A stretch of 41,089 bases of DNA. It comes from a virus. The notes below the pieces were generated by a model. The model saw only the letters and a list, made by a program, of their open reading frames with translations, was not told where the DNA came from and did no database searches. The stretch lies in IMG/VR virus record IMGVR_UViG_3300018481_000013, positions 1-41,089 of that record; one strand, given 5' to 3'. The position numbers and the translations under genes are program-made. Shown here in pieces: positions 1 through 41,089 of the stretch (the first letter of the stretch is position 1; each line of letters starts with the position of its first letter).

Positions 1-121
1 CCGAGTTCTCGGTCCGGGCGTCGATCGCGCGGCAATTGATTCAACAGGGCTCGGCGCGTGCTGCGTACGAAACGAAAGTGATAACGCCGATCGCGTCGGG
101 GGTGTCGGCCGAGTCGGCCGG
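1..121. repeat. Terminal direct repeat, left copy (contig closure overlap)
   Basis: Bases 1-121 are identical to 40969-41089. An exact 121-base terminal repeat with a gene running across it is what an assembler leaves when it reads round a circular or circularly permuted genome. It most likely marks assembly overlap and completeness, not a biological terminal repeat. Confidence 0.95.
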
Positions 122-296
122 TTGCTTTCGCGGGATCTCCTACCGTGACGTGTCTCTGTCTGACGCGGGATCGTCCGGAGTGGCTACCGCGGGCGATCGA
201 GAATTTTCAGGCTCAGACATTCGAGTCTCGCGAGCTCGTGATAGTGGCAAGCGGCGCGGACGTGCGGCGGCTGATGCCGTCGGATCCGCGGATTAG
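3..296 (+). CDS. 3' part of small head-associated protein (begins at 40902, crosses contig join)
   Basis: This is the continuation of the reading frame that starts at ATG 40902. The joined protein is about 120 residues. Its first 50-60 residues look like the short proteins often found after HK97 capsid genes (an N-terminal beta strand and a short helix ending LIQQGSARAAYE). The last 60 residues are Arg/Ser/Ala-rich, look less like natural protein, and overlap the next glycosyltransferase gene by 152 bases. Either the overlap is real or a base is wrong near the contig join and the true gene ends earlier. The N-terminal half is well supported; the C-terminal half is not. Confidence 0.5.
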   Translation, partial: EFSVRASIARQLIQQGSARAAYETKVITPIASGVSAESAGCFRGISYRDVSLSDAGSSGVATAGDREFSGSDIRVSRARDSGKRRGRAAADAVGSAD

Positions 297-744
297 ATAT
301 TTCCATCTCGCCGGCCGGCCGTTGATTGGACCGGCGCGAAATTTTGGATGCGAGCAGGCTCGGGGGGCGATCGTCGCGCATTGGGACGATGACGATTTCT
401 CGGCGCCCGGCCGGCTGGTCGATCAAGTCGAGCGGCTCGAGGGCTCGGGCAAAGCGGTGACGGGATACCGCACGATGCGATTTACCGACGGCGCGGGCTG
501 GTGGCTGTATCAGGGCCGGCCGCAATATGTGCTCGGGACTTCGCTTGTATACCGGCTGGATTGGTGGCGATCGAATCGGTTTCGGCCGCTGCAGGTTGGT
601 GAAGATTTTTACTTCGTGAAGGCCGCGGCGGCGGCCGATGAGCTCGCGATCGCCGATGCGGGCGAGCTGATGCACGCAACGATACACGCGCGGAACACTT
701 CGCCTCGGGCTCTCAATGGCTCGGCGTGGTCGCGGGTGGCCTGA
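145..744 (+). CDS. GT-A family (GT2-like) glycosyltransferase
   Basis: A 199-residue protein begins at GTG 145 with the typical GT2 first strand (TCLCLTRDRPEWLPRAIENF). It has an acidic HWDDDDF motif at residues 79-85, the place where GT-A enzymes bind the metal and sugar nucleotide. It should move a sugar from a nucleotide donor to an unknown acceptor in the cytoplasm. The codons just before GTG read S-P-T-V, which also fits the family start, but an upstream stop at 79-84 and no other start codon leave GTG 145 as the only choice. At about 200 residues it is short for GT2, essentially the catalytic domain alone. It is the first gene of the sugar cassette. Confidence 0.8.
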   Translation: MTCLCLTRDRPEWLPRAIENFQAQTFESRELVIVASGADVRRLMPSDPRIRYFHLAGRPLIGPARNFGCEQARGAIVAHWDDDDFSAPGRLVDQVERLEGSGKAVTGYRTMRFTDGAGWWLYQGRPQYVLGTSLVYRLDWWRSNRFRPLQVGEDFYFVKAAAAADELAIADAGELMHATIHARNTSPRALNGSAWSRVA

Positions 745-758
745 AGAAACATAACAAT

Positions 759-1928
759 ATGCCTCGATTAAATTCCGGCGTGCAAGGCTCGCCGATTGTG
801 ACAACCGTATTGCCGAAAGATCGCTTGACCAATGGCGTCGCGGGCTCTCCTGTGTTCGTGGGTCCGGTTGGCTCGGGTGTGCGGCGCTCGCCTGGCGTAG
901 CGGGCTCGCCGCGGCTGTTCTCCGCTACTTGGTACTTGGATACGAACGACGGCAACGACGGCAACCCGGGGACGGCTCCGGAGTCGCCTGTTAAGACTTG
1001 GGGCTCGTTGAGTGGGAAGGGACTAAAAACCGGCCACACGATCAAGGTCAAGAACAATTCTGTCGTGCCTCTAGCGACTATGTACGCTGATGGGCTGATC
1101 ATCGAAGCTTACGGCGATACAGGGGCAGCGCCGGTTATCGAGTCGATCGACGAGAACGGCTTTACTGAACCTACGGTAGCTGAAACGGTCACGGTGCAAG
1201 CTCCCGGAATACCAACAAGCGGACTTGTTGCCGCATGGGATCTTACGGGCTATAGCGCTGTGCAGCAAAGTATCGCAGGTGCTCACGGCACATCGTACGC
1301 GCTGCAATCCGGATCTACTTCGGGTGTGGACGGAGACGATCCGATCTCCGTCACAACCGCGGGAATGCAACTGACGGATTCAGGCGCGAATGATTTCCTG
1401 ACCGCGCCTACCGTGCCGGACACAGATTTACTAGGCGCTATTTCGCTTGTCGTTGTGATGGCGACCAATGGTTCCACCAATGGCCCAATTATCAGTAAAG
1501 CCGAGCGAACGCTCGGAGAGCTGACGCCAACTCCGTTTGCATTCATGCTCGATGTTTCAGGGAATCTCTACGTAGAACGCGGCGGTTCGGGCGCACGGCT
1601 TTTCACCGGACCCGCTACAGTGGCGACGGCGGATGCATTCAGGATGTACTCCGTAGTCTGCCCGAGCGGAATACAGAACGCGCCATCATTCTTTGTCGGG
1701 ACCACTAAGACAACAGGGACGGATACCGCAGGAACCGGGACAGGCTCGGCTTCCGGCACATCGAATCCTTTCCGTGTTGGAGTCGCGCCTGTGTTTACCG
1801 CGAACAACGGTACGACTCGTTATTCCTACATCTTTGTGTACTCGCGTGCTCTTTCCGATGCTGAGATATCGAACATCTATGCGGTTATGCAAACGCATAT
1901 GCAAGCCGTAGCGGTGACACTTCCCTAA
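759..1928 (+). CDS. Fibre/adhesin-like protein: beta-helix cap plus LamG-like domain
   Basis: The 389-residue protein starts at ATG 759, preceded by a GAAGAAA purine run. Residues 5-50 repeat the motif G-V-x-G-S-P three times. Residues 57-82 (WYLDTNDGNDGNPGTAPESP) match the N-terminal cap of right-handed beta-helix proteins, but no helix rungs follow. From about residue 140 to the end the pattern is that of a LamG/concanavalin-like jelly roll (GLVAAWDLTG start, FVYSRALSDAEISNIY end). There is no signal peptide. A virion decoration or fibre protein is likely, perhaps the acceptor or partner of the surrounding glycosyltransferases (inference). It lies away from the tail-tip genes. Confidence 0.65.
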   Translation: MPRLNSGVQGSPIVTTVLPKDRLTNGVAGSPVFVGPVGSGVRRSPGVAGSPRLFSATWYLDTNDGNDGNPGTAPESPVKTWGSLSGKGLKTGHTIKVKNNSVVPLATMYADGLIIEAYGDTGAAPVIESIDENGFTEPTVAETVTVQAPGIPTSGLVAAWDLTGYSAVQQSIAGAHGTSYALQSGSTSGVDGDDPISVTTAGMQLTDSGANDFLTAPTVPDTDLLGAISLVVVMATNGSTNGPIISKAERTLGELTPTPFAFMLDVSGNLYVERGGSGARLFTGPATVATADAFRMYSVVCPSGIQNAPSFFVGTTKTTGTDTAGTGTGSASGTSNPFRVGVAPVFTANNGTTRYSYIFVYSRALSDAEISNIYAVMQTHMQAVAVTLP

Positions 1929-1985
1929 TGAGGCGAATTGGGTCTTAGGCGAAACAAGGACTCTTTACTGTATGAGATTTATGAA

Positions 1986-2456
1986 ATGTTGAAGCTTAAC
2001 TTGGGCTGCTGCGATCGTCGTTTAGATGGTTTTATTGGGGTCGACGTGGTCGCCGGTCCGTTTGTTGACGTGGTCGCCGATCTTCGAAATCGCTGGCCAT
2101 GGGAAGATTCCGCGGTCGACGAAGTTCGGGCACACGACGTATTCGAGCATCTGCCGAATCGCATAGAGACGATGAACGAATTGCATCGCGTGTTGAAGCC
2201 TGGCGGGCGGGCAACGGTGGAAGTTCCCTCGGCCGCGCAAGGGGCCGGCTTCGCGCAGGATCCGACACACGTTTCGACCTGGTGCATGAATTCGTTTCAG
2301 TACTTCCGTGAGGGATCCTTCGCGCATCAGCGGTTGGCCGGCTTCTACGGGATCACGGCTCGCTTCAAGGTTCTGAGCCTGACGGCTCGGACGTACAAAG
2401 ACGAGTACGAAGACGTCGTCAAAATAACGGCCGTACTCGAGGCGGTGAAGTCTTGA
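1986..2456 (+). CDS. Class I SAM-dependent methyltransferase
   Basis: The 156-residue protein has SAM-binding motif I at residues 4-9 (LNLGCC), an acidic strand-2 end at D20, FEHL at 53-56 and LHRVLKPGG at 66-74, the usual Methyltransf_11-type layout. It should transfer a methyl group from S-adenosylmethionine to a small molecule or sugar; the substrate is unknown. ATG 1986 puts motif I at the very N-terminus as expected; a TTG at 1938 in frame is possible but adds residues unlike the family. Its stop overlaps the next start in a TTGA, so the two are probably translated together. Confidence 0.8.
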   Translation: MLKLNLGCCDRRLDGFIGVDVVAGPFVDVVADLRNRWPWEDSAVDEVRAHDVFEHLPNRIETMNELHRVLKPGGRATVEVPSAAQGAGFAQDPTHVSTWCMNSFQYFREGSFAHQRLAGFYGITARFKVLSLTARTYKDEYEDVVKITAVLEAVKS

Positions 2457-3232
2457 AACTGTCGGTGATCATCCTCTCGAAAGAGGTATCGAACCTGCTG
2501 CCGTGCATCGAGGCGGTTCGCCGGCATGAGCCTGAAGCCGAGATTATTGTCGTCGACGACGGGCTCGCGTCTCGACCTGAGTCGCAAGGGTTCCGTAATC
2601 CGGGTTTTCTAACCCGCTTTGTCAACGGCGTGAAGCCGTTCGTGTACGCGCGAAACGTCAATGTTGGATTACAAGAGGCCTACCGGCATACGGTCGAGTA
2701 CGAAACGTTTCAATCGCTCGGAATGCCACGGGGGCGGGTAATTATCTCCGACGAAAACCCGGACGGGGTCGTGCTGCTGAATGACGACGCGATTCTCGAG
2801 TCTCCGGGCGGGTTCTCTTTGCTCGCCGAGGCCGCGGCAGCCGACAAGTCGCTCGGGATGGTGGGCGGCACTACGAATGTGACGGGAAACCGCAATCAGA
2901 AGCGGCAAGCGGTCGGCCTGCGCGATGAACCGCGCATGATCACGTTTCTGTGCGTGTACATTCCGCGTAGCACGCTCGAGCTGTGCGGCGGGCTCGATGA
3001 GCGCTATGTCGGGTACGGATGCGATGACGATGATTATTCGTTTACCGTGCGGGCGCATGGGTTGAAACTGGCGGTGCACGATGGCTGCTATGTGGATCAC
3101 GGACGGTTAAAGAGCTCGTATCGTGGGGCGCCCGGCGCGTGCGCTGACTATCGGCCGAATTTGCAGCGGTTTATTAAAAAGTGGGGCTGTGACAATTGGG
3201 GCCGGCCGGACGGGGCGCGGTTGGCGCATTGA
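2453..3232 (+). CDS. GT2-like glycosyltransferase
   Basis: A 259-residue protein with an N-terminal nucleotide-binding strand (SVIILSKEVSNLLPCIEAV), VVDDG at 33-37, LLNDDA at 108-113 (the DXD-equivalent) and GLDERYVGYGCDDDDYS at 180-196, the acidic acceptor-side motif common in GT2 enzymes. It is full length for a single-domain GT2 enzyme. It starts with TTG at 2453 inside the TTGA that ends the previous gene and ends in another TTGA, which points to tight translational coupling. Donor and acceptor cannot be read from sequence. Confidence 0.88.
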   Translation: MKLSVIILSKEVSNLLPCIEAVRRHEPEAEIIVVDDGLASRPESQGFRNPGFLTRFVNGVKPFVYARNVNVGLQEAYRHTVEYETFQSLGMPRGRVIISDENPDGVVLLNDDAILESPGGFSLLAEAAAADKSLGMVGGTTNVTGNRNQKRQAVGLRDEPRMITFLCVYIPRSTLELCGGLDERYVGYGCDDDDYSFTVRAHGLKLAVHDGCYVDHGRLKSSYRGAPGACADYRPNLQRFIKKWGCDNWGRPDGARLAH

Positions 3233-3765
3233 AGCTTTTCATTTCTCCACATAACGATGACGAGACGCTTTTCGGGGCCTTCACGCTGTTGCGGGAACGG
3301 CCGTTAGTCGCGGTTGTCTTCGATTCGTTCGTGCAAGAGCGACGAGGATACGGCATTACGGCCGCGGCGCGGCGGGCCGAGACTCGAGCGGCGTGTGAGG
3401 TCCTGGGGGTGAGCTGCGGCTTCCTCGGGTTGCGGGACGATTCGCCGGATTGGCGCGCGGTGCGGTGGGCGCTTGCTGAATACAAGCGTTCGGGCGTGAC
3501 CGAAGTATGGGCGCCGGCTGTCGAGCGTGACGGGCATTTGCAGCATAACGAAGTGGGCGCGATCGCCGGCGAGTTGTTTCCGCGGGTGACGTACTACCTG
3601 ACTTACACTCGGACCGGCGGCAAGTCGACGGCGGGCCGGCTGGTACCGTTCGAGAATGCGTGGATCGGCATAAAGCTGCGCGCGCTGGCCGAGTATCGCT
3701 CACAGATAGGGCATGCGTCGACGGCCGAGCATTTCATTCGTGATCAACGCGAATATGTGGAATAA
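3229..3765 (+). CDS. PIG-L/LmbE-type zinc deacetylase
   Basis: The 178-residue protein carries the LmbE/PIG-L first motif as SPHNDDE at residues 6-12 (family form A-H-P-D-D-E) and the second histidine motif as DGHLQHNEVG at 101-110, with H103 and H106 as expected zinc ligands. Members remove the N-acetyl group from N-acetylhexosamine derivatives. In the motif the usual P is N9, a minor change. The start is TTG 3229, in the TTGA at the end of the preceding gene; a start further upstream would add Gly/Ala-rich residues not seen in the family. With five glycosyltransferases beside it, it probably edits an amino sugar. Confidence 0.82.
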   Translation: MKLFISPHNDDETLFGAFTLLRERPLVAVVFDSFVQERRGYGITAAARRAETRAACEVLGVSCGFLGLRDDSPDWRAVRWALAEYKRSGVTEVWAPAVERDGHLQHNEVGAIAGELFPRVTYYLTYTRTGGKSTAGRLVPFENAWIGIKLRALAEYRSQIGHASTAEHFIRDQREYVE

Positions 3766-4252
3766 CGACACGATTCGGGATCTCGAGCGGCGCTCGATCC
3801 GGTCTTTCGTCGCGCAACACAAGCAGTGTTTGAAGGGCCGCGTTTTGGATTTTGGGGCCGGCACGCCGACGACTTGCAGGACTCCGCAACCTTACCGCGA
3901 CTTGGTCGAGGGCGAGTATGTTGCTTACGACGTCGATAGTCCTAGCGTGTGGGGGCCTTGGGACGCAATTTTGTGCACGCAAGTAGTGCAGTACATTCCG
4001 GACGTTCCAAAGTTGTTATCTCGGTTTGAAGCGCAGCTCGTAGCGGGCGGATATCTGGTGATGACGTATCCGACGAATTGGGCCGAGGTCGAGGGCTCGG
4101 ACTTGTGGCGGTTTACGCGGGCCGGAATGGAACGGCTTTTGCACGATGCAGAGCTTGAGGTCCTCCACCATGAGCGGCGGGCCGAGGTGACGCTCGGCGG
4201 CTTCGCTTTTGCGCTCGGTTACGGTGTGGTCGCGAAAAAGGCCGGTTTGTGA
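3755..4252 (+). CDS. Class I SAM-dependent methyltransferase
   Basis: The 165-residue protein starts at ATG 3755 inside the end of the deacetylase gene (11-base overlap). Motif I is VLDFGAGT at residues 30-37, an acidic residue follows at D59, and DAILCTQVVQYIPD at 70-83 with LVAGGYLVM after it is the motif IV-V region of Methyltransf_11-like enzymes. It is a second, divergent methyltransferase in the cassette. A sugar or small-molecule substrate fits the neighbours; nothing suggests a DNA target (no DPPY-type motif, no DNA-recognition domain). Confidence 0.8.
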   Translation: MWNNDTIRDLERRSIRSFVAQHKQCLKGRVLDFGAGTPTTCRTPQPYRDLVEGEYVAYDVDSPSVWGPWDAILCTQVVQYIPDVPKLLSRFEAQLVAGGYLVMTYPTNWAEVEGSDLWRFTRAGMERLLHDAELEVLHHERRAEVTLGGFAFALGYGVVAKKAGL

Positions 4253-4791
4253 GGGTTTCGGCTGTGGTGGTGACGCGCGGAGACGTGGACCTTTCGCCGG
4301 TTGTCTCGACTCTCTTGCACTTTGACGAGGTGATCGTTTGGGATAACTCCAAACGGCGCGACGTGTCGGTCTATGGGCGTTTTCTTGGCGCGGCCGAGGC
4401 GCGTAACGAAGTTGTCTACGTGCAAGATGACGATTGTCTAGTCGACTCGGCCGCGGTAGTCGCGGAGTATCGGCCGGGGGTCGTTTCTTCGAATGTGCCG
4501 ATGGCGCGGCGGGCCTTCTACTCTGACGGGGTGACGCTTATCGGTTGGGGCGCAATCTTTGATCGTGCGATCGCCTGGGATGCGTTCGGGCGGTACTGGG
4601 AGCGCTTCGCGGCCGATGGCTTCTTTCAGAGGGAATGTGATCGCATCTTCACCGGGCTGTCCAAGTGTCGCAATTTCGAGGCGGGTCTCGAGCATCTCGA
4701 GTATGCCTCCGGATCCGATCGCATGGGCGCGGAAAAGCGGCATTTGTCGGACTTGGCGGAAGTACGGGGCCGGCTGAGGGCTATCCGATGA
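4249..4791 (+). CDS. Short GT-A-like glycosyltransferase
   Basis: The 180-residue protein opens with RVSAVVVTRGDVDLSPVVS and has a DNSKRRDV segment where GT2 enzymes have the nucleotide motif, then VQDDDC at residues 58-63 as the DXD-like motif. It is shorter and more diverged than the other cassette glycosyltransferases, and the C-terminal third is not recognisable. GTG 4249 lies in a GTGA overlap with the previous stop, and the gene ends in ATGA with the next. A role in making or attaching the same glycan is inferred from position. Confidence 0.7.
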   Translation: MRVSAVVVTRGDVDLSPVVSTLLHFDEVIVWDNSKRRDVSVYGRFLGAAEARNEVVYVQDDDCLVDSAAVVAEYRPGVVSSNVPMARRAFYSDGVTLIGWGAIFDRAIAWDAFGRYWERFAADGFFQRECDRIFTGLSKCRNFEAGLEHLEYASGSDRMGAEKRHLSDLAEVRGRLRAIR

Positions 4792-5405
4792 TTGACATTT
4801 TGTTTTTGACGCACGGGCGCACGGAGTTTATGCGTGAGAGTCTCGCGGCACTGCTGGCTAATACGGATTGGACGAAGGTCCGACGGCTGGTGATGTATGA
4901 CGAAGCGGTGGCCGGCCTCGGTGGTCCTGTGGCGGTCATGAATCACTACTTGAAAAGCGGCAACGTGACGCCGATCTTCGCCAAGATCGACGATGACACG
5001 ATGGTACCTCCGGGCTGGTTGGGCGAATGCCTGCAAGTGATGGAGGAAAACCCGAAACTCGATCTACTTGGGATCGAGGCGCATTATCCGGTCGTTGCCG
5101 GCGTGGCGCCGCGGAGTTACAAGCCGGCGCAGTTTATCGGCGGCATAGGGTTGATGCGCTCGAGTTGCTTCCGGTCGCTTCCGCGGGCGCAGGGGCGGTT
5201 TGGCTTCACGGCTTGGCAGGATACTAACGCGCAAGTTGTAAAGGGCTGGATTTCGCCGGCGCTGCCGGTCTTTCTGCTCGACCGTATACCGTTCGCGCCA
5301 TGGGCCGAGCATTCTCGAGAGTACGTTCGGCAAGGGCTTCAAAGAGATTGGCCGGCGTATGATCCCGCGGTCGACGGCGATAAGTGGGCATGGTGGCGGC
5401 CGTGA
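4788..5405 (+). CDS. GT-A-like glycosyltransferase
   Basis: The 205-residue protein begins IDILFLTHGRTEFMRESLAAL, a GT2 first strand and helix, and has KIDDDT at residues 66-71 as the DXD motif. MVPPGWLGECLQVM after it matches the helix that follows the motif in many GT2 enzymes. ATG 4788 overlaps the previous stop in ATGA. The C-terminus (PFAPWAEHSREY) is consistent with the acceptor-side part of the fold. Substrate unknown. Confidence 0.78.
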   Translation: MIDILFLTHGRTEFMRESLAALLANTDWTKVRRLVMYDEAVAGLGGPVAVMNHYLKSGNVTPIFAKIDDDTMVPPGWLGECLQVMEENPKLDLLGIEAHYPVVAGVAPRSYKPAQFIGGIGLMRSSCFRSLPRAQGRFGFTAWQDTNAQVVKGWISPALPVFLLDRIPFAPWAEHSREYVRQGLQRDWPAYDPAVDGDKWAWWRP

Positions 5406-6136
5406 AAGTTGTTGGCATGATGCGCTTGCGCAATGAGGCGCGATGGATTGAACGTGTCCTCGAGTCGATCCGGGGCGTATGTTCCGAGGTGCATGTCCTC
5501 GACGATCACTCGACTGACGGCACGGGCGATTTGTGCCGGGGCGCGGGGGCGATCGTCCACAATACGCCTTTTGCGGTTGGCCTAAACGAAACGCGCGACA
5601 AGAATTTTCTACTCGACCAGGTGCGCAAGAGTGCGCCGGAGTGGGTGTTGCATATCGACGGAGACGAAGAGCTCGCGGCCGATGGGCCGGCGCGTATTGC
5701 CGAGCTGGTGCGCGATCCCGCGGCGGTCTGCTATCACTTCCGAGTGCTGTATTTGTGGGACTCTCCCGAGCAATATCGGCGGGATGGCGTGTATGGGCGT
5801 TTTCGTCGTGAGTCGCTTTTCCGGCTGACTCGTGACCGTTTCTCGAGTACGCCAAACGGCGGAAACTTTCATTGCGGAAATTCGCCGCGGGAACTGCGGC
5901 GGCGATCGATTATTTCCGACGTTCGCCTATTGCATTACGGCTACATGGACGCGGCCGATCGAATTCGAAAGTATGGCTGGTATAACTCGCATGATCCGCG
6001 CAACGCTGCCGAGGATGGTTATCGACACATGGTGATCGGCGACGTGTTTCCTGCTGAGTCTGTCTTCCGGTTTGGCGGGCCTCTTGATTTGGCGCCCGTT
6101 TCAAGTTATCCCTCTGCGCTTTCTATCGCCGCATAA
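5402..6136 (+). CDS. GT2 glycosyltransferase
   Basis: The 244-residue protein has KVVGMMRLRNEARWIERVLES at its start (the R-N-E motif of the WaaE/glycan-core-like GT2 group), LDDHSTDGT at 33-41, and the DXD motif in HIDGDEE at 84-90. RLLHYGYMDAADRIRKYGWY near residues 177-196 is the late His/Tyr motif of this group. GTG 5402 lies in a GTGA overlap with the previous gene; an upstream start at 5384 is less likely. It is the last gene of the cassette; 26 bases later the neck genes begin. Confidence 0.86.
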   Translation: MKVVGMMRLRNEARWIERVLESIRGVCSEVHVLDDHSTDGTGDLCRGAGAIVHNTPFAVGLNETRDKNFLLDQVRKSAPEWVLHIDGDEELAADGPARIAELVRDPAAVCYHFRVLYLWDSPEQYRRDGVYGRFRRESLFRLTRDRFSSTPNGGNFHCGNSPRELRRRSIISDVRLLHYGYMDAADRIRKYGWYNSHDPRNAAEDGYRHMVIGDVFPAESVFRFGGPLDLAPVSSYPSALSIAA

Positions 6137-6162
6137 GTTTCTCGAAGTCTCAAAAGAAAAAA

Positions 6163-6801
6163 ATGGTTACGTACGGTTCGCTCAATTTGACCGAGGGCGC
6201 GTCGCCCGCTGCGACGTTCAACGAAGTGCTGTCGCTCGAGGCGGTTAAGAAGTTCTTGAATCTGCCGGAACGCTCGCCGATTGATGAGCTGGAGGACGCG
6301 GAACTCGAGGCGTTCATTATTGCGGCTCGCGATACCGCCGAGGGTGCGCAAGGGCGCGACTTGGTGCCGAAACAATACGATCTGTCTCTCGACTGCTTTC
6401 TGTCTTGCACGATCGCGCTCCGCGATCCGCTGGTGTCTGTCGACTTGGTGCGGTACCGCGATTCGGCCGGCGACTATTACGAACTCGAGGCCGACGTCGA
6501 TTACATTGTCGACACATCGAAGCATCCGGGCGTCATTCTGCCGGCATATGGCCGGAGTTGGCCGACGTTTACGCCGTGGCCGAGCTCGGCCGTGTTGGTG
6601 CGGTTTACCGCGGGCTATGCGGCGGATTCCGTGTTCTGGACGGCCGGGCCGGGCGTTCGAATTCGTCAAGGCATGTTGCTGTTGATTGGGGCTTGGTTCT
6701 CGAAGCGTATCCCGTTCCAAGAGGGCGCGACACCGATAGAGGAGCTGCCGTTTGGAATTTCGGCCTGCTTATCGGCCGGCGCTTTGCTGAAGGTGGCCTA
6801 A
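6163..6801 (+). CDS. Head-tail connector (phiE125 gp8 / HK97 gp6-like)
   Basis: The 212-residue protein follows the pattern of phage connector proteins: an N-terminal helical region (LSLEAVKKFLNLPERSPIDELEDAELEAFIIAARD), a central beta part (YDLSLDCF...LVRYRDSAGDYYELEADVDY) and a C-terminal helix. It forms the ring that joins the portal to the tail. It starts at ATG 6163 after an A-rich purine run. In most HK97-type phages this gene lies right after the capsid gene; here the sugar cassette separates them. Confidence 0.78.
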   Translation: MVTYGSLNLTEGASPAATFNEVLSLEAVKKFLNLPERSPIDELEDAELEAFIIAARDTAEGAQGRDLVPKQYDLSLDCFLSCTIALRDPLVSVDLVRYRDSAGDYYELEADVDYIVDTSKHPGVILPAYGRSWPTFTPWPSSAVLVRFTAGYAADSVFWTAGPGVRIRQGMLLLIGAWFSKRIPFQEGATPIEELPFGISACLSAGALLKVA

Positions 6802-6802
6802 C

Positions 6803-7159
6803 GTGCCTGCTGATAGGGCGCTGAATCCTGGTTGCTTGGTCCATCAAATCACTTGGCAACGAATCGATAAGACTGCTCGGAATTCGTTCAATGAGCCGAT
6901 CGCGGCGGTGGTCAATGTGCTGAGCTGTCGCGCCTCTGTCCAGCATGGGACGGGGCGTGAGGTTGCGGTCGCGATGCAGAGGTTTCCGGAGGCGCGGTAT
7001 GTGTTGCGGCAACACTTCGACGCTCGTTGTACGGCTGATCTGCGGGTGTCCTGGTACTACCGCGGCGTGGTTCGCGTGCTCGATGTTGTCGACGTGCAAG
7101 ACGACGGCGGGCTCGGCCGGTCGCAAACGATCATTGCAAAAGACTGGATTGAAAGTTAA
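6803..7159 (+). CDS. Head closure / head-tail joining protein
   Basis: The 118-residue beta-rich protein matches the head-tail joining (SPP1 gp16-like) type: a start near GCLVHQITWQR, then a central FNEPIAA loop and ARYVLRQHFD, then beta strands ending ITWY-like (VSWYYRGVVRVLDVVDVQD). It starts with GTG 6803, two bases after the previous stop, and ends in a TAATG overlap with the next gene. Function is inferred from order and fold pattern. Confidence 0.68.
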   Translation: MPADRALNPGCLVHQITWQRIDKTARNSFNEPIAAVVNVLSCRASVQHGTGREVAVAMQRFPEARYVLRQHFDARCTADLRVSWYYRGVVRVLDVVDVQDDGGLGRSQTIIAKDWIES

Positions 7160-7617
7160 TGGCTTCTCGCAATCCGGTGAGCGGCGGCGGCCGGAATAGC
7201 ATCGGCCGAGACATCAAGGGATTTTTCAAGGCCGAGGGCTTCGCGCAAGCGGCGAAGGCGCTCGACGGTGTTGTCGACGCTGTTGTCGGCGCTCGCATGA
7301 AGGATGTCTATTACGAGGCGGGCGTCATCTACCGCGATGAAGCAATCAGGCTCGCTCCGTATGATCCGGACCGGAAAGAGGGCGTGCACTTGAATGAGGC
7401 GATCTTCGTTTCCCGGGGTCGGGAATCGGAGCCTAACGTTTTGGTTGGCGTGCGGTATTTTCCGGGCGGCGCTCCTCACGCGCACCTTCAAGAGTACGGA
7501 TGGGCGGAAGGGCAAGCTCAACCCTACATGCGGCCGGCCGGCCAAAACGTCGGCGGGCAGGTCGCTGAGGTGATACGGGATGGGCTGATCGAGATTGTCG
7601 AGTCGATCAAGAAATGA
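7159..7617 (+). CDS. HK97 gp10-like neck/tail component
   Basis: The 152-residue protein has the HK97 gp10 layout: an N-terminal helix (FFKAEGFAQAAKALDGVVDAV), a middle helix with YRDEAIRLAPYDPD, and the late motif APHAHLQEYGWAEGQAQPYMRPA, where A-H-x-x-E-x-G and P-x-M-R-P-A are the family hallmarks. It lies between the head-closure and tail-terminator genes as expected. Confidence 0.88.
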   Translation: MASRNPVSGGGRNSIGRDIKGFFKAEGFAQAAKALDGVVDAVVGARMKDVYYEAGVIYRDEAIRLAPYDPDRKEGVHLNEAIFVSRGRESEPNVLVGVRYFPGGAPHAHLQEYGWAEGQAQPYMRPAGQNVGGQVAEVIRDGLIEIVESIKK

Positions 7618-8021
7618 CTATCGAAGAGAAGGTTTTCGCGGTGCTCGCGGGCGCCGGGGGCGTGGTGTCTTTGGTGCCTTCTGAGCGCATCATGCCGGAT
7701 GGCGTGTACCTGGGCCTGGCGCGGCCGTACATCAAGCATTTCGCGGTGGGTCTCGATCGCATGCGGCTGCACGATCGGCCGGCAACGCTCTGCAACTGGC
7801 CGTATCAGGTTTCCATCTTCGGCGAGTCGGTCGAGTCGATCACGGCGGTTCGGACGGCCGTAATCGAGGCGCTCGAGGCCTCGGTGAATCCGCATTTTAG
7901 CTTTACCGGTTTGGTACGGCTGCAGACGTCGGAATCTACCGACGTGCCGATCCTTGGGCAAGCGTTACTGCTCGATGCGTGGTTTGACGGGCTGGATCCG
8001 GAATCGCCGGTGCAGGATTGA
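7614..8021 (+). CDS. Tail terminator / tail completion protein (DUF3168-like)
   Basis: The 135-residue protein starts with a helix (TIEEKVFAVLAGAGGVVSLV), continues RIMPDGVYLGLARPYI and WPYQVSIFGESVESITAVRTAVIEAL, and ends in beta strands, the pattern of DUF3168 tail-completion proteins that cap the tail tube. ATG 7614 overlaps the previous stop in ATGA. Position before the tail-tube gene supports the call. Confidence 0.8.
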   Translation: MTIEEKVFAVLAGAGGVVSLVPSERIMPDGVYLGLARPYIKHFAVGLDRMRLHDRPATLCNWPYQVSIFGESVESITAVRTAVIEALEASVNPHFSFTGLVRLQTSESTDVPILGQALLLDAWFDGLDPESPVQD

Positions 8022-8028
8022 ATCGTTT

Positions 8029-8205
8029 ATGACTTACTGTCCCTGGTGTAAAGCAAGAGCGATCGACGTGACTTCGTCGAAAGATGCCAAAGGTTTCGAC
8101 AAGCGCGCTCGCTACATTTGTGTGGGCGTGACGTGCCACGAATGGCGCGATGGTGACGCTCCGGATCCGGCCGACGGCCGGCCGCGGCTGGTGGTTCTCG
8201 CTTAG
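8029..8205 (+). CDS. Ogr/Delta-like small zinc-finger protein
   Basis: The 58-residue protein has C4-P-W-C7, a TSS stretch, then RYIC31-VGVTC36-HEW. Spacing and surrounding residues resemble Ogr/Delta zinc fingers (CPxC ... Y-x-C-x(4)-C-x-x-x-[FW]), which in P2-like phages activate late transcription by contacting RNA polymerase. It is placed between tail terminator and tail tube, not in a control region. It may be a late activator that feeds back on its own operon, or simply a small zinc-binding protein. Confidence 0.6.
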   Translation: MTYCPWCKARAIDVTSSKDAKGFDKRARYICVGVTCHEWRDGDAPDPADGRPRLVVLA

Positions 8206-8316
8206 CAGTTCTCTTTTTCGAATTCTTAAAACCCCCTTGTCGATCTTCCGCGCGAATCGCGTGGACGTGCGTCCGTTTGCCGGTCGCAATTCCTAACTAG
8301 TTAGAGGTTATTCAAA

Positions 8317-8787
8317 ATGCAAGGTGGCATCCTTGGCAACGGAACAATCGTTGCCTATTCCGAGCTGTCTCCGATCTCATGGGTTGAGATCGAACAGCGT
8401 CGTGAGGTCGTCTTTCCTACAGAGGAAGCGGACAAGGTCGAAATCACGACTCACTCTCTCACCAACAAGCGCAAGCGGTATATGCCGGGTCTCGTCGACG
8501 TCGGTGACCCTTCCGTGTTGGTTCTTACCGATATGAATCCGGCGACATCGCCCGATCAGGCGTTTTTGCGCGCGGCGCAAAAGTCCGGCGAATCAATCCT
8601 GCTTCGCATCGAGGTACCGGTCGATCGTGAGCGGACTTCGTTCCTTGGGACCGAGCTCCAAGTCGGCGTGAAAAACTTCTCGCCTGACACTCCGATCGAT
8701 GGTGTTCAGACAACCCGGTTTACGTTCACGTTCGACGGTGAGGACATCACCGAAGACGAAGCCGTCGGCGCGTCTGAGATCGTCTAG
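8317..8787 (+). CDS. Major tail tube protein
   Basis: The 156-residue beta-rich protein begins after a good site (TTAGAGG, 8301-8307) and reads like a tail tube subunit: GTIVAYSELSPISWVEIEQ, KRYMPGLVDVGDPSVLVL (the GLxD motif of tail tube proteins), then a C-terminal TTRFTFTFDGEDI. It forms the hollow tube stacked along the tape measure. It sits before the tail chaperones and is followed by a strong hairpin, as is the capsid gene. Confidence 0.82.
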   Translation: MQGGILGNGTIVAYSELSPISWVEIEQRREVVFPTEEADKVEITTHSLTNKRKRYMPGLVDVGDPSVLVLTDMNPATSPDQAFLRAAQKSGESILLRIEVPVDRERTSFLGTELQVGVKNFSPDTPIDGVQTTRFTFTFDGEDITEDEAVGASEIV

Positions 8788-8810
8788 GCGTAATCGCTAC
8801 CAATCATCTA

Positions 8811-8848
8811 GAGGGCCTGGCCTGTGGCTGGGCTCTCGCTGTTTCCCG
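8811..8848 (+). terminator. Strong hairpin after tail tube gene
   Basis: Bases 8811-8822 pair with 8826-8837 over 12 positions (three G-T pairs) around a 3-base loop (TGT). The following bases are pyrimidine-rich, not a clean T-run, so it may be a leaky terminator or an RNA-processing/stability hairpin that sets tail tube above the chaperones. Confidence 0.6.
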
Positions 8849-8871
8849 ATTTCCTTTTCTCTCTCTTCTCT

Positions 8872-9300
8872 ATGAAAAACAGTACAGTTGTTCCCGTTTC
8901 TTTTACGAGTCCGGACGGGCTCGAGATCGTCTTACGCGCGACACTGGGCGCCCGTAAGCGGATTAAGGCGATGTTCGGCAAGGCCGATATCGCGAGCATT
9001 TTTGCATCTGAGGGCGACGGCTGCCTTCCGGACCTGGCGCATTGTCTCGCCTTCGATACCGACGGCAATCCGCCGGCCTGGACGAGTGCGGGCCTCGGCG
9101 AATCATTGTCGACCGAGGGCGCGACGGAGCTGCTCGGCTTCATTCTGTCCGCGTTCAGTCAAGGAAAGCTGGACCCAAACGTCGCGGCCGAGGTGTTGAA
9201 GGAGATGGTAGACGGGCCTCTCGGCGAAGCGATGCTGAGCTCTACACTGAGCGCTTTTGGATCGAGCAGTGGGCCTTCTGCCGAGCCTGTCTCGGCCTGA
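8872..9300 (+). CDS. Tail assembly chaperone, short form (gpG-like)
   Basis: The 142-residue protein (KNSTVVPVSFTSPDG...) sits between tail tube and tape measure, the universal place of the G/GT tail chaperones. These bind the tape measure and recruit tail tube subunits, and are not part of the virion. ATG 8872 is preferred; an in-frame GTG at 8824 lies inside the hairpin loop. Its 3' end overlaps a second open frame in the -1 register that gives the longer form. Confidence 0.75.
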   Translation: MKNSTVVPVSFTSPDGLEIVLRATLGARKRIKAMFGKADIASIFASEGDGCLPDLAHCLAFDTDGNPPAWTSAGLGESLSTEGATELLGFILSAFSQGKLDPNVAAEVLKEMVDGPLGEAMLSSTLSAFGSSSGPSAEPVSA

Positions 9301-9569
9301 CCGACGCTGAAATCTGGGACGGCTTGCTCGAGTGCGAGATCGACGCGCTTTCGCGAAACTATCGCGAAGCAAAACGGCGCGACGCGCTGATGCTGGCGCA
9401 AGCGTTTCACGATCCAAAGTCGCTGTCGGCCGGCGCGATGGATGATGTCGACGAGGGCGCGCAATCACAAGCGACTCTGTCGACTTGGGTACAGGCTGCG
9501 CGCGATCGCGCGCAACGTCGCAAGCTTTTGAAGCTCCAACAAGAGCAACAAAATAGAGCGGCTTCGTGA
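9255..9569 (+). CDS. Tail chaperone T domain, made by -1 frameshift
   Basis: This frame is open across the end of the short chaperone and has no convincing start of its own. It encodes FWIEQWAFCRACLGLTDAEI and then helical sequence to 9569, much like the T domain of other phages. A run of four T at 9255-9258 lets the zero-frame TTT codon (9256-9258) slip to TTT at 9255-9257, giving a G-T fusion of about 230 residues. The slip site is a candidate only: it is not a classic X-XXY-YYZ heptamer. Confidence 0.7.
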   Translation, partial: FWIEQWAFCRACLGLTDAEIWDGLLECEIDALSRNYREAKRRDALMLAQAFHDPKSLSAGAMDDVDEGAQSQATLSTWVQAARDRAQRRKLLKLQQEQQNRAAS

Positions 9570-9629
9570 CACCGCGAAGCCGTTCGTAAGTTCCGTATTC
9601 CTTTCCCCGCAAGTAAAGACCAAAAAAAC

Positions 9630-12600
9630 ATGTCTGGACGTTTAGGCGATTTGATGTTTCGTCTCGGCGCGGACGTATCCGGTTTTCGTGATGCGTTCCG
9701 CGACGCGGTCGAAGTGCTCGAGACTACCGAGAACAAAGCTCAACGTGTAGGCGCGTCGCTGGCGCGCGCGTTTGACAACATTGGCGCCGGCGACTCGTCG
9801 GCGAAGTTGGCGGCGCGCGCGAAGTCTTTGCAGGCGAGTTTCGAGCTGATCGAAAAGGCGCACAAAGAGGGGAAGGTTACAACGGCCGACTATGAGAAGG
9901 CGCAAGCCTCGTTAGTCGTGCAGTTGCAGAAGCTCGGGGGCGTCGTTCCTCCGCTGGTCCAAAACTTCGACCGGTTGGCGGATGCTCTTAAGGCTGTCAA
10001 GGTCGACGGGTCGCAGTTTGAAATTGGCAACAAAGTCGCCGATCTAAAGAAGAATCTCGATTATCTTGACCAGGCATACAAGGCCGGCAAGTTGTCGGCC
10101 GCGGATTTTGCGGCGGCGCAAAAGAGCGTAGGGGCCGAGCTCGACAAGCTTTCGCGTGGTGATTACACGGCCGGCGTCGACAAGCTCGCAAAGAAGTACG
10201 GCGAACTCGGGAACAAGCTGCAAGACGTTGGCCGGGTTCTCACGGTGGGTCTGACTGCGCCTTTGCTGGCGGGCTCGGCCGCGGCGCTGAAGGCTGCGGG
10301 CGATTACCAATCGCTCGAGATCGGTCTGCAGGCGGTTACGAAAGAAGCCGGGCCGCTGGAGAAACAGCTCCTACGGCTGAGAGAAGTTGCGAAACTTCCC
10401 GGGCTTGGCTTCAAAGAAGCTGTGCAAGGGAGCATCAATTTACAGGCAGCCGGCTTTAGCGCGGGCCTGGCCGAGCGGGGCCTGAAGGCTTTCGGAAACG
10501 CGCTCGCAACGGTCGGCAAGGGGCGCGCCGAGCTCGACGGCGTGATCACTGCGCTTTCGCAAATTGCCAGTAAGGGTAAGGTATCGGCCGAGGAAATCAA
10601 CCAGCTCGCCGAGCGGCTGCCGCAAATCCGTGTCGCGATTAAGAACGCGTTCGGCGAAGGGTTCAACGACGCGAAGGCCTTCGAAGAGGCCGGCATCTCG
10701 GCCGAGACGTTTATCGAAAAGATCATCGGCGAATTCGAAAAGCTGCCGAAGGCCGTCGGCGGTATCAAGAACGAATTCGAAAACCTGACCGACGAGCTCG
10801 ATCAAACGCTCGCCGAGGCGGGCAAGGCGCTGATTCCGTTCGGGACAGCGGCGCTCAAGGCTCTGCAGCCGTTGTTAGGCGTCGTCAGGGATGCGGCCGG
10901 CGAGTTTGCGCGACTCCCTGAGCCGGTTCAGTCGACGGTGTTCGCGTTGGGGGCTCTGGCTGCCGGCGCGGGACCGGCGCTTTATGCCCTCGGCGGGATC
11001 TCGAACGGACTGAAAGAACTCACGCCACTACTGAGCAAACTAGCAACGTCCGGGGCGCCGGCGGGGCAAGCGCTCGGCGCGGTCTCTGCGTCTGCGGGTC
11101 TGCTCGCCGGTAGTCTGGTCGCGGTTACGGCGGCGATCGTCGGGTTCTCGTTGTATGAGGCAACAGTCGGCGCGCTAGATTTCGCTGACTCGATGACGGC
11201 GCTCTATGAGGCGACGCATAAAGGCGAGAAAGGGGCTACAGCGTTCGAAGCGGCGATTAACGACTCAACTCCTGCGGTCCTAAACCTTACGAAAACGCTC
11301 GGCAATATGGCCGAGTACGCCAATGATCATTTTTGGGAGGCGATTGTACCCACGGCCGGTATGCGGGAGCGTTGGCAGTTGTTCGCGCTGTCGATCGAGC
11401 AAGCCGTCGGGGTGTTTCCGCTGCTCGAGGGGGCCGCGAAAAAAGCGCAACAGGGTGTTAACGACTCGATGCGCAAGATGGGCGAAGCCGCGATGCAGGC
11501 GCAAAACGGCAAGGGTACGGCCGCGGCCGTCAAGGCAAACATCGATTCGATGTATGCCGAGAAAGCGGCCAATATTCAGGCTCTCCATGTTGCGGAGGAA
11601 ACTCTAAAAGCGCTCAAGAAAATGAAGGCCTCGAAAGAGGAGCTGGCCGAGGCTACTCGGAAAGTGACCGAGGCGGAGCGGAAATTACATCCGAATCTGA
11701 CAGCGACGGGCGATACTGCCGGCCGGGCGGCGGGGAAGGTCGACACGTTGGCCGCGGCGATGAACAAGCTTGGCGTTAAGGGCGACGCTACGGACACCAA
11801 GCAATGGGCCGATGCGTTAGCCACGATCGAGAAAGCGTATAAACAGGGCAAGGTATCGGCTGAAGATTGGGCCAAGGCTCAGTCGGCAGCGTTCGAGAAG
11901 ATACACGCTGATCTGATCGCATTCGACAAACTCGTAGAGCGCAGGCAGGGGACGAAGAATGTCGCAGTCATGCGGCAGATGTTCCCGAATGCGTGGTTCG
12001 ACGACGCGAAGAAGGCGTTTGCCGAAACAGATAAACTCATAGCGCAATTCGGCAAGGTGGAGAGCGCCTCGCGCGGACTCCAGAATGTAAACTTCGCAAA
12101 GGATTTACTTCGGGACGTAGTGTCTCTTGAGGACGCGCTCAAGAGCGTGCGTGGCAATCAGGAGAGCCTGACTGAATCCGCCAGGAGATCTGCGGCGGCG
12201 TATCACGCTATCCAAGATGCCGTGGACGGGATCAGGCCGAATCCTCTGGGCGCTACCCAGTTTCAGGCGGATATAGCGAATATCGAAGCAATCTCCAGGA
12301 AGATAGCTGCACTACGCCAGGAAGCTCCGATCAATCCGTTTAATACGGCCGCGCTGCAGGAAGCGCAAGAGCGAATCAAGCAGGTTAAGTCTGACTTGGC
12401 GAGCATTCGCACGCCAGAGGACGCGTACGCCGAGCTCGGGCTCAAATCGATCAAGGATCTTCAAATTGAAGTCGATCGCACGGCAAAAGCGTATGAGATC
12501 CTCGCGACAAGCGGAACGGCGAGCATAGGCGATATAACGCTTGCGCAACGAAAGCTTATCGAAGAACAAATCGAGCTCGCCAAAGCGGCCGGCGAACCGT

Positions 12601-14990
12601 GGGGGCATCTCGAGGTCCAGCTCGAGCGGGTTAATGCTCGGCTGGAGACAATCGCACAGCTCAAAGGGTTCGATAATCTGACGGCGTCGGTTGCCAACTT
12701 TGTGCAGACGTTTAACTCGGAGTTTGGCAAGTTGACCGATGGGGCCGGCGATGCGCTATCAGAGGCGCTCTTCAATCCCGAATCGCTGGGGCCGAATCTT
12801 ACAAAGCTCTGGAAAACCTTCAAGGATTCGATGAAGGATGCTCTGGGCGATGCTCTGCAGACGGCTTTTATCGATCCGATTACAAGGGGCCTAAAAGACG
12901 CGGTTTCCGGTATCGTTGGCGGCTTTCTCAAGAACTTGGGCGGCGGGATAGCCGGCAACCTTGGCGGGATTCTGGGCGGCGGGAATACCGGCGTCATCAT
13001 GAACGCGACGAGCAACGCGACGCGCGGCGCGCAAAATGTCGCGAATGCAGCAATGAACGTGCCCGGTGGTGTGTTGTCAAAGGGCGCCGGCGTGGCCGGG
13101 CAAGCGGCCGGCATGGGCGTTTCCGCAATAACCGGGATGGTTACGGGCGGGATTTCTGCCGTGTCCGACGTGATCTCTAACTTTCAATTCAAGGCGATGA
13201 ACAAGAGCCTTGACTTGATTGAAAAGGCGACGCGATACACAGAGGCGCACACGCTTCATATCCTCGAAAAGCTCAACGAGTACATACCGGCTTTGAAGGA
13301 CATTAACACAACTTTCTATACCTACATCGGCGCGTTCGGTACGCATATGGCGACGGTCGAAGGTATGGCGACGGACGTCAAAGACCTGGCGCTCGGGATG
13401 GCGTCGGCGCTCGAGAATTTGACGGCCGCGATCCGCGGCATTGACGCCGGCGACGTTTCGCTGAACGGAGAAGCGATCGAGGTCGGGCTCGCAAGCGATG
13501 AGCTCGCCGAATTAATCAACGTGACGCGGTCCGGGTTGGCCGATGTTGTGTCGGCGATCATTGCGCAGTCGGACCGGACTGTCGGCGTTCTTGGGGCAAT
13601 TGCCGAGACGGGCGCGGTCGGCAAGATAGACGAGCTGCAAAAGGAGCTACAGAATATCGTTGCTTCGAACGGTACGATCGATGCGAGTCTGACCGGTCTT
13701 CGTGAGCAATTGAAATCGGCCGAGGGCGCGACGCGCGACGCTCTTATCCAACAGATACAGTTACTCGAGAGTCAACAGGCTATGAATAATAGCCGGTCGA
13801 CGATTATCGAGGGTGCAATCACCGCGATAAAGGACAGCGGCGCGAAAGCTGCGCAGTCGTCGATTCAGGTGGCCGAGAAGGTCGGAGAATTGACAACGCA
13901 GTTAGCGCAACTGCAGACTGACCGAGACTCGTTTTTGAACAGTCTGCCGCCTGAGCTGCGGGCGGCGATCAACGATGGAAAGCTCGCGGAACTGACGGCG
14001 GGCCAGGATCAGTTTGCTATTGACGCGGTTGCCGAGTATGTGCGGATCAAGACGGCGATCGACGTAACGAACTCGACGCTTAGCGCGCTTGGGGTTTCGA
14101 TCGAGAAGGCGGTCGCAACTAAAGAAGAGACGAAGGCTAGTCCTACAAACGCGAATTCCGGGGCGATGAATGTCGAGACGATGGAGTTTGACCCGTCTGG
14201 CGTGAGGACGAATATCGTCCCGACGCAGGGGGGCTATGACACGTCCGCTTTGCTCGCGGCGCTGTCTGCCTTCCAAGATAGGGTCTCGCAGTACTGGGAA
14301 CGGTTGTTCGAGGTTCTGGCGCAGGGTCTACCGATGGCCGGCGCGGTACCGGTGGAGAAGTTAGAGGGAACGGTCGAAGGTGCGAATGAAGAGCTGACGA
14401 ACGCGGTCGAAGATATAGGCGACGACTCGGAACGAACGGCTGAGGGCGTCTACCAGACGCGATCGGCCGTGTGGGAAGTGACCGGGGCCGTTGAGTCGAT
14501 GGCGTCAGAGTCGCGCGGCGCGTTTCGGAGCTTTACGCGGGCGATTGAGGATAGCTCGCGCGAAATCACGACGGCTGTTCTCAATTCAGAGCAGGCGGGT
14601 ATATCTCTCGGCGGGGCGAGCGCTGTTCGTGCACGGTCCGATGTGGGGGCGGTGCGTGAGGTTGTCGAGAAACAGCTTCCGGGGGTCATGTCGGAGGGTT
14701 GGAACAGTGGCGAGATTGAAGGATGGAAAAACAACCCGGACGATCCGAACGAGCCTGTGAAATGGCGTAAAAAGTGGCTCCCCGGTACGCCGGCTCATCC
14801 GGGGTGGACCTGGGAGCAAACCCATCCAACAGCTCCTATGGACTTTGGTCCGGAGTGGAAGCCTCTCGAGTTCAGCTATCCAAAGCAGGAACGGCCGGTG
14901 CTGAATCTGACCGTTGAGAACGTGATCAACGGCCGGAACGTTGGTAACTCGATTTTCGAGAATCATCGTTATGAAGGCGGCTGGGTGTGA
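9630..14990 (+). CDS. Tail tape measure protein
   Basis: At 1786 residues this is the largest protein of the phage. Residues about 190-350 match the tape-measure N-terminal domain (LAGSAAALKAAGDYQSLEIG, then ISAETFIEKIIGEFEKLPKA). Two hydrophobic stretches follow near 435-455 and 480-505, then long coiled-coil regions. A repeat of the form [LI]-x-K-A-Y-K-x-G-K-[LV]-S-A-x-[DE]-[FW]-A-x-A-Q occurs three times, near residues 70-95, 142-165 and 727-752. It sets tail length; at the usual 1.5 angstrom per residue the tail would be about 0.27 micrometre. It ends in GTGA with the next gene. Confidence 0.95.
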   Translation: MSGRLGDLMFRLGADVSGFRDAFRDAVEVLETTENKAQRVGASLARAFDNIGAGDSSAKLAARAKSLQASFELIEKAHKEGKVTTADYEKAQASLVVQLQKLGGVVPPLVQNFDRLADALKAVKVDGSQFEIGNKVADLKKNLDYLDQAYKAGKLSAADFAAAQKSVGAELDKLSRGDYTAGVDKLAKKYGELGNKLQDVGRVLTVGLTAPLLAGSAAALKAAGDYQSLEIGLQAVTKEAGPLEKQLLRLREVAKLPGLGFKEAVQGSINLQAAGFSAGLAERGLKAFGNALATVGKGRAELDGVITALSQIASKGKVSAEEINQLAERLPQIRVAIKNAFGEGFNDAKAFEEAGISAETFIEKIIGEFEKLPKAVGGIKNEFENLTDELDQTLAEAGKALIPFGTAALKALQPLLGVVRDAAGEFARLPEPVQSTVFALGALAAGAGPALYALGGISNGLKELTPLLSKLATSGAPAGQALGAVSASAGLLAGSLVAVTAAIVGFSLYEATVGALDFADSMTALYEATHKGEKGATAFEAAINDSTPAVLNLTKTLGNMAEYANDHFWEAIVPTAGMRERWQLFALSIEQAVGVFPLLEGAAKKAQQGVNDSMRKMGEAAMQAQNGKGTAAAVKANIDSMYAEKAANIQALHVAEETLKALKKMKASKEELAEATRKVTEAERKLHPNLTATGDTAGRAAGKVDTLAAAMNKLGVKGDATDTKQWADALATIEKAYKQGKVSAEDWAKAQSAAFEKIHADLIAFDKLVERRQGTKNVAVMRQMFPNAWFDDAKKAFAETDKLIAQFGKVESASRGLQNVNFAKDLLRDVVSLEDALKSVRGNQESLTESARRSAAAYHAIQDAVDGIRPNPLGATQFQADIANIEAISRKIAALRQEAPINPFNTAALQEAQERIKQVKSDLASIRTPEDAYAELGLKSIKDLQIEVDRTAKAYEILATSGTASIGDITLAQRKLIEEQIELAKAAGEPWGHLEVQLERVNARLETIAQLKGFDNLTASVANFVQTFNSEFGKLTDGAGDALSEALFNPESLGPNLTKLWKTFKDSMKDALGDALQTAFIDPITRGLKDAVSGIVGGFLKNLGGGIAGNLGGILGGGNTGVIMNATSNATRGAQNVANAAMNVPGGVLSKGAGVAGQAAGMGVSAITGMVTGGISAVSDVISNFQFKAMNKSLDLIEKATRYTEAHTLHILEKLNEYIPALKDINTTFYTYIGAFGTHMATVEGMATDVKDLALGMASALENLTAAIRGIDAGDVSLNGEAIEVGLASDELAELINVTRSGLADVVSAIIAQSDRTVGVLGAIAETGAVGKIDELQKELQNIVASNGTIDASLTGLREQLKSAEGATRDALIQQIQLLESQQAMNNSRSTIIEGAITAIKDSGAKAAQSSIQVAEKVGELTTQLAQLQTDRDSFLNSLPPELRAAINDGKLAELTAGQDQFAIDAVAEYVRIKTAIDVTNSTLSALGVSIEKAVATKEETKASPTNANSGAMNVETMEFDPSGVRTNIVPTQGGYDTSALLAALSAFQDRVSQYWERLFEVLAQGLPMAGAVPVEKLEGTVEGANEELTNAVEDIGDDSERTAEGVYQTRSAVWEVTGAVESMASESRGAFRSFTRAIEDSSREITTAVLNSEQAGISLGGASAVRARSDVGAVREVVEKQLPGVMSEGWNSGEIEGWKNNPDDPNEPVKWRKKWLPGTPAHPGWTWEQTHPTAPMDFGPEWKPLEFSYPKQERPVLNLTVENVINGRNVGNSIFENHRYEGGWV

Positions 14991-16918
14991 GAGTCGGCGG
15001 GTATGACTGGCCGTGGCTCTCGTTTGAGATCGACGGCGTCGACATGTCGCAGTATGTGAAGGTGGGAAGCGCAAGCGGCTCGAACGTTACGGGCGGCCGG
15101 AATTCGGCGACGTATTCGCTGCTTTCACCTGGGGCCGGCACGGCGATTTCGGACGAGCTCGAGCATCCGGACGTATGGACCGACACGTATACTCTGACGG
15201 GGCAACGGCTGTTTTTTACAACGTACTATGTCGCCGGCCTGCCGACGATAGAGGTCAACGGCGTCTCACAGTTGGTGTGCGCGATTACCGACACAGGGAG
15301 TACTCCGGGCTGGAAGTTCTACTACATCCCCGGGAGTCCTGGAATCTCTCACAATCAGGATGAGCCTTTACTCACATCCGGCACGATTGAAATTACTTAT
15401 CCGGTATCTGTTCCGACGTGGGGCGGTGTCTCGGCCTCGCCGAGGTACGGTGGGGCGTCGACGGTAACGATCACGCATGTACCGACGGACACGGTCATCT
15501 TTGGCGGTGTTGTCGATTCGACCGAGAGCGAAGTGTTTTCGGGGCTCGGCGGCTTTTACGAGACTCGCGTCCATGCGGTCGGATACGGCGCGCTGCTCGA
15601 TCGGCGGGTCGTTGCTGAGATCTTCAAGGAGTCGGATTACGGCACGGTCGAAAGCATCGTTACAGAACTGGTCGATCGTTATTTTGCGAGCCTGGGCGTT
15701 ACGTACGACGGACATTCGGTGTCTCCGAATACTGTCGGCACAATCATGATGAACCATCTCCGCGGCGGCGACGCGATGCGGAAAGTGTGTGATCAGGCGG
15801 GCTGTGATTTTTTTATCGATCACGATTTGACGCTGCAACTGATCTCTGGCTCGAGCGTGGGCCTGGGGGCTGCGCCTTTCGCGATTGAGCAAGACGATGG
15901 CAACTGGTCGCGCATGGTTCGGTCCGACGTGAATGCACGGTTTTGGAATTCGGTCGTTGCCAAAAGTACTCGCACGGTCGAACCGGTGCGGAGGGATACT
16001 CTCGAGGGCGACGGGGCAACGACCGTGTTCGAGCTCTCCGCGGCGTTCGCTTTGCTCGACGAGGTCGGGGTCGAGGTTACGGTCGACGGTGATATTGAAG
16101 ACGATTTCACTCTCGATCGAGCGGGCATTACTTTTGCTGTGGCGCCGGCGGACGGGGCCGAGATTATCGTGACGTCGGTATCGGATATCGATAACGCCAA
16201 GTATGCAAAAGATGAGGCCTCGATCGCGGCCGTGGGAGAAGTTCAGCATCTTCGCGAAGTTCCGGATGTACCGGAGGGTACGTCTTTGCAGGGGTTCGCC
16301 GATGCGGTGTTGCAGGAAGGTCTCGACGCGGCTCCGGATCTTATGATCTATACAAACCGGCCTGAGCTGAAACCGGGGCACTCGCTTGTAGTCGATGCGA
16401 ACGGTGTGGACGAAACGACGCTGGTGCAATCGGTCGACTGGTCGGCGGCTTCAGACGGGGGCTTTCCGCGGTTCACGGCAAAAACGAGCGGCCGGCCGAA
16501 ACGGCAACCGACGACAAACGAGGTGATTTCTCGGATCCTGGCGCCGCGGACGGGAGTCGATCGCATTGCTAACCGGATTCGTTTTCGTTTGGCCGAGACG
16601 ATCGTCGGCGACGACAATGACGGGGTAGTCGAAGGCGCGCCTCAGAATGCCTTCGCGGTGGCAGAGAATAGCGGGCTCGCGCGGCGGGCTATTATCGATT
16701 TCCCGGAAGGCACTGGGCCGGTGAAGGTCGACGTTTTGAAGAATGGTGTTTCGATCTTTCAGGCGGGCGGTATTAGCTGGCTAGGCTCTGGCGCCTGCTA
16801 TACGTCGCTTTTTAGCGCCTGGCCGTTGCCGATCACGATCGGCGATCGGTTTACGCTCGATGTGATTACGGGAGACGCCACGGCGAAAGATGGTTATCTC
16901 GCGATCGAGTACATGTAA
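14987..16918 (+). CDS. Baseplate hub / tail-tip protein
   Basis: The 643-residue beta-rich protein begins YDWPWLSFEIDGVDMSQY and contains VTITHVPTDTVIFGGVVDSTESEV, the hub-type barrel strand pattern, then a helix-strand segment FRKVCDQAG-like (AMRKVCDQAGCDFFIDHD) typical of gp27/late-control-D hub domains. Residues about 350-400 form a separate small beta domain (GDGATTVFELSAAF), and the C-terminal part resembles host-contact domains. Start GTG 14987 overlaps the tape-measure stop. Since only one more tail-tip gene follows, this protein probably merges distal-tail and hub roles. Confidence 0.72.
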   Translation: MRVGGYDWPWLSFEIDGVDMSQYVKVGSASGSNVTGGRNSATYSLLSPGAGTAISDELEHPDVWTDTYTLTGQRLFFTTYYVAGLPTIEVNGVSQLVCAITDTGSTPGWKFYYIPGSPGISHNQDEPLLTSGTIEITYPVSVPTWGGVSASPRYGGASTVTITHVPTDTVIFGGVVDSTESEVFSGLGGFYETRVHAVGYGALLDRRVVAEIFKESDYGTVESIVTELVDRYFASLGVTYDGHSVSPNTVGTIMMNHLRGGDAMRKVCDQAGCDFFIDHDLTLQLISGSSVGLGAAPFAIEQDDGNWSRMVRSDVNARFWNSVVAKSTRTVEPVRRDTLEGDGATTVFELSAAFALLDEVGVEVTVDGDIEDDFTLDRAGITFAVAPADGAEIIVTSVSDIDNAKYAKDEASIAAVGEVQHLREVPDVPEGTSLQGFADAVLQEGLDAAPDLMIYTNRPELKPGHSLVVDANGVDETTLVQSVDWSAASDGGFPRFTAKTSGRPKRQPTTNEVISRILAPRTGVDRIANRIRFRLAETIVGDDNDGVVEGAPQNAFAVAENSGLARRAIIDFPEGTGPVKVDVLKNGVSIFQAGGISWLGSGACYTSLFSAWPLPITIGDRFTLDVITGDATAKDGYLAIEYM

Positions 16919-16929
16919 GCGTGCTCTAA

Positions 16930-17850
16930 ATGGCTAGTGCAACTTTACGAGACGATTTATATCTTGAGTACCTGTTCTGCCCTACATCGGGGCAGGTTGT
17001 TCCTGATACCAGCGGCAACGGCCGGCATGGCGTCATGGGTCTCACTATCGATGAAGAGATAGCGGGGATCAGTTCTAGCCCTGATCCAGCGGGAGGATTT
17101 CAGACCTATAGTGATCCTGAGTGGGTATACAACGGCATCCATCTTGTTCCTGATAGTGGGGATATCTGGGACAGGAAGATCGTAGAAGGGCCGAACGTTA
17201 CCGGCGTAGAGGATGCCTACTACGGACTAGACCATTGGGCAGCCACCTTATCGCCAGAGGTTTACGCCGATGGCATAACCATGGAGGTCTGGGTCCAATT
17301 AGGCGCGATTGGAACAGGGCTCACGCATGCACTCTGTTTCATAGGCGACGGCAATACAAACCAGTCGTTATACGTTACGAATTACGGTACGGGCACGCAC
17401 CCGCATAGCGAGCCGGCAGGGTACTACCTCGAATATCTCGGCTCATACATCTCGGATGCCGAAGACGGCGAGGACGGGCTAGTGGAAGCCTGGGTTGTGA
17501 CGGACACCCCGCTGGACCTAGATGCGTGGATGCATATCGTCAGTGTCCGTGACGGCGAAAGCACGCAGTTGTACCTAAATGGGACGTTGCTAGTCGATAA
17601 GCGGCTGAGCGTCTATGAGAACGGCGACTATCCAATCATCGGCACGTCACCGATCACTATCGGCGTCATGGACAATGGTGACCCGATCCGGCTAACAATA
17701 GGATCTCTACATGGATATATCGGTGAAGCGCGGATCTACAGCGCAGCGCTCACGGCCGAGCAGGTCCTCAGCAACTACACCTTGTCGAACTACTACCCGG
17801 ACGGGAAGAACGTCTGCGGCATTGCTCGTAATCGATACTACGCGTTCTGA
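16930..17850 (+). CDS. LamG-domain tail-tip/fibre protein
   Basis: The 306-residue protein is a textbook LamG (concanavalin-like) domain: DTSGNGRHG near residues 25-33, GITMEVWVQLG in the first third, WMHIVSVRDGESTQLYLNG near 201-219 and GEARIYSAALTAEQVLSNY near the end. Such domains bind sugars and serve in phage adhesins. Last gene of the late tail operon, followed by two terminators. It shares fold type but no obvious close sequence with the fibre protein at 759-1928. Confidence 0.82.
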   Translation: MASATLRDDLYLEYLFCPTSGQVVPDTSGNGRHGVMGLTIDEEIAGISSSPDPAGGFQTYSDPEWVYNGIHLVPDSGDIWDRKIVEGPNVTGVEDAYYGLDHWAATLSPEVYADGITMEVWVQLGAIGTGLTHALCFIGDGNTNQSLYVTNYGTGTHPHSEPAGYYLEYLGSYISDAEDGEDGLVEAWVVTDTPLDLDAWMHIVSVRDGESTQLYLNGTLLVDKRLSVYENGDYPIIGTSPITIGVMDNGDPIRLTIGSLHGYIGEARIYSAALTAEQVLSNYTLSNYYPDGKNVCGIARNRYYAF

Positions 17851-17870
17851 AACAACTTCATAAACAACGA

Positions 17871-17904
17871 AGGCCTCGGCTATGGACCGGGGCCGTTTTT
17901 ATTT
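17871..17904 (+). terminator. Rho-independent terminator 1 of the tail operon
   Basis: GGCCTCGG (17872-17879) pairs with CCGGGGCC (17887-17894) over 8 bp with one G-T pair and a 7-base loop, followed by GTTTTTATTT. A clear intrinsic terminator 20 bases after the LamG gene. Confidence 0.88.
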
Positions 17905-17920
17905 AACTTTAACAAGAGAG

Positions 17921-17952
17921 GGGGCGGTTTGCTTTGCGGGCCGCTTTTTTTT
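17921..17952 (+). terminator. Rho-independent terminator 2, sister of the capsid-gene hairpin
   Basis: GCGGTTT (17924-17930) pairs with GGGCCGC (17938-17944), using three G-T pairs, around loop GCTTTGC, followed by eight T. It shares its G-run, loop and arm layout with the hairpin after the capsid gene (40850-40872), where the arms are CTC/GAG instead of TTT/GGG. Confidence 0.75.
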
Positions 17953-18099
17953 GGGTCGAACGCATAAAGGGCTGGCTATGATGACTGTAAAGCCGTGACA
18001 ATTCTATCGATCGTACTAGCCGGGCTCGCGTGCACGACGAAGGCAGCCGCGGCCGATCCTTGACTTAAAAGAGATGAGCGCATCGTTCGACGCGTGGTA
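17953..18099. other. Gap between convergent late and early operons
   Basis: No gene is firmly supported here. A 6-codon frame (ATGATG at 17978) ends in a GTGA that opens a 22-codon frame, 17995-18063, reading MTILSIVLAGLACTTKAAAADP, which resembles a cut-off secretion signal. It could be a remnant of an exported protein or chance. Confidence 0.3.
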
Positions 18100-18186
18100 T
18101 CAAAACAGGGTAGGCCCCGGTTGCAGCTCGCCGCGGTTCAGCTCACGAGCGATTAGGACACGCGCCCATTGTTTAGGCTTCCCCAT
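18100..18186 (-). CDS. Small coupled ORF, 28 residues
   Basis: The reading frame MGKPKQWARVLIARELNRGE begins in a TGATG overlap with the stop of the upstream minus-strand gene. The basic N-terminus looks like natural protein, but at 28 residues it may be a truncated gene end. Function unknown. Confidence 0.35.
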   Translation of the reverse strand: MGKPKQWARVLIARELNRGELQPGPTLF

Positions 18187-18407
18187 CAGTGAACCTTGAG
18201 CGATTGTTCGAGCACGTCGGCGGCGAGGTTATCGCGGCGCGCTTTGCCTTGATACTCGTCGAGCAGTTGTGCGAGCAGCGGGTTTTCGCGCAACGTGCTT
18301 TCGTCTACGTTGCGAATGCAGAAGTCTACACACATCACGCAATCGCCGTGCTTAGGCGGGCGCTCGAGCTCCTCTGCAATGGTTACCTCGAGTATGTAGC
18401 GCTTCAT
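18186..18407 (-). CDS. Small Cys-containing protein, unknown function
   Basis: The 73-residue protein (MKRYILEVTIAEELERPP...) has C23-V-M-C26 and C30, enough for part of a metal site. Its N-terminal strand plus acidic helix and a late helix (NPLLAQLLDEYQGKARRD) suggest a small folded protein. ATG 18407 is chosen; in-frame codons upstream add little. It ends the leftward early operon apart from the tiny gene coupled to it. Confidence 0.6.
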   Translation of the reverse strand: MKRYILEVTIAEELERPPKHGDCVMCVDFCIRNVDESTLRENPLLAQLLDEYQGKARRDNLAADVLEQSLKVH

Positions 18408-18465
18408 ATGTCCGGATGGTAACAAAACACTTGGTTTTTGTTCGCGCGCGAATTACCATCGGGTT

Positions 18466-18648
18466 ATGGCAACTAAAGCCGTGAACAGCGGCACCAAGGC
18501 AGCGGCGAAGAAGCCCGCGGCAACGGGCAAAGCAACGGGAGGCGCAAAAGCGAAGAACGCGACGGCGCCACCAAGGAACAAGGCGACCGGCGGCACAGTC
18601 AAGAAGGCCGGCGCGAAAACCTCCAACACGCGCGCTAAAAAGGCATAG
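18466..18648 (+). CDS. Lys/Ala-rich histone-H1-like basic protein
   Basis: The 60-residue protein is made almost only of A, K, T, G, N and R (MATKAVNSGTKAAAKKPAAT...), with many A-K and K-K steps, like the tails of bacterial histone H1-like proteins. It should bind nucleic acid without a fixed fold. It is divergent from the gene at 18407 and followed by an intrinsic hairpin at 18708-18731, so it is probably a separate transcription unit. A DNA-compacting or host-silencing role is only a guess. Confidence 0.6.
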   Translation: MATKAVNSGTKAAAKKPAATGKATGGAKAKNATAPPRNKATGGTVKKAGAKTSNTRAKKA

Positions 18649-18702
18649 CGCGTACTTCAGTCCCTCTCCTGATGTAGTTTCTGAGTCTCTTCATCCCAAA
18701 GG

Positions 18703-18752
18703 TTCAAAACGCCGGCGAGCTCGTCGGCGTTCTTTGTTTCAAGATCCGGACT
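18703..18752 (+). repeat. Left imperfect direct repeat with terminator hairpin
   Basis: This 50-base segment recurs imperfectly at 20411-20460, on the other side of the DNA methyltransferase gene. It includes a near-perfect palindrome (18708-18731, AACGCCGG arm) and then CTTTGTTT, so it can end plus-strand transcription from the basic-protein gene. A wider inverted repeat, 18650-18663 with 18748-18761 (13 of 14 bases), encloses it. Confidence 0.75.
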
Positions 18753-18798
18753 GAAGCACGCTGGGGAAGAAGCCGTAGCGCGTCCACATTGCATTCCG

Positions 18799-20331
18799 CT
18801 ACTGAAGGTTGAGCGCAGTTTGCTCGAATCCAGGTAATGCTAACTCTGCCGCCTTAAGGACATCCATGCTCAATGGCAGATCGATTCGCTTGTTCTGCTC
18901 TAGTATTTCCTGAATCGTCACTATTTGGATTCGATCGCGTCGCATCCCGGTAAAAGGATGCGTGTAGTATCCAGCAGCCTTCGCTTCTGATCGCATTGGT
19001 CCCGTCGGCTCCTCCAGTGTCAGAAGCGCTGCCATTGCAGCCTGTTCCCGCTCCATATCACCCTTAAGCTTGGCGATGTCACCCCTACTGACATGGCCTG
19101 ACTTTACCTGAAAGACCATCTTGTCAGTCTTATTTTTCTCCGAGAAGAAATACGTAGTGCCATCGATACCACCGTCTGCTCCCTTCTTGCCGTTGACGGC
19201 GGCGCGATTGTTGGTATATGTCAGAACGGCCCACTTCTCAAACTCCTTGCGCAAGCGATCATCCTTCTTCTGTGCAAGAGCCCTCGCGGAAGCAATGTCA
19301 CGTGGGACGCCGCTTAGCACAACATCTCCCGAAACGGCTGTTCCAAACGTATCTGAGAGGCGCTTAAGTATGAGCGAGATCGACTGATATGTGATGTCAA
19401 CCCCTATCCACTGCCTTTTCAGGCGCTGTGCGACTGCGACTGTCGTGCCACAACCGCAATAAGCGTCAAGCACAACGTCGCCTTCGTTACTGCTGGCTTT
19501 GATAATGCGTTCGAGTAGCGCTTCAGGCTTCTGCGTGGGATAACCAAGACGCTCTCTAGAAGTGGCATTGATAACTCCAATGCTCCACACGTCAGTCATG
19601 GCCACGCCGTCGTTGAGGTAAACCTTCGCTCGGTACTTGTGGCCATCTGAATCTCTTCTCGTCGTGAGCCTGTACCTGCCGTCTTCGTCTTGATGTCTGT
19701 AGCGGGTGTCGCGCTCTTGCAGTGATCCTTCGGAGTACTGTTGAAGGAGAGTATTAAATTGGAACTCGCCCTTGGAGTAGAAGAGAATCGTGTCGTGCTT
19801 CCTCTGGAAGTTGCTCGCGTTCTGAGTTGCCTTCGGTCCGTAGTACCAAATAACCTCATTGACGAAATCACCACCTTGTGAGCAGAAGATCCCGTCTAAT
19901 ATGATCTTGAGATAGTGACTCGCAGTTGTATCGCAATGTAGATAGAAACTGCCCGTTGGCTTAAGAACCCGGTGTATTTCGGTCGCTCGTCTTGCCATGT
20001 GAACCAAATACGCCAACATGGGACTGAATTGCAGAACGTCCCTTAACCCTTTAACCAATGCTACGGTCTGCTTCGGATATCGTCCCTTATCGTTGCCGAT
20101 GATTTCTTCATATCCGTCACGCGCATGGTCGTCCCATGTCCAGGTGTCAACAAACGCTTGTGCCTGCGCGCGATCTTCGCCGCCGATGTTGTTGTAAATC
20201 TGGTTGTAGTTCCGCTTGGAATTGAACGGCGGATCAATATAACAAAGATCCACCGTCTCATCGCGAACGCGATTGCGCAAGGCGTCGAGATTGTCGCCGT
20301 AGTAGAGAGTGTTGTTCACAATCACACTCAT
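18799..20331 (-). CDS. DNA methyltransferase fused to Mrr-like PD-(D/E)XK domain
   Basis: From ATG 20331 the protein has 510 residues. DPPF at residues 33-36 (motif IV) comes before VLDAYCGCGTT near 284-295 (motif I), the order of class beta N4-cytosine/N6-adenine methyltransferases. The C-terminal part has GADGGIDG near 385-392 and QVKSG near 405-410, a PD-(D/E)XK site of the Mrr type, then KGDMEREQAAMAALLTLEEP, conserved in this fused family. It may methylate DNA and also cut it, like single-chain type II systems. By eye it is less GC-rich than its neighbours, and it is flanked by direct repeats, both signs of recent gain. An open frame extends upstream to 20463 but that part derives from the repeat. 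Confidence 0.85.
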   Translation of the reverse strand: MSVIVNNTLYYGDNLDALRNRVRDETVDLCYIDPPFNSKRNYNQIYNNIGGEDRAQAQAFVDTWTWDDHARDGYEEIIGNDKGRYPKQTVALVKGLRDVLQFSPMLAYLVHMARRATEIHRVLKPTGSFYLHCDTTASHYLKIILDGIFCSQGGDFVNEVIWYYGPKATQNASNFQRKHDTILFYSKGEFQFNTLLQQYSEGSLQERDTRYRHQDEDGRYRLTTRRDSDGHKYRAKVYLNDGVAMTDVWSIGVINATSRERLGYPTQKPEALLERIIKASSNEGDVVLDAYCGCGTTVAVAQRLKRQWIGVDITYQSISLILKRLSDTFGTAVSGDVVLSGVPRDIASARALAQKKDDRLRKEFEKWAVLTYTNNRAAVNGKKGADGGIDGTTYFFSEKNKTDKMVFQVKSGHVSRGDIAKLKGDMEREQAAMAALLTLEEPTGPMRSEAKAAGYYTHPFTGMRRDRIQIVTIQEILEQNKRIDLPLSMDVLKAAELALPGFEQTALNLQ

Positions 20332-20410
20332 CGGCAAAGCTGAAACGTTCTTGAATATTTTGAAGGGGTCGATATTGCTGGTCTGAGGGGACGCAGCTTG
20401 CGATTTCAGA

Positions 20411-20460
20411 TTCAACTGCCGGCGAGCTCCGGCGGCGTTTTTTGTTTCAAGATCCCCACT
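20411..20460 (+). repeat. Right imperfect direct repeat with terminator-like hairpin
   Basis: Matches 18703-18752 at roughly 40 of 50 positions, sharing GCCGGCGAGCTC and TTTGTTTCAAGATCC. The hairpin GCCGG-loop-CCGGC followed by GGCGTTTTTT would end plus-strand transcription, yet no plus-strand gene lies upstream of it here. It therefore looks like a leftover copy of the left terminator. Confidence 0.75.
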
Positions 20461-20480
20461 CACGCGCCGATAAGCCTCTC

Positions 20481-20603
20481 ATGCAGCATTGGGGCGAGCG
20501 CGGGCCAGAGGCGTCTAGGATCGAGTTGACGGTGATCGGGCTTGTTGGCGGAGCGCTAGCGCTGCTGACGTTTAGCGGGATGCTGCTTTACTTGTTTAGC
20601 TGA
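20481..20603 (+). CDS. Small single-span membrane protein, 40 residues
   Basis: ATG 20481 opens a 40-codon frame: a polar start (MQHWGERGPEASRIE) followed by one hydrophobic span (LTVIGLVGGALALLTFSGML). It is the only plus-strand frame between two minus-strand genes. No strong ribosome site is seen. Its composition favours a real small membrane protein; function unknown. Confidence 0.4.
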   Translation: MQHWGERGPEASRIELTVIGLVGGALALLTFSGMLLYLFS

Positions 20604-20618
20604 TAATCCGACTGAGAC

Positions 20619-20999
20619 CTAGGCCGGAACTTCCCAACCCTCCGTCGATCCCTTCAGCCACGCGAGCGCGGGCGCGCGATCGCGGAACACCTCAACAGTA
20701 GCGTCGCCCGCATATTCGGCGTACATCCGCAGGAGTCCGAACACCGATTGTGATCCACTGGCGACCAGCGCAGAGCGGCGCAAGCCTCTCTGTATCGCGT
20801 TTGTGGCTACGTGTCGCACAATGTCGCCGCTTAGTCGCAGTTCGATCACGGTCGAGGCGTCGACCAGGCGCGGGTTATTCCCGTAGAAATCAGGATCTTC
20901 AAAGAGCGCGGCTTGCTGTGCCAATAGCTCACGATCCGTTACGACTCCCTGCAGAACAATTACGACGACCGAATCAACGATGCTGTACGTCACAGACAT
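20619..20999 (-). CDS. SpoIIAA/STAS-like small protein
   Basis: The 126-residue protein has the strand-helix layout of SpoIIAA-like proteins: YSIVDSVVVIVLQGVVTDRELLAQQ, LVDASTVIELRLSGDIVRHV, RRSALVASGSQSVFGLLRMYAEYA and VEVFRDRAPALAWLKG, the last being typical (F-x-D-x-x-x-A-x-x-W-L). Bacterial members are signalling or lipid-binding proteins; a phage role is unknown. The start codon is just downstream of a palindrome that contains a -10-like GATAAT. Confidence 0.6.
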   Translation of the reverse strand: MSVTYSIVDSVVVIVLQGVVTDRELLAQQAALFEDPDFYGNNPRLVDASTVIELRLSGDIVRHVATNAIQRGLRRSALVASGSQSVFGLLRMYAEYAGDATVEVFRDRAPALAWLKGSTEGWEVPA

Positions 21000-21000
21000 T

Positions 21001-21015
21001 GCGCGATTATCGCGC
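21001..21015 (-). promoter_or_regulatory. Palindromic operator overlapping a -10 box
   Basis: GCGCGAT-A-ATCGCGC (minus strand) is an uninterrupted inverted repeat one base before the ATG at 20999. It contains GATAAT, a 5/6 match to the -10 consensus, seven bases from the start codon. If used, the transcript would be nearly leaderless and the palindrome would cover its promoter. No clear -35 box is seen. Confidence 0.4.
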
Positions 21016-21034
21016 TTGTGGGCGCGCTATGGTT

Positions 21035-21295
21035 TTAGAGCGGATCCATTCCCCAATCGTCGAGCTCAGCGATGCACCTCTCGACATCCTCACGCGTCCG
21101 GATGCCGGCGACCGCGGCGGCGAGCTCTGAAACATCTTGGCCCCAGTCGCCAAGCGTGACCCACTGATAGAGGTACTTGCGCATGATGCTTAGCTCCGCA
21201 TCGTTGAGCACGCGCCCAGATAGAAACGCTTCGATAACCGGACGCAGCACGCCGGATGTTTCATGCATCCAGTAGCGCGCCGCAAACGCGTTCAT
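21035..21295 (-). CDS. Small phage protein, unknown function
   Basis: The 86-residue mostly helical protein (MNAFAARYWMHETSGVLRPV...) has tryptophans in YQWVTLGDWG and an acidic C-terminus. ATG 21295 forms an ATGA overlap with the upstream stop, which is why it is preferred over the GTG at 21307. No family recognised; part of the coupled early operon. Confidence 0.65.
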   Translation of the reverse strand: MNAFAARYWMHETSGVLRPVIEAFLSGRVLNDAELSIMRKYLYQWVTLGDWGQDVSELAAAVAGIRTREDVERCIAELDDWGMDPL

Positions 21296-21504
21296 TCCGG
21301 CGTCCACGGAATTAAACCCGGATGGACTTTCCCGCGGGGAGAAGAGTCCAGCGTATAGCCGCGCGTTTTCAGGGCATACATCAAGTTTTGCAGTGCAGGC
21401 CGAACGTATCCATAGCGCGAAGGAATCGGCGCTAGGATGAGCAGCGCGGTATAAATCGCAACCGCTTCGTCATAGCTTGCGGCCGGATCGTAGGCAGCCA
21501 TCAT
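21292..21504 (-). CDS. Small helical protein, unknown function
   Basis: The 70-residue protein (MMAAYDPAASYDEAVAIYTALLI...) has one long helix then RYGYVRPALQNLMYALKTRG and a Pro/Trp-rich tail. Its ATG follows the upstream TAA with no gap. No family recognised. Confidence 0.6.
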   Translation of the reverse strand: MMAAYDPAASYDEAVAIYTALLILAPIPSRYGYVRPALQNLMYALKTRGYTLDSSPRGKVHPGLIPWTPE

Positions 21505-21669
21505 TTACCACCACCCCAACAACTTCAGGACGATCAACGCGACCAGCCCGGCGAGCGCCATCACCCAACCGACGACGACGAGGGAACGCTCACGGGCACG
21601 CTCACGGCGATCGCGTTCGGCCATACGGTTGAGCGCTTGTCGTAGTTCGACCTGATCGTCGCGTGTCAT
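21505..21669 (-). CDS. Small coiled-coil membrane protein, 54 residues
   Basis: A frame of 54 codons: a charged helix (DDQVELRQALNRMAERDRRE) followed by one membrane span (SLVVVGWVMALAGLVALIVL) and a short tail. It starts in an ATGA overlap with the upstream gene and its TAA abuts the next ATG, so it is clearly part of the operon. Layout resembles short membrane-anchored phage accessory proteins; function unknown. Confidence 0.65.
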   Translation of the reverse strand: MTRDDQVELRQALNRMAERDRRERARERSLVVVGWVMALAGLVALIVLKLLGWW

Positions 21670-21908
21670 TGCCTTAGCCGTCCGTCGCGCAACATCGCGT
21701 CTAACACCTCGAGAATGTTGCGGGCTTGCTCGATGGATTGACAGTTGAGCATCCTATCGATGTCGTCCGCAGTCGGCAGAAAGTTGTGATCGCACGCCCA
21801 CGCGCCGAGGATGCCTGCAGACCACGCGCCCACGGGAGTCGAGCCCGGTAGCTTCTGTTCGATAAGCGTGAGGTACTCGGTCAGATGTTTGTACTGTGCG
21901 ACCGTCAT
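21666..21908 (-). CDS. Small helical protein, unknown function
   Basis: The 80-residue protein (MTVAQYKHLTEYLTLIEQKLPG...) is helical with a central GAWSAGILGAWACDHNFLPTAD segment. Overlaps upstream and downstream genes by 4 bases each (ATGA). No family recognised. Confidence 0.6.
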   Translation of the reverse strand: MTVAQYKHLTEYLTLIEQKLPGSTPVGAWSAGILGAWACDHNFLPTADDIDRMLNCQSIEQARNILEVLDAMLRDGRLRQ

Positions 21909-22138
21909 GTCTCTTTCTCGAGCGTCGCATCGATAACACGCCCGTCGCGCTCGTGTAAGTCCGTCGCCGTGTACCCGAGCTCGCCGAGCGCGGCGACCAT
22001 CTTCCCGGGATCGATCCCGTGTTTACCTTTGGACGCGGCGAGAACAGCGTCGCGAAGGTCGACCCCTTCGTCGCCTTTGTTCGACGCTTGGAAGCGAATC
22101 GTCATTGACCCTTTGTTTTTGCGAACACTGACTTTCAT
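21905..22138 (-). CDS. Small basic/acidic protein, unknown function
   Basis: The 77-residue protein starts MKVSVRKNKGSMTIRFQASNK, then LRDAVLAASKGKHGIDPGKM. ATG 22138 lies just after a strong ribosome site (GGAGGTGA on the minus strand), at unusually short spacing. The strand-rich start suggests a small nucleic-acid- or protein-binding fold; not recognised. Confidence 0.62.
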   Translation of the reverse strand: MKVSVRKNKGSMTIRFQASNKGDEGVDLRDAVLAASKGKHGIDPGKMVAALGELGYTATDLHERDGRVIDATLEKET

Positions 22139-22139
22139 G

Positions 22140-22370
22140 TCACCTCCGCACCGCAACGTAGGCGCGCTCTGTAAAACGTTTGACGTCGACGCCTGCGTTC
22201 GTAAGCGCGTCCCGTAGCAGCATGTTGGGTTGCGCGTTCATCGCGGCGAGCGACTCGAGCGCATATCGCGTCACCATCGAGAGATGGTACTCAGCGCTAC
22301 CGGGCTCGAGTTGGCAGGGACCGGCGCAGTCCGCACAGCGAAACGTACCGTTGAACCAGTCGTGAATCAT
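22140..22370 (-). CDS. Small Cys-rich protein
   Basis: The 76-residue protein has C12-A-D-C15 and C19 near the start (GTFRCADCAGPCQLEPGS), which can form part of a zinc site, then a helical C-terminus. It starts in an ATGA overlap with the upstream zinc-ribbon gene. Function unknown. Confidence 0.6.
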   Translation of the reverse strand: MIHDWFNGTFRCADCAGPCQLEPGSAEYHLSMVTRYALESLAAMNAQPNMLLRDALTNAGVDVKRFTERAYVAVRR

Positions 22371-22546
22371 GCGGCGGAAGTCTCACTTTTTGGCGCTTTG
22401 TGATTAAACACTCCACCGGCTTTATTCAGCCGAAAGCGGCGATGACAGACCGGGCAGAGCCCCGAGTAACCGGAACTTCCACGGCTACGCTCATGCAGAT
22501 CCGGCGCGGCGAGCTTCCCGGAGCCCTCACATATCGGGCGGCTCAT
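22367..22546 (-). CDS. Zinc-ribbon protein, 59 residues
   Basis: The protein has C6-E-G-S-G, then LC31-P-V-C34-H and a late H49 (VFNHKAP). This C-x-G-S-G ... C-x-x-C ... H layout is typical of short phage zinc-binding proteins. Four-base overlaps with both neighbours support it. Nucleic-acid or protein binding is likely; the target is unknown. Confidence 0.65.
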   Translation of the reverse strand: MSRPICEGSGKLAAPDLHERSRGSSGYSGLCPVCHRRFRLNKAGGVFNHKAPKSETSAA

Positions 22547-22740
22547 TGCTTCGGTTTCCCGTCGTGCGAGTACATTTCATTCATCATTTTGCTCGCGAGC
22601 TCGCGCGCTTCCTTCACGCGAGCGTCGCAGCCGACGCGATCGCGGCAGACGATGAGCTTCGATGGCCCCCTCACGATCGAGTCAGACATGCCGGAGAGCG
22701 GCGCGCCGCAGTCTTCACACTTGATGAGAGGCGTTTTCAT
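22543..22740 (-). CDS. Zinc-ribbon protein, 65 residues
   Basis: Contains C8-E-D-C11 and, 20 residues on, C32-x5-C38 (IVCRDRVGCDARVKEARELA), a treble-clef or ribbon-like spacing, followed by a basic helix. ATG 22740, stop in an ATGA overlap with the next gene. Function unknown. Confidence 0.65.
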   Translation of the reverse strand: MKTPLIKCEDCGAPLSGMSDSIVRGPSKLIVCRDRVGCDARVKEARELASKMMNEMYSHDGKPKQ

Positions 22741-22930
22741 GGCGGTGGCGCTCTAAGTATTCGCGCGTAATCGGCGCATACGGCTGTGTCGCGAGCCATT
22801 CGAACAGCGCGACAAAGCGCGGAAGATCCCCATCGACGAACGTGATCATATTCACCACCTCGGGCGCCGTGAGCATCATGGCGACACCGGCGGTCGGATC
22901 TTGTCGCGCGGCGGCGGAAAGCTTAGCCAT
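22715..22930 (-). CDS. Small helical protein, unknown function
   Basis: The 71-residue protein (MAKLSAAARQDPTAGVAMMLTAP...) starts after GAGGA at good spacing. Hydrophobic stretches alternate with VDGDLPRFVALFEWLATQ and a basic end. It overlaps the upstream gene by 55 bases and the downstream gene by 26, larger than elsewhere in the operon. Confidence 0.55.
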   Translation of the reverse strand: MAKLSAAARQDPTAGVAMMLTAPEVVNMITFVDGDLPRFVALFEWLATQPYAPITREYLERHRHENASHQV

Positions 22931-23067
22931 ATATCCTCAGCACATTCCATACAAACCCCTTGTGTTGTCAGACGCCAGCGGCAAAGCAAACACGGCTTTA
23001 GCTGTTCGATTACGGTGGAGCTTTTGACGATGGCCGCGGCAGCGGCGATAATTGTTTGGTCACCCAT
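22876..23067 (-). CDS. Zinc-ribbon protein, 63 residues
   Basis: After a helix (DQTIIAAAAAIVKSSTVIEQ) comes C26-L-L-C29-x9-C39-M-E-C42, a classic C-x2-C / C-x2-C ribbon, then a Pro-rich tail. It overlaps the HNH gene upstream by 58 bases and the downstream gene by 55, so its start may lie further in. The Cys pattern itself is firm. Confidence 0.55.
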   Translation of the reverse strand: MGDQTIIAAAAAIVKSSTVIEQLKPCLLCRWRLTTQGVCMECAEDIWLSFPPPRDKIRPPVSP

Positions 23068-23510
23068 AGACGATCAGTTGGAAGAAGCGGCCGTAACAGC
23101 GGCCGTTCTCCGTCTTTCCTCCATTTACGCGTTTCCGCGTGAGCTTCGATATCAAAAATTAGATGACATTCGCGACACCATGCGGCAAGGTTCTTAGGCC
23201 TATCGTCGCCGGCGACGTGGTTAATATGCGCGACGCCGAGCTGTGAGCGCTTCCAGGTTGCCACGGCGCACGGTTTCGCGCACCTCACGCCGCGTTCGAC
23301 GGGCGGCCGTCGATCGACGAGGCGCGCGCCGGCCCGGATCCACTTTTTCGTGACTCCGTCGTACCACGCGTTAGCCGTCGCGAGCACCTCGAGCGCGTCG
23401 GGCTTCCCGCATCGCTCGCAGCAATAGTCAGCTCTCGAGAGAATTTCGGCGCGCGTCTGGCGCCAGTGGGGCCCGCGGTAGAAGTGTCGGAGCTCCTTAC
23501 GGATTGGCAC
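23010..23510 (-). CDS. HNH endonuclease
   Basis: The 166-residue protein has a zinc pair C31/C34, a second pair C112-x2-C115, and the HNH core VAHINHVAGDDRPKNLAAWC (H95, H98, N107). It would nick or cut DNA; phage early HNH proteins act as homing or host-attacking nucleases. An insertion of about 40 residues between the first Cys pair and the core, and a basic tail, are unusual. GTG 23510 overlaps the upstream small zinc gene by 14 bases. Confidence 0.82.
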   Translation of the reverse strand: MPIRKELRHFYRGPHWRQTRAEILSRADYCCERCGKPDALEVLATANAWYDGVTKKWIRAGARLVDRRPPVERGVRCAKPCAVATWKRSQLGVAHINHVAGDDRPKNLAAWCRECHLIFDIEAHAETRKWRKDGERPLLRPLLPTDRLWVTKQLSPLPRPSSKAPP

Positions 23511-23670
23511 CGGGCGCGACCTCGACCGTTCCAGCAGGCGGTACGAAGCGGAAGATGATCACGCGCTCGCAATCCAGGCAATCGAGCTTGTAGTCGCCGA
23601 TACCCGGGACCATGCAAGTGAAGCTCGCCTTACAATGCGCGCAGTTTACGCGGGCAGGGAATTCGGGCAT
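23497..23670 (-). CDS. Zinc-ribbon protein, 57 residues
   Basis: C10-A-H-C13 and C31-L-D-C34 form a plain zinc ribbon with a 17-residue spacer (KASFTCMVPGIGDYKLD), followed by a short beta strand (RVIIFRFVPPAG). ATG 23670 is the first gene left of the divergent gap at 23671-23793. Part of the early operon with the HNH gene. Confidence 0.65.
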   Translation of the reverse strand: MPEFPARVNCAHCKASFTCMVPGIGDYKLDCLDCERVIIFRFVPPAGTVEVAPGANP

Positions 23671-23761
23671 GGCTCATACCCTTCGCACTGCGCTATCATC
23701 GACAGCGGCCGGGTAGCTCCCGGCTATCATTTGCGGCCGGGACGGGCGCCTGCACTGCTCG

Positions 23762-23787
23762 TTCCTCCGCATCCTGTGCAGGAGGAA
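23762..23787 (+). promoter_or_regulatory. Hairpin sequestering the ribosome-binding site
   Basis: TTCCTCC (23762-23768) pairs perfectly with GGAGGAA (23781-23787), and GCA (23769-23771) with TGC (23777-23779), leaving a 5-base loop and one bulged A. The right arm is the Shine-Dalgarno sequence of the gene starting at GTG 23794. Folded, the RNA would block initiation; opening it by heat, a ligand, a protein or upstream translation would allow it. Confidence 0.6.
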
Positions 23788-23793
23788 AAGCCC

Positions 23794-24177
23794 GTGAGTC
23801 AACGCAGGGCGGAGGAACTTCGCCGCCAGAAGGCCGCTTTCGAAGCGATGAAGGAGCTTTGCTCGCAAATCGGGCGCGCAGTGTGGCTTCAACTCGAAGG
23901 TAGTGAGAACCGAACTCCGGCCACTGTCGCCACATTCCACGAATGGAAAGGACGGCGTGAAGCTATGATCGGATTTCGCGATCTCACAAAGGCGCCCGTC
24001 GCACCAGATGACGAACTGGTGATAGTAGCTACCTTTGGGCCGGACGAGGGCCTGAAGACGATGTGCGTTGACGGTGATAAACCGTTCCGAGCTTCCCTCG
24101 AATGCTTTCCGCGCGATCCCTTGGAGGATTATCACGTTTCACCGAGCAAGTCTGAAAGTTCAGGGACCGGTTTGTGA
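23794..24177 (+). CDS. Small plus-strand protein, unknown function
   Basis: The 127-residue protein starts at GTG 23794 behind AGGAGGA (23780-23786) at good spacing. It has a charged helix (QRRAEELRRQKAAFEAMKELCSQIG) then beta strands (RAVWLQLEGSENRTPATV, MIGFRDLTKAP, DELVIVATFG). It lies alone on the plus strand inside a minus-strand operon and its 3' end overlaps the end of the winged-helix gene by 46 bases, so the two are convergent and could inhibit each other. No family recognised. Confidence 0.6.
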   Translation: MSQRRAEELRRQKAAFEAMKELCSQIGRAVWLQLEGSENRTPATVATFHEWKGRREAMIGFRDLTKAPVAPDDELVIVATFGPDEGLKTMCVDGDKPFRASLECFPRDPLEDYHVSPSKSESSGTGL

Positions 24178-25397
24178 TAGTCGCGCAGTTCGGGCCAACT
24201 TTCGAGCAACATCTCACGATCGGCCCGGTCCAAATTCGGCCAACTCAGAAGGTCGCGGGCTTGCGCCAGCATGCGCTCGCGTTCTTTCGTATCGTGCTCC
24301 TGTTGCCGAATCTTTCGCTCGCGTTCATCCTCGCGAAGATCCGCGTACTTGTCCCGAAACTCGATTGCGAAATCGACAAACAGCGGAGGCTTGACCTGAT
24401 ACGGTTTCAGCGGCGCGTCTTTCTCCGGAAGTTTGACATCGACCACGTAGCGCACGTAGCCCGGGAACGGAGCTCCGGCTAGAGCATGGTCAATCTTCGG
24501 GAGCTGTAAGCGAAACTCACGAGCGCCTATACGTTTGCCGAAGCGACCCTCGAACACCTTGCGCAACTCGTCGTCGGCGGAAACTCGCGTTTCCTCCCGC
24601 GGCGGCTCAGCGACTGGTGTAGACTCGACTTGCGGTGCCGGCGAGCTCTTTTTTCGGCAGCCGTGGACCCAAATCGTGATTTCGCCTTGCTCATCGATGA
24701 CCGCATCGCTCCAACTGAGCGACACATCCGACTCGGCGGTTTCGGCGACGCGGACGCTCTTGATTGGTACCCCTTCCGGGACCGGCACCGAGGCCGATTC
24801 GTGGCCCGGAAACAGCAACCGCGGCGCATCAAACATGCGCAAGGGTTTGCGTATGTTTTCCTTGTAAGTGTCTGATTCTAAAGAGTCTTCTTCAACTCCT
24901 TCTTTCGCCTTTTCTTCGCCTTCCTCGGACTCGTCATTTTCGAGATCTTCCTCTACTTCTTCCTCCTCGATATCCGGAGCGCTTATGACCATTGCGTCGG
25001 TCGAGAAATAGCACCATCCGTGACGACCGGGTTTGCGTTTTCGGTCGATCAACTTGTCTTTCAGCAGTCGGCTTACGACCGTGTTGGCGGTTCGTTCCGA
25101 GCACCCGAGGTGAGCGGCAATGTCGCGTTTGGTCATCGGGTCCGTCGCTTTCTTGCCGTAGGCGAGGGCGCGGATCAAACCGAGAAAGGGGCCTTCCCAA
25201 CGGCCGCTGGTTTTGGGGCCCATCTGGAGCAACACACCGACGCGAAGCTCGGCGTACCGCTTCGAGTTCTTGTACCGGGCGACGATTTTCGCGCGTTCTT
25301 CGGCGAGGCTACACTTCTTGCGCCGATTAGGATCTTTCGATTGTGGACTAGCTGATGAACGCGTTCGGGGGACAGCTCTCGCGGCTGTTGTGGGCAT
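24132..25397 (-). CDS. Winged-helix DNA-binding protein with acidic linker (replication/control candidate)
   Basis: The 421-residue protein starts at ATG 25397 (MPTTAARAVPRTRSS). Residues about 60-130 form a winged helix (MTKRDIAAHLGCSERTANTVVSRLLKDKLI, then RKRKPGRHGWCYF as the wing). A strongly acidic run follows at about 142-178, a middle part with PAPQVESTPV, and a C-terminal charged helix (DKYADLREDERERKIRQQEH). This build resembles phage replication-initiation or regulator proteins, but there is no helicase, primase or relaxase motif, so the role is open. The ribosome site GGAG can pair with CTCC four bases later. It is the largest early gene. Confidence 0.65.
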   Translation of the reverse strand: MPTTAARAVPRTRSSASPQSKDPNRRKKCSLAEERAKIVARYKNSKRYAELRVGVLLQMGPKTSGRWEGPFLGLIRALAYGKKATDPMTKRDIAAHLGCSERTANTVVSRLLKDKLIDRKRKPGRHGWCYFSTDAMVISAPDIEEEEVEEDLENDESEEGEEKAKEGVEEDSLESDTYKENIRKPLRMFDAPRLLFPGHESASVPVPEGVPIKSVRVAETAESDVSLSWSDAVIDEQGEITIWVHGCRKKSSPAPQVESTPVAEPPREETRVSADDELRKVFEGRFGKRIGAREFRLQLPKIDHALAGAPFPGYVRYVVDVKLPEKDAPLKPYQVKPPLFVDFAIEFRDKYADLREDERERKIRQQEHDTKERERMLAQARDLLSWPNLDRADREMLLESWPELRDYHKPVPELSDLLGET

Positions 25398-25662
25398 GGG
25401 GGAGACACTCCAAAGGTTCGTGATTTGAATTGATTTCCACCCCAAAGTGCTTGAAAATAGAACTACCGCTACCGCGTGCAGTAAACACGCTCGTAGTGCA
25501 CCTTGCGGGCGTTGATGCTGCGATCGAGGGTACGATCGTTGGCGTCCCAAAGGAACGCCGTAAGGGCATAATATCGGCGTTATCGGAGCTTGGACCGGCA
25601 GCGGGTGCGAACCGCTGACGACTTCGGGTTTCGATAACGGATACTACGGTCAACTTTCTCAT
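25348..25662 (-). CDS. Doubtful small ORF, 104 residues
   Basis: The frame starts in an ATGA overlap with the upstream gene (start MRKLTVVSVIETRSRQ), which argues for translation. It is Ser/Thr/Arg/Pro-rich, shows little periodic codon bias, and overlaps the next gene start by 50 bases. It may be a leader whose translation influences the winged-helix gene, or chance. Confidence 0.3.
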   Translation of the reverse strand: MRKLTVVSVIETRSRQRFAPAAGPSSDNADIMPLRRSFGTPTIVPSIAASTPARCTTSVFTARGSGSSIFKHFGVEINSNHEPLECLPHAHNSRESCPPNAFIS

Positions 25663-25898
25663 AACGCGGTTTGTACTCCGCGTTCTTTTTTCCCCGCCTT
25701 ACTTCGGCGTTTCTCCGCTCTCCACTTAGCCCAACGTGCTTTGACTGCGTTTGAGCAAATCAAAGAGCGTTCCTCCGGACTGAGCTTAATTGACCTTGCG
25801 ATGCCTCCGACCGACGGGAAAATACCCGGATCACCACCCGTAATAGTACGGCGGGCACTCTCCGCTATTTCCTTGTTGGTATATCGGCCGTAACGCAC
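25659..25898 (-). CDS. Small basic protein, possible regulator
   Basis: The 79-residue protein starts at GTG 25898 (MRYGRYTNKEIAESARRTIT) and ends in a basic tail (AVKARWAKWRAEKRRSKAGK). The first part could be a short helix-turn-helix; the A-x-K-A-R-W motif occurs in small phage and plasmid proteins. A candidate sigma70 promoter ends about 7 bases before the start codon, so the message would be leaderless or nearly so. Just upstream lie the tandem repeats. Confidence 0.5.
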   Translation of the reverse strand: MRYGRYTNKEIAESARRTITGGDPGIFPSVGGIARSIKLSPEERSLICSNAVKARWAKWRAEKRRSKAGKKERGVQTAL

Positions 25899-25907
25899 GC
25901 TGCCAGT

Positions 25908-25937
25908 ATTCTATACGTGCGGAAACGCGCGGGTCAA
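25908..25937 (-). promoter_or_regulatory. Candidate sigma70 promoter for the leftward operon
   Basis: On the minus strand TTGACC (25937-25932) is followed after 16 bases by TATAGAAT (25915-25908), which holds TATAGA or TAGAAT. Five of six -35 bases match. The start of transcription would fall about 3-8 bases before GTG 25898. Confidence 0.55.
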
Positions 25938-25976
25938 AGGAAAACTTTGGGGGAATTTCAAACCGAGCTAAAGTAT

Positions 25977-26041
25977 GCGCAATACGTCTGCGTATGAAGT
26001 GCGCAATACGTCTGCGTATGAAGTGCGCACGATCGTGCGCA
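25977..26041. repeat. Tandem 24-bp repeats ending in an 18-bp palindrome (operator or iteron array)
   Basis: A 24-base unit is present twice, exactly, at 25977-26000 and 26001-26024; each copy contains the inverted repeat ATACG-TCTG-CGTAT. A third, diverged half follows as the perfect palindrome TGCGCACGATCGTGCGCA (26024-26041). An AT-rich stretch (26056-26090) lies to the right. Repeats plus palindrome plus AT-rich DNA fit a replication origin or a regulator binding array about 40 bases from the leftward promoter. Confidence 0.7.
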
Positions 26042-26091
26042 TGTTTGGCCGCGCATCCTTATATCTTTAAACTCTCAAGCTTTAAAACAAT

Positions 26092-26143
26092 AGTGAGTGA
26101 GTGTAGTTAGAGTAAAAGCGCGCTGCCAAGTCACTCACTCACT
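26092..26143 (-). terminator. Inverted repeat, possible terminator of the 26159-26839 gene
   Basis: AGTGAGTGAGTG (26092-26103) and CACTCACTCACT (26132-26143) can pair perfectly over 12 bp around a 28-base loop. On the minus strand it follows the stop at 26159 and is followed by ATTGTTTT. It may end that transcript, or the GTGA/TCAC repeats may be protein sites beside the array. Confidence 0.45.
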
Positions 26144-26158
26144 TTGCGCGCGATCTTC

Positions 26159-26839
26159 CTACAGAAACCGACTGGCGCCATACCGACCATCGGGCGTGTC
26201 GAGCTCTTCCATGGAGAGCCCGACGATTTCCGGATGAACCGGCAAGGCGAGCTCGCGAAAGAACTCCTCGTACTCCGGTAAGGGCAACTGATACAGCTTC
26301 TTTGTCCTTCCGATATCCGCGCGCCGGGAACACAAGTACTGATAGGCCGTCTGCAGCAGGCTCGAGCGCTGTTCGTTGTCGTGGACGCCGAGCAGCTCGC
26401 TTTCAATGACGGCCGCGATCCGTCGCGCGGCCGTGTGCAGATCGGGCGGCGGCGGCGGTTGCGCGGGCTTCATCAGCCGGCGAAGGACGGGCACGAAAGC
26501 GCGGATCCAATCTTCATAGTGATGAGTGCTGATGCGCGCGACTTGGCGAAAGTCGCGTTCCTTCCGGCAATAGGTCCACAGGATGTGTTCGTACGGGTTG
26601 CGATGATGGCCGCGACCCGTAAAACAAAGTTGACAAGTCTCGTGAATGATCGGCACGGCCGGGTAATGCTCCGTCGGCCAAAGCTTATGTTCTTCGATCG
26701 TGGCGCCGGGCGTGAGCAGGATCCCGTAGAAATCGAACGGGTCCGACGCGTTCGGCTCGAATCGCTCAAGCAGCTTCGCGTGAGAGATGGCGTTTCGCCG
26801 GGTTGCGGTTCGGGGGAGCCTCACCAGAAGATTAGCCAT
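26159..26839 (-). CDS. Unrecognised 226-residue protein with Cys motif
   Basis: The protein starts MANLLVRLPRTATRRNAISH and has HETC69-Q-L-C72-FTGRGHHRN and LWTYC91, which could bind metal, then a proline run at 126-131 and a helical C-terminus (AARRIAAVIESELLG; SLLQTAYQYLCSRR). It lies at the divergent control point next to the repeat array, where phages often keep a replication or repressor gene, but no known domain is recognised. Its leader would be about 8 bases if the promoter below is used. Confidence 0.6.
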   Translation of the reverse strand: MANLLVRLPRTATRRNAISHAKLLERFEPNASDPFDFYGILLTPGATIEEHKLWPTEHYPAVPIIHETCQLCFTGRGHHRNPYEHILWTYCRKERDFRQVARISTHHYEDWIRAFVPVLRRLMKPAQPPPPPDLHTAARRIAAVIESELLGVHDNEQRSSLLQTAYQYLCSRRADIGRTKKLYQLPLPEYEEFFRELALPVHPEIVGLSMEELDTPDGRYGASRFL

Positions 26840-26843
26840 TTGC

Positions 26844-26883
26844 GGTCTGAAGAATTGTCAGACCTCATTTGTAGGTTTGCAAT
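26844..26883. promoter_or_regulatory. Overlapping face-to-face promoters with CAGACC operator
   Basis: Plus strand: TTGTCA (26855-26860), 17 bases, TGCAAT (26878-26883). Minus strand: TTGCAA (26882-26877), 17 bases, GACAAT (26859-26854). Each -35 overlaps the -10 of the other, so only one polymerase can bind at a time. GGTCTG-N9-CAGACC (26844-26864) covers the minus -10 / plus -35 end, and a third CAGACC lies at 26933-26938. This could be the switch between leftward and rightward early transcription. Confidence 0.5.
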
Positions 26884-26995
26884 GGGAAGCGAGTACTACT
26901 ACCCTGAGGAATCTAGGTAATACCCGCAACATCAGACCATCAATTAGGTAGAGTTCCGAAGCGTGAGGGCGCGCGCGTCTCCCGATTGTTCCTTT

Positions 26996-27085
26996 ATGGA
27001 AGAAGAAGGACTACCCGTGCCGCCGGGGATTTTCGCAGGCCGTTCTAAGATGTTTGTCCCTCCGCTTTGCGTGATCGGACGCTGA
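26996..27085 (+). CDS. Possible 29-residue leader ORF
   Basis: ATG 26996 opens MEEEGLPVPPGIFAGRSKMF..., whose TGA forms TGATG with the next start. It has no clear ribosome site. It is a possible leader peptide of the rightward operon. Confidence 0.3.
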   Translation: MEEEGLPVPPGIFAGRSKMFVPPLCVIGR

Positions 27086-27507
27086 TGCCAAGATCGAATC
27101 CGGCTCAGGATGCTTCAATCGCAAAGCTGGTCGATGAGATTGGCGACTTGGACCGGGAACTCTCCCCGATCCTAACCCCCGAATTTGTAGCACGGATAAA
27201 GAAAGTACAGGCGCTCCGAAAGCAGCTTCGCGACAAGTATGACGGCGCGCAAGCCGATCGGTTTTATACGGCCGCCGGCGAACGCTATGAGGTTGTGCTC
27301 GGCGCGCGCAAGAACGAAACGCACATTCACACAAGTCGGCTATTCGATCGCGTTGGCAGAGATGTTTTTCTGCGTATCGCGACTGTAAACGAGCGTGCGC
27401 TCGAGGAAGAATGCGACAAGGGCATCGTTCGCGCGGTGTGTGAGATGCGCGCAACGGGGCGTCGACCGTTGAAAGTGACTGAGAAGCCGAATGAGGAAAT
27501 AGCTTGA
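27085..27507 (+). CDS. Phage protein, paralog of 28005-28472
   Basis: The 140-residue protein has a helix-rich start (AKLVDEIGDLDRELSPIL), a charged helix (RIKKVQALRKQLRDKYDG), then RFYTAAGERYEVVLGARKNE and LFDRVGRDVFLRIATVNERAL. The same order of segments occurs in the gene at 28005, so the two are paralogs. The helical-pair-then-beta layout recalls Gam-like or scaffold-like small phage proteins, but no family can be named. It is the first sure gene of the rightward middle operon. Confidence 0.65.
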   Translation: MPRSNPAQDASIAKLVDEIGDLDRELSPILTPEFVARIKKVQALRKQLRDKYDGAQADRFYTAAGERYEVVLGARKNETHIHTSRLFDRVGRDVFLRIATVNERALEEECDKGIVRAVCEMRATGRRPLKVTEKPNEEIA

Positions 27508-27719
27508 ACGCAATACAGCGGAAAGAGATCACAGAGTCGCTCATCGCGTATCGGAAAGACAAAGGCGTTAGCGCGGCTCACATTGTCGCAATGGCGCTCG
27601 AGAAGGGCTACAGTATCGGCGTGCGTGACGCGGCCGAGTACGTGGCGAAGAAGTTCAGGCGGGCGCCGGAAGCCGTTCTAGTCGGGTTTGAAGGAACAGA
27701 AGCGGAAGCGGCGGATTGA
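27504..27719 (+). CDS. Small helical protein, unknown function
   Basis: The 71-residue protein (MNAIQRKEITESLIAYRKDK...) looks like a short helix-turn-helix: SAAHIVAMALEKGYSIGVRDAAEYVAKK. TTG 27504 overlaps the previous stop in TTGA. It might bind DNA. Confidence 0.6.
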   Translation: MNAIQRKEITESLIAYRKDKGVSAAHIVAMALEKGYSIGVRDAAEYVAKKFRRAPEAVLVGFEGTEAEAAD

Positions 27720-27756
27720 CGATAGGCGTCTAATCATTAAAAGTTGCGTCGTGACA

Positions 27757-27930
27757 ATGCACGAAGGAATAAGCGTCTTTATCTGTAGTACCGAGATGCC
27801 GGAATGGGATGGAGTCGCGGGCCGCATCACGTCGGTGTATGCCGCCGGCGGCGTGCATTACGCGGTAGTCCGTCTGTACCGTATCGCGTTATCCGTGATC
27901 TTTCCCGTCGGCGAGCTCCGAATCCTATGA
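27757..27930 (+). CDS. Small beta-rich protein, 57 residues
   Basis: The protein MHEGISVFICSTEMPEWDGV continues GRITSVYAAGGVHYAVVRLY and ends FPVGELRIL, the pattern of a small SH3-like barrel. Upstream in-frame starts (27688, 27751) exist; ATG 27757 gives the natural fold start. It ends in ATGA with the next tiny gene. Confidence 0.55.
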   Translation: MHEGISVFICSTEMPEWDGVAGRITSVYAAGGVHYAVVRLYRIALSVIFPVGELRIL

Positions 27931-27998
27931 ACCAAGCGAAATTATCAGGATTACTAAGGTTGATCCGATCTCTAGTCGGTAGCTTTCTAGGCCGATAA
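27927..27998 (+). CDS. Amphipathic 23-residue peptide ORF
   Basis: ATG 27927 lies in an ATGA overlap with the previous stop and encodes MNQAKLSGLLRLIRSLVGSF plus LGR. The alternation of Leu/Ile/Val with Arg/Ser/Gly makes a basic amphipathic helix, like small membrane-active peptides. Coupling supports translation; length argues for caution. Confidence 0.4.
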   Translation: MNQAKLSGLLRLIRSLVGSFLGR

Positions 27999-28004
27999 AC
28001 ATGC

Positions 28005-28472
28005 ATGGTTGTCTCGATCTCTGCTCCCGAGGATGAGGCCAAACGAAAGAAGATCGTCGACCGTTACGGCGAACTCGATGTCGAGTTAAAGCGTTTTGGT
28101 CCGCAAATCCGCGAGCATAAGGCTTTAGGCGAAACGATTCGGTCTTGGTTTGATGACGCCGAGGCTGCGTCAGAGTTTGTCGCGAACGGGTTTCGGTTCG
28201 ATGTTCAGGTTTCCGCGCGTCCGGAAGAGCGGCAAGTGTTCTCATACAAAACGCTGTACCGGATCCTACGGAAAGAGAAGTTTCTCGAATTGGCGACGAT
28301 CACGCTTAAGCTGATCGAGCGCAATGTCCCTGAGAATCTACATCACAGGTTTTTGACAAAGGCTCCCACAGGAAGCCGGCGCCTTCAGGCGGTGTCGCGG
28401 TCGCCGATCGCGTCCGGATCCGCCGGGTTACCGTCCACCGACGAAAAGACGGAGGTCAGGGCGGCGGCGTAG
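28005..28472 (+). CDS. Phage protein, paralog of 27085-27507
   Basis: The 155-residue protein reads KKIVDRYGELDVELKRFGPQ, then ALGETIRSWFDDAEAASEFV, then GFRFDVQVSARPEERQVFSY and LYRILRKEKFLELATITLKL, matching the neighbour at 27085 segment by segment. A C-terminal tail (RRLQAVSRSPIASGSAG) is extra. Function unknown; duplication within 1 kb is notable. Confidence 0.65.
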   Translation: MVVSISAPEDEAKRKKIVDRYGELDVELKRFGPQIREHKALGETIRSWFDDAEAASEFVANGFRFDVQVSARPEERQVFSYKTLYRILRKEKFLELATITLKLIERNVPENLHHRFLTKAPTGSRRLQAVSRSPIASGSAGLPSTDEKTEVRAAA

Positions 28473-28561
28473 TTTTTTAATGTCTTGGAGTAAACAAACG
28501 TCGAGCTCGGCTGTATGCTTGATTTGGCTCCGAGATACGCGCTCTCGCTCGATGCATATCT

Positions 28562-28960
28562 GTGGCGGCGGAATTTCGAAGCCTTCCTCTACTCGACCAA
28601 AACGGCGCGACTCTGCGCGTTGTTGACGATCACTCGGCGCGCCGGTTGCTGAAGCGCAAAGCAGCAATCCCGGTTTGGTCGAAGCGATCGATAGTAGCTC
28701 TGCGAGTTTGTGATTCTGACTGGTTCGATTGGGGCGAGCGTCCGACTTTGACGTCAGTCGGCCTGGCCTATTTAGGTGAAAGCTCTCTATGTACGGACGA
28801 CGGGGCCCGGTGGCCATCGATTTTCAAGAAGGCTATGCGACCGAGTGTGTACCGGGTCAAGGGGCCGCTATTGCGAATCGAGACGAATCGGCCGACGTTG
28901 AGTCTTGTCTCGCGATTGGCGAAACGCAAGAGCTTATACGTGCTGCCATTGGCGGCTTAA
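28562..28960 (+). CDS. Possible small protein overlapping the sigma-like gene
   Basis: The frame from GTG 28562 begins AAEFRSLPLLDQNGATLRVV and continues DDHSARRLLKRKAAIPVWSK, natural-looking sequence; the part after 28789 overlaps the next gene by 172 bases and looks arbitrary. Either the two genes really overlap, or a frameshift ends this one early. No ribosome site is seen. Confidence 0.4.
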   Translation: MAAEFRSLPLLDQNGATLRVVDDHSARRLLKRKAAIPVWSKRSIVALRVCDSDWFDWGERPTLTSVGLAYLGESSLCTDDGARWPSIFKKAMRPSVYRVKGPLLRIETNRPTLSLVSRLAKRKSLYVLPLAA

Positions 28961-29142
28961 CGCGGCGGCATGCGGCTGTATTGCTTGCTCGGCATTTCGA
29001 CGGGTTGACCTTCGACGAGATCGCCGAGGTGCTCGGCGTTTCGCGTGGAGCTGTGCATCATATGCACACTCGAGCCTGCGAACGGCTTCGAGAATCGCTC
29101 GCGCTGATGGGCGCTGAGCGATTTTCCGATTTCTCTTTCTAA
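28789..29142 (+). CDS. Sigma-70 region 4-like regulator
   Basis: The 117-residue protein has a helix-turn-helix at about residues 57-104 (LTRRHAAVLLARHFDGLTFD, then EIAEVLGVSRGAVHHMHTRA and RLRESL), the form of sigma region 4, with no region 2. It starts at ATG 28789 behind AGGTGAAAG. It may alter RNA polymerase promoter choice to turn on the lysis and late genes downstream, as phage sigma-like late activators do (inference). A strong hairpin follows it. Confidence 0.8.
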   Translation: MYGRRGPVAIDFQEGYATECVPGQGAAIANRDESADVESCLAIGETQELIRAAIGGLTRRHAAVLLARHFDGLTFDEIAEVLGVSRGAVHHMHTRACERLRESLALMGAERFSDFSF

Positions 29143-29183
29143 AGCTCGTCTTTGTGTGTTTCCTCCCACAAAGGCGTGAAGTT

Positions 29184-29228
29184 CCGAGATTGCCGGCCTT
29201 CGGGGGGCTGGCCGGCTGGCGATCTCGG
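29184..29228 (+). terminator. Long GC hairpin after the sigma-like gene
   Basis: CCGAGAT (29184-29190) pairs with ATCTCGG (29222-29228) and GCCGGCC (29192-29198) with GGCCGGC (29210-29216), separated by an uneven internal loop; the tip holds TTCGGGGGGCT. A pyrimidine stretch with TTTT follows at 29240. It is a likely terminator or processing structure between early and lysis genes. Confidence 0.6.
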
Positions 29229-29259
29229 GCTTCCTCCCGTTTTCCCATACCCGAAAAAA

Positions 29260-29583
29260 ATGAGTTCCGTTATTACTGGCGACGATATCTCGGGCGCGAC
29301 GCGCGGCAGGCCTGTTACGTGGGCTCTGGTGGCCTTTAGTGTGCAATTGGTGTGCTTTGTGGGGCCTTTTTTGATGCGCGCGGCGCAACTCGAGGCGCGG
29401 GTCGAAGCGGTCGACAACCGGGGCTCGGCGGCTCTTACGTCGCACATTGTCGAAGCAAGGGCGGCTGATGCTGTGCGCGATGGCCGGTTAGTAGGACTCG
29501 AGAAAGCAACGGAGCTCCGCGGGGCGCAACTCGACCGGATCGAGGGCGACGTGAAACAGCTCTTGAAGCTCCTGCGGCAATGA
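29260..29583 (+). CDS. Membrane-anchored coiled-coil protein (holin/spanin-like candidate)
   Basis: The 107-residue protein has one membrane span at about residues 18-38 (PVTWALVAFSVQLVCFVGPF) and then a charged coiled coil to the end (LEARVEAVDNRGSAALTSHI, QLDRIEGDVKQLLKLL). This is the build of phage lysis accessory proteins such as inner-membrane spanins or one-span holins. ATG 29260 follows an A-run and no clear ribosome site. It lies 3 kb ahead of the endolysin. Confidence 0.55.
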   Translation: MSSVITGDDISGATRGRPVTWALVAFSVQLVCFVGPFLMRAAQLEARVEAVDNRGSAALTSHIVEARAADAVRDGRLVGLEKATELRGAQLDRIEGDVKQLLKLLRQ

Positions 29584-29584
29584 A

Positions 29585-29791
29585 GTGGACCTATCGATAA
29601 TCGTAATCGTTACCAATCCGGCGACGGGCGAGCATATCGCGTTTTGTCAGCAAAACCCGTCTATGCGCGTGGTCAAACAAAGCCGGTCCGATGCGATCGC
29701 GGGCTACATCGACAAGTACCATCCATTCGCAATTATCGACGTGGATCCGCGGGAAGATGTCGCCGAGCGCGATAGGGCGCGGACACTCTGA
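29585..29791 (+). CDS. Small protein, unknown function
   Basis: The 68-residue protein (MDLSIIVIVTNPATGEHIAF...) is a strand-helix-strand unit with an acidic/basic tail. GTG 29585 follows the previous stop by one base. Not recognised. Confidence 0.5.
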   Translation: MDLSIIVIVTNPATGEHIAFCQQNPSMRVVKQSRSDAIAGYIDKYHPFAIIDVDPREDVAERDRARTL

Positions 29792-29798
29792 ACCAAAA

Positions 29799-31067
29799 AT
29801 GAAAACACTTATCGCTGCTCTGCTGTCTGCAGCAACCACGATTTACGGACAGTACTCCGTTGAGATAACCGGGCCACAAAGGGCGCATGCGGGCGAAACG
29901 GTCTATCTGAGCCTGCAGGCCAAAGCCGAGACATACGCGCATTTGTACGTGTCGGCATCCGTGCCGGCCGGCTGGAACGTGACGCTGTTTTGTGGATCGC
30001 TCGCGGGGTGCTTCAAGTCCAGCGATGGACGGCGCTATCAGTACGGCGGCGTGAATCCGGTGATTGTTCGTGTGAACGTGCCGGCCGCGGCGAGCGGTGC
30101 AAATGCGGTCGCGTTCGCGTTCGTGATGGGCGGCGTTGCAGTGTCAAAGCAATGGAGCTTTGATGTCGGGCCTCCGAAACTGGACGTTGCGAAGTGGGAA
30201 GCGAACATGTTTTCGCTTGGCGCGAAATGGTGCAAGACCGACACCGTTCTAAGCTTCGGTGTTGAATCGCAAGTTTGGTATTACGACGGAGCCCGCGTCT
30301 ACTTTCAAATTGCCGATCGCACGCAAGACAAGAAGTGGGAAGACTGCGCTCTCTGGATTGCCAAGCAATACCGCGACTACGTCATCAAAGCGAACGGCGG
30401 GCAACCGGCGTACCGATTGTTTCCGCACGGGCTCGAGATGGCCTATCGGCGCACGGGTGACGAAACGTATAAACAAGCTGTTTTATTGATGGCAAAGAAT
30501 GCGCCTTATGCAGTGAGCGGCGGCGGCGTGTCGACCAAGTTGATTCGAGAGACGGCATACGTTTTGAATTGCTATCTGGCGGCCGAGCGGTTGGGCGCGG
30601 GCCGGCATGCGCAAACCGAGCGGGCGGTGTCGCAGTTGTTAGGCCATTATTCGATGTTGTTTGATACGCACTCGTACGAACTGCATCAGACTTTCTTCGA
30701 TGGCTTGGCGGCCGAGGCGTTGATTGATTGGTATGAAGCGACGGGCGATCTTCGGGTACCTGCGGCGATTAAAAGAATGCTCGATTGGCACTGGTTTGAA
30801 GGCTGGAACGGAAAGCAGCTTGTCTATAATCCGGATCCGTTGGGGGCAACTTGTGAAAATTCATGCGGTAAATACGCGTCGGAATTGATCGCGTTGAGTA
30901 TGCCGGCGTTTGGTTGGTACTCGAGACTGACCGGTGATGCGACATATCGCGAACGCGGAGACGTGATGTGGTCACACATGCACGATACAGACATCGCGTA
31001 TACCGGAAAGATTTTTTCCCAGAACTACCGATGGACTTTCGCCTATTTGTCTTGGCGAAATAACTAA
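29799..31067 (+). CDS. Secreted protein: Ig-like domain plus alpha/alpha-barrel glycosidase-like domain
   Basis: The 422-residue protein starts with a signal peptide (MKTLIAALLSAATTIYG). Residues about 20-125 are a beta sandwich (YSVEITGPQRAHAGETVYLS) with a C-x6-C pair. Residues 140-422 are repeated helical hairpins typical of (alpha/alpha)6 or 7 barrels: YKQAVLLMAKNAPYAV, LIRETAYVLNCYLAAERLG, FFDGLAAEALIDWYEATGD, ELIALSMPAFGWYSRLTGD. Such barrels occur in GH and polysaccharide-lyase families. It probably acts outside the cytoplasm, perhaps on host or capsule polysaccharide. It is unlike phage structural proteins and looks acquired from a bacterium; the catalytic pair cannot be fixed by eye. 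Confidence 0.68.
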   Translation: MKTLIAALLSAATTIYGQYSVEITGPQRAHAGETVYLSLQAKAETYAHLYVSASVPAGWNVTLFCGSLAGCFKSSDGRRYQYGGVNPVIVRVNVPAAASGANAVAFAFVMGGVAVSKQWSFDVGPPKLDVAKWEANMFSLGAKWCKTDTVLSFGVESQVWYYDGARVYFQIADRTQDKKWEDCALWIAKQYRDYVIKANGGQPAYRLFPHGLEMAYRRTGDETYKQAVLLMAKNAPYAVSGGGVSTKLIRETAYVLNCYLAAERLGAGRHAQTERAVSQLLGHYSMLFDTHSYELHQTFFDGLAAEALIDWYEATGDLRVPAAIKRMLDWHWFEGWNGKQLVYNPDPLGATCENSCGKYASELIALSMPAFGWYSRLTGDATYRERGDVMWSHMHDTDIAYTGKIFSQNYRWTFAYLSWRNN

Positions 31068-31070
31068 AAC

Positions 31071-31259
31071 GTGCGGCTGTATGGCGCTGACGGTCGACCG
31101 ATACGTCGGGCCGTCGGTTTTCTTCGCGACTACGTAGCGTACGACGGGCCGGCGAATGATGCCGAGACGGCCGACGCGATCGCGGCGGTAACAGAGATTG
31201 AAGTCGAACAGCATGAAGCGATCGAACAAATGCATAGGTTAGAGAATTGGCAGCGGTAA
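31071..31259 (+). CDS. Small acidic protein, unknown function
   Basis: The 62-residue protein begins MRLYGADGRPIRRAVGFLRD and ends in an acidic helix. GTG 31071 follows the previous stop by three bases. It overlaps the recombinase start by 13 bases. Not recognised. Confidence 0.5.
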   Translation: MRLYGADGRPIRRAVGFLRDYVAYDGPANDAETADAIAAVTEIEVEQHEAIEQMHRLENWQR

Positions 31260-31966
31260 AAGCGAATCGGGCGATAGGATACGTTCGCGTTTCTACCGAG
31301 GAACAGGCGCGTGAAGGCGTTTCACTTGGCGCGCAAGTCGAGCGGGTAAAAGCCTACTGCGTGCTGCAGGGTCTCGAGCTGGTCGACGTGATCTCTGAGG
31401 AAGGTGTGTCGGCGAGTAAAGCTCTGGCGTCTCGGCCTGGCGGCGCTCGTTTGATCTCTGCACTACCGACAAAGCGTGTCGGGCATGTCGTCGCGTTGAA
31501 ACTCGATCGACTGTTTCGCGATGCGGCCGACGCACTGACGCAAACGAAAGTATGGGACGCGGCCGGCGTCGCGCTGCACTTGATCGACATGGGCGGGGCG
31601 ACGGTCAACACTGCCTCGGCAATGGGGCGGTTTTTCTTGTCGATGCTGGCCGGCTTTGCCGAGCTCGAGCGGAATTTGATCGCCGAGCGGACATCGACGG
31701 CGCTGCAGTTTAAGAAAAGTCGCCGGCAAGTTTACGGGCCTATTCCTTTCGGCTATACGCGGGACGGCGACACGCTGACAAGCTCGCTCGCCGAGCAAGA
31801 GATCGTAATGAGAATCCAGATCGGGCGGGCCGAGGGTAAAAGTCTCCGCACGATCGCAGCCGAGCTAAACGCGGCCGGCATCGTGCCGAAACGGGGCGGC
31901 CGTCGTTGGTATGCGTCGACGGTGGCCTCGGTCTCCGGAAATTCGATCCATGGCGCCGCGGCGTAA
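31247..31966 (+). CDS. Serine recombinase (resolvase/integrase type)
   Basis: The 239-residue protein has the catalytic start IGYVRVSTEEQ (nucleophile S16), the LDRLFRDAADALT motif of serine recombinases near residues 83-95, a long E-helix (SAMGRFFLSMLAGFAELERN, LIAERT), and a C-terminal helix-turn-helix (GKSLRTIAAELNAAGIVPKR). It cuts DNA through a serine and joins ends by subunit rotation. At 239 residues it is resolvase/small-recombinase size, without the large C-terminal part of serine integrases. It could be the phage integrase, an invertase, or a dimer resolvase. A repeat-rich gap follows. Confidence 0.88.
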   Translation: MAAVKANRAIGYVRVSTEEQAREGVSLGAQVERVKAYCVLQGLELVDVISEEGVSASKALASRPGGARLISALPTKRVGHVVALKLDRLFRDAADALTQTKVWDAAGVALHLIDMGGATVNTASAMGRFFLSMLAGFAELERNLIAERTSTALQFKKSRRQVYGPIPFGYTRDGDTLTSSLAEQEIVMRIQIGRAEGKSLRTIAAELNAAGIVPKRGGRRWYASTVASVSGNSIHGAAA

Positions 31967-32177
31967 CGCGATTGTATACGCGTTTCTACCTTGACAACGT
32001 AGTCGATAAGCGCTGTACAGAACTGTTTTCGGGCGGGGTGTACAGAAACGGACGGTAGTGTACGGGTTGGGTTGTGTACGCCGAATTTTTGCTAATAGCA
32101 CGCGTCGTTCCGCAACCTAGAATCAGCGAGTTAACAGCGGTTTTTGGGTGCAAAGTGTCGCTATCGTGAACACTCGA
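31967..32177. other. Gap with TGTAC repeats after the recombinase; candidate recombination site
   Basis: This 211-base gap holds TGTACAGAA twice (near 32014 and 32038) and two further TGTAC copies (near 32058 and 32074), plus a perfect -35 TTGACA at 31991-31996 with a weak -10 17 bases on. Repeats beside a serine recombinase can be its binding site (att/res); the promoter could drive 32178 onward. Both remain to be shown. Confidence 0.4.
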
Positions 32178-32501
32178 ATGATAAGACGGTCTATTTTTCT
32201 GGCCTGCTGTGCGCTCTGGCCACTGACGATCCGGGGCCAAAACAAAGCGGCGGCGGCAACTCCGCGGGCCGTTCGCGATGTCTTTCAACCGGTGTGTGCT
32301 GCGGCCGGATTCGCGGTTACGCTTCGGCTGGCGCCGGTGTCGGGCACTCTGGTCACGGTATACGTCAACGGATTGCTTTACCTCGAGGGCGGCGGCGGCT
32401 TGTGGGATCCGGGCGACTACTCGGTAGTGGGCCGGATGGTGACTTTCAAGAATAAACTCGGCGATCGTCCGTTGATCCAGTGTTTCTATACTGCGAGCTG
32501 A
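32178..32501 (+). CDS. Small exported protein with tail-fibre-like beta domain
   Basis: From ATG 32178 (107 residues) the start is a signal peptide (MIRRSIFLACCALWPLTIRG). The C-terminal part (LVTVYVNGLLYLEGGGGLWD, PGDYSVVGRMVTFKNKLGDR) matches the beta motif Y-x-N-G-x-x-Y ... D-Y ... V-x-F of fibre-type domains. A fibre-like domain on an exported protein is odd; it may sit on the host surface. Starts upstream of 32178 exist but would hide the signal peptide. Confidence 0.55.
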   Translation: MIRRSIFLACCALWPLTIRGQNKAAAATPRAVRDVFQPVCAAAGFAVTLRLAPVSGTLVTVYVNGLLYLEGGGGLWDPGDYSVVGRMVTFKNKLGDRPLIQCFYTAS

Positions 32502-32505
32502 GAAG

Positions 32506-32790
32506 TTGGCTTTAGCTGTTCGCGCTTGCGAGTGCGGCGAGTGCCGACGTTGTCGGCGGCGTGATTACATGCGGGCGAAACGGGCGGCCGAGCGGTTGTA
32601 TCGGCTGGATGTCGCCAAGTACGGCGAGCTATACGGGATTACGCGGGGCCTTCAGACAATCCCATGTATGACGGCGATTTTCTGCGATTGGCTGGAAGCC
32701 GATCAAGCGCTCGAATATGGCGAACTAAGCGAGATAAGGCGAGCGGTGGATCGCTGCTATCGGGCGATGTTCGGCAAACGATCGGCATAA
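32506..32790 (+). CDS. Small Cys-rich helical protein
   Basis: The 94-residue protein begins ALAVRAC8-E-C10-G-E-C13-R-R-C16-RRRD, a tight Cys cluster able to bind zinc, followed by helices. TTG 32506, four bases after the previous stop; its TAA abuts the endolysin ATG. A role tied to lysis is possible by position only. Confidence 0.55.
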   Translation: MALAVRACECGECRRCRRRDYMRAKRAAERLYRLDVAKYGELYGITRGLQTIPCMTAIFCDWLEADQALEYGELSEIRRAVDRCYRAMFGKRSA

Positions 32791-33306
32791 ATGCGCCAGA
32801 AACTTTCGAAGCTGCGAGCGATTGATGCGCTCGAGATTATCAAACATACCGAGGCGGAAGGCGGCATTTTTCGCCCGAAAGCGTACTTGTGTCCCGCGGG
32901 AATTTGGTCGATTGGATGGGGCCACACGCGCGACGTGAAAGAGTCGGACGTCTGCACGGTGCAACAGGCTGAAGCGTGGCTGCGTGAGGACACCGTAGAC
33001 GCCGAGCTCGCCGTAAAGCGGCGTGTAAAGTCTGCTCTCTATCAGTTCGAATTCGATGCGTTGGTGTCGTTCGTTTTCAACATTCGGCGCGATCGCTGGA
33101 ATGAGACACATTGCACGCTGTTACGCATGGTGAATTGTGGCGACTATGCCGGCGCGGCGCGGCAATTTCAGTTCTGGCGGAATGGCGAAGTGAATGGAAA
33201 GCTCGAGATACTGCCGGGCCTGGTCAAGAGACGAAGGGCCGAGGCGGCGCTCTTTTGCGGCCGGCCGATCGCCGAGGCTCTAAAGTACATTGGCGAGCGC
33301 AGCTAG
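32791..33306 (+). CDS. Endolysin, GH24 lysozyme
   Basis: The 171-residue protein has the GH24 active-site region: E23 in HTEAEGGIFRPKAY, then LCPAGIWSIGWGHT at 33-46. The usual acid after the tyrosine is C34 and the usual Thr is S40, a Cys variant known in this family. It cleaves the glycan of peptidoglycan at the end of infection. No signal peptide is present, so a holin is needed. It overlaps the HNH gene by 17 bases. Confidence 0.93.
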   Translation: MRQKLSKLRAIDALEIIKHTEAEGGIFRPKAYLCPAGIWSIGWGHTRDVKESDVCTVQQAEAWLREDTVDAELAVKRRVKSALYQFEFDALVSFVFNIRRDRWNETHCTLLRMVNCGDYAGAARQFQFWRNGEVNGKLEILPGLVKRRRAEAALFCGRPIAEALKYIGERS

Positions 33307-33667
33307 TCGGGCTTGTCGCCGGTGCGGCAAAACGATTCGACCGAATGAGAAGTGCTTGAGGTGTCCGGAGCCCGCGGCGCGGCCGGCCGATCGCAATCGC
33401 GGCTCGGCTGCTGCTCGTGGGTATGGGCGTAAATGGCGGGCTGCTCGGCTGGGATTTCTTCGCGAGCATCCTCTCTGTGTGGATCCGTACGGCGATCACG
33501 GCGCGCGTGTCGTTACTGCCGACGTCGTCGATCATCGACGTCCGCATCGCGGAGACTGGTCTCTCTTCTGGGACTCGGGCAACTGGCAAAGCTTATGCTT
33601 TCGCTGTCACTCCGTTAAGACTGCCTCGGAAGATGGCGGCTTTGGTAACGCGACGCGGAGGATATGA
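33290..33667 (+). CDS. HNH endonuclease next to terminase genes
   Basis: The 125-residue protein has two Cys pairs (C9-x2-C12, C22-x2-C25) and the HNH core VVDHRRPHRGDW then FWDSGNWQSLCFRCHSVKTA (D81, H82, N98, H107). This form, placed before the terminase genes, is the HNH partner seen in cos-packaging phages, which helps the terminase cut concatemers. TTG 33290 overlaps the endolysin end. Confidence 0.85.
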   Translation: MASAASRACRRCGKTIRPNEKCLRCPEPAARPADRNRGSAAARGYGRKWRAARLGFLREHPLCVDPYGDHGARVVTADVVDHRRPHRGDWSLFWDSGNWQSLCFRCHSVKTASEDGGFGNATRRI

Positions 33668-33670
33668 ACT

Positions 33671-33991
33671 ATGAGGAATTGGCGTTGTAAGTGGTGTATG
33701 AGGCGGCCGGCCGATCATGTCGAGACGACGGCGTCGCCTTTGGCCTGCGTTAGAGCGGGCATAGCTATGAGCCTTCGGAGTTCTTACGACTGGCGGCTCG
33801 GCCGGTGGAAGATGGCGGGCTGTCTCCTCGAGCGGGCGCGGCCGTCGATCGGTCGCCGGTCCTTCAGCGTGACTGATCCGTCGGCGGTGCCGATCCGAAA
33901 AAGTTGGATCGATCGGATGGTACCCGAGGGGGAGGGGGGTCTACTTTCTGGCCGACAAGTCGCGGAGACCGAGCGGAGCATGGAACTTTAG
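33671..33991 (+). CDS. Basic protein with Cys pair, unknown function
   Basis: The 106-residue protein starts MRNWRC6-K-W-C9-MRRPADH behind GGAGG at good spacing. The rest is basic and mixed (SYDWRLGRWKMAGCLLERAR). The start signal is good, but the sequence looks less typical than neighbours, so a remnant is possible. Confidence 0.45.
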   Translation: MRNWRCKWCMRRPADHVETTASPLACVRAGIAMSLRSSYDWRLGRWKMAGCLLERARPSIGRRSFSVTDPSAVPIRKSWIDRMVPEGEGGLLSGRQVAETERSMEL

Positions 33992-34058
33992 CGCGTACAG
34001 GTTTTGCGTTTTTTTGTGACGCGGGCTGAGCCTCACTCAACGGTTCGTTTTTTTCCTA

Positions 34059-34086
34059 TTGCATTTCCTGGCGACTCGTGTAGATT
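34059..34086 (+). promoter_or_regulatory. Candidate promoter of the late packaging operon
   Basis: TTGCAT (34059-34064), 16 bases, TAGATT (34081-34086), then CAGT and ATG 34091. Four of six bases match in each box. Two T7 runs lie just upstream. If used, the message would begin at or next to the ATG. Confidence 0.4.
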
Positions 34087-34090
34087 CAGT

Positions 34091-34231
34091 ATGCCTTTAC
34101 TCCTTGCGTTTGTTTTCGTCCTGCTGGTTGCCTACAAAAATCGTCCTTTGACTTGGGATAGCGGAGCAAATTTACTGATCTCTGTAATGTTGGGCCTTGC
34201 GCTCGGCTTTGGTTTTGCGGTGGTGTCCTAA
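34091..34231 (+). CDS. Two-span small membrane protein, holin candidate
   Basis: The 46-residue protein has two hydrophobic spans (PLLLAFVFVLLVAY and LLISVMLGLALGFGFAVV) joined by a short polar loop (KNRPLTWDSGA), the build of class II holins. It lies about 0.8 kb after the endolysin and at the head of the packaging genes. Holin is the best guess. Confidence 0.55.
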   Translation: MPLLLAFVFVLLVAYKNRPLTWDSGANLLISVMLGLALGFGFAVVS

Positions 34232-34311
34232 TGCGGCGGTACCGGGTGAGCGTGGTTTATACGCTACTGCTGCTGTTGCAAACGGGCGCATTACTGAGAG
34301 TTGGCCAATGA
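34231..34311 (+). CDS. Small hydrophobic peptide, 26 residues
   Basis: ATG 34231 lies in a TAATG overlap with the holin candidate and its TGA overlaps the next ATG. It encodes a basic start and a hydrophobic run (RRYRVSVVYTLLLLLQTGAL). It may be a partner of the holin candidate. Confidence 0.4.
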   Translation: MRRYRVSVVYTLLLLLQTGALLRVGQ

Positions 34312-35015
34312 TGGAAACGGTTTTCAAGCGTCCGCGGTCGACGGCAAAGCGGGACATACGACGCGCGATCGCGGTGACGTCCGCGGCCGAGGTAATCGGC
34401 GAGATTACTCCCGGGTGCGAGATTTTCGGCCTATCAAAGGGACAATTTTCTCTGGTCGATATCATGCGGCATTGCCTCGCGACGTCGGGGCCGGCTGATG
34501 TTTTGGTCTCGACCTGGACGGCGGCTAACGCCGATCTCGGTTTCGCTTACGAGCTGCTGCGAAACGGGTCGATCCGTTCGATGCGGTTTATCGTCGATTT
34601 CTCTTTTCCAACTCGGCAACCGGAATATGCCGCGGCTTTGCGTGAGCGGTTTGGGGACGGCGCGCTGCGCGTGACCAAGACACACGCAAAGTTTGTTGTC
34701 ATCCGTAACGAGGCTTGGTCGCTCGTGATTCGAAGCTCGATGAATCTGAACGAGAATCGCCGGCTCGAGTCGTTCGAGATTTCTGACTGTGCGTCTATGG
34801 CCGACTGGCTCGAGGAAGTCGTTGATAATCTTTTCGACCTACAGAAAGACGGCGAAGGGTTTACAAACAAGCCTTACGACAACTGCCTGCAGTTCGAAGG
34901 GTTTCTCGAGACGGGCGGGGCTGAGACGCTGGGCAAGTCGACCGACACGGCGAAGTATTTCAACGATGGGAAGTATCAAAACGATTTGCGGCGGGCTGGT
35001 GTGACGCGTGGCTAA
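34308..35015 (+). CDS. PLD-fold (HKD-like) phage protein
   Basis: The 235-residue protein has THAKFVVIRNEAWSLVIRSS at 125-144 followed by MNLNENRRLE, matching the H-x-K ... S/N-x-N motif of phospholipase-D-like nuclease/transferase folds, with one motif only (a dimer would give the second). Homologous-looking proteins occur beside terminase genes in other phages; the role is unknown, perhaps DNA end processing. ATG 34308 is preferred; a TTG at 34197 is in frame. Confidence 0.68.
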   Translation: MMETVFKRPRSTAKRDIRRAIAVTSAAEVIGEITPGCEIFGLSKGQFSLVDIMRHCLATSGPADVLVSTWTAANADLGFAYELLRNGSIRSMRFIVDFSFPTRQPEYAAALRERFGDGALRVTKTHAKFVVIRNEAWSLVIRSSMNLNENRRLESFEISDCASMADWLEEVVDNLFDLQKDGEGFTNKPYDNCLQFEGFLETGGAETLGKSTDTAKYFNDGKYQNDLRRAGVTRG

Positions 35016-35346
35016 GGCTGTGACTCTGCCGGCTGCGCCGTTGTGGATGGATCCGGCCGCGGTCGAGGAGTGGTCTCGATCGCTGGGCGCGATCAAATCG
35101 CGCGACGTGGCCTCGATCAATTTGTCGGAATTCGAAATCTACTGTATCGCGTTTTCGCGTTGGCTCGACGCTGAGAAGAAAATCAAGGCCGAGGGGACCG
35201 AGATTCATATCCGAGACGATAAGGGCGTCATTAAAAACGTTCTGCCGTCTCCACAAATCGGGATCTCGCAGAAAGCGTACGACCAAATGGCGAAGGCGCG
35301 AAAAGCTTCGGGGCTCGAACGGGCTCGAGAGTTGGCCGCGGATTAA
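35008..35346 (+). CDS. P27-like small terminase subunit, first copy
   Basis: The 112-residue protein (PLWMDPAAVEEWSRSLGAIK, then SEFEIYCIAFSRWLDAEKKI) has the helix pattern of P27-type small terminases: a P-x-W/L-M-x-P-E-A start, Y-C-x-A-x-x-R-W in the middle, and the N-P-x-x-x-I-x-x-x-A-x-x-Q-M-like QIGISQKAYDQMAKARKASG end. GTG 35008. It lacks the MGLRGP N-terminus, which the next gene has. Confidence 0.65.
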   Translation: MAKAVTLPAAPLWMDPAAVEEWSRSLGAIKSRDVASINLSEFEIYCIAFSRWLDAEKKIKAEGTEIHIRDDKGVIKNVLPSPQIGISQKAYDQMAKARKASGLERARELAAD

Positions 35347-35751
35347 ATGGGTTTACGGGGGCCTCTTCAGTCTAAAGATTCGGTTCGCGGGATGCGTGAG
35401 GCCGGCCGGTCGACGGTGTCGGTTATTCCTGCGGTGCTTCCGGATCCGCCGAGCTGGCTAAACGCCGAGGAGAAAAAAGTCTTTCGCTCTCTGGTGGATG
35501 ACGCGGCGGTCGGCGGGCATGTCCAGCGGGTCGACGCTATCGTTTTCGCCAATATCGCGCGGCTTCAGAACGCTATGCAGCGGGAACGGCATGCGAACAC
35601 GTACGCGCGACTGATGCGGACGCTTTTACCGTGGTTGATGGCTGCCGGCTTTACCGCGGTGGGTCGGGCTCGGCTGGGCCTGGCGCCGCCGGAGAAAAAA
35701 AAGAGCGTGACATCACAGCTTTTGGAGATGTCGAGGCGGCCGGCTGCGTGA
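35347..35751 (+). CDS. P27-like small terminase subunit, second copy
   Basis: The 134-residue protein begins MGLRGPLQSKDSVRG, a hallmark of P27 small terminases, then PDPPSWLNAEEKKVFRSLVD and ends AAGFTAVGRARLGLAPPEKK, again the family end. It should recognise the packaging site on phage DNA. Two such genes in tandem are unusual. ATG 35347 abuts the previous stop. Confidence 0.75.
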   Translation: MGLRGPLQSKDSVRGMREAGRSTVSVIPAVLPDPPSWLNAEEKKVFRSLVDDAAVGGHVQRVDAIVFANIARLQNAMQRERHANTYARLMRTLLPWLMAAGFTAVGRARLGLAPPEKKKSVTSQLLEMSRRPAA

Positions 35752-35752
35752 A

Positions 35753-36703
35753 ATGGACGGGCTCTATTTCGACTTGTCCGTAGTGGATCGGGCGCGGCTG
35801 TTTGCGAACCAAGTTTTACTAACGGCTTGCACGAAGTCGGGGGAACCTGAGCCTCTCGAGCTGCTGCCGCATAGTTTGAAGCTGGTCGCGAATCTGCTCG
35901 GCTGGAAACGGCCAAACGGCGCGCGGTTGTACCGAAAGGCGTACTGGTCGGTCGCGAGAAAGAACGCAAAAACGCAAACGCTCGCTTTTCTGGCGCTTTG
36001 CATGATGTTCCTCGATCCTGAGCCGGAACAGAGAATCTACATCGCGGCGAAGGAAAGAGAACAGGCCGGGCTGTGTTTTGAGGCGGCGTTGTCGATGATC
36101 CGGACAAACCCGGATCTTGAGGAGCTGATTCAGGCGACTCCATCGACAAAAACACTCGTACGGCGTGACACGGGCGCGCGTTTGAAGGCTTTGAGCTCTG
36201 AGGGCCGGTCGAAACACGGCTTGAATCCGTCGATGGTGATCTTCGACGAGTTGCACGCGTGGGGCGCGGCGGAACAGGAGCTATACGACGCGTTGACAAC
36301 TGGATCGGCGGCGCGGCGTGAGCCTCTGTTCGTCTTCATTACGACGGCCGGCACGGATGAGAACTCGCTCTGCTACCGAGAGTATGATTACGCGCTGCGC
36401 GTGCTGAACGGGTCGCATGTGGACGCGACGTATCTTCCGCTGATTTGGGAGCTCGACAAAGAGGCCGACTGGACGGATGAGAACCTCTGGCATCTTGCTA
36501 ACCCGGCGTTGCATTCAATCGTGCGAATTGAGGAATTGCGGGCCGCTGCGCAAAAGGCGATCGCGTTACCTGCCGAGCAAAACACGTTTCGCCGGCTTCA
36601 TCTGAATCAATGGGTAAATTCGGTGGAACAGTGGATCTCGTTGCATGAGTGGGATGGTTGCGCGGGTGAGTTTGAGGTCGATGCGTGCCGGCCGGCGGCT
36701 TAG
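35753..36703 (+). CDS. Large terminase, ATPase part
   Basis: The 316-residue protein has a terminase Walker A (ARKNAKTQ, residues 68-75), Walker B with catalytic Glu (MVIFDELHAWG, 161-171) and coupling motif ITTAGTD (196-202). It ends QWISLHEWDGCAGEFEVDAC, where normal large terminases run on into the nuclease domain. A TAG stop at 36701-36703 cuts it here, and the nuclease continues in the -1 frame. It drives DNA into the prohead. Confidence 0.92.
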   Translation: MDGLYFDLSVVDRARLFANQVLLTACTKSGEPEPLELLPHSLKLVANLLGWKRPNGARLYRKAYWSVARKNAKTQTLAFLALCMMFLDPEPEQRIYIAAKEREQAGLCFEAALSMIRTNPDLEELIQATPSTKTLVRRDTGARLKALSSEGRSKHGLNPSMVIFDELHAWGAAEQELYDALTTGSAARREPLFVFITTAGTDENSLCYREYDYALRVLNGSHVDATYLPLIWELDKEADWTDENLWHLANPALHSIVRIEELRAAAQKAIALPAEQNTFRRLHLNQWVNSVEQWISLHEWDGCAGEFEVDACRPAA

Positions 36704-37335
36704 ACCTAAAGAAAATCACAGCATACGGCGGGCTCGATCTGGCGGCGACGCGTGATCTCACGGCCTTTGTGCTGGTTTGGCCGGTCGACGATCTGGTCTA
36801 TGTGCATCCTTGGTTCTGGCTGCCGGAAGAGGGTCTGTCGGAGCGATCGCGGCGCGATAACGTGCGCTATGACCTATGGGTCGATGAGGGCCTAATCGAG
36901 CTGACGCCTGGCGCGGTGACCGATTGGCGGTTTGTTGCCGATCGGGTGCTCACGATCTCGAGTCGCTATGAGATTGGCGAGATAGGCTTCGACGCTTACG
37001 GAGCTCGAGACACGGTCTCGGATCTGACCGAGGGCGGTCTGACAGTGGTTGACGTTCGGCAAGGGGCGCTAACGCTCAATGCGCCTTGTCGCCGGCTTGA
37101 GGGGCTTGTCCTGTCTCGGCGGCTGCGCCATAACGGCCACAAGGTTCTTCGCTGGAATATCGATTGCTGTACCGTGTCGGCCGATGCGAACGCGAATATA
37201 CGGCCGGTGAAGCCTGACCGTCTCAAGAGCTCCAAACGTATCGACGGCGTTGTCGCTCTGCTGATGGCTCTCTGGCGCTCGATGTGTGCCGAGGAGCAAA
37301 CCATTTCATATACGGGCCTCCGGTCTGTCGGATAA
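36685..37335 (+). CDS. Large terminase, nuclease part
   Basis: The 216-residue protein is the RNase-H-like nuclease domain: AYGGLDLAATRDLTAF (D18), GEIGFDAYGA (D103) and KRIDGVVALLMALWRS (D187) supply the three metal-binding Asp. It overlaps the ATPase ORF by 19 bases in the -1 frame. A GTG at 36685 with a GAGG about 8 bases upstream allows independent start; a -1 frameshift or sequencing error are the alternatives. Confidence 0.88.
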   Translation: MPAGGLDLKKITAYGGLDLAATRDLTAFVLVWPVDDLVYVHPWFWLPEEGLSERSRRDNVRYDLWVDEGLIELTPGAVTDWRFVADRVLTISSRYEIGEIGFDAYGARDTVSDLTEGGLTVVDVRQGALTLNAPCRRLEGLVLSRRLRHNGHKVLRWNIDCCTVSADANANIRPVKPDRLKSSKRIDGVVALLMALWRSMCAEEQTISYTGLRSVG

Positions 37336-37341
37336 ACGAAA

Positions 37342-38715
37342 ATGTTTCCTGCTATTGCTGAAGCGTGGCGCGACTGGCGCGGCGACCGAAAGACAATTCA
37401 AGGCCTCGGCCTGAAAGAAGCGCTCTCCTTTGACGCGGTGAACGTGTCGGAACTCGCGCGAAATGGCTTCCCGAAACTGTACGACTTAATGGGCGGCGGG
37501 GTTCCGGCATGGTCCGGTGAGTCTGTCTCGGTCTCGACTGCGCTGAATCACTCGGTTGTATGGGCGTGTTACCGCATCATTGCCGAGACTACGGCCTGTA
37601 TGCCGCTGTCGATCCTTCAGAAGCGGGACGGCTCGCGGCGCGTCGCTGCTGAGCTGCCGGCGCATAGGCTACTGCATGATGAGCCAAACGAGCAAATGTC
37701 GGATCTCGAGTTTCGAGAAGGGATCACGGGCCATACTTTGCTGCGCGGGAACGGTTACGGCCGCATTCTGCGACGGCCGGCGACGGGGGAAGCGGTTGCA
37801 ATTTACCCTGCAGGACCGCGGGAGATTACCCCGGACAAAGACGGGTCGAATCGACTCGTTTACATCGACAAAGAAGGCAACTCGGCGGAAAAGACGCATG
37901 TGGTCGAAATGGGCAAGCCGCATTCCATTTTGCATGTCCGCGGGCTTGGGTTTAGCGGTCTCGAGGGGCTCTCGGTCGTTGGCGCGGCGCGCCAGTCGAT
38001 CGGATCCGCGCTCGCTGCCGAGAAGTATGTCGGCACGTTCTACGGCAACGGCGGCCGGCTGCCGTACGTTCTGAAGCTCGAGAAAAACTTCCGAAACGAT
38101 CAAGAGTTTGAAAAGTTCCGTGTCGATTGGGAAGCGGTGTACAGGACGCCTAACCGGGCTCCGATCACGCTTCCCGGCATGGAATATCAGCCTATCGGCG
38201 TGACTGCCGAGGATGCTCAATTTCTCGAGACGCGGCAATTTTCGATTGCTGAGGTCTGCCGGTGGTTCCGGATCTCTCCGCACTTGGTCGGCGATCTGTC
38301 GAAAGCTTCCTACAACTCGATTGAGCAATTGGCGATTGAGTTCGTGACGATGACGCTCATGGCGTGGCTTTTGCGGTGGGAAAAAGCGGTTAATCGCTGC
38401 GTTCTGTCTCCGGACGAAAAAGAGAAGGGCTTTTACGCCAAGCATAACGTCGCGGCGTTGCTGCGTGGCGATTTCATGTCACGCATGAAGGGCTACTCGA
38501 TCGCTCTTCAGAACGGCTTAAAAAACATCGACGAATGTCGAGAACTCGAGGATGAAAACCCGCTTGAGGGTAAGGCCGGCAAGGCTCATCACATCCAACT
38601 GAACATGCAGACTATACCCGGCACGGGTGAGCCTACGGCCGCCGAGGCCTCGGCGCTCGCTCGCGGGACTTCGAAGGGCACAAATGCTAACAAAATCACT
38701 AAAGCTGCGGCTTAA
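37342..38715 (+). CDS. Portal protein, HK97 type
   Basis: The 457-residue protein shows the HK97 portal pattern: SVSTALNHSVVWACYRIIAE, LLRGNGYGRILR, the crown/wing segment GLEGLSVVGAARQSIG, and SIAEVCRWFRISPHLVGDLS, then YNSIEQLAIEFVTMTLMAWL. It forms the dodecameric portal ring. ATG 37342. It overlaps the protease gene by 32 bases. Confidence 0.95.
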   Translation: MFPAIAEAWRDWRGDRKTIQGLGLKEALSFDAVNVSELARNGFPKLYDLMGGGVPAWSGESVSVSTALNHSVVWACYRIIAETTACMPLSILQKRDGSRRVAAELPAHRLLHDEPNEQMSDLEFREGITGHTLLRGNGYGRILRRPATGEAVAIYPAGPREITPDKDGSNRLVYIDKEGNSAEKTHVVEMGKPHSILHVRGLGFSGLEGLSVVGAARQSIGSALAAEKYVGTFYGNGGRLPYVLKLEKNFRNDQEFEKFRVDWEAVYRTPNRAPITLPGMEYQPIGVTAEDAQFLETRQFSIAEVCRWFRISPHLVGDLSKASYNSIEQLAIEFVTMTLMAWLLRWEKAVNRCVLSPDEKEKGFYAKHNVAALLRGDFMSRMKGYSIALQNGLKNIDECRELEDENPLEGKAGKAHHIQLNMQTIPGTGEPTAAEASALARGTSKGTNANKITKAAA

Positions 38716-39565
38716 AGAACTCGACGAGTCGGGTAAGTTTATCGGGCTGTCTTCTGTCTACGGTAATCGGGACTATGGCGGCGACGTGATGGTCAAGGGA
38801 GCGTTTACGAAAACGCTCAAGGATTCGGGCGGAAAGTTCCCGTTACTGTACGGCCACAAGATCAATGTAGGTGTGTCCTATTGCGAGGATACCGACGAAG
38901 GGCTTCAGACGACGGGCTTTCTGAATCTCGAGAAACAAGTCGGGAAGGATTTGCTTTCGGACATGCGTTTTTACAAAGAGCACGGGCTCGAGTTCGGCAT
39001 GTCGATCGGGTACCTGCCGGTGTCGGGCAAGGTTGAGCAAAAGGCCGACGGTCGATACCTCAAAGAGGTACAGCTCTTTGAGAACACTCTAACCGAGATG
39101 CCCATGAATACGCGAGCGCGTGTACAGGAGTTGAAAGAGCTCGTTCTCTCGCATAAGGCCGATTTCACGACGGAACTCGAGGTAATCGAGACCTATGCAA
39201 AGCGCTATCAAATGATGAGTGCGCTCGAGACTGCGCTCTATACGATCACCTGGGCAAGCGATCTCACGGTCGAGCAAAAAATGTCTCAGCTCGACGAAAC
39301 GCTCTCGCAGTTTGTTCAGGCGTATCTCGGGCATATGCCGAAATTCTTCGCTCTGACGGAGTCCCCGTATAAAGACGCGGTCTCGGCGATCGAGACGAAG
39401 GAAGCCCGCGAAATTTTCAACGGTTCGCGGATTACCGCGGCCGAAAATAGTCTTCGCTCACTGATTACCTCAGCCGAGCATAAGGACGCCGAGCCGATTG
39501 CTCACTCGGGCGTGCTGGCGGGTGTTGATAGGGTTCTCGCCACCATAAAGAGCTTGGCGGTCTAG
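38684..39565 (+). CDS. Prohead protease, HK97 type
   Basis: The 293-residue protein has GNRDYGGDVMVKGAF near 27-41, LLYGH with catalytic H58, and EFGMSIGY with catalytic S107, the U35/HK97 protease layout. It removes scaffold and the capsid N-terminus during maturation. ATG 38684 follows GAAGGG at good spacing inside the portal gene. The C-terminal 120 residues are helical and charged, as scaffold-like tails are. Confidence 0.92.
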   Translation: MLTKSLKLRLKELDESGKFIGLSSVYGNRDYGGDVMVKGAFTKTLKDSGGKFPLLYGHKINVGVSYCEDTDEGLQTTGFLNLEKQVGKDLLSDMRFYKEHGLEFGMSIGYLPVSGKVEQKADGRYLKEVQLFENTLTEMPMNTRARVQELKELVLSHKADFTTELEVIETYAKRYQMMSALETALYTITWASDLTVEQKMSQLDETLSQFVQAYLGHMPKFFALTESPYKDAVSAIETKEAREIFNGSRITAAENSLRSLITSAEHKDAEPIAHSGVLAGVDRVLATIKSLAV

Positions 39566-39631
39566 CCGGCCGTTCGCTCGTTCCTCTGTCATTTCCGTTT
39601 TCAAACAATTTCATACGTAAGAGGTGTGTCC

Positions 39632-40828
39632 GTGGAAGGAATCGAAGTAAAGCTCGGCGAGATTGAGTCGGGCATTAAGAGCTTGGCCGCAAAGTCGGCC
39701 GAGGAAGTTAAGAGTCTAGGGTCTACTCAGACCGAGACTAAAGAAGCGCTCGCGAAGTTGCAAAAGAACTTTGACGAGATGGTCATCAAGATGAATCGGC
39801 CGGGCGCCGGGTCCGAAGAGAAAGGCCTCGGGGTTGAGCTGAAGGAAAACGAGTCGATCGCTCGCTTGATGCATGACGGCCGCGGCCGTGCGTCGATCAC
39901 GATCAAGGGCGGTTTGCTCGGTCTCGAGCGCAAGACCACGATCACGAGTACCTCGATCTCAACGTCGGGCAATGACTCGATGACATCGGGTGTCCTGGGA
40001 ATCGATCGTACTGCCGGGATTGTCGGCGCGGCGCGTCGTCGGGTGTTCCTGCGCGACTTGCTGACGTCTATTCCGACGTCGCTTCCGTCGATCGACTACG
40101 TGAAGGTCGAGACCGATGTAGCGGACGGCGCGGTGCAGAGTCCGGAAGGCAACACGCTTTCCGAGAACGCTCTCAGCTTCACCACTGCAACCGCATCGGT
40201 TCGCACTCTCGGTACCTGGATGCCGGCAACCTGCCAGATTTTGGAGGACTTCGCCGGTCTCGAGGGGTTCATCGGTTCTTCGCTCCGTTACGCGGTTCGT
40301 AAAGAAGAAGAAGACCAGATGCTCTCGGGCGACAATCTCGGTCAGAATCTGAATGGTCTGATCACTCAGGCGACGGCCTTCAATACCGGTCTGTTGACCG
40401 CGTCCGATGGTTGGGAATATGCCGACATGATCGGCCGCGCATTGCAGCAAATCGAAGTCGCGGACGAAACAGGCGCGGGCTTCGTGGCGTTGCATCCGTC
40501 GATTTGGTGGTCTATCCGTCTGCAGAAGAATTCTCAGGGTGATTACATCTATGGGAATCCGGCGCAAGGCGATGGCAACTTTAGCCTGTTCGGGCTGACT
40601 CCAATCCGGACGAACGCGGTAAGCGCGACGCAGTGGCTTGTTGGTTCGGCTTCTCCGACTTCTGCGGTCATTCGCGACCGCGGCGAGCTGACGGTCGAAA
40701 TCTCCACCGAGGACGGCGACAACTTCAAAAAGGGGTTGGTGTCCGTTCGTGCAATGGAGCGGCTCGCTCTGGTGTGCTTCCGGCCTGCCTCGTACATCAA
40801 AGGCACGTTTACGCAATCTCCGGCATAG
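39632..40828 (+). CDS. Major capsid protein, HK97 type
   Basis: The 398-residue protein has an N-terminal coiled coil (about 1-65, EGIEVKLGEIESGIKSLAAK), the delta domain removed by the protease, then the HK97 fold (SIDYVKVETDVADGAVQSPE; EGNTLSENALSFTTATASVR; GFVALHPSIWWSIRLQKNSQ). Residues 102-119 are rich in Ser/Thr (TTITSTSISTSGNDSMTS), a possible glycosylation patch on the mature N-arm. GTG 39632 has AAGAGG seven bases upstream; GTG 39626 is a second choice. A hairpin follows the stop. Confidence 0.95.
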   Translation: MEGIEVKLGEIESGIKSLAAKSAEEVKSLGSTQTETKEALAKLQKNFDEMVIKMNRPGAGSEEKGLGVELKENESIARLMHDGRGRASITIKGGLLGLERKTTITSTSISTSGNDSMTSGVLGIDRTAGIVGAARRRVFLRDLLTSIPTSLPSIDYVKVETDVADGAVQSPEGNTLSENALSFTTATASVRTLGTWMPATCQILEDFAGLEGFIGSSLRYAVRKEEEDQMLSGDNLGQNLNGLITQATAFNTGLLTASDGWEYADMIGRALQQIEVADETGAGFVALHPSIWWSIRLQKNSQGDYIYGNPAQGDGNFSLFGLTPIRTNAVSATQWLVGSASPTSAVIRDRGELTVEISTEDGDNFKKGLVSVRAMERLALVCFRPASYIKGTFTQSPA

Positions 40829-40849
40829 TCCGGGGCTTTTCCTTGTGGG

Positions 40850-40890
40850 GGCGGCTCGCTTTGTGAGTCGCCTCTTCTTTTCGGTTCTTT
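40850..40890 (+). terminator. Hairpin/terminator after the capsid gene
   Basis: GGCGGCTC (40850-40857) pairs with GAGTCGCC (40865-40872) with one G-T pair around a 7-base loop, followed by TCTTCTTTTC and later TTCTTTTTT. It sits 21 bases after the capsid stop and shares layout with the second tail-operon terminator. Confidence 0.72.
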
Positions 40891-40901
40891 TTTCCTCTCT
40901 T

Positions 40902-41089
40902 ATGGTCCGCTTGGTTGCTCTCCACGATCTGTACAACAGAAATGAATACGGGCGCGTTGCTTGTGGGGCCGAGTTCTCGGTCCGGGCGTCGATCGCGCGG
41001 CAATTGATTCAACAGGGCTCGGCGCGTGCTGCGTACGAAACGAAAGTGATAACGCCGATCGCGTCGGGGGTGTCGGCCGAGTCGGCCGG
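40902..41089 (+). CDS. 5' part of small head-associated protein (continues at base 3)
   Basis: ATG 40902 opens MVRLVALHDLYNRNEYGRVA, followed by CGAEFSVRASIARQLIQQGS, typical of the small proteins that follow HK97 capsid genes. The frame is open to the contig end and continues after the join to 296. See the entry at 3-296 for the doubtful C-terminal half. Confidence 0.6.
   Translation, partial: MVRLVALHDLYNRNEYGRVACGAEFSVRASIARQLIQQGSARAAYETKVITPIASGVSAESA
40969..41089. repeat. Terminal direct repeat, right copy
   Basis: Identical to bases 1-121; closes the molecule to about 40,968 bp. Bases 40969-41089 duplicate the left end and should be counted once in a circular map. Confidence 0.95.

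What the first reader, a model, noticed from the sequence alone, without database searches (positions are those of the whole stretch)
145..6136. Nine-gene sugar-modification cassette between capsid and neck genes
Five GT-A-like glycosyltransferases, two methyltransferases, one PIG-L/LmbE-type deacetylase and one LamG fibre protein fill 6 kb between the capsid and connector genes, which are normally adjacent. The last seven genes are joined by 4-11-base overlaps (TTGA, ATGA, GTGA), so they behave as one unit. Methyl transfer and N-deacetylation next to five transferases read as a pathway that builds and edits a glycan, probably placed on the virion. Glycosylated capsids and tails are known in some mycobacteriophages, but a full assembly-and-editing set in the structural operon is, to my knowledge, unusual.
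Basis: partly seen in the sequence, partly recalled or inferred. Interest (0 to 1): 0.9.

Follow-up and report, generated by a model that had tools for sequence, protein, structure and literature searches.

The report
Frameshift-linked glycosylation cassette beside phage capsid
An uncultivated soil-type phage carries a shared, swappable set of sugar-adding and sugar-editing genes right after its capsid gene, and in its relatives the first sugar-adding enzyme appears to be made by a ribosomal frameshift that fuses it to a small capsid-adjacent protein, which would tie the enzyme to the particle it probably decorates.

Summary
The window is a circular contig (121-bp terminal repeat), so the capsid gene (39626-40828) runs straight into the 145-6136 cassette and then the head-tail adaptor (6163). 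Five GT-A-type glycosyltransferases, two methyltransferases and one PIG-L deacetylase are confirmed by profiles, motifs or structure; the "LamG" label of gene 2 is not.

The cassette is not unique. The same order occurs at the same junction in another phage (L083), and partial sets (g1 first, g9 last, variable interior) in dozens of contigs. Corndog-type mycobacteriophages are a published precedent.

What is new is how the cassette starts. In 67 of 69 relatives g1 lies in the +1 frame; 16 of 51 representatives have no start codon for it, and a UUU_CGU shift motif sits at the join. A second phage set joins a g0-like gene to a different glycosyltransferase in the -1 frame at a conserved slippery heptamer. 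In-frame fusions also occur.

Conclusion: probable virion glycosylation, with the leading enzyme tethered by programmed frameshifting. No biochemistry supports this yet; in the window itself the motif is displaced and a GTG start is possible.

The parts
39626..40828 (+). major capsid protein, HK97 type; upstream neighbour of the cassette
   Evidence: Pfam Phage_capsid 2.7e-35, phrog_10
40847..40875 (+). terminator-like hairpin between capsid gene and g0
   Evidence: 13-pair stem with T-rich tail; such hairpins follow MCP in 22 of 45 relatives against 1.6 expected from shuffles
40902..41089 (+). g0, 5' part: small capsid-adjacent protein (120 aa in all); continues at window position 1 because the contig is circular (last 121 bases repeat the first 121)
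   Evidence: weak match phrog_2616 0.0019 in the window, 3e-6 in L122
1..296 (+). g0, 3' part, stop at 294-296; overlaps g1 by 152 nt with g1 in the +1 frame
126..129 (+). candidate +1 frameshift site TTT_C (g0 frame TGC TTT CGC); g1 frame is open from 85
   Evidence: in 48 of 51 relatives TTT lies directly before the conserved g1 start
145..744 (+). g1: GT-A family 2 glycosyltransferase (GTG start, or entered by frameshift from g0)
   Evidence: PF00535 3.3e-14; a natural g0-g1 fusion models as GT-A
759..1928 (+). g2: fibre-like or unknown protein, no relative in viral contigs; LamG not confirmed
   Evidence: phrog_4390 1.4e-6 only; no hits
1938..2456 (+). g3: SAM methyltransferase (start 1938 or 1986)
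   Evidence: PF08241 2.3e-9; family of 11 aligned
2453..3232 (+). g4: GT-A type glycosyltransferase
   Evidence: family profile: beta-4-GalT7 6e-5, chondroitin synthase 8e-5; invariant NDD
3229..3765 (+). g5: PIG-L/LmbE-type N-deacetylase
   Evidence: PF02585 4.4e-8; profile matches BshB1 and diacetylchitobiose deacetylase; HNDD motif invariant
3755..4252 (+). g6: SAM methyltransferase
   Evidence: PF13489 4.2e-9
4249..4791 (+). g7: GT-A fold glycosyltransferase
   Evidence: AlphaFold pLDDT 95, Foldseek GalNAc-T2, TarP, K4CP
4788..5405 (+). g8: GT-A glycosyltransferase
   Evidence: family profile: chondroitin synthase 1e-7, heparosan synthase 1e-6
5402..6136 (+). g9: GT-A family 2 glycosyltransferase, usually the last cassette gene in relatives
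   Evidence: PF13704 1.6e-7; synteny
6163..6801 (+). head-tail adaptor; downstream neighbour
   Evidence: phrog_442 5.6e-14

Best explanation
The cassette is a modular late-gene island that glycosylates a virion (head-proximal) protein and then edits the glycan. Soluble GT-A enzymes use host NDP-sugars to build a short O-glycan; the PIG-L enzyme removes N-acetyl groups and two methyltransferases cap it. The first enzyme (g1) is made, at least in relatives, as a minor fusion to the small capsid-adjacent protein g0 by +1 programmed frameshifting at UUU_C. The same ORF therefore yields plain g0 and a g0-transferase that could be carried to the capsid. A terminator after the capsid gene lowers expression of the whole set. 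Shown by sequence: enzyme families, conserved synteny, frame relation, motif, missing start codons, in-frame fusions. Inferred: that frameshifting happens, that g0 is in or on the head, the substrate, and the order of steps.
For: Enzyme. Same order MCP-g1-g3-g4-g5-g6-g7-g8-g9-adaptor in L083. Portal-protease-MCP-g1...g9-adaptor with variable interior in dozens of contigs, some with DegT sugar aminotransferases. g1 in +1 frame of g0 in 67 of 69 loci. TTT before the join in 48 of 51 representatives (<85% nt identity) against 23% expected; the 3 others have TTT CG 1 to 7 codons upstream; 16 of 51 have no ATG/GTG/TTG for g1; strong SD pairing is rare upstream of g1. UUU_Ynn is a known +1-prone site in bacteria, and influenza uses UCC_UUU_CGU (PMC5009743). 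Independent set: a g0-like gene joined in the -1 frame to a sialyltransferase-like protein in 74 of 75 loci; 29 of 32 representatives have a slippery heptamer at a fixed place against 8.0 expected; 20 of 32 lack a start. In-frame g0-transferase fusions: L085/L095, L113, L050. Terminator after MCP in 22 of 45 against 1.6 expected.
Against: No protein or ribosome data. In the window the usual site reads TAC instead of TTT; a TTT CGC lies 5 codons upstream and a GTG start exists, so separate initiation is possible there. TTTC is partly forced if Phe is coded in both frames (which itself needs translation of the g1 frame upstream of its start). No downstream RNA structure in the +1 set (mean z 0.0). 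Loci are related, so the counts are not independent. The acceptor protein is not identified; the MCP has no obvious Ser/Thr-rich tail. In some relatives (L082, L105) the transferases lie after the adaptor and g1 has its own start.
Confidence: 0.6

Rival explanations
1. g0 and g1 are simply overlapping genes: g1 starts at its GTG (or an unusual codon) through translational coupling; no frameshifting. The cassette still modifies the virion.
For: 34 of 51 representatives, and the window, have GTG at the conserved first residue; D3-like phages have a GTG in the sialyltransferase-like frame upstream that PMG1's annotators used.
Against: 16 of 51 and 20 of 32 representatives have no ATG/GTG/TTG start although the N-terminal motif is conserved; the Phe upstream of the GTG is conserved as TTT; slippery heptamers of different sequence occupy one fixed place in the -1 set; in-frame fusions exist.
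Confidence: 0.2
2. The enzymes modify host envelope glycans (superinfection exclusion or serotype conversion) rather than the virion.
For: Temperate phages commonly do this (established knowledge of gtr cassettes). The window has a serine recombinase, and a related phage lies on a bacterial contig.
Against: No membrane-spanning protein, flippase or polyprenyl-linked transferase in the cassette; it lies in the head operon, not beside the integrase; fused to or overlapping a capsid-adjacent gene.
Confidence: 0.15
3. The enzymes hypermodify phage DNA.
For: Phage GTs that glycosylate hydroxymethylated bases are known (cited in PMC12619734).
Against: No hydroxymethylase, TET-like or thymidylate-synthase-like gene found in the window ORFs scanned; location and g0 linkage do not fit.
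Confidence: 0.05

Closest known systems
Cluster O mycobacteriophages (Corndog), portal-protease GT/methyltransferase genes (PMC4351075)
   Same: O-methyltransferase plus several transferases inside the head operon; capsid modification proposed
   Different: Other junction (portal-protease), no PIG-L deacetylase mentioned, no frameshift link mentioned, actinobacterial host
Virion glycosylation of mycobacteriophages Che8/Rita (Freeman 2023, known here only through PMC11256854 and PMC12619734)
   Same: Phage-encoded GTs; glycans on capsid and tail-tube proteins shown experimentally there
   Different: In Maravista, a relative, the GTs lie near the 3' end of the genome; the window has a deacetylase and methyltransferases; chemistry not shown here
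Listeria phage PSA +1 frameshifting of capsid and tail genes (PMC5009743)
   Same: +1 programmed frameshift in a phage structural gene
   Different: PSA shifts on proline codons to extend structural proteins; here the motif is UUU_CGU and the extension is an enzyme
Pseudomonas phage D3/PMG1 orf6.5-orf7
   Same: g0-like gene after MCP, overlapping a sialyltransferase-like gene in the -1 frame with C_CCA_AAG; terminator annotated after MCP in PMG1
   Different: Different GT family and frame; a GTG start is available; single transferase
YopN-TyeA UUU_Y +1 shift and influenza PA-X UCC_UUU_CGU (PMC5009743)
   Same: Same shift tetranucleotide
   Different: Unrelated genes

Membership tests
Phage virion glycosylation cassette (mycobacteriophage type) | phage-encoded glycosyltransferases | tested here: met
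   five GT-A enzymes
Phage virion glycosylation cassette (mycobacteriophage type) | glycans attached to capsid or tail protein | not testable with these tools
   needs mass spectrometry of virions
Phage virion glycosylation cassette (mycobacteriophage type) | sequence relationship of the GTs to the mycobacteriophage GTs | tested here: not met
   g1 has no hit covering 80% in 50,697 phage records; only 6 weak hits, all in gut phage records; other GTs not searched there
gtr serotype-conversion cassette | membrane flippase GtrA and bactoprenol transferase GtrB | tested here: not met
   no such Pfam hits, no membrane segments
DNA-hypermodification cassette | modified-base synthesis gene (hydroxymethylase, TET) with GTs | tested here: inconclusive
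   none among 29 ORFs scanned across the window; small ORFs not scanned
Programmed +1 frameshift (UUU_Y class) | slippery UUU_Y in zero frame with downstream ORF in the +1 frame | tested here: met
   all 51 representatives have TTT in the g0 frame at or within 7 codons of the join, followed by C in nearly all
Programmed +1 frameshift (UUU_Y class) | trans-frame product made | not testable with these tools
   needs a reporter or mass spectrometry
Programmed -1 frameshift (X_XXY_YYZ), second set | in-frame heptamer inside the overlap at a conserved place | tested here: met
   29 of 32 against 8.0 expected
LamG fibre protein (g2) | laminin-G/concanavalin domain | tested here: not met
   no Pfam or PDB match; the window's LamG protein is 16930-17850

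The most novel reading that the evidence does not exclude
Two unrelated glycosyltransferase families have each been attached, by opposite frameshifts (+1 and -1), to the same class of small capsid-adjacent protein in HK97-type phages. This gives a general way to dose and tether a modifying enzyme to the assembling virion, and virion glycosylation may be widespread in environmental phages.
Probability: 0.5. Interest if true: 0.88.

Novelty: new variant of a known kind. Interest (0 to 1): 0.72.

Why it matters
Virion glycosylation in phages has been shown mainly in mycobacteriophages. If right, this extends it to a large group of environmental HK97-type phages, at least one on an Acidobacteriota contig. 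It explains why enzyme genes sit between capsid and adaptor and adds a mechanism not found in the literature searched: frameshifting that produces a structural protein with an enzyme tail. It also means that annotations of these transferases are often truncated or start at the wrong place, and it gives a test in a classical cultured phage (D3).

Tried and rejected
LamG for g2: no support, no relatives. Near DNA matches in INPHARED: none. Relatives of g1 in phage isolates: only weak partial hits. RNA structure downstream of the +1 site: none; the -1 set has a modest mean z of -0.95. D3 as proof of a missing start: withdrawn, because a GTG exists upstream in that frame. P1 pmgO as evidence: the P1 paper does not treat it in its main text. 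Sequencing error as the cause of the frame change: rejected because the relation recurs in 67 and 74 loci. Freeman 2023 was not held, so its facts are cited second-hand.

Full report
What the window is. The last 121 bases repeat the first 121, so the contig is circular with a 40,968-bp unit. The capsid gene at the right end is therefore directly upstream of the cassette at the left end. The order is terminase, portal, protease, capsid, cassette, adaptor, head closure, neck, tail.

The enzymes. Pfam names g1, g3, g5, g6 and g9. Relatives were fetched with the g4, g5, g8 and g1 proteins and aligned. Family profiles link g4 and g8 to chondroitin and heparosan synthases and g5 to LmbE-type deacetylases such as BshB1 and diacetylchitobiose deacetylase. 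g7 was folded (pLDDT 95) and is a GT-A enzyme. Metal-binding acids are invariant in every family. The proteins look soluble.

The junction in relatives. With the capsid protein as query, 55 other contigs held capsid and adaptor together. Their gap is 0.8 to 4.3 kb, and in most it holds a sialyltransferase-like protein, a weak family-2 GT, methyltransferases (Methyltransf_23, FkbM) or unknown genes. With cassette genes as queries, whole or partial cassettes appear. L083 has all eight enzyme genes in the window's order at the same junction. L082, L086, L090 and L105 have them after the adaptor. Dozens of others have g1 first and g9 last with a variable interior, sometimes with a DegT sugar aminotransferase. 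The set is a movable, editable module.

The missing gene g0. Between capsid and g1 lies a small conserved gene (consensus start MRLIANRQLxGxYGTVxAGQEF). In the window it starts at 40902, crosses the contig ends and stops at 296, which is why a linear reading missed it. Its profile matches are to phage families of unknown function (phrog_2616; DUF7210/DUF7302 below threshold). A g0-like sequence is also visible in L002, whose gap holds no transferase-length ORF.

The frameshift case, +1 set. In 67 of 69 loci g1 is in the +1 frame relative to g0, with an overlap mostly of 137-143 nt. In 51 representatives below 85% nucleotide identity, TTT stands directly before the first conserved g1 codon in 48, where codon usage predicts 23%; the next zero-frame codon is CGT in 47. 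The three exceptions, among them the window, have TTT CGC or TTT CGT 1 to 7 codons upstream. Sixteen representatives have no ATG, GTG or TTG for g1 at all. Strong Shine-Dalgarno pairing is rare upstream of g1 (10% at or below -5 kcal/mol), but the g0 starts are not strong by this measure either (27%). If g1 began at its GTG, the Phe codon before it would not be constrained in the g1 frame; its conservation argues that the g1 frame is translated from upstream. [quoted passage not shown]

The frameshift case, -1 set. In the first set of relatives a g0-like gene is followed by a sialyltransferase-like protein in the -1 frame in 74 of 75 loci. Of 32 representatives, 29 carry an in-frame slippery heptamer at the same place (A_AAC_CCN, C_CCA_AAC/G or C_CCT_TTC/A) against 8.0 expected under synonymous resampling (largest of 100,000 simulations 18), and 20 lack a start. 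Different heptamers at one place are hard to explain by protein constraint alone. In-frame fusions of g0 with a transferase exist in L085/L095 and L113 and L050. D3, PMG1 and vB_Pae_U7 have C_CCA_AAG in the overlap, though a GTG start is also available there.

Expression. A terminator-like hairpin follows the window's capsid gene, and 22 of 45 relatives have one against 1.6 expected. PMG1's record annotates one at the same place. Capsid and cassette are thus probably made at different levels.

Host. One relative lies at the end of a 193-kb contig of Candidatus Sulfopaludibacter, whose other parts carry bacterial-looking genes. In 396 genomes of that phylum, 11 hold g1 relatives, most inside long multi-domain ORFs.

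Mechanism. Most likely the cassette decorates a head or neck protein with a short, partly deacetylated and methylated glycan, the first transferase being delivered as a low-level g0 fusion. The sequence facts are shown; the frameshift event, the place of g0, the substrate and the benefit (protection, adsorption or stability) are inferred. My estimates: frameshifting in the family about 0.85, in the window itself about 0.6, virion as target about 0.7.

Comparison. Corndog-type phages are the nearest published case, and mycobacteriophage Che8 the nearest shown chemistry. I found no report of a frameshift-linked glycosyltransferase in the library searched; subscription papers and preprints are not covered. 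I therefore rate it a new variant of a known kind.

Noticed in passing
window 35753-36703 and 36685-37335: The terminase large subunit is split into two overlapping frames, while related phages have one ORF (e.g. L106 562-2190); either a frame disruption or an assembly error.
   Followed up: no
window 18799-20463, minus strand: DNA N6/N4 methylase with an Mrr-type restriction-endonuclease-like domain in one ORF.
   Followed up: no
window 16930-17850: Laminin_G_3 protein after the tail genes; this is the window's real LamG protein.
   Followed up: partly
L124 8726-12157: A 1,143-aa ORF holding g1, g3, g4, g8 and g9-like domains next to ORFs with eCIS_core domains in a Proteobacteria MAG: the same glycan enzymes at a possible injection-system locus.
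   Followed up: partly
L085 5688-7133: g0, g1 and g4 are fused in one 481-aa ORF.
   Followed up: partly
L020, L206 and other -1 set g0 genes: The unshifted g0 product ends in a basic, AT-hook-like tail (e.g. RRRGRPSA in D3 orf6.5; Pfam AT_hook 0.07 in L020, not significant).
   Followed up: no
L227 1242-2001: In P1, small pmgN overlaps the sialyltransferase-like pmgO by 59 nt in another frame; possible third case of the arrangement.
   Followed up: no
L083 11567-13165, L082 9073-9747, L087 958-5519: Fibre or collagen-like proteins with secretion-signal-like N-termini sit in or next to the cassette in related phages.
   Followed up: no
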